Below the pieces are notes generated by a model. That model was not told where the DNA came from and searched no databases. It saw only the letters and a program-made list of their open reading frames with translations. Position numbers and translations under genes: made by a program. Positions 1 to 64,000 of a stretch of 64,000 nt of DNA are shown piece after piece (position 1 is the stretch's first letter; each line of letters begins with the position of its first letter). Location: positions 1 to 64,000 of the forward strand of contig NZ_JACXAE010000098.1 in NCBI RefSeq assembly GCF_014698965.1, read 5' to 3'. The stretch is from Iningainema tapete BLCC-T55. Lineage in GTDB: Bacteria > Cyanobacteriota > Cyanobacteriia > Cyanobacteriales > Nostocaceae.

Positions 1-102
1 AATTTTATCTATAACTCTTGCTTGAATATTTTACTAATCCTCCTATGGCTTTTTATTGAGTTTTTCAGCAAGCCCTAATTAGTATTTTTCGGAGACTAGC
101 TG

Positions 103-804
103 TTGAGCGACCTCTATCAAGGTAAAGACCCTCGCAATATTGGTATTTATAGCGCGACGGATGCGGTACACTATTTGCGTGTACCTTACTCGACGGTGCG
201 TTCTTGGGTATTTGGCGCTAGATATAAAACGAAAGCTGGTTCAAAACGCTTCGAGCCAGTTATTAAAATTCCCAAGTCTGATGAGCGATTATTATCTTTT
301 ACTAATTTGATTGAGATACACGTCCTTAATGCGATACGTCGCTATCATCATATATCTTTGGAAAAAGTAAGACTTGGGGTTGCACATCTTCAAGACTCCT
401 ATGGGATGGAGCATCCACTTGCTTATAAAAAGCTTTATACAGATGGGATTGATTTATTCATCGAGCATTTGGGGTGTTTAGTGAATGCTTCACGGCATGG
501 ACAATTAGCGATACCAGAAATTGTTAAAGTTTATCTGCAGCGAATTGAGTGGGATGAAGCAGATTTGCCAGCAAAGCTTTATCCATTCACTCGAACAAGA
601 GAAACTGAATTGCCAAAGTTGATTGTGATAAATCCGTTGGTATCTTTTGGGCAACCTATTTTAGAGGGAACAGGAGTACCAACAAGTATTTTGGCTCAAA
701 GGTATGCTGCTGGAGAATCAATTAATGATTTAGCAGAAGATTATGATTGCGATCGCCTCAAAGTAGAAGAAGCTATCAGGTATGAACTAGCATTGGCAGC
801 ATGA
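103..804 (+). CDS. DUF433-type antitoxin with N-terminal HTH-like region
   Basis: This 233-residue protein starts with TTG and looks like the antitoxin of a type II toxin-antitoxin pair. The first ~70 residues resemble a MerR-like helix-turn-helix (ATDAVHYLRVPYSTVRSWVFG). The last ~60 residues match the DUF433 pattern: INPLVSFGQPILEGTGVPTS, then AAGESINDLAEDYDC and a final acidic helix. Its TGA overlaps the ATG of the next gene in ATGA (801-804), so the two genes are very probably co-translated. DUF433 proteins usually sit directly upstream of PIN-like or DUF5615 toxins, and that is the case here. The start is uncertain: I used the first TTG that gives a complete N-terminal domain. The antitoxin role is inferred from family and context. 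Confidence 0.75.
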   Translation: MSDLYQGKDPRNIGIYSATDAVHYLRVPYSTVRSWVFGARYKTKAGSKRFEPVIKIPKSDERLLSFTNLIEIHVLNAIRRYHHISLEKVRLGVAHLQDSYGMEHPLAYKKLYTDGIDLFIEHLGCLVNASRHGQLAIPEIVKVYLQRIEWDEADLPAKLYPFTRTRETELPKLIVINPLVSFGQPILEGTGVPTSILAQRYAAGESINDLAEDYDCDRLKVEEAIRYELALAA

Positions 805-1196
805 GAGAAGAGGTTGAAATTGTTTTTTTTATTGACCGATCTTTAGGAAAAACTCATGTTGTAAATGCTCTGAGGAATATAGGAGAATTAGTGGAAATTC
901 ACGACGACCATTTTAATCAAGCAACGGCTGATACGGATTGGTTGCCAATAGTAGCGTCAAAGGGTTGGGTGATTTTGACTGCTGATAAAAAAATTGCTCA
1001 TCGTCGTTTAGAACTTATGGCTGTTCAGGAATCGGGTGCGCGTATGTTTGTGTTGGTGTCAGGAAACTTGTCTGGGATCGAGATGGCAGAAATATTTGTT
1101 CAAGCTGTACCAGTAATGAAACGCTTCATGGCAAAGACTCCAGCACCTTTTATCGCTAAGGTACACAAGAATGCTAGTGTGAAGACTTGGAAGTAA
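801..1196 (+). CDS. PIN-like toxin (VapC45-like), partner of the DUF433 antitoxin
   Basis: This 131-residue protein is the probable toxin of the pair, a PIN-like ribonuclease. The early FFIDRSLG carries the first acidic residue typical of PIN-like folds. DTDWLPIVASKGWVILTADK matches the family pattern of a tryptophan followed by 'VILTADK', with the second acidic residue. It overlaps the upstream gene by four bases (ATGA). The frame is intact, unlike two other toxin genes in this window (about 5.5 and 8.5 kb). A PIN-type RNase would cleave RNA in the cytoplasm and be neutralised by its antitoxin. The family call rests on motif recognition only. Confidence 0.72.
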   Translation: MREEVEIVFFIDRSLGKTHVVNALRNIGELVEIHDDHFNQATADTDWLPIVASKGWVILTADKKIAHRRLELMAVQESGARMFVLVSGNLSGIEMAEIFVQAVPVMKRFMAKTPAPFIAKVHKNASVKTWK

Positions 1197-1309
1197 ATTT
1201 GCCTTCTGCCTTTGGAAAGATTTACGTTACAAATTCTGTTACAAATAACTAACTTGAGCAGTCAGCGTTTTAAAGTAATAACACTTATGTATTATTACGT
1301 AGAGTGGTT

Positions 1310-2506
1310 ATGCGCTTTATTTCTCGCCGTAGATTTTTCCAATTTGCCGGCTCTACTTTAGCAACCTTAGGGTTTAGCCAGTCTAACTTTCTACAAAAAG
1401 CTGAAAACTACGGAAAAGTTCTAGCAAAAAGCACTTCCCGCAAAGTTGCCTTACTTGTCGGTATAAATGACTATAAATCTCAGCCTTTGCGGGGATGTCT
1501 CAGTGATGTGGAGTTGCAGCGCCATCTCCTACAGTATCGCTTTGGTTTTAACAAAGAAGATATTCACACTCTTACGAACGAACAAGCAACTCGTGAAAAT
1601 ATATTACAAGCTTTTGATGAGTATTTAATTAAACAAGCCAAGCCTGATGATGTGGTGGTGTTTCACTACTCAGGACATGGTTCGCGTATTGTCGATCCCG
1701 ATCCGATTTTTGTGAGTTTTCTTGACAACACAGGCTTAAACGGGACTTTAGTACCCATTGATGCTTTGCTACCGCCAGGATATCCCCAACAAGGTGGACA
1801 GGTAAAGGACATTATGGGACACACATTGTTTCTGTTAATGGCATCTGTAAAAAGTGAAAATTTCACCGCCGTTTTAGATAGCTGTTTTTCTGGTGGTGCA
1901 ACCAGAGATTTTCGCGTTCGTTCTCGTGATGGCGGTAGGAATATCCAGATTGTACCAGCAGAAAAAGCATACCAAGAAAATTTGTTAGCCAAACTCAACC
2001 TCAAACGCCAAGATTTTGTTAAAGCGTATCGTAAAGGAGTTGCCAAAGGAGTTGTTCTGGCTGCAACAGATCCTCATCAAGAGGCAGCAGATGCACAACT
2101 TAATGGTTTCTATGCAGGTGCTTTTACATACTCATTAACTCAGCATCTTTGGCAGCAAACCAGCACGCCAGAAACTGCTATTTCCTATGTTAGGCAAGTG
2201 ATACCTGAGAAATATAACCAAACACCCATATTTGAAGCGAAAGCGAGCAGTGGGTATGAAAAACAACCAATCTATTTCATCAATAATCCATTTGTGGGCG
2301 CGAATGCAGTAGTTACCGCAGTTACAGGAAATCAAGCAACACTGTGGTTTGGGGGAGTAGATGTCGGAAATGTTGAGACTGGCATGGTGTTTACTGTGGT
2401 GAATGGCTCAGGCAAGGTAATATACCAAAGTCGTCAAGGGTTAGAGGGAAAAGGAATAGTACAGGGAGTTGTGAAGCAAGGAGCGCTGTTGCGAATGGTT
2501 GGGTGA
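1310..2506 (+). CDS. Secreted or membrane-associated metacaspase (caspase-family peptidase C14)
   Basis: This is a caspase-fold cysteine peptidase of about 400 residues. The N-terminus, RFISRRRFFQFAG, looks like a twin-arginine (Tat) signal, so export of the folded enzyme is likely. The p20-like core follows: VALLVGINDYK, then HYSGHGS with the catalytic histidine (about residue 125) and DSCFSGG with the catalytic cysteine (about residue 194). Both catalytic residues are present. The C-terminal ~100 residues form a small beta-rich tail (VTGNQATLWFGGVDVGNVETG). A GTG two codons upstream (1304) is an alternative start. The stop region abuts the TPR-CHAT gene, and a GTG there would overlap this stop, so the two caspase-fold proteins are probably one operon. 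Metacaspases prefer Arg/Lys sites; the substrate here is unknown. Confidence 0.87.
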   Translation: MRFISRRRFFQFAGSTLATLGFSQSNFLQKAENYGKVLAKSTSRKVALLVGINDYKSQPLRGCLSDVELQRHLLQYRFGFNKEDIHTLTNEQATRENILQAFDEYLIKQAKPDDVVVFHYSGHGSRIVDPDPIFVSFLDNTGLNGTLVPIDALLPPGYPQQGGQVKDIMGHTLFLLMASVKSENFTAVLDSCFSGGATRDFRVRSRDGGRNIQIVPAEKAYQENLLAKLNLKRQDFVKAYRKGVAKGVVLAATDPHQEAADAQLNGFYAGAFTYSLTQHLWQQTSTPETAISYVRQVIPEKYNQTPIFEAKASSGYEKQPIYFINNPFVGANAVVTAVTGNQATLWFGGVDVGNVETGMVFTVVNGSGKVIYQSRQGLEGKGIVQGVVKQGALLRMVG

Positions 2507-2583
2507 AATTGCATATCCTCTCCCGCCTCAGAAATATAGCAATAGTAGAGACTCGACAAACCGCCGCACAATACAAATGTAGT

Positions 2584-5430
2584 ATGAAGAATCAAAATAA
2601 ATCGTTGGTTGTAGTCACATCCAGGACGCGATCGCTTTTATCTTTGTGTTTGCGCTTCCCCGTGTCTGCCTTATTCATCAGTATTTTCTTGCTGTCATCA
2701 GTAGTTGCCATACCGGGGCGTATGGGGAGCAGCGTTGCCCAGCAGCCAACAGTGATGCAGCAAGAAGAAACTCGCGCTGCGGCGAAAAGATTATTACAGC
2801 AAGGAGCTCAACTATATAAACAAGGCACAGCACAATCAAAAGGACAAGCGCTTATAAAATTCGAGGAAGCACTGAAGCTATTTTATCTACTGGATGACAA
2901 GGGAGGGGAAGCGCTTACTATTTTGGGTATTGGCAGAGTCTACTCAGATTTAGGAGAAAAGCAAAAAGCCCTCTCATACTACAACCAAGCCCTGCCCTTG
3001 ATGCGTGCAGTGGGCTACAAAGCAGGCGAAGCTATAACCCTTAGCAACATTGGCATAATTTACTCCGATTTAGGAGAAAAGCAAAAAGCCCTCTCATACT
3101 ACAACCAATCCCTGTCCTTAAGCCGTGAAGTGGGCGATAAAGCACATGAAGCTGGAACCCTCAACAATATTGGCGCTGTCTACTCAGATTTAGGAGAAAA
3201 GCAAAAAGCCCTCTCATACTACAACCAATCCCTGCCCTTGTTGCAGAAGGCGGGCAACAAAGCACTTGAAGCTACAACCCTCAACAACATTGGCTTAGTC
3301 TACGACAATTTAGGAGAAAAACAAAAAGCCCTCTCATACTACAATCAATCCCTGCCCTTGAGCCGCGAGGTGAGGGACAAAGCAGGTGAAGCTACTACAC
3401 TCAACAACATTGGCTTAGTCTACGACAATTTAGGAGAAAAGCAAACAGCGCTCTTCTACTACAACCAAGCCCTACCCTTGAGTCGTGCGGTGGACGATAA
3501 AACAGTCGAAGCTACTACACTCACCAATATTGGCTTAGTCTACGACAATTTAGGAGAAAAGCAAACAGCGTCCTACTACAATCAATCCCTGCCCTTGAAA
3601 CGTGCGGTGGGCGACAAAACAGGCGAAGCTAGAAACCTCAACAATATTGGCTCAGTCTACTACGATTTAGGAGAGAAGCAAAAAGCACTGACATACTTCA
3701 ACCAAGCCCTGCCCTTGTTACGGGAGGTTGAGGACAAAGCACTTGAAGCTACAACCCTCGGAAATATTGCCTTCCTCGAACGCAGCAGAGGCAATCTCAA
3801 CGCAGCTGTAACTCCAATCAAAGAAGCCATCAATATCATTGAAGACTTACGCACCAAAGTTATCAATCAAGAACTGCGTACCTCTTACTTTGCCTCTAAA
3901 CAGGGTATTTATAAATTCTACATCGACCTGTTGATGCAACTGCACAAAAAAGACCCATCCAAAGGATACAACGCTCTTGCACTGCACATCAGCGAACGCG
4001 CACGGGGGCGAAATCTCTTAGAACTGCTTGCTGAAGCTAATGTTGACATTCGTCAAGGTGTAGATCCTAAGTTAGTCGCACAAGAACGCAGCTTGCAACA
4101 ACAACTAAACGCCGCAGAATTGCAAAAATCTAAATTGCTTCAAGGTCAGTATACAAATAAACAATTAGATAATATCAAACAACTTATTGAATCTCTTGAC
4201 TCTCAGCTTGACGACGTACAAGCACAAATTCGCGTCAAAAGTCCTGAATATGCAACTTTAACTCAAGGCAATCAATTTGATAAACTTGTACTCACTCTGC
4301 CACAAATTCAACAACAAGTACTCGATGACAATACCCTGCTTTTAGAATATTCTCTTGGCAAGGAACGCAGTTATCTTTGGTTAGTCAGCAAGACAGGTAT
4401 TACCACTTACGAACTTCCCAAAGGCGCTGATATTCAAGCTGCGGCACAGGCTTTTAACAAAGAACTGTTAGACAAAAAAGATTCTGCGGCTATCCCAGAA
4501 ACAGGAATCAAATTAAGTCAAATGATCCTCGCACCCGTCGCTAGTCAACTAAAGCAAAAACGCTTGCTGGTTGTTGGAGACGGCGCTTTGCAAACGATTC
4601 CTTTTACAGTATTGCCCATACCTGGAAGCAGTCAAACGCCTACTCCTTTGCTGGTACAAAACGAAATTGTGACTCTACCTTCTGCCTCTAGCATTGGAGT
4701 ATTGCGAAATAAATTTAAACAACGCAAAAAACTTCCTCCCAAAACGATCGCAGTCCTTGCCGATCCCGTCTTTAGTTCCGACGATCCGCGTCTGACAAAT
4801 ATTTCACAGTCACGCAATGCTCAATCGAGAGATTCTAATGACGAATGTCTCAACTTGGGTCGTCTTCAATATACCGAAAACGAAGCCAATTATATTCTTT
4901 CCCTTGAGCCGAATTCCACAAAGAAATTTTCTGCCTTGGGTTTTGGCGCATCTGTTAACACCGCCGTCAAACCAGATTTATCGCAATATCAAATAGTTCA
5001 TTTTGCCACTCACGGTTGCATCTCCCAAAACAATCCGCAATCATCAAAATTAGTCCTTTCCCAGTTCGATGACAAAGGCGGCAACATTGACGGCGACTTG
5101 AATCTCAACAAAATTTACAACCTCAAATTACCAGTTGAACTCGTTACCCTCAGCGCCTGCAAAACCGGATTGGGTAAAAATGTCCAAGGAGAAGGCTTGG
5201 TAGGCTTGACAAGAGGCTTCATGTATGCTGGTGCAAAGCGTGTAGTGGTGAGTTTATGGAGTGTGAATGATTTGACAACAGCTTCTTTGATGCAACAATT
5301 TTACCAAAAGATGCTGCATCAAAATCAAAATCCGGTGGCGGCAATGCGAACAGCACAGTTAGAAATGTGGAAATCTGGGAAAGCACCTTATTACTGGGCG
5401 GCGTTTACTATCCAAGGTGAATGGCAATGA
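2584..5430 (+). CDS. TPR-CHAT domain protein with signal sequence
   Basis: This protein has about 948 residues. An N-terminal hydrophobic segment (FPVSALFISIFLLSSVVA) suggests export or membrane anchoring. It is followed by seven near-identical 40-residue tetratricopeptide repeats (roughly 2941-3760), a coiled-coil linker, and a C-terminal CHAT domain. The CHAT catalytic pair is visible: HFATHGC and LSACKTGLG (histidine about nt 5011, cysteine at 5158-5160), followed by the usual GEGLVGLTRGFMYAGA and SLWSVND. CHAT is a caspase-like protease fold, and TPRs generally bind partners. A GTG at 2503 overlapping the metacaspase stop would add 27 residues; I chose the ATG because it puts a normal signal peptide at the start. 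It probably works with the upstream metacaspase, which is an inference from adjacency. Confidence 0.85.
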   Translation: MKNQNKSLVVVTSRTRSLLSLCLRFPVSALFISIFLLSSVVAIPGRMGSSVAQQPTVMQQEETRAAAKRLLQQGAQLYKQGTAQSKGQALIKFEEALKLFYLLDDKGGEALTILGIGRVYSDLGEKQKALSYYNQALPLMRAVGYKAGEAITLSNIGIIYSDLGEKQKALSYYNQSLSLSREVGDKAHEAGTLNNIGAVYSDLGEKQKALSYYNQSLPLLQKAGNKALEATTLNNIGLVYDNLGEKQKALSYYNQSLPLSREVRDKAGEATTLNNIGLVYDNLGEKQTALFYYNQALPLSRAVDDKTVEATTLTNIGLVYDNLGEKQTASYYNQSLPLKRAVGDKTGEARNLNNIGSVYYDLGEKQKALTYFNQALPLLREVEDKALEATTLGNIAFLERSRGNLNAAVTPIKEAINIIEDLRTKVINQELRTSYFASKQGIYKFYIDLLMQLHKKDPSKGYNALALHISERARGRNLLELLAEANVDIRQGVDPKLVAQERSLQQQLNAAELQKSKLLQGQYTNKQLDNIKQLIESLDSQLDDVQAQIRVKSPEYATLTQGNQFDKLVLTLPQIQQQVLDDNTLLLEYSLGKERSYLWLVSKTGITTYELPKGADIQAAAQAFNKELLDKKDSAAIPETGIKLSQMILAPVASQLKQKRLLVVGDGALQTIPFTVLPIPGSSQTPTPLLVQNEIVTLPSASSIGVLRNKFKQRKKLPPKTIAVLADPVFSSDDPRLTNISQSRNAQSRDSNDECLNLGRLQYTENEANYILSLEPNSTKKFSALGFGASVNTAVKPDLSQYQIVHFATHGCISQNNPQSSKLVLSQFDDKGGNIDGDLNLNKIYNLKLPVELVTLSACKTGLGKNVQGEGLVGLTRGFMYAGAKRVVVSLWSVNDLTTASLMQQFYQKMLHQNQNPVAAMRTAQLEMWKSGKAPYYWAAFTIQGEWQ
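2941..3760 (+). repeat. Seven tandem 120-bp coding repeats (TPR units)
   Basis: Units start at 2941, 3061, 3181, 3301, 3421, 3541 and 3658. Each encodes one TPR of the type 'NNIGLVYDNLGEKQKALSYY'. The core TTTAGGAGAAAAGCAAA is almost unchanged in nucleotide sequence between units, which points to recent tandem duplication or gene conversion. The sixth unit is 117 bp: it lost three bases in frame, giving TASYYNQ where its neighbour reads TALFYYNQ. Confidence 0.92.
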
Positions 5431-5493
5431 AGTTAATGCGATCGCCAACGCATTCGCTACGCTTTATTTGGACTAGAACTTACAGCCACGACT

Positions 5494-5827
5494 TTAGTAG
5501 AGTTCTAGACTGTGTAAACTGGGATTACTCAAAAGTTCTTGAATTGCCTCTGCACCAGAACGAAGTATAGTTTCAACTTGCTTGGTTGGTGCATTCCCAC
5601 ATCGTAGCCATACTACTTTAGGTGGCGAACCGTACAAACGGCTTCTCTCTGCAAAGTCTACGTCTTGAGTCACAATACAATCATTCGTTGATTTGAGCAA
5701 ATTCCCATATTTCAGTATCAGTCTTTTCTTCTAGTCCATGAAACTGCACATGGCTAGAATCGGGAAAAATATCTGCTAACCGATTCACTAGTCTACGACT
5801 CAAATTTTGGTCAAAAAGTAACTTCAA
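5494..5827 (-). pseudogene. DUF5615 (PIN-like) toxin, broken by a frameshift
   Basis: Read on the minus strand, the gene begins with TTG (5827-5825) overlapping the antitoxin stop in TTGA. It encodes KLLFDQNLSRRLVNRLADIF and continues to TEIWEFAQINE, where it meets a stop. A second frame picks up at once with NDCIVTQDVDFAERSRLYG and PPKVVWLRCGN and runs to the natural end. The two pieces together are a complete DUF5615 toxin of about 110 residues. The break is near 5684-5690 and is best explained by a small insertion (+1 or +4, possibly a GAAT slip). The toxin is therefore probably inactive, unless the shift is a sequencing error or is suppressed. Confidence 0.8.
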
Positions 5828-6054
5828 ATAGCACCTGCCGAAGCAACTAAGCGATGTTCGCGATCTGCAGCAAATTCTAAACAAGCCCTTATGTCTTCTT
5901 CTGTTAATTCCGGAAAGTCTTCTAAAATCTCATTGTGAGACATGCCTGCTGCTAGCCAGCCCAAAACATCATATACAGTGATTCGCATCCGTCGAATGCA
6001 TGGCTTACCGCCTCTTTTACCTGGTTCGATTGTGATAATATTTCGATAACTCAT
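5824..6054 (-). CDS. DUF433 antitoxin
   Basis: This 76-residue protein fits the DUF433 family: ITIEPGKRGGKPCIRRMRIT, then VYDVLGWLAAGMSHNEILED and FPELTEEDIRACLEFAADRE. It is intact and lies directly upstream of the frameshifted DUF5615 toxin, overlapping it by four bases (TTGA). In this family the small protein binds and neutralises the PIN-like partner and may repress its own promoter; neither has been shown here. Confidence 0.86.
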   Translation of the reverse strand: MSYRNIITIEPGKRGGKPCIRRMRITVYDVLGWLAAGMSHNEILEDFPELTEEDIRACLEFAADREHRLVASAGAI

Positions 6055-6153
6055 GCTGATGAAAACTTGCCTAAACGTCTCGTAATTTCTTATTAGTTTA
6101 ATTGATTTGTCTGCAACCGCTCAAAATCTTTGAGAGACTCTGCTTGTTGTAAT

Positions 6154-6226
<73 letters not shown>

Positions 6227-6323
6227 GAAGCTATACAAAGGTAGCACATATTTTTGTAAAATGGCAACTACCTTGTGAAATTAATTTGCTAGCGTGTTTG
6301 CCAAAGGCAGTTGCCCTAAAGTG

Positions 6324-6361
6324 GCGATTGCGCGAAGCGCAGTGGGCTAAAGCCCAATCGC
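6324..6361. repeat. Compound hairpin repeat
   Basis: Outer arms GCGATTG and CAATCGC enclose two small hairpins, one around GCGCGAAGCGC and one around GGGCTAAAGCCC. This is the type of short dispersed palindrome common in cyanobacterial intergenic DNA. It lies just 3' of the next minus-strand gene and could act as its terminator or mRNA end, though no T-run follows. Confidence 0.6.
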
Positions 6362-6371
6362 TCACCCAATA

Positions 6372-7457
6372 CTACTTCAACCTTTTTTGTGCCGACAAAA
6401 GTAGTTGTTGTGCTTCTGCGTAAGCTGTTGTACCTGGTTTGACGGTTTTGAGTTGATTGATAATCCCTATTAACTGACCATTGTACTGGCTGGGTTCGGA
6501 GGGAGGAGAAGCAACAAATCTTTGAATTAGCGCATTTGCTTGTCTAAGAGCTTGTTGTGACTCACTTTCTGCTAATTTTCGAGTTTGCACAATCCCTAAG
6601 TTGCTTTGGTATTTTGCCAGTAAAGTTTGCGCTTCTAGATAATTCGGCTCTTCTACTTTAATATTTTGCAATCTATCTATTGCTTGTGACCAAAATTTTT
6701 CGATTTGTTCCCACTCTGAAGCTGTATGGGGTGGATTTTGTGATGCTTGAGCAGCTTGAAGAGCAAATACCTTTGCCGCTTCAATCACAATATTACTATG
6801 GTTACTATCCACAACGCTACCGGAAATCTTTTCAAAATCGCGTTTGTACGCGGCGAGTTTAGTTTGTGCTGATTTTCCTGCTAGGGTTTGTTCGGAAATT
6901 TGCTCTAAAGTATCAATTGCTGCTTGGATGGAGGCGATCGCTTGCTCTTTCTCTTTCGTACTGGTAGCTTGTTCATATTGTTGCTTTGCTGCCAAAAGTG
7001 CCTTTTCTCCTTGATTAAGTGAGGTTAAAGCATTCTTGTCTTGGAACACAATAGCATCCAGCCGCGCCACCAGCCGACGAGCTGCTTCAAATTCATCTGC
7101 GGTAAACTTCCAAGTGCAACCACGTAGATTGCAGTAAGCTTCAGGATAGTATCCCAAAAACCAAACTGGCAAATTATCTAGGTGTTTTTGTGCTTCCTTA
7201 ACTTTATCGCCACCCCGCTCAATATCCGAAGAACTAGTAGCTTTATTAACCAACTGATCCGCTTGCTCAAGGGAATTAATTGCTCCTCGATAGTGATAAT
7301 CCATACTAATGAAGCTTGGTAAAAGTAGGATTGGTGCTGTTTTGGCAACACTCCAGCGAATCATCGGGTAAGGTAAATTCACCACCCAAATCACTCCAGC
7401 AGCACTTGTCAAAAGTATAGCCGCCCATTTAATTGCTCTGTAATTAAGAAAGTACAT
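6372..7457 (-). CDS. Conserved membrane-anchored helical protein, function unknown
   Basis: I do not recognise a named family in this 361-residue protein. The N-terminus has one or two hydrophobic segments (WAAILLTSAAGVIWVVNLPY, then TAPILLLPSFISM), suggesting a membrane anchor. The rest is strongly helical and rich in Ala, Gln, Glu and Lys, with heptad-like stretches. A small motif with two cysteines, EAYCNLRGCTWKF, sits at about residues 105-118 and could form a disulfide if that part is outside the cytoplasm. The gene stands alone between the tRNA and the divergent SDR gene. It may be an envelope or scaffolding protein, which is a guess from shape only. Confidence 0.65.
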   Translation of the reverse strand: MYFLNYRAIKWAAILLTSAAGVIWVVNLPYPMIRWSVAKTAPILLLPSFISMDYHYRGAINSLEQADQLVNKATSSSDIERGGDKVKEAQKHLDNLPVWFLGYYPEAYCNLRGCTWKFTADEFEAARRLVARLDAIVFQDKNALTSLNQGEKALLAAKQQYEQATSTKEKEQAIASIQAAIDTLEQISEQTLAGKSAQTKLAAYKRDFEKISGSVVDSNHSNIVIEAAKVFALQAAQASQNPPHTASEWEQIEKFWSQAIDRLQNIKVEEPNYLEAQTLLAKYQSNLGIVQTRKLAESESQQALRQANALIQRFVASPPSEPSQYNGQLIGIINQLKTVKPGTTAYAEAQQLLLSAQKRLK

Positions 7458-7517
7458 AATAAGAATATGTATATTATAATTTCAGTATTCCCGTCTTTGA
7501 GTAAAAAATTGCATATT

Positions 7518-7544
7518 TAGAGACGCTCCGGCGGAGCGTCTCTA
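7518..7544. repeat. Dispersed palindrome, GACG-N-CGTC family
   Basis: This is a 27-bp palindrome with 12-bp arms (TAGAGACGCTCC and GGAGCGTCTCTA) around GGC. It is the first of eight copies in this window of a repeat whose outer bases are fixed and whose inner bases vary while keeping pairing. Confidence 0.85.
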
Positions 7545-7623
7545 CGACTCTGGGCGGGTAAAACGTTAAGCAACAATTGCTAGTATCAACAGAAGGGTTT
7601 AACAAATTGTCTTAGTAAATAGA

Positions 7624-8409
7624 ATGTCAACTGCTTTAATTACAGGTGCTTCTAGTGGTATTGGTAAAGCCTTTGCGCTAGAATTAGCGGCACGCAATAC
7701 AAATCTTGTTTTAGTCTCTCGTGCAGAAGAAAAACTCCACCAACTAGCTAAACAACTACAAGAAAAATACAAAATTCAAGTAGACGTGATAGCTAAAGAT
7801 CTCACAGAAGCAGGTGCTGCTGGGGAAGTTTTTGATGCTACCCAAGAAAAGGGATTAACGATTGATTTGTTAATTAATAATGCTGGTTTTGCTGAATATG
7901 GTGATTTTGCCAAAGCCGATGGAGAACGGCAAATCAAGATTGTGCAATTAAACATTCTGGCATTGGTGGATTTAACTCACAAATTTTTGCAAGAAATGCG
8001 GCAACGCGGTGAGGGGAGCATTATTAACGTATCTTCCCTCACAGCATTTCAACCGATGCCTTATATTTCTGTTTATGGTGCTAGCAAAGCGTTTATTGTT
8101 AATTTTAGTCAAGCACTATGGGCAGAAAATCGTCACTATGGTATTCGTGTGCTAGTCACTTGTCCAGGACCTGTGGAAACAAACTTTTTTACAGAAGCTC
8201 ATTTCCCCCCAGCCTTGGCAGCTAAAACAAATAAAATATCTACTTGTGAGCAAGTGGTGCGCGAAACTTTGAAAGCTTTGGCTCGGGGAGATTCTATTGT
8301 TGTCATTGGCGGTATTACCACTCACCTGATCACTAAATTATCTCCTTTCGTTCCGCGCCAAACTTTGCTGTATTTTTTGGAAAAACAGTTTAAAGTAAAA
8401 ACAATTTAG
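7624..8409 (+). CDS. Short-chain dehydrogenase/reductase (classical SDR)
   Basis: This 261-residue oxidoreductase has all the signatures of classical SDR enzymes. The cofactor motif TGASSGIG is at residues 7-14 and NNAG is near 85-88. The catalytic residues are Ser138 (in NVSSLT) and Tyr151 and Lys155 (in YGASK). Arg33 in VSRAEEK suggests a preference for NADP(H). The substrate cannot be told from sequence. The C-terminal tail (ITTHLITKLSPFVPRQTLLY) is hydrophobic and may sit against a membrane or lipid-like substrate, as in DltE/YqjQ-type SDRs. It is followed immediately by two palindromic repeats. Confidence 0.88.
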   Translation: MSTALITGASSGIGKAFALELAARNTNLVLVSRAEEKLHQLAKQLQEKYKIQVDVIAKDLTEAGAAGEVFDATQEKGLTIDLLINNAGFAEYGDFAKADGERQIKIVQLNILALVDLTHKFLQEMRQRGEGSIINVSSLTAFQPMPYISVYGASKAFIVNFSQALWAENRHYGIRVLVTCPGPVETNFFTEAHFPPALAAKTNKISTCEQVVRETLKALARGDSIVVIGGITTHLITKLSPFVPRQTLLYFLEKQFKVKTI

Positions 8410-8412
8410 GGT

Positions 8413-8477
8413 GTAGAAACGTTCCGGCGGAACGTCTGTACAAGAGTCGTAGAGACGTTCCGGCGGAACGTCTCTAC
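8413..8477. repeat. Two tandem GACG palindromes after the SDR gene
   Basis: Two copies (8413-8441 and 8449-8477) lie 7 bp apart, both with the inner sequence GTTCCGGCGGAAC. The first has two changes in its outer bases (GTAGAAACG and CGTCTGTAC), and the second is the regular form. They begin four bases after the SDR stop, so they may stabilise or terminate its transcript. Confidence 0.85.
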
Positions 8478-8492
8478 AGGTGGCGTACAGTA

Positions 8493-8795
8493 TCATGACT
8501 GATCTTCAAAAATAGATGGTAAATCTCGGCGAGCGTTAATCACTCGGAGAATTTCAACGCCATCGTCCAAAATTCTGTAAAAAATAATATACCCATCCAA
8601 CGGTATACCGCGTAGGTAGGGACGGATTTCTGCATAGCTCCTACCGATTTTAGGAAAATTTATTAATTGTTCGCAGCTACGATCAAATTAGCGGAAAAAT
8701 TGTTCTCCTGCTTCGACATTATTATTCGTAAAGTAGTCAGAAATTTCCTTGAGATCTTGAGTTGCAAGAATGTTAATAGAATAACGGCGATTCAT
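8493..8795 (-). pseudogene. ParE/RelE-type toxin with internal stop codon
   Basis: The reading frame starts with ATG at 8795-8793, overlapping the antitoxin stop in ATGA, and runs 100 codons to a TGA at 8495-8493. It encodes a typical ParE protein: NRRYSINILATQDLKEISDY at the start, AEIRPYLRGIPLDGYIIFYR in the middle and ILRVINARRDLPSIF at the end. Codon 36 (8690-8688) is TAA, where a lysine codon (AAA) would fit the FR-K-FD context. The remaining frame is open and well conserved, so the lesion is probably recent. ParE toxins poison DNA gyrase; this copy should be non-functional unless the stop is read through. Confidence 0.85.
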
Positions 8796-9058
8796 TCAGA
8801 CGCCTCACGCACTTGTTGGAAGTGTTTAAGAATTTGGTTAACGAAAGTTTTTCCGTCAATGGGTGGAGTATGTTCGCTGATGGCAACCGCAGCGTCTATT
8901 TTTTCCCGTACAGAGTTTATCCAATCAGCATCGGCTTGCTCATATTCATCAAGTAGCCGGAAAGCAAGTTCTAGCACTTCTTCGGCATTGTGATATTTGC
9001 CTGAAAGCAGCTTGGCTTGGATGAATTTTTCTTGCTGTGGTGTAAGTGTGATGCTCAT
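8792..9058 (-). CDS. parD: ParD-type antitoxin
   Basis: This 88-residue protein begins SITLTPQQEKFIQAKLLSGK and continues with a run typical of ParD (NAEEVLELAFRLLDEYE). The N-terminus would form a ribbon-helix-helix DNA-binding dimer and the acidic C-terminus would wrap the toxin. It is intact, and its stop overlaps the start of the interrupted ParE gene. It may still bind its operator, or cross-neutralise ParE proteins encoded elsewhere. Confidence 0.85.
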   Translation of the reverse strand: MSITLTPQQEKFIQAKLLSGKYHNAEEVLELAFRLLDEYEQADADWINSVREKIDAAVAISEHTPPIDGKTFVNQILKHFQQVREASE

Positions 9059-9073
9059 CTCGACTATTCTCCC

Positions 9074-9853
9074 TTACATATACCTAGTCAACTGCACTCT
9101 GTAACGATCTTTTTTGGTGACGGCGATTTCCCCAACTTCTAAACGTCCTTTACCGCGAATGGCGATTAAGTCACCTGTTTTCACTTGATGACTAGCTTGG
9201 GTGATATCCTTCCAGTTAACACGAACATCACTACCGTCAATTAACTCTACCATTTTGCTACGGGACATGCCAAAACCAGCTGATGCGATCGCATCTAGCC
9301 GTAAAGAAGCTTCGACGGTGGTTAACTCTTTTTTCTTCGGTTCGCGTACCTTTAACTCGCTCAAATCTATGCGCTGAGTTTTCACTGGTACTGAGCGCAC
9401 TTGCTGGAGATTCATTTCTAAAAATTCTGCTAACTCAGGTACGACAATTACCTGCGCCCCCCTTTCTCCCAGTACAATAATATCCCCTGTTTTTTCGCGC
9501 ACAATTCCGGTTCCTAGCATTGCGCCTAAAAAGTCGCGATGAGTTGCGGTATCAAACAAGAAGTTTCCGGCGATATCTAACAGGGTGACAGCTACTTGAG
9601 ATGTATCTAGTTCCATTTCTGAACGAGCGATCGCAATTCTTTGCCTTTCCGCTTGCGGATATCCACCCCACGCCACCAACTGCACGTCTGAGAGACGGTT
9701 AAATACCTGCTGAGTTTCCACCAACTCTGGTGGAGACAGAAAATCTGTCAAAACAACTTCCCAAGTTTTGATTGCTTGCTCAGCAAAGTCTATGACACGA
9801 GCTATACTATCTCGATTTTCTACACCTTTTAAAAGTTCTTCCCGTGGTAACAT
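9074..9853 (-). CDS. Photosystem II S4-domain RNA-binding protein (YlmH-like)
   Basis: This 259-residue protein matches the cyanobacterial 'photosystem II S4 domain' family related to YlmH. The N-terminal two thirds contain the conserved FLSPPELVETQQVFNRLSDV and VAWGGYPQAERQRIAI. The C-terminal third is an S4 RNA-binding domain (RLDAIASAGFGMSRSKMVEL, then VRVNWKDITQASHQVKTGD). S4 domains bind structured RNA. A link to photosystem II is known only from family naming, and plant and algal relatives affect PSII accumulation. It stands just upstream of parDE on the same strand, 15 bp away, probably by chance. Confidence 0.88.
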   Translation of the reverse strand: MLPREELLKGVENRDSIARVIDFAEQAIKTWEVVLTDFLSPPELVETQQVFNRLSDVQLVAWGGYPQAERQRIAIARSEMELDTSQVAVTLLDIAGNFLFDTATHRDFLGAMLGTGIVREKTGDIIVLGERGAQVIVVPELAEFLEMNLQQVRSVPVKTQRIDLSELKVREPKKKELTTVEASLRLDAIASAGFGMSRSKMVELIDGSDVRVNWKDITQASHQVKTGDLIAIRGKGRLEVGEIAVTKKDRYRVQLTRYM

Positions 9854-9892
9854 TCTCTAAGTTTATAAGTTAAGCTTATGTTAGTAGTAGAA

Positions 9893-10402
9893 CTACGAAC
9901 TAAATTTATTATCACTGTAAGCTTGAATATCTTCTGGTTCCAACTTCCGCAAAACGCGGGTGGCACTACGGATGAGAGTTTCAGCACCTTGGACTACAAT
10001 CAGATATTTGCCAGCATTCAAGCGGTTACGATAGGGTAAAGCGTCACCACTACCTACCACTAAACCGACTCCACCACCAGCAAATATACTGCCCATTGCG
10101 CCGCCGATCGCACCTAGTAGTCCGCCAATAATGTGGTTGCCAATTTCACCCGCCCAAGCAAAGGTTTCCAAACCAGTAATGATGTTGAAAGTGAACCCTG
10201 CAAAAAAGCCAAATGGTACAAGCCAAACAGCCATGAGCTGAGCTTGCTTCTTTGCTTGCTCATTGGGGTCAATCAAACCAAACTCGTCAGCAGTTTTGTA
10301 GCCTTTACCCAAAATCGTACCTTTGATGCCCTCTTGCTCTAAGGCTAGGTATGCAGCTTCTGCTTGGATGCGGTCTGGTAGTATAGCAAAAAGATAACTC
10401 AT
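9893..10402 (-). CDS. Conserved cyanobacterial membrane protein, glycine-rich
   Basis: This protein has 169 residues. The soluble N-terminus (LFAILPDRIQAEAAYLALEQ) reads like a small alpha/beta domain. It is followed by a hydrophobic stretch from about residue 56 (LMAVWLVPFGFFAGFTFNII) and a glycine-rich helix hairpin, GGLLGAIGGAMGSIFAGGGVG. The C-terminal part (YLIVVQGAETLIRSATRVLR) is again soluble. The layout recalls the general-stress-protein 17M/YflT-like group, but I cannot fix the family. It is a single gene with short flanking gaps. Confidence 0.7.
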   Translation of the reverse strand: MSYLFAILPDRIQAEAAYLALEQEGIKGTILGKGYKTADEFGLIDPNEQAKKQAQLMAVWLVPFGFFAGFTFNIITGLETFAWAGEIGNHIIGGLLGAIGGAMGSIFAGGGVGLVVGSGDALPYRNRLNAGKYLIVVQGAETLIRSATRVLRKLEPEDIQAYSDNKFSS

Positions 10403-10462
10403 TGATTTAACAATTGTAATAAAAATTTAGCTTATTAACCGAGTATCGTCGTGATTAACTTC

Positions 10463-10840
10463 TTATTTTAGCGTATCCAAAGGTTCACAAAAACTGTTAA
10501 CGCCTTGCTTCAAGACATATATGACAACTGGTGTTGCTAACATCTCAGGAAAAGTTGTGATTGTTTTTAAATGTTTAATCATTTCCTCAAGGTTGCCATG
10601 AAGTAAGTCATCTCTAAATCCTTGTTGACAGATTACAGCACGCCACTGTCTAGCCAAAGCATCTAACCACTCTGAGTTTGCTCTTTCTGGTTGTTGTCCA
10701 GATCGAATAGCTAAACTCATCGCTGCATCTTCTAAATCTCCCTCACAGTCCTCAATCAAATCCAAAGCTTCCATTGCTGCGGAATCTTCTGCTAATTGAG
10801 AGCGAAACTGTGCAATTTCTTTCGATGTAACTTTAGTCAT
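10463..10840 (-). CDS. Conserved hypothetical protein (about 125 aa), helical
   Basis: I do not recognise the family. The protein is mostly helical and begins TKVTSKEIAQFRSQLAEDSA, with an acidic stretch LIEDCEGDLEDAAMSLAIR that looks like a small helical binding domain, and a conserved-looking PEMLATPVVIYVLK near the end. A longer reading from 10912 would start inside a dispersed palindrome and add 24 residues with no protein-like character, so I chose the ATG at 10840. It lies between the stress-like membrane protein and the TolC-like gene. Confidence 0.65.
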   Translation of the reverse strand: MTKVTSKEIAQFRSQLAEDSAAMEALDLIEDCEGDLEDAAMSLAIRSGQQPERANSEWLDALARQWRAVICQQGFRDDLLHGNLEEMIKHLKTITTFPEMLATPVVIYVLKQGVNSFCEPLDTLK

Positions 10841-10897
10841 ATTTAGTGAGACACGGAGGCTGTTGATGAAACGGCACGGAGAGACAAATTCAAACGT

Positions 10898-10925
10898 GTA
10901 GAGACGTTCCATGGAACGTCTCTAC
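10898..10925. repeat. Dispersed palindrome, perfect 28-bp copy
   Basis: This is a perfect palindrome with arms GTAGAGACGTTCCA and its complement, with no spacer. The same version occurs at 60506-60533. Confidence 0.9.
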
Positions 10926-10952
10926 AAAATTTTGTTATGGTAGTTAGTTAGT

Positions 10953-12710
10953 TTAGCGCAAAAATGCTCTTGAGGTAACAGATCTTTGTAAACTAGCCAA
11001 AGCGCGGTTGTAATCCAGAATAGCGCTGACTCGACGACCTTCAGCTTGGGTAAGTCTGTTTTCTGCGTCAATTACATCAGTTTGAGTACCTACACCAGCT
11101 TGAAAACGTAAACGCGCTAGACGTAAAGACTCCCTTGCCTGATCAAGAGCGGCAGTGGCGGTTTGAATATTCTCTAAATTTGATTGCAGGTTAGAATAAG
11201 CCTGCTCTACTTGAAAGCGGATTTGGTTGCGAGTCTCAGCAAATTGAGTTTCAGCAATCCGAATATCAGCTCTGCGCTGGTTTGCACTTGCTCTTGCTGC
11301 CCCTCCGTCAAATAAAGTTAGGTTTGCTCTAACTCCTAGTGAATAATTATCAATAATGCTGCCGCTATCATCAAAAGTATCTTGCAAGCTGTAGCCAGCA
11401 ACCAAACTAATTTGCGGACCAAGCTGAGCAAGAGCCAGCCTCCGCCGTTGCTCGTTGATATTGCGATTTGCTAACTGCTGTTGTAGTTCAGGACGGTTTT
11501 GGAATGCTAGTACAATGCTGTTTTCTAATGTTTGGTTCCAAAGACCAGCTAATTGCACAGGATCTGCCGCACTAATATCAACTGACTGGGACAATGAGAG
11601 CGAAGTTACTAATCGGCGACGGGTAATTCGCTGCTGGGAGATAGCATTAGTCAGGTTTTGTTGAGCGTCTGCTAAATTCACTTGAGATTGCAGCACAGCG
11701 AATCGCGTACCAACACCAGCTCGTTCAAGAGCTTGTGCATCCCGCAAACTAGCCTGAGCGTTTCTCACTGCTGCCTCGTTAATGCGTACTTGCTCATCTG
11801 CTTGTTGCAAGTCGTAGTATTGCGTTGTAACATTTAGGCGGATTTCTTCAGATTGACGCTCTACATCTAATTCAGATGAGCGTACTTGTTCCTCATTCGC
11901 TCTAATGTTCGCGTTTCGTTGCCCAGAAGTATAAATTTGATAATTTATTTGGGCGCTAGCATTGAAACCTGTGGAGGAAGATCGGAATGTGGGATCGAGT
12001 GGATTACTACCTGGCAGTATCTGATCGGAAAAACCAGGACCACTACGAGTTAAATCACTACTAAGATTAGCACTAGGCAACAAAGAAGCTTGAGCTTCTC
12101 GCAAAGCAAAGCGGTTACGTTCTAAAGTCAGTAATGCTACCTGTAATTCCCGGTTATTTCGCCGTGCTAGCTCTAACGCTTGTGCCAAAGTAATTGGCTG
12201 AGTTCCTTGAACCGTAACTTCATCTGGTTTAGTCGGAAACTGTAGGGGATTTGGGTTGGGGTTGAGGTAACTCGGAGGTTGATCATTCTTTGTCGGTACA
12301 GCATTATTGATTGGGGCATTGGGCTTTGGGGAGCCTGTTTGCGCTACCCGCTTCTTCCCGGAGTTGGGGAGAGGAGTTGGGGGGATAGATTGAAATTCTC
12401 CTCTACTCCCCTGCACCCCTGTAGCCGTGAATTCCTGCACAGTAGCTCCCCCACTACCAACGGGATTCACATTTGTAATAACGCTAATAGGGGTAAATAT
12501 AGCGGGAAAACTATCGATATAGGGAGTAAGCTGTTGTGGATTGACTTTTTTTACTGCCGAATTTAGATCGTAAATTGCACTCAAACCTTGAGGAGAGGCA
12601 AAATACCTTACCTCATTTACTTTCGCGGTATCAGCCAGACTGGGTTGAGTGGTCAGTACCGCTAGTGTCACACTAGGTAATAAACTTTGGAATAGTTGCT
12701 GTCCTTTCAC
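10953..12710 (-). CDS. TolC-family outer-membrane efflux protein
   Basis: This 585-residue protein belongs to the outer membrane efflux (TolC) family. After a signal peptide (LLPSVTLAVLTTQPSLA) comes a cyanobacterial Pro/Asn-rich linker of ~130 residues. Then come two tandem efflux domains with the usual signatures: ITLAQALELARRNNRELQVA, QINYQIYTSGQRNANIRANE, and in the second half SLGVRANLTLFDGGAARASA and ARLRFQAGVGTQTDVIDAEN. As a trimer it would form the outer-membrane channel of a type I secretion system or RND pump. In heterocyst formers a relative (HgdD) exports glycolipids; whether this is that orthologue cannot be decided. The linker DNA at about 12330-12410 is G-rich and low in complexity. 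Confidence 0.9.
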   Translation of the reverse strand: MKGQQLFQSLLPSVTLAVLTTQPSLADTAKVNEVRYFASPQGLSAIYDLNSAVKKVNPQQLTPYIDSFPAIFTPISVITNVNPVGSGGATVQEFTATGVQGSRGEFQSIPPTPLPNSGKKRVAQTGSPKPNAPINNAVPTKNDQPPSYLNPNPNPLQFPTKPDEVTVQGTQPITLAQALELARRNNRELQVALLTLERNRFALREAQASLLPSANLSSDLTRSGPGFSDQILPGSNPLDPTFRSSSTGFNASAQINYQIYTSGQRNANIRANEEQVRSSELDVERQSEEIRLNVTTQYYDLQQADEQVRINEAAVRNAQASLRDAQALERAGVGTRFAVLQSQVNLADAQQNLTNAISQQRITRRRLVTSLSLSQSVDISAADPVQLAGLWNQTLENSIVLAFQNRPELQQQLANRNINEQRRRLALAQLGPQISLVAGYSLQDTFDDSGSIIDNYSLGVRANLTLFDGGAARASANQRRADIRIAETQFAETRNQIRFQVEQAYSNLQSNLENIQTATAALDQARESLRLARLRFQAGVGTQTDVIDAENRLTQAEGRRVSAILDYNRALASLQRSVTSRAFLR

Positions 12711-12782
12711 CGCATCTCCTCACAAGAAATTCAGGCGGCTCCAAACCGTTTTGTCACCACAGAATATAGCATGATGCCAACT

Positions 12783-14345
12783 TTAGGTATCTGAACTCGA
12801 ATTGTCTTGAAAGCTCTTAACAATTCGAGACAGTTCCGCCTTTTCATCGATACTAACGCGGGTAGGTGCTCCACTGACAATCCGTTCATAGTTGCGGAAA
12901 GAATCTTTAATTTCCGGACCGTCGGCAGTAATATTGTACTCACGAATACCTTTATCATGCCAAGAACCCCGCATTTTGAAGACATTGATTGCTCGCGCCA
13001 TTTCGCCCCGAATTTCTACATACTGTAGCATCAGAATGGTGTCAGTAATGGTGGAAATATGGGAGTCAGTAATTGAATGGGAACCCATAAACTGATCTGT
13101 TGTGTTGGTAAAAAAGCCTGTAATCTCCTCTTGCTTTGCATAACCTGTCACACCAATGACAAACTGCCTAAAAGCATTATTGCTTACTCCTCGTGCTAGG
13201 GCGGAAAGCGAATCAATGGCAATCCGAGATGGTTTAAACTCAGTAATTTCTGTTTTAATAATTTGCAAATGGTCTTCTAAGCCAGTAGATTCGGGATAGG
13301 TACAAATTATTTTCAGTAATCCTTGACGTTCTAATTCATCAAAACTTATTCCCCACGAAGACGCATTACGAGACAGTTGGGCGCGTGATTCTTCATAAGC
13401 AAATAATATCGCTCTTTCACCATTAACGCAGCCTGTTTGCAAAAACTTACTTACTAACAAGGTTTTACCAGTTCCTGTCGCTCCTGTCGCCAAGATAATA
13501 GAATCTTTAAAGAAACCACCACCACACATTTCATCTAAGGTTTTGACTCCCGAAGATACGCGCACGTTAGAAGAGCGTTGAGTTAACCGCATTGCGCCCA
13601 ATGGGAATATGTTAATTCCTTCATTAGTCATTGTAAAAGGATACTCTCCTTTCATATGAGTTGTGCCGCGTAATTTGAGAATTTCTGCTGTACGACGACG
13701 ACGTTCTCCTTCTAAAACATTGCGGACGATGACAACATTATCAGATACAAACTCTTCTACACCAAAACAGGCAACAGAACCGTATTCTTCAGTACGTTCT
13801 GCGGTAATGATAGTGGTGACATTTAATTGTTTGAGCCGCGCTACTAGCCGAAAAATCTCTCGGCGTACAACTCCCACCGCTTCGTACTGCTGGAAGACGG
13901 CTGTAATTGAGTCAATGGAAACTCTTTTTGCCTTGTATTTACGAATGGCATATTGTAAGCGCTCAATTAGTGCGGAAAGATCGAAGTTACCAACAATATC
14001 TTGTCCTTCAGGATCGGGGGAAGCATCAAGAATAAATAACTTTCCTTCATCAATTAACCTCTGTAAATCCCAATTAAAACTATAAGCATTTTTGATAATA
14101 TCAGTGGGAGATTCTTCAAAGGTGACAAACACCCCTGGCTCATTAAAATAGGTAATACCTTTATAAAGAAATTGCAGCGAAAATAATGTTTTGCCTGTTC
14201 CTGAAGTGCCACTGACGAGTGTAGTTCTACCCATAGGTAATCCGCCATGACTAATATCGTCAAAGCCTTCGATCATTGTGCGAATTTTTTCTATACCTCC
14301 AATTAATGGTTTGTTATTTTGATTTAATTGTTTTTTTCCACTCAT
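12783..14345 (-). CDS. kaiC: Circadian clock ATPase/kinase KaiC
   Basis: KaiC is a double RecA-like ATPase that forms the hexameric core of the cyanobacterial clock. The 520-residue protein has two Walker A motifs, GTSGTGKT at residues 46-53 (CI) and GATGTGKT in CII, and the CI glutamates in TFEES. The autophosphorylation sites are kept: in DSHISTITDT the serine and threonine are residues 431 and 432, as in the well-studied Synechococcus protein. The C-terminal A-loop region (PTRVSIDEKAELSRIVKSFQ), where KaiA binds, is also present. It is the last gene of kaiABC, 45 bp after kaiB. Confidence 0.98.
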   Translation of the reverse strand: MSGKKQLNQNNKPLIGGIEKIRTMIEGFDDISHGGLPMGRTTLVSGTSGTGKTLFSLQFLYKGITYFNEPGVFVTFEESPTDIIKNAYSFNWDLQRLIDEGKLFILDASPDPEGQDIVGNFDLSALIERLQYAIRKYKAKRVSIDSITAVFQQYEAVGVVRREIFRLVARLKQLNVTTIITAERTEEYGSVACFGVEEFVSDNVVIVRNVLEGERRRRTAEILKLRGTTHMKGEYPFTMTNEGINIFPLGAMRLTQRSSNVRVSSGVKTLDEMCGGGFFKDSIILATGATGTGKTLLVSKFLQTGCVNGERAILFAYEESRAQLSRNASSWGISFDELERQGLLKIICTYPESTGLEDHLQIIKTEITEFKPSRIAIDSLSALARGVSNNAFRQFVIGVTGYAKQEEITGFFTNTTDQFMGSHSITDSHISTITDTILMLQYVEIRGEMARAINVFKMRGSWHDKGIREYNITADGPEIKDSFRNYERIVSGAPTRVSIDEKAELSRIVKSFQDNSSSDT

Positions 14346-14390
14346 TTTTCGACACTTACTATTGGGATTAAACCCAGTTATATTAATGTT

Positions 14391-14705
14391 TTACTCTTGC
14401 GCGTCTTCTTCACTCAGTTCGTCATACAACAAATCTAATCCAATCAATACTCTTTCTCGATCAGAAAGATCGCCAATAATTTTACGCACTGGTGGTGGCA
14501 GTATCTTAGATAATGTAGGTGTAGCTAAGATTTTATCTTCTTCCGCTAGTTGCGGACTTTTGAGTACGTCGATTACTTTTAAAGCATATACCCCTTGAAA
14601 CTCTTGCTCAAGAATATCTTTGAGTGTTTTTAATGCTCGTACTGAGTTGGTTGTATTTCCTGCTACATACAGTTTGAGAATATAGGTCTTTTTTACATTA
14701 CTCAT
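14391..14705 (-). CDS. kaiB: Circadian clock protein KaiB
   Basis: This 104-residue protein is KaiB, the thioredoxin-like metamorphic protein that binds phosphorylated KaiC and captures KaiA. The hallmark [20 protein letters not shown] is near the start, with [20 protein letters not shown] in the middle. The C-terminus ([11 protein letters not shown]) is acidic, as in other KaiB proteins. It lies between kaiA (35 bp upstream) and kaiC on the minus strand. Confidence 0.98.
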
Positions 14706-14740
14706 ATGGACTAGAAGTTAATATATCCAATAAATGTACC

Positions 14741-15046
14741 TTATTTGGGTAACGAACACCGATATAATTCGCATAAATGAGCTAGTATATCAATTAGTGT
14801 CAACCGATAATCTAGTAATGATTCTTCACTTCTTCCTTCCAATTTTAGCTGTTGGGAAAATTCATCAATCAGCTCCATATGAATTTCGATAATTTGCGGT
14901 ACAGGAATATTAGCGGAAAATACTGTGTTGATAAATTTATCAATTTTATCTTTTAACTTTGCGTCTGTGGTAAAGTAATTTATAAGAATTTGTCTATAGT
15001 CTAATTTAAGTTGCTTTAAAAATGCCTGTTGTTCGGCTTTGGTCAT
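14741..15046 (-). CDS. kaiA: Circadian clock protein KaiA, short form
   Basis: This 101-residue protein corresponds to the C-terminal four-helix domain of KaiA, which dimerises and stimulates KaiC autophosphorylation. Typical stretches are LKLDYRQILINYFTTDAKLK and PVPQIIEIHMELIDEFSQQL. The N-terminal pseudo-receiver domain found in Synechococcus KaiA is absent. This is the normal state in Nostoc/Anabaena-type cyanobacteria, not a truncation by damage: the frame is clean and no receiver-like sequence lies upstream. Confidence 0.95.
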   Translation of the reverse strand: MTKAEQQAFLKQLKLDYRQILINYFTTDAKLKDKIDKFINTVFSANIPVPQIIEIHMELIDEFSQQLKLEGRSEESLLDYRLTLIDILAHLCELYRCSLPK

Positions 15047-15504
15047 TGGGAGAAAAAACTGCTAGTGATCGGCATCAGAACAATAAAATTACTTAGATCT
15101 ACGTAGGCGGATGGCAGCAGTACCATTATTGCTATGGAGACTGCTATCACCATAGTTACTTTTGATTGGTAAAGTGAGGCTAACCAAAAGATTTATCCTC
15201 TTAAGTTTACAAACTTTTGCCGCTATTGAGCGGAATTAAGATAGGTTTTGACATCACTTACTACAAAAGAGCTAATGAGTGTATCTCTCTTTAGGTAGAG
15301 AGTCATTGCGGACGTTAGCTAAAATACTTAAGAAAAGCTAAACTATGGTCGCAATGTAAATCATTATAATTCCTAAAGGTTATTTGCGAATCTTTGGAGC
15401 CATAATTGTTTTAGTTATTGCTCGTGCTAACTAATTTCAACACCAAAGAGTTGAACTCGTCAAAATAATCACCTGCCGCAGCGTCTTCTGGGAAAAACGT
15501 TGCT
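15047..15504. promoter_or_regulatory. Divergent intergenic region between kaiA and the hybrid kinase
   Basis: This ~460-bp region has no protein-like frame. It must hold the promoters for kaiABC (leftward) and for the hybrid kinase (rightward), because the genes diverge from it. I see a small hairpin with CTCTC/GAGAG arms near 15282-15309 but no promoter I would assign with confidence. The mapped role is inferred from gene orientation only. Confidence 0.45.
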
Positions 15505-15594
15505 TTGTCGTCATATATAGCGCTAAACAAATGGCGCTGGTTAGTAATACCTCCAAGCACAAGCCTCCGCGTGAAGATAGACCATCGCAGCCTT

Positions 15595-18500
15595 ATGTTA
15601 ATGCTAAAGTACCCGCTTTACGACTTTATTACAACAGTACCCAGTTGTGTAGAAACGACTCCTGTGAGTGTTGTAATGGAGATTTTTGCCCAACAGCAGT
15701 GCGCCCACCTAGTAGTCTTAGACGAACAGCAATATCCTCTAGGGTTACTGACTTGTACCAGTTTGCTACCATTATTGGCGGCAGATGGTCAGAAGTCTTT
15801 GGATCAACAACCACTGAAGAAGTTAGCAACTTCAATTCAACCAATACAGCCATTACCCCATTCTTATAGTGTAGAGGAATTCGGTTTATTTTTGCGATCG
15901 CAACACAACCAAACAAATCTTAACCTAAATTGGGCATTAATTGACGCGGGTGGTAAATACCAAGGACTGGTTGATAGTTTACGCCTGTGGCAGTTTTGGA
16001 TGAAGCACCGCCACGAATTAAGCGGTGAATACACAACCTCAAGTAAAGCGGTGAAGCATGTTGAGCGGCACAAAACAGCAAAAACGCCAAAGCCAGTAGA
16101 AATTAAGCCATCGCTAAACAAACCGTTAGTACAACTACTAGAACGACTACCGTGGCCTTTAATGTTACAAACAAGTACTGGTGAAATAGTAACGCAAAAT
16201 CCAGCTTGGTGGCAGCAATTAGGAGCATTAAAAGATCCAGAAGGGGTGAGACAACAGGTTTCGGCAATACTAACAACTGCCCCGACACAAAAAACACCAC
16301 CCACAATAGCAGCCAAGACTCAACCTAGTGGTAAAGGAAAAGAGTACAACGGCTTTGAACATCAGTCGCTAATTGCCATTCCCGAAAAACATTTGCAGCC
16401 AGAGCAAACAAAAACATCAAGTCAATGCTTTGTAGATGGTATAGGCACTTGTACCTGTGTTGTCGAAGTACAAAATGGTCAAGAGCGAGTATGGCAATTT
16501 GTTAAAATCCCCTTAGATAGTCCTGAGTTAAAAATCCTCAATCCTGAGTTTTCTGTTCATGTCGGCAAGCGTAACACGACAAAAGAGGAAAAACGTACCG
16601 ATAACTTATGGCTAATGTTAGCTACTGACGTGACAGAACAACAGCAGCTATACAAAGAACTAGCAGCAAAAAATGCGGATTTAATTCAACTAAATCGTTT
16701 AAAAGACGAATTTTTAGCTTGTATTAGTCATGAATTAAAAACTCCCTTAACAGCTGTTTTAGGTTTATCGCGGTTATTAGTCGATCAACAATTGGGAGAA
16801 TTAAACGAGCGTCAAGCCCGATATGCAGGACTAATTCACCAAAGTGGACGCCATTTGATGAGCGTAGTCAATGACATTTTAGACTTGACACGCATGGAAA
16901 CAGGACAAATGGAACTGACGCTTTCTAAAGCAAAAATTCGCTCCGTATGCGATCGCGCTTTATCAGAAGCAAAAGCAATCAGAACTCAAAGCAGTAAATC
17001 AACTTTAACAGATCAAACACCAGAACATCAATTTACCCTTTCCATTGAACCAGGTTTAAACGAGATTGTTGCCGATGAAATGCGCCTGCGTCAGATGTTA
17101 GTACATCTACTTTCCAATGCTTTTAAATTTACCGAAACAGGTGGTGAAATTGGGCTTTCAGTAAGTCGATGGGAAGGCTGGATTACCTTTACAATTTGGG
17201 ATACAGGCATTGGTATTCCCGAACACCAACAACATTTAATCTTCCAAAAATTTCAACAACTGGAAAATCCACTCACACGCCAGTTTGAAGGAACTGGTTT
17301 GGGGCTAGTTTTAACTAGAGCCTTAGCCCGCCTCCACGGTGGAGATGTCAGCTTCTTATCGAAAGAAGGAAAAGGTAGCCAGTTTACCCTTTTGTTACCA
17401 CCTAGTCCCCCAAATAATCGAGTGAGGGAGAAAGGGAGTAGGGGAGTAGGGGAGAAAGGGAGTAGGGGAGAAAGGGAGAAAGTTAGTAGGGGAGTAAAGC
17501 AGACTGCGCCAATTTCCACTTTACAAACTCACCACAACAGCTTAGTGTTAGTTGTCGAGACGGTGGGCAGATACATTGAAGATTTGACTGAGCAGCTAAC
17601 AGCTTTAGGATACCGCGTGGTAATTGCCCGCTCAGGATGTGAAGCGGTAGAAAAAGCTCGTCGTTTGCAACCAAAAGCTATCTTCCTCAATCCGCTACTA
17701 CCATTATTATCTGGTTGGGATGTGCTGACTTTAATTAAATCAGATGTGGCTACTCGTCACATTCCTGTATTAATGACAGCCACAGGAGCAGAAAAAGAAC
17801 AAGCATTTGCTCACCGAGCCGATGGTTTCTTGCGCTTACCAATACAACATCAGGTGTTGGCAACGCTGTTAGAAAGTTTTTTTGCCACACCAACGCAATC
17901 GCCGCAAAAATTAGAAAGTGATAGTATCCCGACAAAAAACCCACTCCGAATTCTCAGGTTAGTTAATTCAGAATGGGAATCATCCAATGGAAACTTATCA
18001 CTTCCAGAACATCGTGTTATCGAAGTAGATGACTTAGAGCAAGCAGAACTGATGGCGCGAGTTTGGCAGTTCGATATACTTTTACTAGATGCAGAAATGC
18101 CAGCAGCAGAAACTTATCTGCAAAAACTCACTCAGTATTCGCGAATAGCCGCTTTACCACTTGTCACCTGTAGTGTAGCAACTACACAAGCAGCCTCTCA
18201 AGTACCTGGGCTTTCTGTGTTTCCTTGCTTAGCACCACTTAGTACAGATAAAAATAGTCGAACAGATGCTTTACTGTCAGTATTACAAATTGCCGCAGGT
18301 GTGTGCTGCCCACCCAACATACTAGTCGTAGATTTTTCCATACTACCAGATTTACCAACAGCACCACAGCAACAAAGAGGTTATCGATCGCACTCCTTAC
18401 CAACTGATGTTACTCCCCAAGGATTACAACCTCTTACCATATCTCGTGGTTCCAAATGGTTCCAAGCTTTAATCCAGTACCTGCAAACTGCTGGTTTTAA

Positions 18501-18873
18501 AGCGGCAATGAGTAAATCGTGGGCAGAACTTTTACAACAAATTCGCCACCAAAGCGTTGACTTACTGCTAATTAACTTAGAAAAATCTGCCCTTCACGAA
18601 GAGGTGCTAGCAGCACTAAGTACATTAAAGCAGTTACCTCTCAATCTACCACCTATATTAGCACTCGTTTCCGTTGGCGATCAAGATATAGAAGCCTGCC
18701 CAGTCCAAATTCTCAACCAATTTGATCAGCACAATTGTGTGCCAACAGAAATTCCTGATGCTGAAATAGAATTGATTGAAACTGTTTTAGGTGGAATTGC
18801 CACTAAAATTTTACCTCGTTCGCTGTCTGTAGAAGAATTATTAAATCAGATTAATCTGATGTTGAGGACGTAG
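15595..18873 (+). CDS. Hybrid sensor histidine kinase with CBS-like N-terminus and receiver-like tail
   Basis: This is a cytoplasmic kinase of about 1092 residues. The N-terminus resembles paired CBS domains (CAHLVVLDEQQYPLGLLTCT). A PAS-like part follows (PWPLMLQTSTGEIVTQNPAW), then HisKA with the phospho-accepting histidine in CISHELKTPLTAV (codon at 16729-16731), and HATPase_c (LSNAFKFTETGGEIGLSV, DTGIGIPE, GTGLGLVL). After a purine-rich linker come three receiver-like segments. The first has Asn where the phospho-Asp is expected (AIFLNPLLPLLSGWD). The second keeps Asp (ILLLDAEMP). The third is weak. A TTG at 15505 would add 30 residues, but the ATG is more plausible. The gene is divergent from kaiABC, so a clock input or output role is possible but unproven. 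Confidence 0.85.
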   Translation: MLMLKYPLYDFITTVPSCVETTPVSVVMEIFAQQQCAHLVVLDEQQYPLGLLTCTSLLPLLAADGQKSLDQQPLKKLATSIQPIQPLPHSYSVEEFGLFLRSQHNQTNLNLNWALIDAGGKYQGLVDSLRLWQFWMKHRHELSGEYTTSSKAVKHVERHKTAKTPKPVEIKPSLNKPLVQLLERLPWPLMLQTSTGEIVTQNPAWWQQLGALKDPEGVRQQVSAILTTAPTQKTPPTIAAKTQPSGKGKEYNGFEHQSLIAIPEKHLQPEQTKTSSQCFVDGIGTCTCVVEVQNGQERVWQFVKIPLDSPELKILNPEFSVHVGKRNTTKEEKRTDNLWLMLATDVTEQQQLYKELAAKNADLIQLNRLKDEFLACISHELKTPLTAVLGLSRLLVDQQLGELNERQARYAGLIHQSGRHLMSVVNDILDLTRMETGQMELTLSKAKIRSVCDRALSEAKAIRTQSSKSTLTDQTPEHQFTLSIEPGLNEIVADEMRLRQMLVHLLSNAFKFTETGGEIGLSVSRWEGWITFTIWDTGIGIPEHQQHLIFQKFQQLENPLTRQFEGTGLGLVLTRALARLHGGDVSFLSKEGKGSQFTLLLPPSPPNNRVREKGSRGVGEKGSRGEREKVSRGVKQTAPISTLQTHHNSLVLVVETVGRYIEDLTEQLTALGYRVVIARSGCEAVEKARRLQPKAIFLNPLLPLLSGWDVLTLIKSDVATRHIPVLMTATGAEKEQAFAHRADGFLRLPIQHQVLATLLESFFATPTQSPQKLESDSIPTKNPLRILRLVNSEWESSNGNLSLPEHRVIEVDDLEQAELMARVWQFDILLLDAEMPAAETYLQKLTQYSRIAALPLVTCSVATTQAASQVPGLSVFPCLAPLSTDKNSRTDALLSVLQIAAGVCCPPNILVVDFSILPDLPTAPQQQRGYRSHSLPTDVTPQGLQPLTISRGSKWFQALIQYLQTAGFKAAMSKSWAELLQQIRHQSVDLLLINLEKSALHEEVLAALSTLKQLPLNLPPILALVSVGDQDIEACPVQILNQFDQHNCVPTEIPDAEIELIETVLGGIATKILPRSLSVEELLNQINLMLRT

Positions 18874-20695
18874 AGACGCCCCGGTGGGGCGTCTGTACAA
18901 GATTAAAATTTTTCGCTATATTATTCAACGGAATACGAATAAGTTGATAAGCACCTCTCGTCGCCAAATTATTGTAATCAGTAGATTTTAAGCCCATTTC
19001 AACTAATTTTTTTGGCTGAGTCAGAATTAGCAGCGATCTTGGTGGTAATTTTTGTGTAGATTCGTCCTTGATATACTTTGCTGCATCCTGAGTCAAGCGA
19101 ATAAAGTTTACCGGACGCTGTGTATAAAATACCACACTAGGTTTTTTAAACCCAACCATCACCAATTCTTCATTTGGTAGTTGTACTTGTATAGCGATCG
19201 CCGATAATTCTCGCAAAGGTAGTTGACGTTCATTATCCATTATAAATAAAGCTGGTGTAAGCACAAAAACTAAAAAAGCGGCGAATGCCAGTAAATTTAC
19301 TAAAATAAGATTGTGCCAACGGCGACGAACTAATAAAGCGGCAACGACAACAGCACAAAATAACCAAATTGCGCCACCTACCATCAATAAACCCGATTGT
19401 TGAAGAGAAGAACGAAAGTTAGGTGCAGCAGGATCGTTACCTATTAACTTAGGTAGAGAATACATTGCTACTGCCAGAGTTGATAAAAATGCTACATTGA
19501 ACCAACCACTCCAGAGAAGAGGGGAGAGGGGGAGTTTGTGAGTTTGTGAGTTTGTGAGAGTATCGTTCCATAGCAAAGCGACTAAAATAGCAGCGGCGGG
19601 CATTAAAGGCAAAACGTAGCTAGGAAGTTTAGTAACAGCAACAGTGAAAAAGCAAAAGACAACAGCAAACCATACAAAAGCAAACAAACCAAGTTGACGA
19701 GAACGTTCTTGAGATTGCCAGAACTTTGGTTGCCAGAACTTGATTCGAGCTATCGCCAAAGGTAAATACACCGAGTAAGGCGCAAAACCGATTAACACTA
19801 CTAAAAAGTAAAAATACCAAGGAGCCGAGTGGCGATTGACTACATTTGTAAAACGTTCCAGATTGTGGTAGCCAAAAAAGGAGTTAATAAAATTCCAACC
19901 ATTGCGCCAAGTCACTAGTAGATACCAAGGCATTGATAAACCTGAGATAATGAGTATGCCCAATAGGGGGCGCATCTCCCGTAACACTTCTTTAACCTTA
20001 GACAGGTAAAGCAAAAATGTGCCGACAATTAGCCCAGGTAAAACAATTCCCACTGGTCCTTTTGTTAAAATAGCGCCAGCAACAAGTACATAAAAAGCCA
20101 AATACCACTTATTAGGAATTGCCAATTGCGAATTCCCTTGCCCCTCAGTTGCATATCCCAAAAAAAAGCATAATAATGCTGATGCTATGCACCCAGTGAG
20201 CAGCATATCTGAGACACCGACTCTACCCCAGACAATCATTTCCGCATTTAATCCCATCATAGCTGCAGCGATTGAAGCTGTTAACCAGCGTTGTTGGGGT
20301 TGTGAATTTTCTACATCTCTAGCCAAATGCCACTGTACAGCGTAAAAAGCCAAACTAATTAGTCCAACCGCTGCCAATGCAGAAGGAAGACGTACCGCCC
20401 ACTCATTTACTCCCAGAATAGAATAAGCGATCGCCTGACACCAATAAATTAAAGCTGGTTTATCGAAACGTGTCTCGTTATTAAAAAAAGGTGTAATCCA
20501 ATCACCTGTTTTGAACATTTGCCGGGAAGCCTCAGCAAATAGTGGTTCTGTCTCATCAATTAAACCAATACTGCCCAAATGCCATCCATAACCCAACCAA
20601 CCAATGAAAATCAACCATAAAATCGATACAGTCACAAACAGGGTAGGACGCTTTGGGATATTATCAAACCACTTGTCAAAAGCGCGATTTGTCAT
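18851..20695 (-). CDS. GT39-type glycosyltransferase (ArnT/PMT-like), multi-pass membrane protein
   Basis: This 614-residue membrane protein resembles the dolichyl-phosphate-mannose/ArnT family. The first loop carries the acidic motif of these enzymes (IGLIDETEPLFAEASRQM) and FNNETRFDKPALIYW. About ten hydrophobic helices follow, for example VGIVLPGLIVGTFLLYL and LFAFVWFAVVFCFFTVAVTK. Such enzymes move a sugar from a polyprenyl-phosphate carrier to a lipid or protein on the periplasmic side. The last ~15 residues (VQTPHRGVSTSSTSD) are encoded by a dispersed palindrome and overlap the end of the convergent kinase gene by 23 bp, so the tail is probably not functional. Confidence 0.85.
   Translation of the reverse strand: MTNRAFDKWFDNIPKRPTLFVTVSILWLIFIGWLGYGWHLGSIGLIDETEPLFAEASRQMFKTGDWITPFFNNETRFDKPALIYWCQAIAYSILGVNEWAVRLPSALAAVGLISLAFYAVQWHLARDVENSQPQQRWLTASIAAAMMGLNAEMIVWGRVGVSDMLLTGCIASALLCFFLGYATEGQGNSQLAIPNKWYLAFYVLVAGAILTKGPVGIVLPGLIVGTFLLYLSKVKEVLREMRPLLGILIISGLSMPWYLLVTWRNGWNFINSFFGYHNLERFTNVVNRHSAPWYFYFLVVLIGFAPYSVYLPLAIARIKFWQPKFWQSQERSRQLGLFAFVWFAVVFCFFTVAVTKLPSYVLPLMPAAAILVALLWNDTLTNSQTHKLPLSPLLWSGWFNVAFLSTLAVAMYSLPKLIGNDPAAPNFRSSLQQSGLLMVGGAIWLFCAVVVAALLVRRRWHNLILVNLLAFAAFLVFVLTPALFIMDNERQLPLRELSAIAIQVQLPNEELVMVGFKKPSVVFYTQRPVNFIRLTQDAAKYIKDESTQKLPPRSLLILTQPKKLVEMGLKSTDYNNLATRGAYQLIRIPLNNIAKNFNLVQTPHRGVSTSSTSD
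18870..18898. repeat. Dispersed palindrome at a convergent gene junction
   Basis: This copy has the inner sequence CCCCGGTGGGG. The kinase stop TAG is its second to fourth base, and the opposing glycosyltransferase reads through it. One outer base pair is changed (CGTCTGTAC). Confidence 0.85.
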
Positions 20696-20767
20696 TAGCC
20701 TTTAAACTTTTGCCTTTAATAAAGATGACTTTGACTCAGCTTTTGGGTTCCTGATCAAAAGGTATTG

Positions 20768-21346
20768 CTAAGGACTAAGAGTTAATTGCCATTCTTCCTT
20801 TTGTGAATTCCAAGTAGGTGAGGAAGTTTCTCCGACAACATAAGGTCCCCAGTATTTACGAGAACCATCCTGAGCAAAAGCTACTAAGATATCTCCCTTT
20901 TCTAGCTTTAAATTACGCTTGGGGAGGGACAAAAGCAGCCCTTTGTCACTACCTTCTTGAGGAGCAAAATCCCAATGTGCCGGAAGGTTATACTGATCAC
21001 CGCTGGAAGAGCCTTTCTTTTGGGAGTCTCGAGCTAGTAAAGCAAGGCGCACAGGTTGAGCAGTTTGATTACTCATCCGCAAAGTGCCTTTTGCATAACC
21101 TATATCATTATTACGACTTTTTGTCAATGTTTTAGAGGAATTACTACTTTCATTTTGCTCAGTTGATTTGGGTGTTGGCGTTGGTAAATCAGTTTTAGGT
21201 AACTGCTTTGGAGTTGACGGTAGAGAGGATGTCTCTAAATTTGAAGGTTCAAATGATACACTTACTTGATAGCATCCTACTGGTAGTAGAAGCAGTCCCA
21301 ACGAACAAGCTAGCCGAACAGCTTGGCGATACCGTGGCGATTTCAT
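20768..21346 (-). CDS. Probable lipoprotein, function unknown
   Basis: This 192-residue protein starts with a positively charged stretch and a hydrophobic helix ending in a lipobox (LGLLLLPVGC), so it should be a lipid-anchored lipoprotein with Cys25 or so as the modified residue. A Ser/Thr/Pro-rich linker follows (about residues 35-75). The C-terminal domain of ~110 residues is beta-rich: TLRMSNQTAQPVRLALLARD, then WDFAPQEGSDKGLLLSLP and KYWGPYVVGETSSPTWNS. I do not recognise the family. It lies just upstream of the glycosyltransferase gene on the same strand and may share its transcript. Confidence 0.72.
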   Translation of the reverse strand: MKSPRYRQAVRLACSLGLLLLPVGCYQVSVSFEPSNLETSSLPSTPKQLPKTDLPTPTPKSTEQNESSNSSKTLTKSRNNDIGYAKGTLRMSNQTAQPVRLALLARDSQKKGSSSGDQYNLPAHWDFAPQEGSDKGLLLSLPKRNLKLEKGDILVAFAQDGSRKYWGPYVVGETSSPTWNSQKEEWQLTLSP

Positions 21347-21640
21347 ATTTGATAATTTTAGAAATAAGTATTTTCTTTAGAGCTGAACGAAATGGTAGCC
21401 CAATCCCAAACAGGGCATTCAAATGAATGCGATAGTGTGAATGACGAAATATATAGGGATAAGTGACGTGAACTAGCTAGGCATCCACGCATTTAAGATG
21501 AAAAGATGTATAAAATTTAACTTTTTACCTAAAGCCTACAGATGCCCTGAAACTATTCAAACAAGCTTATGCTAAACCCTACACTTTTAAATATAGAAAA
21601 AATTTTTTCATAAGATCTTAAAGATTTGGAAGTTTAGTGA

Positions 21641-21973
21641 ATGCAAAACACACGTCTTAACAATCTTTTAGATACCATTGCTCGGCGTTTGAGTCAATGG
21701 TTCTTCAACCCTTGGCGAAGGATATCCCTTTTAGTAATTAGTCTGTTGTTCGGATTTTTCTTAGGCAGCGCAGTTTCCACTACCGCAGGGCAAACCGCTG
21801 AATGGGACATTGTGATCGCTTTTTTCATCCTCATAGCCACAGAATTTACCAACAGAATCTTTTATGCTCGTAACTCCACCTCTAGGCGATCGCTGTGGGT
21901 AGAATCATTAAACACGCTCAAAATCGGGTTAATCTACAGCCTATTTCTCGAAGCCCTCAAACTGGGATCGTGA
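21641..21973 (+). CDS. ycf20: Ycf20 family protein (DUF565)
   Basis: This 110-residue protein matches the Ycf20/DUF565 family found in cyanobacteria and plastids. Signature stretches are NPWRRISLLVISLLFGFFLG, two further hydrophobic helices (DIVIAFFILIATEFTNRIFY) and the C-terminal LNTLKIGLIYSLFLEALKLG. It would be a small thylakoid or plasma-membrane protein. Green-algal and plant relatives are linked to non-photochemical quenching, but the cyanobacterial role is not settled. A 294-bp divergent gap with no protein-like frame separates it from the lipoprotein gene upstream. Confidence 0.9.
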   Translation: MQNTRLNNLLDTIARRLSQWFFNPWRRISLLVISLLFGFFLGSAVSTTAGQTAEWDIVIAFFILIATEFTNRIFYARNSTSRRSLWVESLNTLKIGLIYSLFLEALKLGS

Positions 21974-21985
21974 AAAATTCGTAGA

Positions 21986-22012
21986 TAGAGACGCCCCACC
22001 GGGGCGTCTCTA
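21986..22012. repeat. Dispersed palindrome between ycf20 and the glycerate kinase gene
   Basis: Twelve-bp arms (TAGAGACGCCCC and GGGGCGTCTCTA) surround ACC. It begins 12 bp after the ycf20 stop. Confidence 0.88.
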
Positions 22013-22035
22013 CAAAATCACCAACAGAACAAACC

Positions 22036-22869
22036 ATGACTAATTGGTGCAGCGAATTTCTAAATCAAAAAACATTAAATTTATTAGCAAAAGGAATAGC
22101 CACCCATCGCCAAACAATAGGGCGTCCCCTCATCCAAGGCATCTTAGGACTACAAGGCACAGGCAAAACGACGATGTGCAAAGCACTTTCATCCACACTC
22201 CATAGCTTAGGATACCGTACCCTAAACCTTTCCCTAGACGACTTATACAAAACCCACAGTGAGCGCCTAACATTGAAACAACTTGATCCCCGGTTAATTT
22301 GGCGTGGACCACCTGGAACCCACGACGTAAACTTAGGATTAACCCTACTAGAGCAAATTCGCCGTCATCAAAGTCCAGTAATCGTTCCCCGCTTTGACAA
22401 ATCAGCACACGGAGGATTAGGCGATCGCACAACACCAGAAACCGTAGAAAACATAGATATCGTCCTATTTGAAGGTTGGTTTATTGGAGTACAACCAATT
22501 AATCCCGCCGCATTTGAAACAGCCCCACCACCAATTCTCACCAGAGAAGATCGAGCATTTGCCCGCGACATGAATCAGCAGCTCAACCAATACCTCCCCC
22601 TATGGAAACTACTAGACAGCTTAATCTTACTTAACCCCATCGACTACCGCCTTTCCCTAGAATGGCGTCAAAAAGCCGAACAGCAGATGATAGCAGCAGG
22701 AAAACCAGGAATGACTGATGCACAAATCCAAGAATTCGTCAACTACTTTTGGCGTTCCTTGCACCCAGAACTATTCATCAAACCATTAATCAAACCACCA
22801 ACAATAGTCGATCTAGTCATCGAAATACTTCCCAACCACACTTTCGGTGCAACCTATGAACCAAAATAG
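22036..22869 (+). CDS. Probable D-glycerate 3-kinase (GLYK family)
   Basis: This 277-residue P-loop kinase resembles plant and cyanobacterial D-glycerate 3-kinase, which turns glycerate into 3-phosphoglycerate in the last step of photorespiration. The Walker A motif is GLQGTGKTTMC at about residues 38-48. It is followed by the typical LNLSLDDLYKTHSERLTL, then PGTHDVNLGLTLLEQIRRH and the conserved PRFDKSAHGGLGDR, and VLFEGWFIG as Walker B-like strand. All expected motifs are present. The gene is read with ycf20 in one direction across a palindrome. Confidence 0.86.
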   Translation: MTNWCSEFLNQKTLNLLAKGIATHRQTIGRPLIQGILGLQGTGKTTMCKALSSTLHSLGYRTLNLSLDDLYKTHSERLTLKQLDPRLIWRGPPGTHDVNLGLTLLEQIRRHQSPVIVPRFDKSAHGGLGDRTTPETVENIDIVLFEGWFIGVQPINPAAFETAPPPILTREDRAFARDMNQQLNQYLPLWKLLDSLILLNPIDYRLSLEWRQKAEQQMIAAGKPGMTDAQIQEFVNYFWRSLHPELFIKPLIKPPTIVDLVIEILPNHTFGATYEPK

Positions 22870-22903
22870 CTAATGGAAGACTGGCTAATGGCTAATAGCT
22901 CAT

Positions 22904-22947
22904 GGCAATTAACAATTAACAATTAGCAATTAACAATTAACAATTAG
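22904..22947. repeat. Short tandem AACAATT-type heptamers
   Basis: Copies of the heptamer CAATTAA and variants CAATTAG lie in tandem in the gap between the glycerate kinase gene and the convergent SelO gene. Such short tandemly repeated repetitive sequences are common in Nostoc-type genomes. Confidence 0.85.
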
Positions 22948-22954
22948 CCATTCT

Positions 22955-24412
22955 CTACTCCCCATTTTGAAGACGCCTAACCAAATCATAAAAAGGCTGC
23001 CAATCATCAACTTGAGTAATAGGTTCCCAAACAGACTCAATCACAGGTCGTAACAAAGCCGTCTTCGGATTATAACGAGCCAAATTCCGAGCAATCACAT
23101 CCATTTTTTCCAACCCAAAACCATTTAAAATCTGATGATACAGCAAACACCAACTATCAAAAAATCCTGATGTTCCAGGGGCAGGTACAACATCTGTATC
23201 TGTTGCCAGAATCAAACCGGGATCATCGCGCCACTTAGAAGAAAAAGTACGAGCCATCTCATAAAAAAACTGATGATAACCAACTTGACTCTCTTGCAAA
23301 AATTCAATAGTCAGCAGCACAAGCTCAGAACCTTCTTTTAACGGCAACTGCTCAAAACCCAATTTCTTCAACATTAAAGAACGGTACTCACTATAATAAT
23401 GTTCTTCAAAGCCAGATAAACCAGCCTGCAGATCTTCAAGAGAAATCACCGCCTTTAACGGTTGTTGAAGCAATTCTAAATTCAACTTACAGATCCCAGG
23501 TTGATTGCTGTAACAATAGCGTCCATAATAGTCGAAATATGCAGCGGTAAAGTTAGGTTGATAACTAGGAATAAAAGCATAAGGACCGTAGTCAAAACTC
23601 TCCCCAGTAATTGACATATTATCTGTGTTTAGCACTGCGTGACAAAAGCCAGCAGCCATCCACTGCGCTACTAGTTTTGCTACCCGTTTAACCAACTCGG
23701 CATAAAACAAACTATACTTATCTTGTTCACCATTTAAATGTGGGTAATACTGCTCAATTACGTGGTCTAACAGTTTCTGAGTTAAATCGGGACGCTGAAA
23801 AAAGTGCAGACGCTCAAAAGTGCCAAACCGGATGTGCGATCGACTCATTCTTACCATCACACAGGAACGAGTAGGCGAAGGTTCATCGCCCCGCCACAAA
23901 GCTAAACCTGTTTCAATCATCGTCATACAGCGTGAGGTATGTACACCCAGACGGTGTAGTGCTTCTGCCGCGAGAACTTCTCGCACACCGCCCTTAAGTG
24001 TGAGCATCCCATCTCCACCACGGGAATAGGGCGTTGTACCAGAACCTTTAGTGCCAAAATCGTACAGTTCCCCATCTGTACCGCGCACTTGCCCGTAGAG
24101 AAAACCTCTGCCATCGCCCAACCTGGGGTTGTATTCACCAAATTGATAGCCGTGGTAACGCAGCGCTAACAAAGGTTTACGTCCGATAAAGAAGCCAAAA
24201 GCTTCTTGAAAGTCGTCATCTGTAACTGCTTGAGGATCTAATCCCAATGTAGGTAAAAGTGCGTCGTTACGCCAACGCAAGATGTGTTGAGGAAATTCCG
24301 CTGCTGTAACTTCGTCATAGTAATCATTGCCTAAAGATTCCAGCGCGGGTTCGTAGTTAAGGTTAAGAAAGGGATTGCGATAATTTTTATTTTGAGGTTC
24401 AGCCAAAGTCAT
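22955..24412 (-). CDS. selO: SelO/YdiU family protein AMPylase
   Basis: This pseudokinase-fold protein of 485 residues transfers AMP from ATP to serine, threonine or tyrosine of target proteins. Family features are [37 protein letters not shown], the strand [19 protein letters not shown] with the Arg that binds phosphates, and [20 protein letters not shown], which carries the metal-binding Asn and the Asp. Bacterial and mitochondrial members act in redox homeostasis. I chose the ATG at 24412; one at 24457 would add 15 residues without family character. The protein lacks a C-terminal Cys-x-x-Sec tail and ends VRRLQNGE. Confidence 0.92.
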
Positions 24413-24471
24413 TAGATTTTGGATTTTGGTGTTTGGATTTATTTCACGGACGAACACGCTCTCTCGCTACG

Positions 24472-26235
24472 CTATCTTTCAGAGAGTTGCATCAACATTC
24501 CCAACAGCCCAATTAGAGAGGCATTGTAATCAATGGCATATTCGTTGGTGGCGTAAGAACGCTCATCATCAATATAGCTTAAAGCTTTCATATCTTTTGG
24601 CGCAATTCCGTCTTGAGCTTGGGTATTGGGACCGCCAACCAAAAGTCCTGGGATGATGATTTTTTGAGCTATGGCGATGCGGTGATGTACATTGCGCACA
24701 AAGTTAGTACCTACACCGCTCACAAAGGATTTGTTGAAATGATTGCGTCCTAGTAAATAGTCTAGTTGGTCGATCGCCGCTTGTAAGTAAGCTGGATTTT
24801 TTTTGATGCGATAAGCATACATTAAAGTGATCCCCTCCTCAGCTACTAATTTATTGGAACCCCAAATGAACTGCTGATTGGCTAATCTCCAAGGACTAGT
24901 TTCTACCTTTTTCAGCGCTAAGTTGGCTCTAGTTATGAGCTTTTCTTGAATTTGCTTGAGCAAACCAACATTATAAGGTTGACGTGTCATCAGTAAATAA
25001 TCCATCATCCCCAAGGAGGAAGGGTTAGTCCATTGGAATAAAGTATACTCGGTTACAGGAATTATCTGTGCTAAATAATTTTCAAAATTAGCACGCCCTG
25101 TGGTAATATAAAGTTCCGCTGCTGCCCACAATCGATGATCGCGATCGCGCTTCAAAGCCTCTTGTTGGTCAACACTATTATCAATGTAACTACCAGAACC
25201 GCTATCATCTCCTTCAACCCAATCTATTTTGAGAGCAGGCTGTGTTTCCAGAAAACTCCAAGCTTTTTCCGCCGCCTTTAAACAATTTTGCGCAAATCGA
25301 GGATGAAATGGTGAGTAAATCCTTGCTGCCATAGCCATTACTGCGGCAAATTTAGCAGTTTCTGATGTGGAGATGCCATAAACAAAGCGTGGCTGTTTAT
25401 CTTCATGGGGAGAAATAAAACCCGGCCAATTTTTTCCTGACAGTTTGCGATAAACAGCACCGTCAAGTCTTTGCATGGTAAGCATCCAATCTATGCCAAT
25501 TTTAGCTTCATCTAAGATGTCAGGAATGCGATTTCCGCTTTCAGGAATAGTTAGCTGGCGATCGCTAAACAGTTTAGGATATTGCTCATACAAATTCAAC
25601 AAACGCCCCACAGCTATACTAGTAGGACCAACATACTTGCCAAAATCTCCGGCATCATGCCAACCTCCTTTAGCAGTGATGAAATTACCCTGTACCTTGT
25701 AAGTATCTGTATGGGCAATTAAGCCATCATTCACATGGCAAGCAGGATGCCTAACACCAGTTACCCTATCTTGTACCGCAACACCACACCTTTGCAGATA
25801 GTAAGAGCGTAGTAATAGCTTGAATGGATTTTGATACACATCAGAGCCAATCCGAAAAGGATACGATTTGATATTTCCATATTGAAGATAATAATTACCT
25901 TCTCGATTAAATTCTGTAAAATCAATCCTTTGAATTACTTTTTTACTATCTTCCTCTGTGTAGGGATTGCCAACAGAAGTAACAAATACTGGTTCTTGAT
26001 TTCTAACATTAACTAACTGTACATTATTTTGGTTAATATCTCCATTAATTAAAAACGCAACTTTTGGATTATTTTGGTAATATCCTACTTGATTGATAAC
26101 TATTTGCATGTTAATATTATTCTGAGCAAAAACTGCATTATCATAATTTTTAAATGCGGTACGTACATCAAAAACATTAAACAAACAAATAATTATAAGT
26201 GTTAATACAGATAAAAAAAATTTATATTTAGTCAT
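24472..26235 (-). CDS. Secreted glycoside hydrolase family 9 (endoglucanase-like)
   Basis: This 587-residue protein has an N-terminal hydrophobic signal (FFLSVLTLIIICLFNVF). An Ig-like CelD_N-type domain follows (about residues 45-130; MQIVINQVGYYQNNPKVAFL), then a GH9 catalytic domain. The catalytic base region GGWHDAGDFGKY is at about 190-201, with aspartates 194 and 197. The acid glutamate is in TNEYAIDYNASL near the end (Glu565). Both are present, so the enzyme should be active on beta-1,4-glucans. In cyanobacteria possible targets are extracellular cellulose, the sheath or a self-made glucan. The DNA is more A/T-rich than its neighbours. Confidence 0.88.
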   Translation of the reverse strand: MTKYKFFLSVLTLIIICLFNVFDVRTAFKNYDNAVFAQNNINMQIVINQVGYYQNNPKVAFLINGDINQNNVQLVNVRNQEPVFVTSVGNPYTEEDSKKVIQRIDFTEFNREGNYYLQYGNIKSYPFRIGSDVYQNPFKLLLRSYYLQRCGVAVQDRVTGVRHPACHVNDGLIAHTDTYKVQGNFITAKGGWHDAGDFGKYVGPTSIAVGRLLNLYEQYPKLFSDRQLTIPESGNRIPDILDEAKIGIDWMLTMQRLDGAVYRKLSGKNWPGFISPHEDKQPRFVYGISTSETAKFAAVMAMAARIYSPFHPRFAQNCLKAAEKAWSFLETQPALKIDWVEGDDSGSGSYIDNSVDQQEALKRDRDHRLWAAAELYITTGRANFENYLAQIIPVTEYTLFQWTNPSSLGMMDYLLMTRQPYNVGLLKQIQEKLITRANLALKKVETSPWRLANQQFIWGSNKLVAEEGITLMYAYRIKKNPAYLQAAIDQLDYLLGRNHFNKSFVSGVGTNFVRNVHHRIAIAQKIIIPGLLVGGPNTQAQDGIAPKDMKALSYIDDERSYATNEYAIDYNASLIGLLGMLMQLSER

Positions 26236-26346
26236 GAACGCCTACTGTAGAACCTGTAATCATAGTGTTCCCAAGCAGACGCCAAAAATATCAGTTCATG
26301 CACATTGGCAGACGTGGACTTCTAGCACCTTAAACCCACAATTGTT

Positions 26347-26374
26347 GTAGAGACGTTACATGTAACGTCTCTAC
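26347..26374. repeat. Dispersed palindrome, perfect 28-bp copy
   Basis: This perfect palindrome has the inner sequence GTTACATGTAAC, a version seen only once here. It lies between the GH9 and PPK2 genes. Confidence 0.9.
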
Positions 26375-26431
26375 ATTAAATATCGTTTTTAAAAAGGGTT
26401 GTAAAAACCGGATTGGGCAAGAAGATACATC

Positions 26432-27382
26432 TCAATCTGGAATCACAATATTTTCCAACCCCACTTCCGCAGGTGGGTATTGGGGGTTCATAGATTCAAG
26501 TGTGTCGGCAATTGTACGGGCAACGACTAAATTGCGATACCACTTCTTATTTGCTGGCACTACATACCAAGGCGCATAAGTAGTTGAGCAATTATTAATT
26601 GCATCCTCAAAGGCTGTTTGGTAGTCATCCCAATACTGACGCTCTTTGATGTCATTGCTAGAAAATTTCCAGTGCTTATCTGGATCTTGTAGCCGACTTT
26701 CCAAACGTCGTTTTTGTTCATCTTTGGAAACGTGGAGAAAAAACTTAATTACCCTAATGTTGTTAAGAGTGAGCATATGCTCGAACTCATTAATTAGCTG
26801 ATAGCGTTTTTGCCAAACCTCTTCGGGTACTAACTGCTTTACCCTGACAATCAGTACATCTTCGTAATGGGAACGGTTGAATATAGAAATCATTCCCCGT
26901 TGTGGCGATCGCAGATGGTAGCGCCAGAGAAAATCATGACTTGACTCTTCATCACTGGGCTTTTTGAAAGACCACACTTGACAACCTTGAGGATTGAGTC
27001 CGCCAAAAACATGTTTAATTGTACCATCTTTACCACCTGTGTCCATTGCTTGCAACACAATCAGCAAGCTACGCTGATGTTCGGCATACAAGCGTTCTTG
27101 CAAATTCTGGAGGCGCTTACGCTGGTGTTCGAGTTCATCTTCTATGTCTTTCTTTTTGTAGTCCTCAGCAGCATTAGGATCAACCTCTGCTAAAACAATT
27201 GGCTGTTCTGATCGAACTCGATAGTGGGGATAATCTGGTTTTGGTGGCGGGTTGTCTACTACAGTGTTTTCTGGTTCCATTTCTGACGCCACCTGAGTCG
27301 TCGCTTTGGCAGCCGCTTGTTCAGCTTTAGATTTATGTTCTCCTGCTGCCTTGTTTTTTGGTAGATTGCTCTGTTTACTCAT
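26432..27382 (-). CDS. ppk2: Polyphosphate kinase 2 family protein
   Basis: This 316-residue protein is a PPK2-type kinase that moves phosphate between polyphosphate and nucleotides. The first ~65 residues are a charged Ala/Lys-rich tail. The core has the Walker A motif MDTGGKDGT (residues 113-121), the lid region FKKPSDEESSHDFLWRYH, the Walker B strand RGMISIFNRSHYEDVLIVRV and the sequence KWYRNLVVARTIADTL. Sequence of this type groups with the polyphosphate:NDP or polyphosphate:AMP transferases of about 230-300 residues; I cannot tell which nucleotide is used. It acts in the cytoplasm. Confidence 0.9.
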   Translation of the reverse strand: MSKQSNLPKNKAAGEHKSKAEQAAAKATTQVASEMEPENTVVDNPPPKPDYPHYRVRSEQPIVLAEVDPNAAEDYKKKDIEDELEHQRKRLQNLQERLYAEHQRSLLIVLQAMDTGGKDGTIKHVFGGLNPQGCQVWSFKKPSDEESSHDFLWRYHLRSPQRGMISIFNRSHYEDVLIVRVKQLVPEEVWQKRYQLINEFEHMLTLNNIRVIKFFLHVSKDEQKRRLESRLQDPDKHWKFSSNDIKERQYWDDYQTAFEDAINNCSTTYAPWYVVPANKKWYRNLVVARTIADTLESMNPQYPPAEVGLENIVIPD

Positions 27383-27475
27383 GGAATTTTTCTCGGTATA
27401 GCATTGCTATACCTTAAGAAAAGTGAGTAGATACCACCTCTATCATTAGTAGATTAAATTAACGTTAACTAATAA

Positions 27476-27847
27476 CTAATCTTCCAATGATTTGGCTGAC
27501 ACCTCAACTGCTGTCACATCAATTGTGCCTTCTGGTGTAAAGCGCTGAAAATGCTTGTGCTGCACCTGCAACCGCTCCCCACAGTTAGGGCACTGCAATT
27601 GAGTGTTATTTAACCCAGCAAATTCATACCCACATACAGGACAGCTATCAGTAACTAAATTGTACTGTAGCCACCAGCGAAACCCGAAAAACGCGAGAAT
27701 GGGTGCTAAAAACAGCAGCCCAACAATAATCACCAACGAATTAACGAGCCAGCCCAAGCCTAATGATCCCAGTAACCATGTAACTGCTATCAGGGTGAGC
27801 AAAGGGCGGAGATTAGAAAGATTTAAAGGAAAGGTTTTAAGGCTCAT
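27476..27847 (-). CDS. Small membrane protein with C-terminal zinc ribbon
   Basis: This 123-residue protein has two hydrophobic segments (LLTLIAVTWLLGSLGLGWLV and ILAFFGFRWWLQY). A zinc ribbon with two CxxC knuckles follows, CPVCGYEF and CPNCGE, at about residues 69-90. The C-terminal tail is polar (FTPEGTIDVTAVEVS). Such proteins are widespread in cyanobacteria, but the role is not known. It lies upstream of ppk2 on the same strand, separated by about 90 bp. Confidence 0.75.
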   Translation of the reverse strand: MSLKTFPLNLSNLRPLLTLIAVTWLLGSLGLGWLVNSLVIIVGLLFLAPILAFFGFRWWLQYNLVTDSCPVCGYEFAGLNNTQLQCPNCGERLQVQHKHFQRFTPEGTIDVTAVEVSAKSLED

Positions 27848-28072
27848 TTTTTAAAAGTCGTCTTGCTCTTCTTCTAGGATAGCGACTATACAGCAGTGGA
27901 TGACAACAAAGGTAAGAGGAGAAACCCAGTTTTTTTTACAATCCCTTGGCAGCCAGAACAAGCTTGTCAAATGCTTTGTTAGCAAAATTATACATAGCCT
28001 ATGTGGAATGCTACAATTCTACTCGGAAGGGTTTACCTATATCAATATGCCTGCCAATGGATGGAAAATTAA

Positions 28073-29533
28073 GGTAGGGAACAACAAACTTCTCATCCCC
28101 AATTTAGCAGTGATATCTATGCCGTTGGAATCATTGGATTTCAGGCATTGACGGGGTTATACCCTCAACAGCTACCTCGAAATTCTTCCACGGGCTTATG
28201 TTGTGCTAATCTTAGCGAGTGCGCCGATATCCATCCAGGTTTGGCAAGAATTTTAGATACAATGGTGCGCGATGACTATAGTCAGCGTTACAAAAATGCA
28301 ACAGTTGCCTTGGAAGCACTCCAGCAACTGCTCCCCATTTATCAGCCACCTATTGCACCTCCTCCTCAGCCGCCTTCACCTTCACTTTTAGCGCGAATTC
28401 TCCACGCCTTGCGACAACTTTTTGGTGGAAGTGAATCAAGTAATCCTCAACCACCAACCATCATCCCCGCTCAAACCACTGCTACTTCCTCCCCTAGTCT
28501 TGAGCAACCAGAGGGACGAGTTAATCTGGACTCGGCTTTTTATGTAGAGCGTCCCCCTGTTGAGGTAGAATGTTACGAAACGATTCTGAAACCAGGAGCG
28601 TTGATTCGGATTAAAGCTCCTCGCCAGATGGGTAAAACTTCACTTTTGACACGTATTCTCCATCAAGCCAAAGAGCATGGTTGTCAGACTGCGTATTTGA
28701 ACTTTCGCTCAGCGGATGAAGAGTTTCTTACTAGCTTAGATAAATTACTGTTTTGGTTTTGCACTAGTATTAGTAATGAGTTGAATCTCACAGATAAGCT
28801 AAATGATTATTGGCAGAGTATTCTCGGTTCTAAGGACAAGTGTACAAACTACTTTCAAAGATACCTGTTATCAACAATTAATAGTCCAATTGTTCTAGGT
28901 TTGGATGACATCGACCAAGTTTTTCAACATCATAAAATTGCAGCGGACTTTCTTACATTGCTACGAGTTTGGAATGATAAGTCAAGCAATAACGAGATTT
29001 GGAAAAAACTGAGATTAGTGATTGTGCATTCTCAAGAAGTTGATGTTCCCTTGAATATTAATCAGTCACCGTTTAATGTAGGATTGCCAATCGAATTACC
29101 AGAGTTAAATCAGTTACAAGTACAGGATTTGGTGCAACGACACCAACTCAATTTGACAAAAGAGGAGATAAAGCAACTCATGGCAATGGTGGGAGGACAT
29201 CCCTATCTGGTACGGCGATCGCTCTATGAAATTGCCCGTGGTAAAATGAGTTTGCCGCAACTGTTACAAACTGCACCAACGTCCGAGGGAATTTACAGCG
29301 ACTACTTACGCCGTCACTTATCAAACTTGCAAAAAGATGTAAATTTAATTGCTGCCTTCAAAAAAGTAATTGCAAATCCTCAATCAGTACTGATAGAAAC
29401 TGATTTGGCTTTTAAATTACGCCGCATGGGTATGGTAAAATTTCAGGGCAATGATGTAATCCCTTCGTGTGAGTTGTATCGACAGTATTTTAGCGTAGAC
29501 GCGGAGCGGCTTGTCGTCAGACATCGCTTGTAA
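28073..29533 (+). pseudogene. 5'-truncated Ser/Thr kinase fused to AAA-like ATPase domain
   Basis: The open frame begins after a TAA at 28070-28072 with no good start codon. It starts inside a eukaryotic-type kinase C-lobe (SSDIYAVGIIGFQALTG, then MVRDDYSQRYKNATVALEAL). A Pro-rich linker follows, then a complete AAA_35-type ATPase domain: SAFYVERPPVEVECYETILK, a Walker A of APRQMGKTSLL, Walker B IVLGLDDIDQ and C-terminal CELYRQYF. The N-lobe and catalytic loop of the kinase are missing, and nothing kinase-like is visible upstream. Translation from an internal TTG (28148) or ATG (28262) could still make the ATPase part. I call it a truncated gene. Confidence 0.72.
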
Positions 29534-29614
29534 TTTTAGGCTTGGATAGCAAACAATTCGTTGAGTTTATCTCTTAGAGCGGAAGATACAAGTAAAGGCT
29601 TATAAACTTCTCCC

Positions 29615-30073
29615 TCATATGGTTTCGGTGAAGTAGCCAGGAGCGAAAACCCTGAAGCCAACAGGATGATTCATCACCTGCCATAATGTTTCACTCAACA
29701 CCAGCCCAGAAAAATTCAGATTAGCGTGATTATTTTCTGATATCAATTCGCTGTAGGTTCTAAATTCATCAACTTCTAGACCTACTAAAGCATAACGAAA
29801 TGCTGGAGCATAACGTAAATGTTGATATAAAAGTATGCCAATTTCAGTCATCTGATAGGCATCTTCAGGAGTGGTAATGCCAACTTGACTGATGCCACTT
29901 GGACAAACTCTAATCCACCAGTTATCTTCACTGTCTTGAAAAACTCCTGTGTTAAATTTTGACTCTACTCCATTAGGAAGTTGCCAATAAATTTGGTTAA
30001 AGTGTGTGGCAAATCGCTCTGCATCTTCTTGAGAGGAGCCACATTCAGCCGACAAACTAAAAATCCATGCCAT
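29615..30073 (-). CDS. Hypothetical protein, 152 aa
   Basis: I do not recognise the family. The protein is acidic and soluble, starting AWIFSLSAECGSSQEDAERF and with several Trp/Tyr-containing strands (FQDSEDNWWIRVCPSG), and it ends FRVFAPGYFTETI. It reads as a well-formed alpha/beta domain with no membrane segment. It lies on the minus strand between two broken plus-strand signalling genes; it may be an immunity- or effector-like accessory protein, but nothing in the sequence shows this. Confidence 0.6.
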   Translation of the reverse strand: MAWIFSLSAECGSSQEDAERFATHFNQIYWQLPNGVESKFNTGVFQDSEDNWWIRVCPSGISQVGITTPEDAYQMTEIGILLYQHLRYAPAFRYALVGLEVDEFRTYSELISENNHANLNFSGLVLSETLWQVMNHPVGFRVFAPGYFTETI

Positions 30074-30328
30074 ATCTATATCTTACTCCTAACATTCGAG
30101 GCGATCGCCCAACCTTACTTAGGGAAGCCTTCCTCTATCATTACTCGGTAAAGTAGTGCCAACGCTGTTAATTAAGAATTGTTACGAGTGCCACTCAGTA
30201 TTAAGTATTATTAAAAAGTAATAAATGTAGTAAGGGCGCTTGAGAGAAACAAAAATTTTTGCAAAAATCAGGAAAGCAGCAATTACAGTAAGTAGTTGAG
30301 TGTATTCTCGCGGAAATAGATCCACCGA

Positions 30329-32407
30329 ATGAGTCACCTACCTTATCAGTATCAAGTCGGGGGCAGTCTACCAGTTGGTGCACCTACCTATGTCGAACGA
30401 CAAGCAGACAGTGAACTGTATGAAGGGTTGAAGGCAGGGGAGTTCTGTTATGTACTCAATTCCCGGCAGATGGGCAAATCGAGTCTGCGGGTACGAACTA
30501 TGCAACGCTTGCAAGTGGAGGGCATTATTTGTGCTGACGTTGATATTACAGCTATTGGTACATCAGATATCAAGCCAGAGCAATGGTACGCTGGAATTAT
30601 TAATAGTATTGTTAATAGTCTAAATCTCTATGAAACCTTTGATTTAAATCTTTGGTGGTCTAGTCACAGTTTGCTGTCTCCGGTAAATCGATTCAGCGAG
30701 TTTATTGAAAAGGTTTTGCTCAAGTCGATTTCTGAAAAGATTATTATTTTTGTTGATGAAATTGATAGCGTTTTGAGTCTTGAATTTAAGATTGATAATT
30801 TTTTTGCTGTTATCCGTGAATTCTACAACAGTCGAGCTACTCAGCCAGATTATCAACGATTGACTTTTGCCCTGTTTGGGGTGGCGACTCCCTCGGATTT
30901 AATTCAAGATAAGCGACGTACACCTTTCAATATTGGTAGAGCAATTGAACTAAGTGGTTTTAAGTTACACGAAGCAGAAGCGCTAGCTCAAGGTTTGGCT
31001 GGGAAAACTAGCAATCCTACAACGGTACTGCAAGCAGTATTGGAATGGACAGGAGGACAACCGTTTCTTACCCAAAAAATTTGTAAGCTTATATTTACTG
31101 CTGATTCTCCTATTCCAGAGGATGGAGTTGCTCAGTGGGTAGAGGAGTTGGTGCAAAAGTTGGGGCAGTAGTTGCAGTGGTATTCGCAGGCAATGCGGTT
31201 AAACAAACATGGGAAGTACAGGAAGGCGCTAACTTGGAACAGGCAGGAGTGAGTGCTTTGCGGCAATTTGAGTCCTATGAGCTAGAAGCGTTACTGGCGG
31301 CTATGGATGCGGGACAAAGGTTGCAAGAAATAGTTAAAGACGGACGCTCACTGGAAAAATATCCAGCTACCAGTCCCATCCTAGCTTTACAGACAATTCT
31401 CGACAATATCCGGGAGCGGAATCAACTCGGGAATTCTTCTTTTAGCCGGATCGGGAATTATTTTGTTTCAGCCGTCAGTCCCATTTTTAGCCGGAATGGA
31501 GAGCGCTTCGTCACTACATCACTCGACGGTATCACCCGTGTGTGGGACTTGTCCGGCAAGCAGCTAGCGGAACTTAAAGGGCTCCGGGGGTTTGGTCAAA
31601 AGTGCTAATTTTAGCGCGGATGGACAGCGCATCGTCACTATATCAGATCACAAAATCGCCCGTGTGTGGAATTTTTCTGGCAAGCAGCTAGCGGAACTAA
31701 GGCATCCGTCGCAGGATCGAATCAGCAGTGCGAGTTTTAGCCCGGATGGACAGCGCATTGTCACTGCATCAGGTGACGCCCGTGTGTGGGATTTGTCCGG
31801 CAATCTGCTAACGGAACTCAAAAGGGATCGCGATCCAGTCCACAGTGCCAGTTTTAGCCCGGATGGACAGCGGATCTTCACTGTATCATGGAACAATAAC
31901 GTCCGTATGTGGGACTTGTCCGGCAATCTGCTAGCGGAACTTACGAATCGGTGGTGTGCGGATTATGGTATAGTTAGAAGTGCGAGTTTTAGCCCGGATG
32001 GACAGCGCATCGTTACTGCATTAGGTAACAAAGTCGCTTGTGTGTGGGATTTCAGCAAGCAGCTAGTGGTAGTACTCAAAGGGCATCAGAATCGAGAAGT
32101 CAACAGTGCGAGTTTTAGCCCAGATGGACAACGCATCGTCACTGCATCTGATGACAACACCGCTCGTGTGTGGGATTTGTCTGGCAAGCAGCTAACGTTA
32201 CTCCAAGGGCATCTGGAACCAGTCAAAAGTGCCAGTTTTAGTCCAGATGGACAGCGCATCATCACTGCATCTGAGGACAAAACTGCTCGGATTTGGAGGG
32301 TTGAGGGGTTAGATGTGCTGTTAGCGCGGGGTTGCGACTGGCTGAAAGATTACCTCGCCACCCACCGCGAAGCACGGGAAAGACTTAAGGTGTGTAAGCG
32401 AAAGTAG
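30329..32407 (+). pseudogene. AAA-like ATPase - WD40 protein, broken by deletion and frameshift
   Basis: This was one gene and is now in three pieces. The first (30329-31171) is an AAA_35-type ATPase domain: [20 protein letters not shown], Walker [13 protein letters not shown], Walker [11 protein letters not shown]. It ends abruptly at a TAG after VEELVQKL. The second (about 31160-31608) carries the usual linker (GANLEQAGVSALRQFESYEL) and the first WD40 repeat. A +1 shift near 31592-31597 (GGGGGTTT) then leads to the third piece, six more WD40 repeats and the family's tail, GCDWLKDYLATHREARERL. Seven repeats would make one beta-propeller. The DNA between ATPase and linker seems deleted. Full-length relatives are STAND-like signalling proteins. 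Confidence 0.8.
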
Positions 32408-32520
32408 TGGAGGGTAGGTAATTAACATGATTGCAAGTTTTGATTTCAACCAATGCCTGAGCTACAAGCTACAATGAAACGAAACTTTTAATTGCCACGA
32501 AGAGTGTGAATACCTGTACA

Positions 32521-32772
32521 ATGGACATTCAGAAGGTTTTACGTGACCAACAAATTATTCACTCCGATCCAGAGATTATGAGTGGAACTCCAGTCTTTGT
32601 TGGCACGCGAGTTCCATTGCAAACCTTTTTTGACTACCTTGAAGGTGAAGCAGGCTTAACCGAATTCCTAGAAGATTTTCCGCACTTGCAAGCTCAGGTA
32701 TTACTAGTTTTAGAAGTGATTGCAAAAGTAATGTTGGAGCAGGAGCGAACTGTCGGTGCTCATACTCCGTAA
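32521..32772 (+). CDS. Orphan DUF433 antitoxin-like protein
   Basis: This protein has 83 residues from the ATG at 32521 (a GTG at 32506 would add five). It has a full DUF433 pattern: IIHSDPEIMSGTPVFVGTRV, PLQTFFDYLEGEAGLTEFLE, DFPHLQAQVLLVLEVIAKVM. No DUF5615 or PIN-like toxin frame is visible downstream to 33126 or upstream. It is therefore either a solitary regulator or the survivor of a pair that lost its toxin. Confidence 0.78.
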   Translation: MDIQKVLRDQQIIHSDPEIMSGTPVFVGTRVPLQTFFDYLEGEAGLTEFLEDFPHLQAQVLLVLEVIAKVMLEQERTVGAHTP

Positions 32773-33125
32773 TGGAGATACGACACGGTAGTGATAATAA
32801 CTTGTACTGGTGATTTCGCCACTTCTGATCGCCACCCTCATCCGCCACCACCCCACCAATTACCAACACCCCTCCAGAAGACGCTGTGAGGGGATTTGTG
32901 TTGGCACTATAGAGATTACAGCAATTACCACACCCGCAGCACTGGGGGCTTACGCATAAGTTGATTTTCTAAAACCTAATAAAAAAGAAGACTTTCTTGA
33001 GTAATACCCTCACCGCGTTGGGGGCTTTTCTTTTTTAGCCCAAGCGCGATCGCCATCGCCACCAACTCGGACTAACCTTAAGTAGCAGCATGACCGCTAA
33101 GGAAAGGTTTCGCCTAGCGGCTAGT
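32773..33125. other. Gene-free stretch upstream of the EF-hand gene's 3' end
   Basis: No protein-like frame. It holds one copy of a 43-bp direct repeat (32885-32927). A weak hairpin with a T-rich tail (CCCTC...GGGGG then CTTTTCTTTTTT) lies near 33009-33036 and could terminate rightward transcription. A second hairpin (CCGCTA/TAGCGG) at about 33092-33117 lies just past the EF-hand stop. Confidence 0.5.
32885..32927 (+). repeat. Direct repeat copy A flanking the EF-hand gene
   Basis: TGTGAGGGGATTTGTGTTG followed by CACTATAGAGATTACAGCAA is repeated almost exactly at 33447-33488 in the same direction, with one single-base indel and two substitutions. The two copies bracket the EF-hand gene. Confidence 0.8.
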
Positions 33126-33353
33126 TTAATTACTTGCTTTCTTAACTGCTTCCTTTAACTCTTCAAAGGTAATACTACCGTCTTTGTCTGAATCATACTG
33201 TGCTATCAACTCTTGGGGACTAGTGGTACCTGTTTCTGATGAGATGACTGCACTTAAGCCAGGACTTAAAAAAAGCTCATTAAGGGAGACTTTGCCGTCA
33301 AGATCGGTATCTAAGGTATTAAAAAGAGATTGAAGCTCTTGCTCGGTTGTCAT
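33126..33353 (-). CDS. Two-EF-hand calcium-binding protein (CSE-like)
   Basis: This 75-residue acidic protein has two canonical EF-hand loops, DTDLDGKVSLNE (residues 15-26) and DSDKDGSITFEE (54-65). Each has the Asp/Asp/Asp-Gly pattern and a bidentate Glu at position 12, so two Ca2+ ions should bind. No signal peptide is visible, so it is cytoplasmic. Its size and layout match the calcium sensor EF-hand protein (CSE) known from Nostoc, which affects photosynthesis and filament growth; equivalence is inferred. It is a single gene bracketed by direct repeats. Confidence 0.88.
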   Translation of the reverse strand: MTTEQELQSLFNTLDTDLDGKVSLNELFLSPGLSAVISSETGTTSPQELIAQYDSDKDGSITFEELKEAVKKASN

Positions 33354-33446
33354 AAGTTTCTATCTGAATTAATTTTTCATTTTAATATCTCAAAATTTTG
33401 ACAAAGAAGCAAGGACAGTTAAGGTGTACGCTGTGATACAGCGTCT

Positions 33447-33488
33447 TGTGAGGGGATTTGTGTTGCACTACAGAGACTACAGCAATTA
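33447..33488 (+). repeat. Direct repeat copy B flanking the EF-hand gene
   Basis: Second copy of the 43-bp repeat at 32885-32927, one base shorter (TTGCACTA against TTGGCACTA) and with two C/T differences. Confidence 0.8.
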
Positions 33489-34000
33489 TAAAAGCCGTGA
33501 CGCCACCCCCACACCACCAACCACCCGGGGCGTGAGTATCAAACGAACAGAAAACCAGGTTTGCGAGCTAAACCTGATTATTGTCGTTATACCCATAATA
33601 TTGCCGAAGGGCGAGCTTACAATTTTTCTTGGCAATGTTATGCTTTTAATGTCTATAATGCTTGTTCCGCCTAGACTACTGTTTGCACTCGTGTATAAAA
33701 TACATCGTTATTTTGACTAAAAGGTGTTGGTATTTTGGCGGACTTATGGTGCGATTTTGGGGTTTCGGCAAAGTTATCTTTCCTTGAGTAAAAATTTATT
33801 GGCGTTCGCGCTTCGCGTGCCGGAGGCATCGCTTAACGGAAGAATGAGCATGAAAGCCCAACAGGTGGCAAGATAATGGTTCCAGACGAGGCAATATTAT
33901 CAGTATACCGACACTTATGTAATATGCCTTATTCCGGTTTTCTGTTCCAATGATTCTCATACCCCTTATTAAGTTTTCAACACCGGGGGCGCTTCCGCTT

Positions 34001-34100
34001 ATATATCTACATAAAGGATGTTGCCATCGTTGGACTCGCTACGCAAGATGACTTTGGCAATTTGAGTTTTTCATTCGCGCTATCGCCTACTTCAATTGAC
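34001..34100 (-). pseudogene. Relic of the clpB 3' end
   Basis: On the minus strand this encodes RE-stop-KTQIAKVILRSESNDGN and then ILYVDI-stop. The matching ClpB C-terminus from this same window is [28 protein letters not shown]. At DNA level it matches about 34748-34846 at roughly 70 percent, in the same strand orientation. Two stop codons and no flanking ClpB sequence show it is a decayed fragment of a second clpB, left about 600 bp from the intact gene. Confidence 0.72.
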
Positions 34101-34275
34101 AAGCATCTATAATCTTATATATTATCCTATTTAGGCTAAAAAGTTAATATGATTAGCAGCATCACATGAAACAGCACAAGCAATCTTGAGCAACTACAGG
34201 CGATTTATAGACAAAATATTATTTATCGGGCTGAACCCGTGCTAATGCCCAATGACGTGATGATACCTGTTTAAA

Positions 34276-34449
34276 ATGCCAACCAAAGAACAGATGCAAA
34301 CTTCCTTTATTCTCACTTATTGGGCAACTAAAATGTACTTACCAATTTACTTGGTTCGGCTGGACGAGAGAACAGGAGAAGTATATTTCTTAGCGGGTGA
34401 AGAAACAGAAATAACGATATTCCCAAACGGAAATTGGCAATACTTATGA
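34276..34449 (+). CDS. DUF6888-like small protein
   Basis: This 57-residue protein begins MPTKEQMQTSFILTYWATKM, continues YLPIYLVRLDERTGEVYFLA and ends with NGNWQYL. The pattern (Leu/Ile-Tyr-x-Pro-Ile-Tyr-x-Val-Arg, then a Gly-Glu-Glu-x-Glu turn and a final GNW) is that of a cyanobacterial small-protein family annotated as DUF6888. Its TGA overlaps the ATG of the next gene (ATGA at 34446-34449). The function is unknown; the coupled pair has the shape of a toxin-antitoxin or other two-gene module. Confidence 0.72.
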   Translation: MPTKEQMQTSFILTYWATKMYLPIYLVRLDERTGEVYFLAGEETEITIFPNGNWQYL

Positions 34450-34658
34450 GCAGCAAACCAGAGTTCATGTCCATGACTCGCAACGAACTGCGTAGCTATA
34501 TTCTTAAACATAGAGATGATGACGACGCCTTTCGAGTTTATATCGATAGGTTCAAGTCTGAAGATAACGAGATTTACCCAGCACCACAATCGATTGAGGA
34601 TCTGAAAAATTTCCCCGAACTACAGCGGCAGCACCAGGAGCGACGCCGACAAGCTTGA
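34446..34658 (+). CDS. DUF6887-like small protein
   Basis: This 70-residue charged protein contains MTRNELRSYILKHRDDDDAF and RVYIDRFKSEDNEIYPAPQS, matching the DUF6887-type pattern of cyanobacteria. The start overlaps the upstream stop by four bases; a TTG four codons earlier (34434) is less likely. It is soluble and probably acts with the preceding protein. Function is unknown. Confidence 0.75.
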   Translation: MSSKPEFMSMTRNELRSYILKHRDDDDAFRVYIDRFKSEDNEIYPAPQSIEDLKNFPELQRQHQERRRQA

Positions 34659-34663
34659 CGAAA

Positions 34664-34694
34664 GAAACCCGGTTTCTGCCAGAAACCGGGTTTC
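34664..34694. terminator. Strong hairpin between DUF6887 and clpB (bidirectional terminator)
   Basis: Perfect 14-bp arms (GAAACCCGGTTTCT and AGAAACCGGGTTTC) surround GCC. It sits between two convergent genes, so it can act on both. No long T-run follows on either side. The same CCCGGTTTC motif recurs after chlN (49333) and near 53540. Confidence 0.7.
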
Positions 34695-34698
34695 AAGA

Positions 34699-37317
34699 TT
34701 AGGTTGTCAACAACTCGGCTGGTAAGCGAGTAAAGGCAAGGCGCTCATTTTGCACATCAACATAAATGGTGTCGCCGTCGTTGAATTCACCGCGCAAGAT
34801 GGCTTTGGCAATCTGAGTTTCTAACTCGCGCTGAATTGCTCGCTTCAGTGGACGCGCTCCGAATACTGGATCATATCCCACCTCAGCTAAAAAGTCAAGA
34901 GCAGCGCTGGAAAGTTTGAGAGACATCTTGCGATCGCTCAATCGTAAAGCCAGTCTATTTACCTGCAACTGCACAATTGAACGCAATTCCGAACGCTGTA
35001 AGGTATGGAAGATGATGGTTTCATCAACGCGGTTGAGGAACTCTGGACGGAAGCTATTGCGCATCGCCTCCATCACCCGATGACGCATCTCATCGTAGCG
35101 TGAGTCATCTCCGGCAACATCCAAGATATACTGCGAACCGATGTTGCTAGTCATAATAATAATCGTGTTCTTGAAGTCCACTGTACGACCTTGGGCATCA
35201 GTTACGCGACCATCATCAAGAATTTGCAGGAAGATGTTGAATACATCTGGGTGTGCTTTTTCAATCTCGTCGAACAAAATCACCGCATAGGGACGACGAC
35301 GGATTGCTTCGGTAAGTTGCCCACCTTCTTCGTAACCCACGTAACCAGGAGGCGCACCGATTAAGCGAGAAACTGCGTGTTTCTCCATATACTCAGACAT
35401 ATCAATTCGTACCAGGGCGTCTTCAGTGTCAAACATGTACGACGCCAAAGCTTTCGCCAGTTCCGTTTTACCCACACCCGTCGGACCAAGGAAAATAAAG
35501 CTAGCAATGGGACGATTAGGATCGGCTAAACCTGCACGCGATCGCTGAATCGCATCCGCAACTGCTGTTACCGCCTCATCTTGTCCAACCACGCGGTGAT
35601 GCAGTTCATCTTCTAAGTGCAGCAGTTTTTCTTTCTCAGATTCTACCAACTTGCTGATGGGTATTCCCGTCCACTTCGAGATTACTTCCGCAATGTCAGC
35701 TTCTGTCACTTCTTCGCGCAGTAGAGTTTTGCCACTGCGTTGATTTTGTGCCAATTCAGTTTCTGCTGCTTCTAATTGGCGGTGCAAATCGGTTAACTTA
35801 CCGTATTTCAACTCGGCAGCACGGTTGAGATCGTAATCGCGTTCTGCTTGTTGAATTTCTAAGTTAATGCGGTCTATTTCTTCTTTGATAGATTGTATTT
35901 TGGTAATGATGTCTTTTTCCGACTCCCATTGGGCATTTAACGCCCTTTGTTCTTCTTTGAGATCCGCAAGTTCTTTTTCAATTCTTTCTAGACGCTCACG
36001 AGATGCTGCATCGCTTTCTTTTTGCAAAGACAGCTTCTCCATTTCTAATTGAAGAATCTTGCGATCGATTTCATCAAGTTCTTCGGGTTTGGAGGTAATC
36101 TCCATTTTCAACCTAGCCGCAGCTTCATCAACCAAGTCAATCGCTTTGTCTGGGAGAAAGCGATCGCTAATATAGCGACTTGATAATGTTGCTGCTGCAA
36201 CTAAAGAACTATCAGAAATTCTCACCCCGTGGTGTACTTCATACCGCTCTTTCAACCCGCGCAGAATGGAAATGGTATCTTCTACAGAAGGTTGATCTAC
36301 ATAAACCTGCTGGAAGCGTCTTTCCAAAGCCGCGTCTTTTTCAATATATTTGCGGTATTCATCTAGAGTTGTCGCACCAATACAACGCAATTCACCCCGC
36401 GCCAACATGGGTTTGAGCAGGTTGCTAGCATCCATTGCGCCTTGAGTCGCACCCGCGCCTACGACGGTATGAATTTCATCTATAAAGAGAATTATATTGC
36501 CACCGGACTCGGTTACTTCTTTTAATACTGCTTTGAGACGTTCTTCAAATTCACCCCGGAATTTTGCCCCCGCAATTAAAGCACCCATATCTAAGGCTAT
36601 CAGCTTACGGTCTTTAAGAGATTGGGGTACATCGCCAGCGACAATACGCTGTGCTAGTCCTTCGACAATTGCTGTTTTACCTACACCCGGTTCACCAATC
36701 AGTACGGGATTATTCTTAGTGCGGCGCGAAAGAATTTGAACCGTGCGGCGAATTTCATCGTCGCGTCCAATCACTGGGTCAAGTTTACCTTGACGGGCAG
36801 CTTCTGTGAGGTCACGCCCATATTTTTCCAGTGCTTCGTATTTGCCTTCTGGATTTTGGTCGGTCACTTTTTGGCTCCCTCTAATTTGTTTAATAATATT
36901 TTTTAGCTTGTTTTCGTTTAATCCAAATTCTTGGAATAAACCTTTACCAAAGCGATCGTCTTTGGCGTAAGCAAGTAATAAGTGTTCAATGGAAATGTAT
37001 TCGTCTTGAAGTTCTTTGCGATACCCATCTGCACGATCTAAGAGGGTATCTAAGCTGCGTCCTAAGTATACGGAACTGCTACTACCGGATACTTTGGGCT
37101 GACGTTGAATGAATTGTTCAGTGCGATCGCGTAGTTTTTGTAGAGTAATACCTGCTTTGGTGAAGATACTGCTGGCTAGTCCTTCAAGATCTAATAGCGC
37201 TTTCATCAGGTGTTCACTTTCGATCTGCTGTTGTTGATATTGTTTGGCAATATCAGGGGTGTGGGCGATCGCTTCCCAGGCTTTTTCTGTAAATTGGTTG
37301 GGGTTGGTTGGTTGCAT
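34699..37317 (-). CDS. clpB: Disaggregase chaperone ClpB (Hsp100)
   Basis: This AAA+ unfoldase of about 872 residues rescues aggregated proteins together with DnaK. It has the N domain ([20 protein letters not shown]), the first ATPase with Walker A GEPGVGKT, the long coiled-coil middle domain ([20 protein letters not shown] at its end), and the second ATPase with [12 protein letters not shown] and the arginine-finger region [10 protein letters not shown]. The pore loop [14 protein letters not shown] is present. I used the ATG at 37317; an upstream one at 37383 would add 22 residues not seen in the family. The C-terminus is followed by a strong hairpin. Confidence 0.97.
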
Positions 37318-37613
37318 AGGCTTTGTGAGGAACAAACCGCGTTCGACGAAATCGTTGCCGTAGGTTAGGCGCGAAGTGCGCAAAGAGAAGAAAAATTTGT
37401 TCTATATCGTTATTTTAAGAATAGGGGGGCAAGTGGCTAGATCGGTGATTACGTATTTATAATGTGGTGTTACCGTCCGGTGGTGTTCAGGTATTTATGA
37501 GCTTGTATTACGGTGTGTTTTCTCTTCTTTGTTACAACTTGTGGTGGTACCCTGGTAAGGGTGTCACTTATGACAACTGCCGAACATAGAGAGTTAACCA
37601 TCTTAATGGAGTC

Positions 37614-39104
37614 ATGGATTTAAAAATCTTGGACACGAGCAGCGCTCAAAATGCTCAAGTGACAAAGAAAAAAAGACTTCCAGGATGGCGCAGAATTTTC
37701 TTTGGCGTTCGCACGCGCATCCTAGCTTTGTACATCGTGCTGATGGCTTGCTCCACGTTGGTATCTATTCTAGCAATCCGTCAAGTTCTCCTTGCCCGAC
37801 TAGAAGAGCAGGTGGAAAACTTTCTTACCCAGGAGGTAAAGCAGTTTAGACGATTGACACAGGGCACGAACCAGACTAGAACTAAACCTTTGAGGGATGA
37901 TGTCGCTGCCATATTTGATTTATTTTTGTCTCGCAACATACCCCATGACGATGGGTTTTTCATTACACTGTTGAATGGGAAATTTTACAAATCGAGTCCT
38001 CAAGCCCTCCCGGCTACTCTACAGCCGAATTCGGATTTGGTTAAACACTGGGAGAAACTTACCCAACCCCAGCGAGGCTTGAAGAAATTAACTTCGACTA
38101 ATAGTATTTACTATCAGGCAGAGCCAGTAAAAAAAGGGAAAACGCACGGTGTGTTTGTGATCGCTTACTTGACTAGTAACGCTCATCAGCAGGTAAACCG
38201 GGCGGTTGTCGTCACTATCCAGGTGACAATAGCTGTTCTAGCCGTAGCATCGGTGCTTGCCTGGGTAGTAGCGGGACGGTTATTAGCTCCTCTGCGCTTA
38301 CTTATTGAAACAGCCCACTCGATTAGCGAGTCTGACCTATCTCGACGCATTCCCGTGCAGGGAGTAGACCAAATTGCTGAACTCACTATCACCTTCAACG
38401 AGATGTTAGATCGTCTCCAGACTGCCTTCGCCAGTCAACGAAACTTCATCAACGATGCAAGTCATGAACTCAGGACACCGATCACAATTATTCGAGGTCA
38501 TTTAGAACTGCTGGGGGATGATCCCCAAGAGCGACGTGAAACATTGGAGTTAGTGACTGATGAGTTGGATCGAATGAGTCGCTTTGTCGATGACCTACTA
38601 TTATTGGCAAAGGCAGAGCAACCCAATTTTTTAAATTTACAAACTGTGGATGTTAGCTCGCTGACTGAGGAACTTTACACCAAAGCCCTAGCCCTGGCGT
38701 TTCGAGACTGGCGTTTGGAAAACAAGGGTGTGGGGAGGATTGTAGCTGACCGTCAGCGACTGACTCAGGCAATGATGAACTTGGCTCAGAATGCTGCTCA
38801 GCACACAAGTGATGGGGATGTCATTGCCCTTGGTTCAGTGCTGATGAATGGTTTGGCTTTTTTCTGGGTGCGTGACACAGGCGTTGGCATTGCCCTTGCC
38901 GACAGAGAGCGGATCTTCGAGCGCTTTGCTCGTGGGCATCATAGTCGCCGTCGTTCTGAGGGTGCTGGTTTGGGATTGTCGATCGTACAAGCGATCGCTT
39001 CTGCTCACGGTGGTCGGGTTGAATTAAAAAGCAACCTGGGTGAGGGTTCTACATTCACTATTGTTATTCCAATAGATCCACCGCAGGAGGTTATGTTTGA
39101 CTGA
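37614..39104 (+). CDS. Membrane sensor histidine kinase
   Basis: This 496-residue kinase has two transmembrane helices (FGVRTRILALYIVLMACSTL and VTIQVTIAVLAVASVLAWVV) with an extracytoplasmic sensor of ~150 residues. HAMP (GRLLAPLRLLIETAHSISES), HisKA with His284 in DASHELRTP, and HATPase_c (MNLAQNAAQHTSDGD, DTGVGI, GAGLGLSI) follow. All catalytic motifs are present. It overlaps the following response regulator by eight bases, so the two are partners. Confidence 0.93.
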   Translation: MDLKILDTSSAQNAQVTKKKRLPGWRRIFFGVRTRILALYIVLMACSTLVSILAIRQVLLARLEEQVENFLTQEVKQFRRLTQGTNQTRTKPLRDDVAAIFDLFLSRNIPHDDGFFITLLNGKFYKSSPQALPATLQPNSDLVKHWEKLTQPQRGLKKLTSTNSIYYQAEPVKKGKTHGVFVIAYLTSNAHQQVNRAVVVTIQVTIAVLAVASVLAWVVAGRLLAPLRLLIETAHSISESDLSRRIPVQGVDQIAELTITFNEMLDRLQTAFASQRNFINDASHELRTPITIIRGHLELLGDDPQERRETLELVTDELDRMSRFVDDLLLLAKAEQPNFLNLQTVDVSSLTEELYTKALALAFRDWRLENKGVGRIVADRQRLTQAMMNLAQNAAQHTSDGDVIALGSVLMNGLAFFWVRDTGVGIALADRERIFERFARGHHSRRRSEGAGLGLSIVQAIASAHGGRVELKSNLGEGSTFTIVIPIDPPQEVMFD

Positions 39105-39768
39105 GCGAATTTTGATTGCCGAAGATGAGCCGCGCATAGCTGCTTTTTTGGAAAAAGGGTTACGGGCGTCGGGGTTCATTACCGCAGTTGCCAAAGACGG
39201 TGATGAAGCGTTGAGTATGGCTCAAAGTGGGGATTTTGACCTCCTCATCCTAGACATCGGTCTTCCTGGTAAAGATGGTTGGATGGTGTTGGAAGAATTA
39301 CGCGGTCAAGGCGAACAGCTACCTATTATTATCCTCAGCGCTCGTGACGAGGTGAGTGATAAAGTCGCTGGACTCGAGGGTGGAGCTAACGACTACGTAA
39401 CAAAGCCCTTTCGGTTTGAAGAACTGCTGGCGCGGGTACGGGTGCGGTTGCGCGACAATCGCTTGCCCAAACGACAGGAAGAATTTGTTCTCAGAGCGGG
39501 CAATATTATCATTGACTTGCTTACACGTCAAGTTAGGGTTGGCGATCGCCCGGTTCAGTTATCCGCAAGAGAATTTACGCTAGCTGAAACTTTTGTGCGT
39601 CATCCCGGACAAGTGATGAGTCGAGAACAGCTACTGAGTCAAGTTTGGGGCTACGACTACGATCCCGGCTCCAACGTCGTTGATGTCTGCGTGGGTTATC
39701 TGCGCAAGAAGCTAGGTCACAACTACATTGAAACCGTCAGAGGCATGGGCTATCGGTTACGAACATGA
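39097..39768 (+). CDS. OmpR-family response regulator
   Basis: This 223-residue protein has a receiver domain (phospho-acceptor Asp53 in LLILDIGLPGKDG, acidic pocket AEDEP, Lys in YVTKPF) and a C-terminal winged-helix DNA-binding domain (VQLSAREFTLAETFVRHPGQ, then SNVVDVCVGYLRKKLG). It starts with TTG at 39097, inside the end of the kinase gene (overlap of 8 bp), and is its cognate partner. It should be phosphorylated and then bind promoter DNA. Targets are unknown. Confidence 0.93.
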   Translation: MTERILIAEDEPRIAAFLEKGLRASGFITAVAKDGDEALSMAQSGDFDLLILDIGLPGKDGWMVLEELRGQGEQLPIIILSARDEVSDKVAGLEGGANDYVTKPFRFEELLARVRVRLRDNRLPKRQEEFVLRAGNIIIDLLTRQVRVGDRPVQLSAREFTLAETFVRHPGQVMSREQLLSQVWGYDYDPGSNVVDVCVGYLRKKLGHNYIETVRGMGYRLRT

Positions 39769-39940
39769 AATTTTTCTCATCAAATATTCATATTAAATCC
39801 ATAAAGATTTATGAAGATAACTATTAACCCTCTTCTATGAGGGTAATAGGGGTGGCTGATAGTCAGGTGGGGAGTCAAATATCCATAGCCACAGCCGTGA
39901 TGCCGAAGCATTATCAGGGGTGCAAATGCTGAATAATTGA

Positions 39941-41494
39941 ATGTTCAAGAAAATGAAAATCAGATATATAAAACCAAAACAGTCCATAGTCAACGATCTA
40001 GTGGCATCTTTTGTTGTGTTTCTTGTCGCTCTGCCACTATGTATGGGAATTGCGATCGCATCAGGGGTTCCTCCATCCTTGGGGATAATCACAGGAATAG
40101 TTGGCGGAATTATTGTTGGCACTGTTGCTGGCGCTCCATTGCAAGTAAGTGGACCTGCGGCTGGGCTGGCTGTGATAGTCTGGGAACTGGTTCAGCAGTA
40201 TGGTATTGAAATGCTAGGACCTGTTCTTCTCCTCGCAGGTTTATTCCAGTTACTAGCAGGAGTGTTCAAGCTAGGACAGGTTTTCCGCGCAATATCTCCC
40301 GCAGTAATCTATGGGATGCTAGCTGGCATTGGCGTGCTCATCTTTGCTTCTCAATTCCACGTCATGTTTGATAGCAAGCCCAGCGCTCACGGAATCAATA
40401 ACCTCATTTCCATTCCCAGCGAAATCTATAAGGCAATCTTTCCAGACCAAGGTAGCAACCATCACATTGCTGGCATTGTGGCGGCGATTACTATGATCGC
40501 GCTCATCCTTTGGGAGAAGTTTAAGCCAAAAAGATTAAAGTTGATCCCCGGTGCTTTGATTGCTGTCGTGATTGCAACGCTTGTCGCCACTGCGTTGAAG
40601 TTGCCTGTTCAGTACGTCAATGTACCCGATAATCTTGTCAACACGGTTCAAATTCCAAAGCTAGAGAACTTGATCAGTGCCCTCAAGCCACAAATGCTCA
40701 CCGAAGCGATGGGTATAGCGTTTATCGCCAGTGCGGAAAGTCTGCTCTCAGCAGCAGCGGTAGATCGGCTTCAGTTTGAATCAAAGACTAATTTTGACCG
40801 CGAACTGGCAGCACAAGGCTTTGGTAACATGGTTTGCGGCGCGTTGGGAGCGCTACCGATGACGGGTGTGATTGTCCGCAGTTCTGTGAACGTTGAAGCA
40901 GGAGGCAAAACTAGACTGTCAGCGATTCTTCACGGAGTGTGGCTGTTAGCTCTTGTTGCCGCCGCGCCTTCGCTACTGAATATGATTCCCACTTCCAGCC
41001 TCGCGGCGATTTTGGTGGTCACCGGCTATAAGCTAGTGAAAGTTGAGAATCTGCGGAAGCTGCAACAATATGGGCGCATCCCTGTGTTTATCTACTTTGC
41101 CACCTTGGGCGGAATTATCACTGCTGACTTACTGGTTGGCGTACTGCTTGGTCTTGTGCTATCGGTATTTAAGCTGATCTACAAGGTTTCCCAACTTAAT
41201 ATCCTCATCGATCAAGATGAAAATAACCAGCGCACAGACGTGTATTTGGAGGGGATGGCTACATTTATTCGGCTGCCACAACTTGCCAAAGTTCTTGAGC
41301 AGATTCCTCCAGGGAAGGAAATTCATCTCCACCTAGAGATGCTAACCTACATTGACCACTCCTGCCTCGACTTTTTGTCAATGTGGGAAAAACAACAACA
41401 AAACAAGGGAAGCACTGTCGTCTTGCAATGGAATAAGTTAATAGAGCGCTACCGCAAACCGCTTGTCACTGGGCGATCTTCTCTAGCGGCGTAG
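39941..41494 (+). CDS. SulP-family anion transporter (BicA-like)
   Basis: This 517-residue membrane protein has about ten to twelve helices. The family signature is near the N-terminus (DLVASFVVFLVALPLCMGIA, SGVPPSLGIITGIVGGIIVG and VSGPAAGLAVIV). A short STAS-like domain closes the protein (HLHLEMLTYIDHSCLDFLSM). SulP proteins carry sulfate, bicarbonate or similar anions with Na+ or H+, and cyanobacterial BicA is a Na+/bicarbonate member. Substrate cannot be told by sequence alone. It lies 170 bp after the two-component pair, which may control it. Confidence 0.88.
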   Translation: MFKKMKIRYIKPKQSIVNDLVASFVVFLVALPLCMGIAIASGVPPSLGIITGIVGGIIVGTVAGAPLQVSGPAAGLAVIVWELVQQYGIEMLGPVLLLAGLFQLLAGVFKLGQVFRAISPAVIYGMLAGIGVLIFASQFHVMFDSKPSAHGINNLISIPSEIYKAIFPDQGSNHHIAGIVAAITMIALILWEKFKPKRLKLIPGALIAVVIATLVATALKLPVQYVNVPDNLVNTVQIPKLENLISALKPQMLTEAMGIAFIASAESLLSAAAVDRLQFESKTNFDRELAAQGFGNMVCGALGALPMTGVIVRSSVNVEAGGKTRLSAILHGVWLLALVAAAPSLLNMIPTSSLAAILVVTGYKLVKVENLRKLQQYGRIPVFIYFATLGGIITADLLVGVLLGLVLSVFKLIYKVSQLNILIDQDENNQRTDVYLEGMATFIRLPQLAKVLEQIPPGKEIHLHLEMLTYIDHSCLDFLSMWEKQQQNKGSTVVLQWNKLIERYRKPLVTGRSSLAA

Positions 41495-41510
41495 AAATCA
41501 CTCTGATTAT

Positions 41511-43598
41511 TTATGACAATAATGTTACAATTGTCTTGATTAACTCTTTAGGTTCGATGGGTTTGGCTATATGCCTTTGAAATCCGGCAGCTAGAGCAAG
41601 CTGTTGATTGAAATCTCCAGCATAAGCGGTGAGAGCGATCGCTGGAACTTCCCCGCCCTGATCTTTTGGCAAAGTTCTGATCTGCCGAATCAACATATAC
41701 CCGTCCATGTCTGGCATCCCAATGTCACTAATTATCACATCAGGCTGGAAACTTATGAAAGCAGCAAATGCCTTGCTTGCCGTTGCTGTAGCGATCGCTC
41801 TTGCCCCAGTTTGCTCTAACAAAAAAGCAACGAACTCGCGTGTATCTGTATCATCGTCTACCAGCAGAACTTGAACACCGTTCAAATCAAGGGATGGCTC
41901 TGAAAATGTCAGATTATGATTGACGGTGGGTTGAATGGGCATAAGTGGAAGCCTCACGGTAAAGGTTGCGCCCAAACCTTCACCAGGACTTTCTGCCCAC
42001 ACAGTTCCGCCATGTAGTTCAACTAAGTGATGGACTATTGCCAATCCTAACCCCAGTCCACCAAATTTGCGGGTTGTGGCTGCATCAGCTTGACGAAAGT
42101 AGTCAAACACATGAAGGAGAAAGTCAGGATGAATACCAATACCAGTATCGCTCACAGTAATTTGTGCTTGAGAGCCAAGTTGCTCTAGTCGGATCTCTAC
42201 TCGTCCCCCAACATCTGAGAACTTGACGGCGTTAGAAAGCAAATTCCAAATTACCTGCTGTAATCGTGTGGGATCTCCTAAAACTTGACAGACATTTGGA
42301 ACAAGCATTGATAGGATTTGAATTGATTTGGCTTCTGCCGCCAGTCGCACCGTTTCCGAAGCAGCGTTAATTATTGCTACCAAATCAACCGGGCAAGTAT
42401 TCAAGCTGAGTTTGCCCCGCAGAATCCGAGAGACATCCAGCAAGTCTTCAATCAGTTCAGACTGCAACTTAGCATTCCGGGCAATGACACTAAGGGCAAG
42501 TCTAGTCTTGGCTTCGTCAAGTTTGCTGGTTTGGAGTAGTTTTGACCAACCTAAAATGGGATTCAGGGGACTACGTAGTTCGTGGGATAGCACTGCTAAG
42601 AACTCATCCTTAATTCGGTTAGCAGCTTCGGCTTCTGCCCGTGCAGCTTGTTCTCGCGCTAAGAGTTGTTCGCGTTCGGCTTGTGCAAGTTTACGCTCGG
42701 TAATATCTTGAGCAACACCTGCAATCCTGTAAGGTTGACCGTTTGCATCGAAAATTATAGTACCGCGATCATGCACCCAACGCACCGATCCATCGGGACG
42801 CACTACCCGATACTGAACGTCAAAGGTTGGTGCGGGATTGTCTCTTGAGGCAGTGGCTTCTGTGAGGGCGCGATCATCAGGATGTATGGCTTCAAGCAAC
42901 TCATTAAAGTTAGCATAGAGGCGATCGCGGCTGCGTCCCCACACGCGCTCGTAGGCAGGATTGACGTAGAGTACCCGTTGCTGTTTGGCATCTGATAGCC
43001 AAAACACATCCTCAACAGTTTCCGCCATCTGCCGGAATCGCTCTTCGCTTTCCAGCAAGGCTGCTTCTACTCGTTGGCGCTCAATTTCGATGAATGCTGC
43101 TCGTTGTGCAACAACTAGATGTGTCGTCTCGTTTACCTGGTGAAAGACTCCGACAGCATTGCCCATCTCGTCACGAATGGGACTAAAGGATAAGGTGAAG
43201 TAGGTTTCTTCAAGATAACCGTTGCGATCTTTAAACATTATTTGATCGACAACACAACTTGTCTGTCCTGTTGCGAGGCATTGCTCAAAAGCAGAACCGA
43301 TCGCACACCACTCGAAAAACCAACATTCCTGATAATCTTTACCAATTGCATCAGGATGCTTAGCCGCGCATAGGGAACTATAGGCATCGTTGTAGATCTG
43401 CACTCGTTGGGAACCCCAAATCAAGCACATAGGAGAGTTGGAGGCGAGGCACAGATTCACTGTCACTCGCAAAGTTAGCGACCAAGACTCTATCGGTCCT
43501 AGCGGCGTCTTTGACCAGTCCATTGAGCGAATTAGCTTGCCCATCTCACCGCCACCAACGAGCCAATGGGCGGCTTTTGGTTCCTCGTGCGCAGTCAT
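41511..43598 (-). CDS. PAS hybrid sensor histidine kinase with receiver
   Basis: This soluble hybrid kinase of ~695 residues has an N-terminal PAS-like domain (MDWSKTPLGPIESWSLTLRV, common in blue-light or redox-type PAS proteins), then a second PAS/PAC (ETVEDVFWLSDAKQQRVLYV, ITERKLAQAERE). HisKA with His in FLAVLSHELRSPLNP, HATPase_c (LLSNAVKFSDVGGRVEI, DTGIGI, GLGLGLAIV) and a C-terminal receiver with Asp in DVIISDIGMPDMDG follow. The phospho-acceptor Asp is present. I chose the ATG at 43598; seven more residues are possible from 43619. Partners and signal are unknown. Confidence 0.9.
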   Translation of the reverse strand: MTAHEEPKAAHWLVGGGEMGKLIRSMDWSKTPLGPIESWSLTLRVTVNLCLASNSPMCLIWGSQRVQIYNDAYSSLCAAKHPDAIGKDYQECWFFEWCAIGSAFEQCLATGQTSCVVDQIMFKDRNGYLEETYFTLSFSPIRDEMGNAVGVFHQVNETTHLVVAQRAAFIEIERQRVEAALLESEERFRQMAETVEDVFWLSDAKQQRVLYVNPAYERVWGRSRDRLYANFNELLEAIHPDDRALTEATASRDNPAPTFDVQYRVVRPDGSVRWVHDRGTIIFDANGQPYRIAGVAQDITERKLAQAEREQLLAREQAARAEAEAANRIKDEFLAVLSHELRSPLNPILGWSKLLQTSKLDEAKTRLALSVIARNAKLQSELIEDLLDVSRILRGKLSLNTCPVDLVAIINAASETVRLAAEAKSIQILSMLVPNVCQVLGDPTRLQQVIWNLLSNAVKFSDVGGRVEIRLEQLGSQAQITVSDTGIGIHPDFLLHVFDYFRQADAATTRKFGGLGLGLAIVHHLVELHGGTVWAESPGEGLGATFTVRLPLMPIQPTVNHNLTFSEPSLDLNGVQVLLVDDDTDTREFVAFLLEQTGARAIATATASKAFAAFISFQPDVIISDIGMPDMDGYMLIRQIRTLPKDQGGEVPAIALTAYAGDFNQQLALAAGFQRHIAKPIEPKELIKTIVTLLS

Positions 43599-43784
43599 GG
43601 AGTTTTTTTTCCTTTGCAAAGAGGTGTTCTACGCGGTGTTGTATTGGGCGATCGCTATTAGCGGGGTAAAGCCTGTTGCACCAACTGTGTACATTTTAGC
43701 AAATTTGAATCATTACTTCTACCACATTTAGTCAAAAATTAGTCTCTATCTAAGAGAATATTTTTTTACTTTGGACAAATATCT

Positions 43785-44030
43785 TCAAAGTCCAAATACG
43801 GTATATGCTTCCTCGTCAGCTTCAGACGCCCATTCATTCAAGGTTCCAGCCACCGCATCAAGATAGTCCCAATCTATTTGCCGTGCTTTTTTTAATATCA
43901 CTTGTCCTTGCACGATTTCAAAGGCGACACAATCCCCTTGAGAAATCCCTAGTACATCTCGTACTGTCTGGGGGATAGTTGCTTGGTACTTCTTGGTTAA
44001 TCTAGATACAGGTGTCTTGCTCGTAGCCAT
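43785..44030 (-). CDS. AbrB/MazE-type antitoxin-like DNA-binding protein, orphan
   Basis: This 81-residue protein has a SpoVT/AbrB swapped-hairpin domain (TKKYQATIPQTVRDVLGISQ, then GDCVAFEIVQGQVILKKA). The acidic C-terminus (LNEWASEADEEAYTVFGL) resembles MazE/PrlF-type antitoxins that bind a toxin with this tail. No toxin gene is recognisable within 150 bp downstream (43620-43784) or upstream to 44201. It may be a free regulator or a leftover antitoxin. Confidence 0.8.
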   Translation of the reverse strand: MATSKTPVSRLTKKYQATIPQTVRDVLGISQGDCVAFEIVQGQVILKKARQIDWDYLDAVAGTLNEWASEADEEAYTVFGL

Positions 44031-44228
44031 AAAGAAATTCTGTTGAAGGGAAATTTATTATAGTAATATCGTAATACGGTATTACTATAGCCAGCAATAA
44101 AAGTCACGCGATCGCCATCCCTTAGCATATAATGCCATCAATATTGTCCCTAAATTTATGTAACATTGTACTACTTTATAATACGATAAGCAATTGAGAG
44201 TTTGAAAAAAACAGAAAAACTATTCGTA

Positions 44229-44639
44229 ATGCTTAAAGTAACTTACAAGACAAATTTGGAAAATGTTGATTGGACAGAAATGAAAGCAACGCTACAAGCA
44301 GATGCATTTGACAATGGACGAAGCCCTAAGCAACTCAAAGATTCTTTTGAAAATAGCTATGCCACTTGTATTGCTTATATAGATAATCAAATCATTGGCA
44401 CAGCTCGTGTTTTGTCTGATGGAATTTGCAATGCTTATGTTGTTGATGTCTGGACACTTAGTAACTATCGCCGTCAGGGGATTGGACGCACAATAATGCA
44501 AATCCTCTTAGAGAAGTTAAAAGGACAACATGTATATTTATTTACTAATGATGTTCCTGAGTTTTACAAAAAAATAGGCTTTACTGAACAGCCCATTGGT
44601 ATGAGTCAGGTTGTGGGCAGATGGCTAGTGAACAAATAA
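44229..44639 (+). CDS. GNAT-family N-acetyltransferase
   Basis: This 136-residue protein has the GNAT fold: TARVLSDGICNAYVVDVWTL (strands 4-5), the acetyl-CoA pyrophosphate loop YRRQGIGRTIMQILLEKL, and VYLFTNDVPEFYKKIGFTEQ at the C-terminus. It starts at an ATG; a TTG nine codons before (44202) is weaker. Substrate is unknown. It is convergent with the next GNAT gene. Confidence 0.85.
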   Translation: MLKVTYKTNLENVDWTEMKATLQADAFDNGRSPKQLKDSFENSYATCIAYIDNQIIGTARVLSDGICNAYVVDVWTLSNYRRQGIGRTIMQILLEKLKGQHVYLFTNDVPEFYKKIGFTEQPIGMSQVVGRWLVNK

Positions 44640-44653
44640 ATAATTCAACTATG

Positions 44654-45100
44654 TTAATCTGGATTCCATGTGTACTCAATATTTGGTTGTTTATTAATTA
44701 AATTGACTCCTAAACATCCAGCAATAAAACCATGCTTTTCATAAAACTTGCGTGCATGTAGATTGTGCTGAAGAGTTGTGAGCGATAAACCGTCAGAACA
44801 AATTGTTTTTGCTTTGTTTAGTAAAGCAGTTCCTACTCCCATTCGCTGTGCATCAACATCTACAAAGATTTGCGCCAATTTTTTCTCTGCTACCATAAGA
44901 ACTACAAAACCAACTATCCGATCTTGAGTTTCAGCAACCCAAACACTGCCAAGCTTAGCTATATCATTTTGAAATCGTTTCTTCCATTCATCAAAGGGTT
45001 GCGGATGCTTCAGGGTAGGGAATGTATTTGTCCAAATGCGATACCAAAGAGCAACAACTTCATCTAAATCATCGTCAATATAATGTCGTATTGTGAGCAT
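44654..45100 (-). CDS. GNAT-family N-acetyltransferase
   Basis: This 148-residue protein has typical GNAT features: VWVAETQDRIVGFVVLMVAE, the CoA loop DAQRMGVGTALLNKAKTIC, and TTLQHNLHARKFYEKHGFIA, which is the conserved last strand and loop. The ATG at 45100 gives MLTIRHYIDDDL, the usual start of these proteins. It ends 14 bp from the stop of the opposing GNAT gene. Substrate is unknown. Confidence 0.87.
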   Translation of the reverse strand: MLTIRHYIDDDLDEVVALWYRIWTNTFPTLKHPQPFDEWKKRFQNDIAKLGSVWVAETQDRIVGFVVLMVAEKKLAQIFVDVDAQRMGVGTALLNKAKTICSDGLSLTTLQHNLHARKFYEKHGFIAGCLGVNLINKQPNIEYTWNPD

Positions 45101-45127
45101 GTGGAAGGTAAAACGGACAAATGACAA

Positions 45128-45382
45128 ATGCCTAAGAAACAGAAATTTCCTTACCTAGTTGGTTCTAAATGGACGGCGCAGCAAAAAGTAGATGGTTGGC
45201 GGCACTTCCAAGTTGTCAATCGTAAAAACCAGGGTAAGTGGGTTTACGCTGAGATGGTTGCTGCCTGTGACCCTAATGTCCGCTTCTGGATTAATGCCAA
45301 ATTATTACAAGATGGTTCCCAGTGGCAAGCTGGTTGGCAAACACTACAGGAAATTCGCGCAATCGAAGAAGATGTTTCTTAA
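45128..45382 (+). CDS. TIGR02450-type small tryptophan-rich protein
   Basis: This 84-residue protein matches a small cyanobacterial and proteobacterial family of Trp-rich proteins (TIGR02450): LVGSKWTAQQKVDGWRHFQV, KWVYAEMVAACDPNVRFWI, then NAKLLQDGSQWQAGWQTL. It is soluble, and function is unknown. It starts 27 bp from the divergent GNAT gene, so they share a promoter region. Confidence 0.88.
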   Translation: MPKKQKFPYLVGSKWTAQQKVDGWRHFQVVNRKNQGKWVYAEMVAACDPNVRFWINAKLLQDGSQWQAGWQTLQEIRAIEEDVS

Positions 45383-46032
45383 CGCCCCCGTGTAGGGCAA
45401 ATCCTTTTGGTGGTATTTTGAAGAATTTTAACCAATTTTTCCACATGTAATAATTTTTTACATAATTCAAGCAATTACTCTAAAACCCTTTCTCTTCATA
45501 TTTGCACTTTACGATCCCCCCTGCCCCCCTTGTAACGGGGGGGATTATCTGCGCCCCCTCAAGATGATGAGCGATCGCCTGCCCCCCTTGGATAAGGGGG
45601 GTTGGGGGGATCTCCTTTAATGAACAAGGTTAACCAAGCCGTATTGTCCATAGAGTGATCGCACTCTTCATCCCGATTCTCAATCCTAAAATTAGCCGCT
45701 TAGAATAAGTTTTTTTGATGGAAAAGCATATATTACAGGATATTTTGAGTTTTTGTTTTTTGTAACTAATTTTTTGTTAACTAATTATAAATTTTTATTT
45801 TTTGAGTTTTACTTGCATAATTGAGCTTTATTATAGGTAAAAGTCAAAAAAAACCTGCTTTAAACCCAAAATTGCCATATAAATCCCTCAGATAATTGAC
45901 AACCCCCTTTATTTTCTGTGTGATTTAGACAATAATGACACTCACATACCTCACACATCGCCAACAGCGGCTAGTTGAAGGCAAGTGTTTGAGCCACGCA
46001 GTTTGACAAGAAACTATAAGAGGCAAACAAAA
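45383..46032. promoter_or_regulatory. Long leader region upstream of chlL with two G/C-run repeats
   Basis: No gene-like frame is visible in ~650 bp. Two dispersed repeats of the CCCCCCTTGG...GGGGGG type lie at about 45515-45546 and 45583-45613; another copy is near 60551. The stretch 45720-45960 is very A/T-rich and is the likely place of the chlL promoter and long leader. I cannot point to specific elements. Confidence 0.5.
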
Positions 46033-46899
46033 GTGAAACTAGCAGTTTATGGAAAAGGTGGTATCGGAAAATCCACAACTAGCTGTAATATCTCTGTCGC
46101 CCTAGCCAAGCGCGGCAAAAAAGTGCTGCAAATTGGTTGCGATCCCAAACACGACAGCACCTTCACCCTCACCGGGTTCTTAATTCCGACAATTATCGAC
46201 ACTTTGCAAGAAAAAGACTACCACTACGAAGATGTCTGGCCCGAAGATGTCATCTACAAAGGCTATGGCGGAGTTGATTGTGTGGAAGCAGGTGGTCCTC
46301 CCGCTGGTGCTGGATGTGGCGGCTACGTAGTAGGCGAAACAGTGAAATTACTTAAGGAACTCAACGCCTTTGATGAGTATGATGTAATCTTGTTTGATGT
46401 TCTCGGTGACGTTGTTTGTGGTGGTTTTGCAGCACCTCTTAACTATGCTGACTACTGCTTAATTGTTACTGATAACGGCTTTGACGCCTTATTTGCTGCC
46501 AATCGCATCGCTGCTTCTGTACGGGAGAAAGCCCGAACTCACCCACTACGTCTGGCTGGGTTAATTGGCAATCGCACTTCTAAGCGCGATTTGATTGAAA
46601 AGTATATCGAAGCCGTGCCAATGCCAGTTCTAGAAGTTCTGCCTTTAATTGAAGATATTCGCGTTTCTCGTGTCAAGGGCAAGACTTTATTTGAAATGGC
46701 AGAACTAGACCCCTCTTTGAGCTACGTTTGCGATTACTACCTCAACATCGCCGACCAAATTTTGGCACGTCCAGAAGGTGTAGTCCCGAATGACTCACCA
46801 GATCGTGAATTGTTCTCTTTGTTATCTGATTTTTATTTAAATCCGGGTAAACCACAGGTTCCTAATCCTAAAGAGGAATTAGACTTGATGATTGTATAA
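46033..46899 (+). CDS. chlL: Light-independent protochlorophyllide reductase iron protein ChlL
   Basis: This 288-residue protein is the NifH-like ATPase that passes electrons to the ChlN/ChlB complex for chlorophyll synthesis in the dark. It begins [20 protein letters not shown] (P-loop GKGGIGKS). The two cysteines that hold the shared [4Fe-4S] cluster are in [12 protein letters not shown] and [10 protein letters not shown]. The C-terminus is complete. The start is GTG at 46033, which gives the family's KLAVYGK start; an ATG 16 codons before (45985) is in frame but adds residues not seen in the family. Confidence 0.97.
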
Positions 46900-46927
46900 A
46901 TCATTAAAGTTTAGGATGGGGGATAAA

Positions 46928-47728
46928 ATGAGTTTCTTTCACAGCTTTACAGAATCGATCAAGCAAAAGTGGTTGCAATTCTTTGGGCTCAACCAAGACT
47001 GGTTAAGGCTGCATATGGAGGTGGAATCAGTTTATACGCCCGATGGTGGTAAGCGACCACCTTCTTACCTCATCCTGGGAGTAGTGAACGCGCTAGAACC
47101 TAAACTAGCGCAGTTGATGTTACCCTTTTCTAAATTGAATCAGGACGCTGATACCCTAATTGAGGTGCTGGAGTTGCACTTCGATCCAGATATTGCTCTC
47201 GGTAATCGTGTCATCCCTGAAGTTTCTGAGTCAAGTCGATTTGAAGAATCAGAAGAAATCATGATGGATTCGCCCAATGATGAAACATTGGCGCACTCCG
47301 TGACAAATGGTTTTGGTTCAGGTAATCACGAGTTGGAAATGCTCGATGACCATGAACAAACGCTCATGGTTTCAGATACCGAAATGCAAGATGAACTCAG
47401 AGCAATTTCTTTAGATGATGTCACTCAAAATAATGTGGCAGACACACATAATGGCTCTAAAGATCACAATTTAAATTCGGAGCTTCATCACAACGGTGTC
47501 AATGCAGTGGATGCTTTTGGTGATATTTCTTTTGATGACCTCAAGGAAGTAGATAGTAAAAACTCCACAGCCAATGGCTCAAATGAGAATGGGTTTGCCG
47601 TAGTGGATGATATTTGGGGTGACGAAACATCTCACAAGGGTGAAGCTGATAAAGACATTTTTGGTGGGGAAGAAATATCCGGCTCTTTTGATGATTCAGA
47701 TATTGCCCGTCTCTTCCCCAAAGCGTAA
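46928..47728 (+). CDS. DUF5331-type acidic protein between chlL and chlN
   Basis: This protein of about 266 residues begins SFFHSFTESIKQKWLQFFGL. A short conserved N-terminal domain of ~90 residues follows (SYLILGVVNALEPKLAQLML), with a very long acidic, Asn/Asp/Glu-rich tail. It ends with DIFGGEEISGSFDD and ARLFPKA. Cyanobacteria often have such a gene (DUF5331) between chlL and chlN. It may assist assembly of the complex, but nothing in the sequence shows this. A good ribosome-binding site (GGGGGA) precedes the ATG at 46928. The tail is probably disordered. Confidence 0.82.
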   Translation: MSFFHSFTESIKQKWLQFFGLNQDWLRLHMEVESVYTPDGGKRPPSYLILGVVNALEPKLAQLMLPFSKLNQDADTLIEVLELHFDPDIALGNRVIPEVSESSRFEESEEIMMDSPNDETLAHSVTNGFGSGNHELEMLDDHEQTLMVSDTEMQDELRAISLDDVTQNNVADTHNGSKDHNLNSELHHNGVNAVDAFGDISFDDLKEVDSKNSTANGSNENGFAVVDDIWGDETSHKGEADKDIFGGEEISGSFDDSDIARLFPKA

Positions 47729-49309
<1,581 letters not shown>

Positions 49310-49332
49310 AAACAAAAATTAGTTAAACGCCG

Positions 49333-49368
49333 AGAAACCCGGTTTCGTCAAAGTTACCGGGTTTCTTT
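49333..49368 (+). terminator. Hairpin terminator after chlN
   Basis: Ten-bp arms GAAACCCGGT and ACCGGGTTTC are followed by TTTTCC. It lies 24 bp after the chlN stop, in the right place and shape for an intrinsic terminator. Confidence 0.8.
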
Positions 49369-49423
49369 TCCTCAATTTACTTAAAGGGATTGACATCGGT
49401 TATAGAATAATTGAATAACTTGC

Positions 49424-49576
49424 TTAATTTGCCATAGCAGTAAATGAAGCTTTTCTACACAAAACAGAGCAAACCTCATTAATAACTTGAGTGCTGACAA
49501 CACCATTAACATTATTAATTAAATTCGCAACAACCCAAGCTGTTTGAAACTCCAACACAGCGTTAACACCACTCAT
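49424..49576 (-). CDS. Micro-ORF (50 aa) directly after the P-loop kinase gene
   Basis: The ATG (49576-49574) follows the TAA stop of the upstream kinase gene with no spacing (TAAATG). The frame runs 50 codons: MSGVNAVLEFQTAWVVANLI, NNVNGVVSTQVINEVCSVLC and RKASFTAMAN. I do not recognise it. The even Val/Asn-rich pattern with two Cys near the end looks peptide-like. Tight coupling supports real translation, but the call stays uncertain. It could be a small peptide or a leftover C-terminus of another gene. Confidence 0.42.
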   Translation of the reverse strand: MSGVNAVLEFQTAWVVANLINNVNGVVSTQVINEVCSVLCRKASFTAMAN

Positions 49577-50203
49577 TTACGAAACCTCCATCAATTCCAT
49601 ACATTTCTTTAAAAGTTCGTCTGCCATTGACAAAGATTCTACATCAATACATATAAATCCAAGACGCTCAACTTCCTCCCTCATATGTTTATTGTAGAAT
49701 AGGGTACGGTTCAGAAACTTTTGAATTAGGTGCTTTTCATCATCACATACATTATAAAAACTACTTTCACGCTTGATTCGGTTTCGGAAGAGTTGGTCGC
49801 TAGCGGTAAGCCAAAGTGCTCTAACACCATTTTTGCCAACTAAATGTGCTACAAATTTTGGCCATAATGCAGATCCCTCAAGTATAAGGCATTCTGTTGA
49901 TAAATCAGCAGCATGATAATGAACAATAGCCTCAACCTGCGGTATGACATTTTTCTCATAATGTGACAATACATCTAAAAAAAGAGCGTCGATAGACAGC
50001 TCTCTATAATGCTCTGCTACGTACTCTGGAATAACCTTTCCATTTGCACCCACCCAAGGACGCCCAGGATGCCGAGCGAGTTTGTCTGTAGAACGATAAC
50101 TCCAACCAAGCTTGAGCGCCAAAGATCGACCAAGGGTTGATTTTCCTGCATGAGAGGAGCCGCCAATTAGAATCACTCGTGTTTCATTGATTAATTTATT
50201 CAT
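49577..50203 (-). CDS. P-loop nucleoside/sugar-kinase-like ATPase
   Basis: This protein of ~208 residues begins with a clear Walker A (VILIGGSSHAGKSTLGRSLA), followed by LGWSYRSTDKLARHPGRPWV, in line with a kinase that binds a small substrate. A Walker B-like strand (STECLILEGSALWPKFV) and a lid (TASDQLFRNRIKRESSFYN) are present. Substrate cannot be told. Relatives in cyanobacteria and actinobacteria are 2-phosphoglycerate-kinase-like or uncharacterised. I chose the ATG at 50203 over one at 50215. The gene is followed without a gap by a micro-ORF. Confidence 0.75.
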   Translation of the reverse strand: MNKLINETRVILIGGSSHAGKSTLGRSLALKLGWSYRSTDKLARHPGRPWVGANGKVIPEYVAEHYRELSIDALFLDVLSHYEKNVIPQVEAIVHYHAADLSTECLILEGSALWPKFVAHLVGKNGVRALWLTASDQLFRNRIKRESSFYNVCDDEKHLIQKFLNRTLFYNKHMREEVERLGFICIDVESLSMADELLKKCMELMEVS

Positions 50204-50376
50204 GAGTAAAATCAAACTAGAGGGTTTAGTTTGCCCTTGGTGACAGCTTAGCGCCGATCCACTCTAACGGGAATTATAAAACTTCGTACCCGTAATAGGT
50301 AGTTAAATATATCTGAAACAAAACTTTCTTCTTAGAATAAATATATATTACAGGTAATAAATAAATATCTTGACAT

Positions 50377-51000
50377 ATGAGTAAAACATTTTCTCAAGAT
50401 GAAAGCCAACAAATGCTGAAGTGGCTGAACCGCAACCGCGAACAATTAAAACAATATGCCCATCAATATATTGCCTACAATGCTAACGGTATAATTGCTC
50501 ATGGTCAAGACTTGCGTCAAGTTTTGGAGTTGGCACAAGCTTCTGGAGAACTTTTTACAATTTACTTGGTTCCCGGTTTTACTGGCTCTATCATTATTTT
50601 ACCTATTCGGTTACGCTCCGTCAGTCGTCATGAATGGCTACCAAACTATCAGGTGAATCTGAAGCATAAAGAGTTTGTCTTCAATACAACTATTTTGGTG
50701 GATTCGGGGGCAGATTTTAGTTTAATTTCACATAAAGTAGGTCAAGATTTGGGATATGCTTTGGCTGATGGAGAGCAAACATTATTAGCACAAACAATAG
50801 GCGGATCTGTAGAGTATGTTTTACGCAATGTTGAAATGACAATTGATGGACACAGTTTTATGGCTCCTGTGGCATGGCTACAAAACAATACTACGGATGT
50901 AATGCTTTTGGGGCGGGAAGTTGTATTTGATAAGTTTAATATTGAGTTTAAGCAAGCTGACGAGCAAATTATTTTTACATGGCGTGAGGAGTCAGAATAA
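50377..51000 (+). CDS. DUF5678 - retropepsin-like aspartic protease fusion
   Basis: This 207-residue protein joins two parts. The N-terminal ~65 residues (LKWLNRNREQLKQYAHQYIA, then VLELAQASGELFTIYLVPG) resemble the DUF5678 module. The rest looks like a single-domain retroviral-type aspartic protease. The catalytic signature is ILVDSGADFSLIS at about residues 107-119 (Asp109), with the loop LGREVVFDKFNIEFKQ near the end. Such an enzyme would need to dimerise. Substrate is unknown. Confidence 0.72.
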   Translation: MSKTFSQDESQQMLKWLNRNREQLKQYAHQYIAYNANGIIAHGQDLRQVLELAQASGELFTIYLVPGFTGSIIILPIRLRSVSRHEWLPNYQVNLKHKEFVFNTTILVDSGADFSLISHKVGQDLGYALADGEQTLLAQTIGGSVEYVLRNVEMTIDGHSFMAPVAWLQNNTTDVMLLGREVVFDKFNIEFKQADEQIIFTWREESE

Positions 51001-51106
51001 AGTGTTATGGCGATCGCGAGTCATTAATGTAGAAGCGGATCGCCTGTGTTCTTTTTTATGAACTACACCAGACACAGAGGGCGCAGAGAAAGAGAGTGAG
51101 GGAGTT

Positions 51107-52492
51107 TTATGGTTTGGTTGTGGGCAGCATTACAAAGTCGTAATCAAGATGATTAGACTGAATTTGAACGATGATTGGGGAAGAAGTGCGTTCGCCACTG
51201 GGGGCAAAACTAACGGCACTACTTGCTCCCCTAACGGTAAACCCTCGACTGTGCAAAGCTTGTTGTAAACCATCGCGACGCTGACTCTGCTGTAACCCTG
51301 CAATCATCGCCTGGGTGGCATCATAAGCGGTAGCTGTGCGCCAACTAACTTTGCCACGCCAGCGTTGACTCATCCTGTCGGCAAAAGCAGGGTTAACTTG
51401 AGGATGCCAAGGTGCGACGAGGACTAACCTCTTGACGGCTTGCTGTCCTGCTTGTAAAGTTTTGACGGTATACATTGTCGGATTGCTAAATAGTGCTAAT
51501 TTGCCTTGATTTGCTCTAGCGACATTAACCGCAGCTTCTAAGTGATCGACGTGGCTGGTAATAAACAACCCATCTGCACCACTACTAATAGCGCTACTTA
51601 CTACTGTATTTGGGTTAAAGTTAGGAGCTGATAAATCGCAAACAGTTGGAACTAATTGCCCTCCCTTGCTGACAAACGCCGCTAAAAATTCATCTTTGAA
51701 AGAGACATTATCAGGTGATTGGGAATCGTAACAAAAGGCAAGTTTTGTTTTGCGGGCAGTCTTTAACGTATAGTCGGCTAACGTCTGAGCCATGACTTTA
51801 GTTGTGGGAACCGTGCGAAAAATATAGCTACCAAATCCAGAAAGATTATTAGCAAATGAGGTTGGGGATATCATCACTAATCCTCCTTGCTGATAAATAG
51901 GTGCAGCTGCAAGGGAAACGTTGCTAGTATTATGTCCTATAACCCCAAGAATTTGGTTATCTTTAACTAACTCAGGCGCAACTTGGCGGGCAATATCTGG
52001 GTTATTTTCATCATTAACAATCTGGACTTGTAATTTTTTTCCGTTAATTCCGCCATTTTGATTAATTTCATCCTGGGCTGTTGCCACTCCCCGCAGGATT
52101 TCTTGAGCCACATTTAAGTTGCTACCAATTGGCACGCTTACCGCTATTTTCAGGGAATTGTTGATTGATTGAGCGTTATTTAGATAAATCAGTGTTTCCG
52201 GATCGTTCGGCTGTTGGAGGAGGGATTTTTTAAAGGATGCGTTCGCGAAGCGACTCCGAAGGAGTATCGCCTCTTGATAATCCCCCTTTGCAAAGGCGGC
52301 AATTCCCTTTTGTTTTTCTGGATTCAAATTATCTTTAATTAACAAAAGATTCCCAATACTCCCGATTTTTGACTCTGGTTTAAAAAAACTTTGAATCTGA
52401 GGAAATAATCCTACACATAACAATCCCAGAGCAATGTATAAAATGGGAGGTACTTTACGTTTTTTTGTTTTTACTTGTTCTGTTTTAGTCAT
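51107..52492 (-). CDS. Membrane-anchored TPR plus periplasmic amino-acid-binding-type protein
   Basis: This protein of ~461 residues has one N-terminal transmembrane helix (VPPILYIALGLLCVGLFPQI), a small TPR-like segment and a branched-chain amino-acid-binding (Peripla_BP_6) domain. Typical stretches are KIAVSVPIGSNLNVAQEIL, GVATAQDEINQNGGINGKKL, GVIGHNTSNVSLAAAPIY and the end VTYDATQAMI-like region. It has no transporter permease next to it and is a paralogue of the C-terminal half of the CHAT fusion at 53592-56098. An 8-residue insert (LLRSRFAN) in the TPR comes from a dispersed repeat. It is the last gene of the array and probably a ligand sensor. Confidence 0.85.
   Translation of the reverse strand: MTKTEQVKTKKRKVPPILYIALGLLCVGLFPQIQSFFKPESKIGSIGNLLLIKDNLNPEKQKGIAAFAKGDYQEAILLRSRFANASFKKSLLQQPNDPETLIYLNNAQSINNSLKIAVSVPIGSNLNVAQEILRGVATAQDEINQNGGINGKKLQVQIVNDENNPDIARQVAPELVKDNQILGVIGHNTSNVSLAAAPIYQQGGLVMISPTSFANNLSGFGSYIFRTVPTTKVMAQTLADYTLKTARKTKLAFCYDSQSPDNVSFKDEFLAAFVSKGGQLVPTVCDLSAPNFNPNTVVSSAISSGADGLFITSHVDHLEAAVNVARANQGKLALFSNPTMYTVKTLQAGQQAVKRLVLVAPWHPQVNPAFADRMSQRWRGKVSWRTATAYDATQAMIAGLQQSQRRDGLQQALHSRGFTVRGASSAVSFAPSGERTSSPIIVQIQSNHLDYDFVMLPTTKP
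52239..52270. repeat. HIP-type palindromic element inside a coding region
   Basis: The DNA GCGTTCGCGAAGCGACTCC, followed by GAAGGAGTATCGC, is a common cyanobacterial palindromic element. Here it lies within the TPR of a binding-protein gene and is translated as part of EAILLRSRFANAS. Confidence 0.75.
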
Positions 52493-52505
52493 AATAGTCT
52501 GCACC

Positions 52506-53395
52506 TCACTGTGAGTCTTTCAATTGGGCAAGGCGACGGGAAATTTCATCGTTAAGCATTAAATGATCTAAATCTGCTTGCACTCTTTATGCAGGATTTT
52601 CTGATATTTCTACTTGGGAATTTGCTTTTAAATATCCCTCTTCGACTGCTGCTTTTGCCGATTAAAATTGATAGCGAGATGAATTGATATCTAAACTATT
52701 ATAGCGTTCCTAAATGATTTCCAAACAGTCCTGTTTTGACTGATGACTGATAACTGTTGACTGTCAACTGTTAACAGTTAACAGCCCAAATGAAAAGTTT
52801 GTAAATCAAATAGGATTGCTATATCAACTTGGGCGATAGTTTCTAAGGCTGCGTTTATTTCTGCTAAAACTTTCAAATTTTGCATTTCTGTCTGATAAGC
52901 TTCTAACTTTTCTCGTTCTCGATAAAGTTTTTCTTTGACAGCTACTACAACTTTTTCAGCTTGAGCGACTTGTTCACCGATTTTAGGAAGTAAGCGTTCG
53001 ATGGCAATAGCCCGACTCATCGCCAGTCTTGCTGCTTCTTCATTCCCTTTTTGATAGGCGAGTAATGCTTAATTTTCCGCTACTTTAAACTCTTGCTGTT
53101 TGAGTTCGTATTTTCCTTTTGCGTTCTCATAAGCAGCGATGGCTGTGGCTACAGATTCGGCAAGTTTAGCGACGGATTGTTGCATCGATTTCAAAGATTC
53201 CCCCGCTACTTCCACTGCAATCTCGCCACCTGATTCAATTGGGATACCCCACAACCAATTCCAGATTACTACTAGGGTACGCCCAGCTTTTCCCCAAATT
53301 AACTTTAAACCCAACGCGGCAAGAATAGTAAGGAGCAGTGCCGGCTGCCACTGCTGAGGTTGGTTTGGATTATTGTCATTATTAGTAGGTTTCAT
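52506..53395 (-). pseudogene. Membrane coiled-coil (PspA/IM30-like) gene with two internal stops
   Basis: The frame starts MKPTNNDN... at 53395, passes through a membrane helix (WQPALLLTILAALGLKLIWG) and then a coiled coil (SMQQSVAKLAESVATAIAAY). A TAA at 53071-53069 interrupts it in frame, followed by ALLAYQKGNEEAARLAMSRA and more coiled coil to about 52780. Beyond a low-complexity repeat (52738-52790) the homology continues (SAKAAVEEGYLKANSQVEIS, another TAA at 52589-52587, then DHLMLNDEISRRLAQLKDSQ). The pattern QKGNEEAARLA is typical of PspA/IM30-like proteins. It is clearly decayed. It lies between the CHAT fusion and the second binding protein, so it was part of that array. Confidence 0.75.
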
Positions 53396-53530
53396 TATTT
53401 CTCTCACTCAGAAGTGCATCTAATTTATAATTGAGATAGAGTGAGAGAATTATGCAGTTATTTTAAGTAGATTAAACAAATTAAATAAGATATATAGCAA
53501 TCCTATTTGATTTGCAACATCGAGATATTC

Positions 53531-53563
53531 AGAATCCCGGTTTCTTTGAGCAACCGGGATTCT
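53531..53563. terminator. Hairpin after the CHAT-binding-protein gene
   Basis: Twelve-bp arms AGAATCCCGGTT and AACCGGGATTCT surround nine bases. It lies 29 bp past the stop of the CHAT fusion (minus strand), in the gap before the PspA-like relic. No T-run follows, so it may be an mRNA-stabilising element. Confidence 0.55.
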
Positions 53564-53591
53564 GGTTTCTCACGAATGATTTAAGCCATCG

Positions 53592-56098
53592 TTATTCAAT
53601 CTTGACAAATTTACCGTTTTGAATTTGGATTAAAGCGTCAGTACGTCCTTTCTGAAATAGAAATCTGCGTTCGCCTACGTTTTTGTCGAAGTTAAATTCT
53701 CCTGTGGCACCCTTAACCTTAAAGTTTGGATTTCTGAGGATATTGTCTAATTCCTTACGAGTTGCCTGTGGTTGTCTGAGTAGTTGTTCTAAACCCGTAG
53801 CGATCGCTTTTGTGGCATCCTTAGCCATAGGGCTTCGCCAACTTTTTAGCTCTGTGTGCCAAAGTTGCCGAAACGAATTTTTTTCTTTCTCATCGGGGTA
53901 GTAGGGAACTGATAATGTCAAACCTTCTACGGCTTTTCCTCCTAACTTAATGGTTTGTTCGGTATACAAAGTTGGACTACCAAACAGCTTAATTTGTAAC
54001 TGATTTTCTTGCAGTGCCTTGAAGATTTCTATCCCCTTTGGTAGGTTATTAACATAGGGTGCAATCAACAAACTGTTCACCTTATTTTTTCTAATCACTT
54101 CAACAACGGAAAGAGGATTAAAATTTGAGTCGGCAAGTTCACAGGGTATCTCGATATTTTGTCCTTTATAGGCTGAAACAACGTACTTAAATTGTGAGCG
54201 AAAATCTTGCTGATCCGGAGACACATTTGTATCTACACAAACGGCAACTTTGGGCTGAGGAATTGCTTTACCAAGACTTTTAGATAATTGTGCGGCGAAA
54301 AAGTAATTTGCGGAACCATGCGGAAAACATACGCAGGTTCTTGCAAGTTGTTAGCAAAGCTTGTTGCAGAAATCATAACTAATTTCCCTTCCTTATATAT
54401 GGGAGCCGCTGCAATAGAGGCATTACTCGAATTATGTCCGACAACTGCCATCACAGAGGTATCTTTGACAAACTTACGAGCAACTTCTTGAGCTGACTTT
54501 CTATCGTTATTATCCTTAGCGATTACCACCTGTAACAACTTGCCATTAATCCCATCGTCGCGATTAATTCCATCTTGAAATTCCGCGACACCCCGCAAAA
54601 TCTCTTCTGCTATGGTGGGATTTCCACCAAAGGGTACGCTTACAGCAATTTTAATTGTTTCTTTGCTATTAGCGGCTTTAGCATTATTTAAATAAATGCG
54701 TGCCTCTGGATCGTTAGGATTGTTTTGCAAAGATGCTTTAAAGTATGTAATGGCATCTGAGTACTTTTTCTCACTAAAAGCTTTTACACCTGCTTGTTTT
54801 TCAGGAGTGCTATTTTGGCTCAAAATTTCTTCCCCTAAGCTAATTCCTGGTGCTAAGGTAGAATCTTTATCCAAATCGGTAATTATTTTATAGATTACAG
54901 AAGCAAGAGTGATAAGTGCGATCGCACCTATACCCCACAGAGCAAGTTTCTTAATTTTCTGCCTCGTTGCCGAATTTTTCGATGATTCTACTAATTCTGG
55001 TAATGGCTCTCGCGGATATAATAGTGGTGGTTCTTCGGGATTTTGAAAAATCACGGGTAGCCAAGACGCATTAGGAGAGTCATTTTCTATTAACCTTAAG
55101 CGATCACGAGCTTCGCGCACAGCTTCATGTAAAGAAGCACCATTCGCAAAGCTCGTGAGAAAATCATCCAAGAATTTGTGTGCCACTATATCATGAACTG
55201 GCTCCCGCATGACAATGATATGAGGAATTTGCAAACTTTCTAATTGTCGTGCTAAACCTAATCCATCACAAGAGTTAAAAATCGCCAGTTTCAAACCATT
55301 TTTAACGGCTTTTTCCAGAGAACTCCTTAGCTGCTGCGGCGATAAAAATTCTTTGTCGTTCAACCAAATTCTACCATCATTTCCCTCTGGTTGAGTTGAA
55401 CTATGTCCAGCAAAGAAGATAATATCCCAAAGCTGACTTCTGAGGGTTTCTCTAAATTTATCTGCACTAGGTTTTTCCAGTAAAACTAATTCGGCATTTG
55501 GCAATTTTTCTTTAAGAATATTCCAGTCGTTTTGAATATCAATTTTTTCATCGTTCCCTAAAATCACGAGAATTTTAAGTGAACTTCTCAAAGCTCCTTT
55601 TTTAGGTGCTTTTCTGCTATTCAAAGCCACTTCAGCCTGTTGATAACGATTCTTAAGTAAACGCCATAACTCCCAAGGTATTTTCTGTAATTCTCTGTTA
55701 TCAGTTTGGATAATGAAGCTTACAGAATCATTTCTGTTAACTGTATGCAGCAGTTCATCTTTTAACTCACCTAAGTCAGAACTGTCTAGCCATTCATTTA
55801 AAGCATTTTCAAACAAGCAAGCAAATTTATGAGCATCATCCTTGCTGTTAACACTCGAACAGTTTGTATCTATTTGCTCTGGCACAATAATGTGCCGTCT
55901 CCACCAACGGTTGCTTTGCCCCCAAGAGTAGTAAGCTTGTTGCCAGTCATTATAACGGACGATAATTTCTGGTGCTGGTGCAAGTCTACCCCTAACTTCT
56001 GGAGCGCAAATCTCCCCATTTTCCCTAATCGTTAAGGTTATAGGAAAACCTTGCGTGAAATCACCTTGATCAATTCTGAAGATGACTTGCTTGCTCAT
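53592..56098 (-). pseudogene. CHAT protease - membrane helix - TPR - periplasmic binding protein fusion, split by a 1-nt frameshift
   Basis: The first frame (56098-54233) encodes 621 residues. It has an effector-associated N-terminus and CHAT (LQKIPWELWRLLKN, His232 in FFAGHSST, Cys277 in NSCDGLG). Then come a transmembrane helix (384-404), a TPR (about 432-472) and the first half of a Peripla_BP_6 domain (TIKIAVSVPFGGNPTIAEEI). It goes out of frame after YVFRMVPQITF. The other frame (53592-54300) carries the rest: AAQLSKSLGKAIPQPKVAVC, then SPDQQDFRSQFKYVV to the end. One T is missing in a T-run (54297-54301; five instead of six). With it restored the protein would have about 830 residues, with protease inside and ligand domain outside. 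Confidence 0.82.
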
Positions 56099-56243
56099 AT
56101 TGAGCTTCCTTTAAATGTGTTAATTAAGTAACATAATACTGGGGAAAGTTAATAAATAAAAGTTGTTGTTTTTTACCATATATAAAAATTAACATAACTT
56201 TTTTTAACATAGCAATCCGCCTATAACTTCAGTTCTAGGCTGC

Positions 56244-56334
56244 ATAGCTCAAGTCGGTTAAAACGGACTAAACAGTTGCTTTTTAGTCCGTTTTAACCGA
56301 CTTGAGCTATTAGCCATGTACTTGAGTACATGGC
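56244..56334. repeat. Long perfect hairpin followed by a second palindrome
   Basis: Two perfect 29-bp arms (56244-56272 and 56282-56310) with a 9-nt loop contain AAGTCGGTTAAAACGGACT. Three bases on lies a second palindrome with 10-bp arms GCCATGTACT/AGTACATGGC and a 2-nt loop (56313-56334). It lies between the DUF1822 and CHAT genes. It could be a mini-transposon-like repeat or an attenuator that separates expression of the two genes. Confidence 0.85.
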
Positions 56335-56374
56335 GGTTGTGTATAGAATGAAATAGCCCTACATTTGTACCTAG

Positions 56375-57730
56375 TTAAACTACGAATTGTTCAGTGATAC
56401 TGGTATTTTCTAAAGTTAGTCTAACATTGAAGCGATCGCCCACATCAGCACTAAAGTACAAAGAAATGTAATCATCTTGCCGTTCACTTCTGGATACAGC
56501 TTCCAAACCCAGAATAGGAGTGCCATTTTCATACAATACAGTCAATCGTAAACCAGGCGGTAATGTATAACTACTTATAGGATAAGCTCGCAGCAACACG
56601 GCAACTTTACCATCCAGTTTACGTAAAACTGCAACCATCAAAGCAATAGGATATCCCATCATTTGGACACCTAAATCCATCACATTTCTGATAGCGTTTC
56701 CTTGATAATTTGGTGCAATTGTCCATAAATATTCAGCCGCTTTCCATCGAATGGTTTCATCCGTCGTATTCTGCAACAGATGAACTAATGCATTTCGTTC
56801 TTCAATATTATCAGGGTAATTAACCTCACTTTGACTGTTGTACAATTGCCGCACTGCTCGTCTAACTTTTTCTGGTGTTTCTAGTTCAATTCCTCTCACT
56901 CTCCCTCGAAACGCTAGTGCTATCTTAGAATTAAATAACTCTTCAAATGTTTGCCAACCTGATAAAGCAACACCATCCAACCACCGACTCAAATTCCATA
57001 TTGTCGGTGAACCTGGCTGCACCCGTAATTCATATAATCTCTGTAACCAAGCACTTTTATTTAATAATGCGCCCCACTTTTCAAAGTTGGCTTTCAGGCG
57101 GGGAGAATAAAGCTTATCTTGGCTCAATTCCTCTATTAATTTTTCTACTTCAGTCTGTGATAGTTTTGGTAAAGCTGTTACTTCGCCTTTTTCATCCTGC
57201 AAAATATTCGCCGCAATTACCAAGCTTTCTAAGTTAGGAATCACCCAATCTCGCTCAACATAATAGAGACGATAAATCGGATCGTAATCTGCTTTAGCTT
57301 TCAAACTGCGCCGGGAAATAAAACCCCAAAAATGAAGATACTGCTTTTGTAAATCTACCCTTATAGGTAAATAATAATCTGCTGCCCAATCGGGAATATC
57401 AACCCATTCTTGAGGAACAGCAAAGTCTGCAATATCGATGGCATCACTAGGAATCAGTACCAGCTTTTTACTACCGACATTAATCGCACATCCATTGACG
57501 AATTCCCAAGTAAGGGGCAATTTTTCATTGGGTATACTTACAGATAACCCTATCTCCTGCATCCACTTCAAAAAGGCATTCAGACACAGGCGATTTAGAT
57601 AAGCAAAATTGCGTCCTGTTTCATTAGAGTAATCTTGAGATGGTTGAGCTTGTTTCAAATCACTGTCTGTCAATTCTAACCAAGTATGCTCGGAATAAAT
57701 CTGGCTTAATGTTTGGATATTTAACTTCAT
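56375..57730 (-). CDS. DUF1822 family protein
   Basis: This 451-residue protein matches the cyanobacterial DUF1822 family. It begins QTLSQIYSEHTWLELTDSDL and has FAVPQEWVDIPDWAADYYLP, then FWGFISRRSLKAKADYDPIY, RLYYVERDWVIPNLESLVIA, and a C-terminal beta-rich part (RAYPISSYTLPPGLRLTVLY, ENGTPILGLEA). The frame is intact. It has no signal peptide. In cyanobacteria DUF1822 genes often sit beside sigma-70-like genes and CHAT genes, as here. The molecular function is unknown. Confidence 0.87.
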   Translation of the reverse strand: MKLNIQTLSQIYSEHTWLELTDSDLKQAQPSQDYSNETGRNFAYLNRLCLNAFLKWMQEIGLSVSIPNEKLPLTWEFVNGCAINVGSKKLVLIPSDAIDIADFAVPQEWVDIPDWAADYYLPIRVDLQKQYLHFWGFISRRSLKAKADYDPIYRLYYVERDWVIPNLESLVIAANILQDEKGEVTALPKLSQTEVEKLIEELSQDKLYSPRLKANFEKWGALLNKSAWLQRLYELRVQPGSPTIWNLSRWLDGVALSGWQTFEELFNSKIALAFRGRVRGIELETPEKVRRAVRQLYNSQSEVNYPDNIEERNALVHLLQNTTDETIRWKAAEYLWTIAPNYQGNAIRNVMDLGVQMMGYPIALMVAVLRKLDGKVAVLLRAYPISSYTLPPGLRLTVLYENGTPILGLEAVSRSERQDDYISLYFSADVGDRFNVRLTLENTSITEQFVV

Positions 57731-57745
57731 TGCTTTGTCTCTTGT

Positions 57746-59022
57746 TTACTGTAGATAAAGTTGCAGAATGGTTTCTAATCTGTTTTCTGTGAGGAGATGA
57801 ATTTTATGCTCTGCCACACCTTGAGGTTGAAACTGAATTTGAATTTCCACCTGAATTTGCTCAGTTATACTGCTGTATAACCATTGCCGAATCGCCTGTA
57901 GCAAATCCTTTACTTCCTGCTCGGATGCGTGAATTTTATCGCCAATTTCTGAAGGTTTCAATTTCACAATGTAAAATAATTTTAATACCTCCCGGCTTTG
58001 CCTTCCTAAAAACTGAATTGTTCTGGCAAAAAAACCATCAATTTTTTCAGAATAGTATTGGCATAACACAGCTTCAATCTCATTCAATCCTTCGGAACTT
58101 GGTTCAAGGTTTGCCCAAGTGAAAATCTCTGTCAAGATGTAATTATTTAATTGCTGAAGACGGCGACAGATTTGGTATTGCTCTTGATTTCTCAATTCTT
58201 TACCAACTTGAGCTTGTTTCAGTTCTAAACCATACCTAAGAAAAAGCATTTGCTTTTCTTGAGTTTCTTTCAATTCCTCTAGTAGATGAGAGAGAAAATT
58301 CCTTAATTCATCTACTATTTGATTCATTTCCTCATCTACTTTTATTTGAGCGGGGATGTTGTCTATTAGAGAGACATCTCCATTTAATTGTGCATAGTAC
58401 GTATCGAGAGAATCAAGAGGTGGGTTTAATAATTGTCGAATCGCTTTGCCAATATTTTCTAACCATATTTTACTCTCGTCTGCACTAAGTTTTGGCTTTT
58501 GTTCAAGTGACAGTATTTGCAGGCTATAAAGTTTGGCAATTTCCTGAAAATGTTCTGGTTTAAGTTTATCTACTCCCAACTTAATTGAATTTCTGACTTC
58601 TTGAAAACACTGCCAAATCAGCAGATATTGCGTCAATTCTGCTAAACTGTAACCTGAGTGTTGCAATGCTTCTTTCACTCGTTTTCGGCTAGAGCGTGCA
58701 GCTAAACCCAAGTTGGTTTGACCAAGTGTTTCTAATCCTGTCTCGTCTTGTAATTTGTTAATTAAAATATACTTGAATTTAGTATCAGAGTACCTCTTTA
58801 AGGTAGGATACCAATATTCAATTCGAGAACGCTGACTGTCAAACTTTTTAAAAAAATTTACCGGATGAATCGCTACCTCGGCTCCCATTTGGACTAAATC
58901 TCGAAAACTACCAGGGCTGAAATGAGCCAGCTGTAAAGCTACTTTTTCACAACGTCTTGCTAAAAAAGCAATCCAATGGTAAAGGAGTAGTTTATGTGGA
59001 TGCTGCTGTAACTCGTCAAATA
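57746..59022 (-). pseudogene. Sigma-70-like factor, C-terminal part cut off by an IS element
   Basis: The frame runs in from the IS end (59022) as FDELQQHPHKLLLYHWIAFL, ARRCEKVALQLAHFSPGSF and LVQMGAEVAIHP, and ends at 57746. The middle is helical; the C-terminus resembles sigma region 4 (LGRQSREVLKLFYIVKLKPS, EIGDKIHASEQEVKDLL). A later ATG at 58888 could start a 380-residue product. The N-terminal piece lies beyond the IS at 60159-60353. Without the IS and one TA, the two parts read in one frame (TAT TTA TTT GAC) to give about 480-489 residues. The protein probably controlled the DUF1822-CHAT array. Confidence 0.78.
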
Positions 59023-60158
59023 TACTTTAGACGGTCATAATCTGAGCTTTGTTAAAAGTTTGGAATCGTAGAGTGAGCAAGGAGTCGAGTTCCTGATTAT
59101 GCTTGAGATGAGCTTCGTTCAAGCAATCAGATATCGCCGTGGAAAATTGAGAAAAGTCTTGATAATATTTGGCATACAAACACTTCTTTCTGACAAACTT
59201 CCACAGCCTCTCAATCAAATTCAAATTAGGAGAATAAGGGGGTAAATAAAGTAACTCTATCTTTAATGAATCAGCTAAATTCTGTACCACTTTACATTTT
59301 TGGTAACGAGCATTATCTAAGACTAAAGTAATGGGAATAGTCAATCCTAAATCTGCCAATTTATGTAACAGTTCACAAATCTGTGTGGCAGTAATATAGG
59401 TGTCGTTAGTCACCGTAATAACTTCATGGGTGATAGCGTTTAAAGCTGCTAAAACATTGAAGCGTTTTCTTCCAGAAGGAGATTTAATCAAGATTCTTTC
59501 AAAGCACCAAATTAAACTGAGAAAAGCTCCCATTACAAAGTGGGCGGCATCCACAAAGAAAACGGCTCTTTCCCCTGCTTTTGCCTCTGTCAGTCTCGGT
59601 TCTAGCTTTTGGAGCTTATATTCTTGTTGCTCATCAGGGTCAGCTTTTGAGGGAATAAAACCCACTTTTAAACAACGCATTCCCATTGACTTTAAAAACT
59701 TCCTGACTTGGGTTGGACTGCGTTTAATTCCTGTTAATGATTCAATTTTTGAAATAGCTTCATTAATGCTAGCTGGCGGATTTTGTTGAAAATAAGCTTT
59801 GAGGGTTTGTCTATGAGATTCCATCTCACTTTTAGGTTGATAGAAATTAATTTCCTTTAACTTTTCTATCCCTCCTTCTTGATAATCTCTCAAATAACTG
59901 CGCAAAGTATTAGGAGAGATTCCTGTTAATTTACAGATTGAGGAGTGAGGCAATTTTTGGCTTTTAAGCCAAATAGCTTCCATTTTCAACTGAACTCGTG
60001 GATGAGGATGATGAAAGCGCTCATAGTGTAAAGCTTGTTTTTCCTCTTCAGTAAATTCAATGTGTATCATGTCTCACCCAAAGCTTTTCTTTTCTGTGCT
60101 ACTCCTTTCTAGAGTATTGCTTCTGCCTCAAAAACGCAAGTTATAACCGCGCAAAGTA
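59023..60158 (-). mobile_element. IS630-type insertion sequence, 1136 bp
   Basis: The element carries one transposase gene and has imperfect terminal inverted repeats: TACTTTAGACGGTCATAA at 59023-59040 and the complement of TACTTTGCGCGGTTATAA at 60141-60158 (14 of 18 match). A TA target duplication lies on both sides (59021-59022 and 60159-60160), as is usual for IS630/Tc1 elements. It is inserted in a sigma-70-like gene. Confidence 0.9.
59027..60070 (-). CDS. IS630-family transposase
   Basis: This 347-residue transposase has an N-terminal HTH pair (LPHSSICKLTGISPNTLRSY, then SLTGIKRSPTQVRKFLKSMG). The C-terminal DDE domain has the first Asp in AVFFVDAAHFVMG, the second in TLVLDNARYQKCK and the Glu in NLNLIERLWKFVRKKC. 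All three catalytic residues are present and the frame is whole, so the element may still move. The stop codon lies within the left terminal repeat. Confidence 0.95.
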   Translation of the reverse strand: MIHIEFTEEEKQALHYERFHHPHPRVQLKMEAIWLKSQKLPHSSICKLTGISPNTLRSYLRDYQEGGIEKLKEINFYQPKSEMESHRQTLKAYFQQNPPASINEAISKIESLTGIKRSPTQVRKFLKSMGMRCLKVGFIPSKADPDEQQEYKLQKLEPRLTEAKAGERAVFFVDAAHFVMGAFLSLIWCFERILIKSPSGRKRFNVLAALNAITHEVITVTNDTYITATQICELLHKLADLGLTIPITLVLDNARYQKCKVVQNLADSLKIELLYLPPYSPNLNLIERLWKFVRKKCLYAKYYQDFSQFSTAISDCLNEAHLKHNQELDSLLTLRFQTFNKAQIMTV

Positions 60159-60353
60159 TAAATAGCGAGCTATTCTGGCTTCCAGTATTTCTTCATGACA
60201 TTCTCCAACATCTTCAATGTTTTGACGTAACTTGTTGACGCGATCGCGTAAGCGTGGTTCAATTCGCCAAATAATGCGATGTTCTTCTATGCTGTCGGGT
60301 AATGTATAAAAGCATTCCAATGGCATGACTGTACGGAATACAAGATTGAACAC
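60159..60353 (-). pseudogene. Sigma-70-like factor, N-terminal part upstream of the IS element
   Basis: The frame from an ATG at 60353 (or 60326, giving MPLECFYTLPDSIEEHRIIW) encodes RIEPRLRDRVNKLRQNIEDV and EARIARYL, then enters the IS and stops at 60141. EARIARYL joins to FDELQQHP at 59020 when the IS is removed. This is the missing start of the sigma-like gene at 57746-59022. Confidence 0.78.
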
Positions 60354-60505
60354 GAGAGAAAAGCGACAAAGGTTTGACTCTCTGTAATTTCGTCTACTGC
60401 TTTATTATTCCGATGGAGTCAAAAATTTATGCAATTAAAAACGCTGCCTTGAGACAAACGCCTCGGCTCGCCCCCTGCATCCAATAAATATCTCCGAAAA
60501 ACAAT

Positions 60506-60533
60506 GTAGAGACGTTCCATGGAACGTCTCTAC
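60506..60533. repeat. Dispersed palindrome, perfect 28-bp copy
   Basis: Identical to the copy at 10898-10925. It lies between the sigma-like gene start and the HTH-NB-ARC gene, with a G-run repeat just after. Confidence 0.9.
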
Positions 60534-60550
60534 AAGGATTGCCGACAACT

Positions 60551-60582
60551 GCCCTCCTTTTTAAGGGGGGTTGGGGGGATCA
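60551..60582. repeat. Dispersed G-run repeat
   Basis: CCCTCCTTTTTAAGGGGGG then TTGGGGGGATC, the same type as at 45583-45613 upstream of chlL. Confidence 0.75.
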
Positions 60583-60600
60583 TCTTTTGAAGAAATGGTA

Positions 60601-62256
60601 TTATATATCATTTTTTTTCAATTCTTCTAGCAGATTGTACAAATTTTCCACAGCATATCCAACTTCTAACTTTGATTTACTTTCCAGGTAGGATTTTATT
60701 TGGTTTAGGCTATCGATCATAGTGTTTTGATTTCTCAAAGCTTCATAGGTATATAATCTAGCTTTAATCAAAGAGATAATAGAAGTTAGTTTACCTTCAC
60801 TAATATCTGACTGAGATTCTTTCAGTGCATGGTTTCTGAGCAAATTTAATTTATTTAAAATCTTTTCTGGTTCGCTTGCTTGAAGACTTGCTTCATAAAT
60901 TTCTTGGGAAACTTGCTTGACAATTTCATCCCTAATATATTCCATAACCACTGGCTGTAAAGTGAAAAGTGATGTGGAATTCTCTTTATGTGTCTCAATT
61001 AGCGATCGCTCTTTCAAAGATTCCAGAGCTACTATTAAGTCAGATGGTAATACAGACTTGGATGCGCAAAGACTTTCTTGCAGTTGTTCCAGCGTTGCTG
61101 GTTTTTGCTGAATAGCTAACCAGTACAAAATTTTCTTTCCCAGCTCTGATAACCGATTGACTTGATCTTCTATTAAAATACGGATATCCCTAAGCACGTA
61201 GGTTAGGCTCTGAGCTAAAAATTTAGCAACATCGTTATCAAATAACTCTTGAATTGTCTTAGAAACAATCTTTAAAGCTAATGGATTGCATCGATAGACA
61301 TTAATGAGCGTTCCCCATTGAGCCTCTCCAGATAATTTTTTATCTTTCAATATTTGCCGTGCTACTTTCTGGGAGCCTTGCATTTCTAAAGTGCGAACAA
61401 CTACTGTTTCTGCTTGCAGCACAGGAATTTCTCTTGGCGTCTCACGACTGGTTAGGAGCAAGCAGCTTTGATGGGATTGTTTGCCCAATCTGTTCAAAAG
61501 TTGTCCGTAATCTTTGTAGTCTTTTTTATAATGCCCAGCAAAATCACCAGGACTGAGAATTGTATGCCAATTATCTAATATCACCAGACATCGTGATTTT
61601 TGTAAATACTCAATCAAAATAGAAATTTTATCAGTAATATTAACATCTTGTGATAAAATGTTCTGACCGCGAGACAGGAAGTTAATCAATTCCGTCAACA
61701 GCTTTGTCAAAGGTGGAGCATTGCGTAGACTTCGCCAGATGATAAATTCAAATTCATTCTCAATCTGTTGAGCTAACTTCACTGAGAGCGAGGTTTTCCC
61801 GATTCCTCCCATGCCCAGCAGTGCTACAATCCGGCAGTGGTCTTGCAAAATCCATTCCTTGAGAGTATTGTGATCCTCAAGTGTCTCAAATAGAACAGAA
61901 GGATCTGGAGCATCTCCCCAATCTTGGTGGGGCTGGTTGGGAGTGTCGTCAACAGTTGTAGTTGTTGCCAATACAGGTGCGATAATTGCTCGAAAGCGAT
62001 CGCTCACTAATTCCGGTTTGTACTTACCTACTAATACAATTAGCTCCTCTCGCCTATTCAATTTTAGTCCGGCGATTTCGCTCCTAATCCCAAAGCGATC
62101 GCAAAGATTTTGCACATGCTTGCGCACTGTGGCTGGTGTGGCGGAAATTGCCTGTGCTATTTCATCATCTGTGTTTCCCTCTAATAAGAGCTTGAGTACT
62201 TTTCTTGGTTTGGGACTAAGTTCTTGAAACCTTAACGTGAATTCATCTTTATCCAT
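60601..62256 (-). CDS. HTH (LuxR-like) - NB-ARC STAND ATPase
   Basis: This 551-residue protein has an N-terminal LuxR/GerE-type helix-turn-helix (about residues 13-68; LSPKPRKVLKLLLEGNTDDE, ISATPATVRKHVQNLCDRFG), then an NB-ARC ATPase. The ATPase has Walker A GMGGIGKTS at 148-156, Walker B CLVILDNWH, the RNBS-like LLLTSRETPREI and the GLPL-like CNPLALKIV. A winged-helix and a short helical tail follow, without WD40 or TPR repeats. It is probably a signal-gated transcription regulator or conflict protein. It lies upstream of the sigma-DUF1822-CHAT genes on the same strand. Confidence 0.87.
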   Translation of the reverse strand: MDKDEFTLRFQELSPKPRKVLKLLLEGNTDDEIAQAISATPATVRKHVQNLCDRFGIRSEIAGLKLNRREELIVLVGKYKPELVSDRFRAIIAPVLATTTTVDDTPNQPHQDWGDAPDPSVLFETLEDHNTLKEWILQDHCRIVALLGMGGIGKTSLSVKLAQQIENEFEFIIWRSLRNAPPLTKLLTELINFLSRGQNILSQDVNITDKISILIEYLQKSRCLVILDNWHTILSPGDFAGHYKKDYKDYGQLLNRLGKQSHQSCLLLTSRETPREIPVLQAETVVVRTLEMQGSQKVARQILKDKKLSGEAQWGTLINVYRCNPLALKIVSKTIQELFDNDVAKFLAQSLTYVLRDIRILIEDQVNRLSELGKKILYWLAIQQKPATLEQLQESLCASKSVLPSDLIVALESLKERSLIETHKENSTSLFTLQPVVMEYIRDEIVKQVSQEIYEASLQASEPEKILNKLNLLRNHALKESQSDISEGKLTSIISLIKARLYTYEALRNQNTMIDSLNQIKSYLESKSKLEVGYAVENLYNLLEELKKNDI

Positions 62257-62346
62257 AATTTTTTATTATACACAGCATGTACTACAAAGTACACGAAATA
62301 CACTATACTTTTCATAAGTTAGTTTTACCAGTGAAGGTAAAGGTAT

Positions 62347-62868
62347 ATGAAATTCAAAACATCATTGTTGCCTATTTCGGCTGCAGGCGCGATAGTACTA
62401 ACTGCCGCTCCAACTTTCAGTCAATCAAACAACAGTATTGGCTTCCGCTGTGACACGATAGAGGGTACACCAACCACTGTCGTTTACAATTCTAAAAATC
62501 AGGTAAAACCCCTGATTCACTGGAAACAAGAGTATATTGATTCACAGAATATTCGCGCTGCTTGCGAGGGAGCAGCTAAGAAATTGCAGAGTCGCTACGA
62601 TAATAACAAGCTGACTTTATTGGCGATTGACGCCAATAATTCAAATAAACCAATTACCGTTTGCTTAATTAATAAACAAGGTGAGAGCTGCGATGTGAAG
62701 AGTAGCGAGGAGTTGTTACGGCTCAAAACCACAGGTAAAAACCAAGATTTTCAAGCTTTGTCTGAAATCGTTAACCCCAATTTGGGTGAGGTAAAGGCAA
62801 ATGAGATGAGAACTATCGGTCGAACTTATGCCAGAATTGAATCTAAAAAATGGTTTGTGTTCTTCTAA
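62347..62868 (+). CDS. COP23 domain secreted protein
   Basis: This 173-residue protein starts with a clear signal peptide (LLPISAAGAIVLTAAPTFSQ) followed by a COP23 domain: IGFRCDTIEGTPTTVVYNSK, VKPLIHWKQEYIDSQNIRAA, and ITVCLINKQGESCDVKSSEE. Paired cysteines (in FRCDT, RAACEG, TVCLIN, ESCDV) may form disulfides. COP23 is named from a circadian oscillating protein of cyanobacteria, but the role is not known. It sits between the HTH-NB-ARC and CHAT genes, and such pairs with CHAT proteins recur in cyanobacteria. Confidence 0.85.
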   Translation: MKFKTSLLPISAAGAIVLTAAPTFSQSNNSIGFRCDTIEGTPTTVVYNSKNQVKPLIHWKQEYIDSQNIRAACEGAAKKLQSRYDNNKLTLLAIDANNSNKPITVCLINKQGESCDVKSSEELLRLKTTGKNQDFQALSEIVNPNLGEVKANEMRTIGRTYARIESKKWFVFF

Positions 62869-62874
62869 TTATGA

Positions 62875-62915
62875 TACGTAGTTGCGCTGTCTTCGCGCAA
62901 GGGCGCAACTACGTA
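62875..62915. terminator. Hairpin between COP23 and CHAT genes (convergent)
   Basis: Thirteen-bp arms (TACGTAGTTGCGC and GCGCAACTACGTA) surround 15 nt. It sits between two convergent stops and can end transcription from both sides or be a dispersed repeat. No T-run is visible. Confidence 0.65.
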
Positions 62916-62925
62916 CCAATGCTGA

Positions 62926-64000
62926 CTAGAGCCAATTACCCACTAAAACAAAAGGTGCCCAGTAAAAAGGATGATTGTACTCCAGATCCTTTAGGAGAAA
63001 TAGCTGGGCACTGCGAAGTGCTTCAGCTCTAGTCACTTCTTTGTTACGGTTAGTTAAATTTTGGTAGAATTCCTTCATCAGCTTTGCTGTAGCAGTATCT
63101 GATACAGGCCATAAAGTAGCAACGGTACTACTTGCACCAAAGCGCAGCACTACCCCAGCGATACCTAAAGCAGCTCTGTCGTCTCCCAAAGCTGTCTGAC
63201 AGGCACTTAAAACAAGTAATTCAATGCTTTTGTTCCTAATTCTATCTTTAGGATTGAGCAAACTCTGGAAATCATCTATACCAATGCTACTATCCCCAGT
63301 AAGAATAAATGTTTGCTCCCGGTTAGAACTGAAAACGCCGTGGGTCGCTAAGTGTACTACTGTAGGGGAAGATTTCATTATGTTCGTGAAAGTATTTTTG
63401 GTAAAGGTTTGATTGAGAATTTTTTTAGTAGGCACTCCTAAATTCTCAATACTCGTCAATTCTGTCTCTACATTTTTGAGTTCCCCAAAATTCCGCCCCC
63501 GCTCAGAGCGTTGTTCACTAACACCAGCAGCTAAAATTTTGATATTTGCACTTTTTAGTTGTTTTGGCTCTATTAGTTGTTGACCTAGATTCAGGACTAT
63601 ATTATACTTTTCAATCAGATAATTTTTGCCATCATGAAGAGCAGCGATCGGGATTGTCTGGAAAGGGCGATCCAATACAAATACTAAAGTTTTTATCTGT
63701 TGGTCTAACTCTAAAGGTCTGATTAGCCAATCATATACTTTTTGGGAGAGTTGCAAAAATTTTTGTTTATTATCATCTAGTTGTGCTTTCCATAATTCAT
63801 ATTCTTGAGTTGTTGAATTAATCAGGAAAGCAGAGGCAGGTTCTACTGCAGTATTATTGTATATAATGTTAGCTAAATTTAAGAGAGTATTCTTTACCTC
63901 TTTCTTCTTTATAGAAGTTGCATAATGACGGGATGGTTGCCCAGGACGAGAAAGAATGACTTCTAAGCGATTATCCAAAATAATTGGATAAATAACTGCT
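62926..64000 (-). CDS. CHAT domain protein, 5' end outside window
   Basis: The frame continues past the window edge (AVIYPIILDNRLEVILSRPG), so the start lies beyond 64000. The visible ~357 residues are a CHAT domain: TLVFVLDRPFQTIPIAALHD, KYNIVLNLGQQLIEP, the catalytic His in VVHLATHGVF and Cys in LLVLSACQTALGDD, then RFGASSTVATLWPVSDTATA and SAQLFLLKDLEYNHPFYWAP. Both catalytic residues are present. Full-length relatives have TPR repeats before CHAT, which may lie outside the window. Confidence 0.88.
   Translation of the reverse strand, partial: AVIYPIILDNRLEVILSRPGQPSRHYATSIKKKEVKNTLLNLANIIYNNTAVEPASAFLINSTTQEYELWKAQLDDNKQKFLQLSQKVYDWLIRPLELDQQIKTLVFVLDRPFQTIPIAALHDGKNYLIEKYNIVLNLGQQLIEPKQLKSANIKILAAGVSEQRSERGRNFGELKNVETELTSIENLGVPTKKILNQTFTKNTFTNIMKSSPTVVHLATHGVFSSNREQTFILTGDSSIGIDDFQSLLNPKDRIRNKSIELLVLSACQTALGDDRAALGIAGVVLRFGASSTVATLWPVSDTATAKLMKEFYQNLTNRNKEVTRAEALRSAQLFLLKDLEYNHPFYWAPFVLVGNWL

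Follow-up and report, generated by a model that had tools for sequence, protein, structure and literature searches.

An IS630-family insertion in the sigma-like gene of a sigma-DUF1822-CHAT operon of Iningainema tapete BLCC-T55, and the question of its reversibility

When an insertion sequence divides a gene so neatly that the two halves can be rejoined on paper into one continuous reading frame, one may ask whether the gene has been lost or is only switched off. This question is raised by a locus of the cyanobacterium Iningainema tapete BLCC-T55, found in the 64,000-nucleotide stretch analyzed here (positions 1 to 64,000 of contig NZ_JACXAE010000098.1, forward strand; hereafter the window), which sits in a 353-kb contig (C98) of a draft genome of 9.5 Mb and 134 contigs. 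There, an IS630-family element is inserted in a sigma-like gene belonging to an operon of an already known kind. It is highly likely that the locus records an ordinary and recent cut-and-paste IS630 insertion which damaged the sigma gene, with no evolved switch behind it. The element would have entered at a TA in codon 56 and thereby split the first gene of the sigma-DUF1822-CHAT operon, and the full-length sigma-like protein has very probably been abolished. As found, the significance of the locus is modest, namely another insertion that would disable a regulatory cassette with several similar counterparts. It also carries a caution, that a clean empty site obtained in silico is no proof that an IS630 element can return the gene.

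The element proper is an insertion sequence of 1136 bp at 59023-60158 (minus strand), identified through its ends, its target duplication, homologous copies elsewhere and a match to the IS630 model. It is flanked by two copies of the duplicated TA target, one on the transposase 3' side (59021-59022) and one on the transposase 5' side (60159-60160), the latter supplying the final two bases of codon 56 (TTA) of the interrupted gene. The terminal inverted repeats lie at 59023-59046 (plus strand, transposase 3' side) and 60135-60158 (minus strand, transposase 5' side), and were delimited by comparing both ends with each other and with homologous elements, which share this type of end. They are identical at 17 of 24 positions without the TA and at 14 of 18 when the TA is counted, and random 18-mer pairs taken from the region reached at least 14 matches once in 20000 trials (a single-pair rate, uncorrected for the choice of positions). 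The initial annotation had set the borders by the TA duplication and the 14/18 ends, and both the sequence and the homologous elements bear these borders out to the base; its interval of 59021-60160 simply spans both TA copies. Where the ends of 13 homologous loci, including a second copy in the same genome, could be recovered, a TATACTT start was observed in 7 of 8 cases at the 5' end and in 11 of 12 at the 3' end, the exception at both ends being a decayed copy (L038), and the flanks of these elements differ by eye beside the TATACTT ends. A reading of the element as dead, judged from its end mismatches, was considered and rejected; three of the four mismatches within the terminal 18 nt also occur in homologous copies, so that for the most part they characterize the family and do not signal decay. 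The fourth, a G at position 11 of the 5' end, is confined to the window copy, none of the 8 other recovered 5' ends having it.

The transposase gene within the element (59027-60070, minus strand) is intact and encodes 347 aa. Its product matches the IS630 model NF033545 (2.1e-56; 191.6 bits, cut-off 100) as well as the DDE_3 and HTH models of Pfam. The residues D174, D252 and E287 are all present, as the initial annotation had said of the DDE residues, and we take them, spacing included, to be the catalytic triad of an IS630-family transposase. To judge from these features the element appears structurally intact and could still move.

The same genome possesses a second full copy with an intact transposase (C65:11960-13099), which is 80% identical at the DNA level, and at such a distance neither of the two is a recent duplicate of the other. 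A search of the genome with the IS630 model gave 19 matches, of which 6 exceed the cut-off, and among these genome matches nearly the whole model is found in one unbroken frame only in the window copy and the C65 copy. In the order as a whole, 53 of 291 genomes (this one counted) contain DNA matches to the element at E<=0.001, many of them short. The homologous elements C65, L030-L033, L035 and L036 are 72-80% identical in nucleotide sequence and have ends of like kind, C65 and L030-L033 being alignable over all 1140 bases. The homologous elements of the order differ from the window copy in occupying other insertion sites, and their transposase frame is broken in L030, L031, L032 and L035 and intact in C65, L033 and L036. 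Among the 13 loci from other genomes (L030-L042), a full-length unbroken transposase was seen only in L033 and L036, some of the remaining loci ending at contig borders; both full copies in the present genome are intact.

These observations also bear on the most trivial account of the locus, in which assembly has joined the element to a gene that is not truly interrupted. A draft genome of 134 contigs leaves room for such an error, but a single contig of 353 kb contains the duplicated TA together with the two ends and the two gene halves, and with the other copy no more than 80% identical a chimeric join is unlikely; an artefact of this kind is exceedingly improbable.

The interrupted gene consists of a 5' fragment with codons 1-56 (60159-60326, minus strand; MPLECFYTLP...EARIARYL) and a 3' fragment with codons 57-480 and the stop (57746-59020, minus strand), both defined from the joined frame and its alignment. 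When the flanks are joined with one TA, the frame extends over 505 codons from stop to stop and encodes 480 aa from the ATG at 60326; the initial annotation had predicted a continuous frame of about 480-489 residues, and the frame is indeed open across the junction. With a cut-off of 1e-60, the sigma-like protein occurs in 7 of the 291 genomes of the order, this genome counted, and a scan of named genomes located it at two loci, both cyanobacterial (Phormidium sp. LEGE 05292 and Cyanobacteria bacterium UBA11371). All six relatives are uninterrupted, with 484-493 residues and an MPLE or MPIE start, and the joined protein is 43-66% identical to them over its whole length. Aligned to these full-length proteins, it has no residue missing or extra at the junction in any of the six comparisons (ARYL-FDEL against ARYL-FETL and so on). 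The closest downstream gap, a single residue shared with the relative G147, lies 8 residues beyond the junction, and other small gaps are placed elsewhere. Since the junction aligns without a gap to all six relatives, the empty-site frame is real, and the alignment check suggested in the initial annotation comes out in favor of the joined frame.

The name sigma-like is fair, since the joined protein passes the sigma70-ECF superfamily model TIGR02937 (49.2 bits, cut-off 42.9), which it matches at residues 78-347, and since Sigma70_r4 of Pfam is found in all seven members at E<=1 (best 9e-10), the window protein itself scoring 17.1 bits, below the cut-off of 24.1. No Pfam model of sigma region 2 was among the 25 of 33 families listed. 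A search of solved structures with the seven-row sigma profile returned no significant match (best E 0.092 for a TetR protein; 0.39 for FliA), and a structure prediction of the sigma protein of one relative, made from a three-row alignment, gave a mean pLDDT of 45.2 and a pTM of 0.25.

What the two pieces may still produce is the next question. The 5' piece is extended beyond the junction by 5 codons of element sequence before reaching a stop, giving 70 aa when counted from the GTG at 60353. Behind the element, the first in-frame ATG, GTG or TTG is the ATG at 58888, which opens a frame of 380 aa. The transposase gene and the sigma fragment share a strand, and the TAA of the former (59029-59027) is in frame with the latter. 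It is therefore conceivable that a shortened protein of 380 aa is produced, possibly by way of transcription from the transposase gene, or that readthrough of the stop yields a transposase-sigma fusion. The open frame and the common strand would permit this; however, a shared frame is expected by chance in one case out of three, promoter-like sites are no more frequent in the region than chance predicts (4 versus 4.4 expected), and roughly 100 residues would be missing from the N terminus of the protein, among them the conserved MPLECFYTLP start and a portion of the 78-347 sigma match. A shortened product of this sort is unlikely, and damage to the sigma gene is the reading that we retain. A terminator scan of the region was likewise at chance level.

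The second gene of the operon is a DUF1822 gene (56375-57730, minus strand; 451 aa; PF08852 1.9e-77), which is intact and adjacent in all six relatives. It is followed by a gene encoding a CHAT (caspase-like) and periplasmic-binding-domain protein, the 5' part of which (54233-56098, minus strand; 621 aa; PF12770 7.9e-15, PF13458 9.9e-12) ends early at a frameshift. The continuation in another frame (53592-54302, minus strand) corresponds to residues 602-836 of G147, to which it is 73% identical. The gene order sigma-DUF1822-CHAT is observed in the window and in all six relatives. Neighborhoods in which an ECF sigma factor occurs together with DUF1822 and a caspase protein of variable C-terminus are described in the portion of Kaur et al. 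(2021; PMC8195603) available to us, and the same portion proposes, as a prediction, that stimuli activate the caspase and, via the sigma factor, transcription. Judged on its sigma, DUF1822 and CHAT genes, the present operon resembles this ECF sigma/DUF1822/EACC2-caspase neighborhood; the Pfam matches obtained for the window proteins include no EACC2 model. In the window, too, a sigma-like gene, DUF1822 and a CHAT gene with an extra C-terminal domain adjoin one another, whereas, unlike the neighborhoods in that portion of the paper, the sigma gene is split by the element and there is a frameshift in the CHAT gene. PADLOC, applied to the sigma 3' fragment, DUF1822 and the 5' part of CHAT, gave no match.

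The genome harbors seven further sigma-like genes (E<=0.001), eight in all, of which the one in the window is disrupted. A DUF1822 match was found near all seven others, and a CHAT match near five of the seven within the flanking stretch examined. As assembled, the frameshift of the CHAT gene falls within 54240-54310 and comes from the loss of 1 nt in a T run near 54300, where the window has five T followed by C and both G147 and another relative, G065, have seven T. This may be a real lesion or a homopolymer sequencing error; if it is real, excision of the element alone would not restore the operon. It is tempting to see the insertion and the frameshift as two steps in the decay of the whole operon, by which one of eight cassettes is being lost, and such decay would be compatible with an ordinary insertion. 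Two lesions within one operon, the seven other sigma-like genes with their DUF1822 (7/7) and CHAT (5/7) matches, and the enrichment of pseudogenes near IS elements that is reported for cyanobacterial genomes (PMC4369082, in the part consulted) would all fit this picture, but DUF1822 is intact and shows no clear acceleration, the change in CHAT concerns a single nucleotide in a T run of a draft assembly and is possibly an error, and the remainder of the CHAT frame is still 73% identical to G147. We therefore treat decay of the operon as a tentative possibility, and the ordinary insertion remains the preferred account of the interrupted sigma gene.

The age of the insertion can be approached from the state of the sigma gene. 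The joined frame has no stop in 480 codons, where 273 of 4320 one-step changes would create one, and about 47 neutral substitutions (0.033 per site, with indels left aside) would be expected to produce three. Branch lengths were estimated with iqtree from seven sequences on a fixed topology, from which the free DUF1822 tree differed; the CHAT tree used no more than residues 1-600 of the window protein and, for the relatives with two CHAT genes in tandem (G139, G091, G178 and G165), the one of greater similarity. The window branch is 0.306 in sigma (sister path 0.228 for G147 and 0.236 for G065), 0.213 in DUF1822 (0.171 and 0.205) and 0.152 in CHAT (0.179 and 0.164), which suggests that the rate excess of sigma over DUF1822 is at most mild. 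At columns invariant in the other six sequences, the window protein has changed at 15/124 in sigma, 18/223 in DUF1822 and 9/249 in CHAT; since the share is highest in sigma, some relaxation of this gene since the insertion may have occurred. Private changes in other rows reach 32/141 in sigma (G139) and 30/270 in CHAT (G178). Because the frame is free of stops and the sigma excess at most mild, the insertion is probably recent relative to the splits between the compared genomes.

Whether the gene could come back is best considered with ISY100 (ISTcSa), a Tc1/mariner/IS630 element of Synechocystis sp. PCC 6803. According to the sections of PMC2170065 at our disposal, ISY100 shares with the window element a TA duplication, imperfect inverted ends and, compared by architecture, a single transposase gene with an N-terminal HTH and a C-terminal DDE domain, and it differs in size (947 bp and 282 aa, against 1136 bp and 347 aa in the window). 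The same sections report that ISY100 was cut two nucleotides inside its 5' ends in 13 of 16 junctions, that cleavage occurred at other positions in 3 of 16 vector junctions and was less precise on short linear substrates, and that ligation of the purified donor backbone in vitro resulted in TATATA. As the window element likewise has TA termini beside its TA duplication, the same reaction would leave TATATA here, a scar that we infer from a relative of different length. Among simulated scars, a single TA gives the open full frame, retention of both TA copies (TATA) gives a shifted frame, and TATATA gives a stop. ISY100-like self-excision would thus replace TA with TATATA, a shift of +4 nt, and translation would end after two more codons (...EARIARYLYI-stop). 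The empty site constructed in silico may mislead in this respect, since the cutting chemistry mapped for the IS630 family leaves extra bases.

The initial annotation had gone further and suggested that excision could switch the sigma-like gene on again. The arithmetic of this suggestion stands, in that removing the element together with one TA restores a full-length frame without a gap against the relatives; the notion of a ready switch is not supported, because a TATATA scar of the ISY100 type gives a stop and the CHAT gene is separately frameshifted. A reversible switch would require the element to leave precisely, so that the sigma gene is mended and a fraction of the population regains an active operon. 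An intact transposase, intact ends and the gapless single-TA junction agree with such a scheme, and a precedent exists in ISAba13, for which scarless excision restoring the gene itrA at low frequency is described in the part of PMC9038732 consulted. ISAba13 in itrA likewise is an IS within a coding sequence flanked by short direct repeats, but there, as the same part relates, revertants were isolated and sequenced, whereas in the window the occupied site alone is seen and the family mechanism, as known from ISY100 (PMC2170065, in the sections cited), predicts a scar that is here a stop. The occupied state comes from a single assembly, and in collections with one genome per species and only this genome for the genus neither an empty site nor a second state, nor any regulation, was seen. 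The insertion is missing from the six relatives, so that nothing points to its upkeep by selection, and the downstream CHAT gene is also frameshifted. A switch is thus possible in principle, without positive evidence and with the cutting chemistry of the family speaking against it, and we consider it very unlikely.

Exact restoration would need either copying from an uninterrupted chromosome or a rare host-mediated precise deletion. A search for a Ku gene found no match in this genome, the same search being positive for Bacillus subtilis alone among 14 control genomes, and bacterial end joining is therefore not an obvious route. Copying from an uninterrupted sister chromosome is possible only while empty copies remain. 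One can imagine on this basis an accidental switch driven by ploidy, in which occupied and empty chromosomes coexist and Ku-less repair of IS630 breaks from empty copies restores the caspase-linked sigma gene exactly in part of the population; this we regard as highly improbable. In the limited portion of the literature on IS630 and precise excision that was covered, no precise excision of an IS630 element is reported. If exact restoration did prove true in culture, the repair-dependent reversibility of transposon insertions would become testable in bacteria that lack Ku and carry multiple chromosome copies.

Several minor features surround the operon. Upstream of the interrupted gene, 60601-62256 encodes a protein with a LuxR-type HTH and an NB-ARC/NACHT domain, in which PADLOC reported two weak CARF-type matches; near the gene in the six relatives, some of which have little upstream DNA, no match to this protein was found. 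Between the sigma and NB-ARC genes lies a perfect 28-nt palindrome, GTAGAGACGTTCCATGGAACGTCTCTAC (60506-60533), which scored as terminator-like and occurs at 21 places in the genome, two of them in the window (the second at 10898-10925). On the other side of the operon, 51107-52504 encodes a second protein akin to the C-terminal half of CHAT, 41% identical to residues 380-812 of G147, and the N-terminal CHAT part was not matched there. In four of the six relatives a tandem pair of long CHAT genes takes the place of this arrangement.
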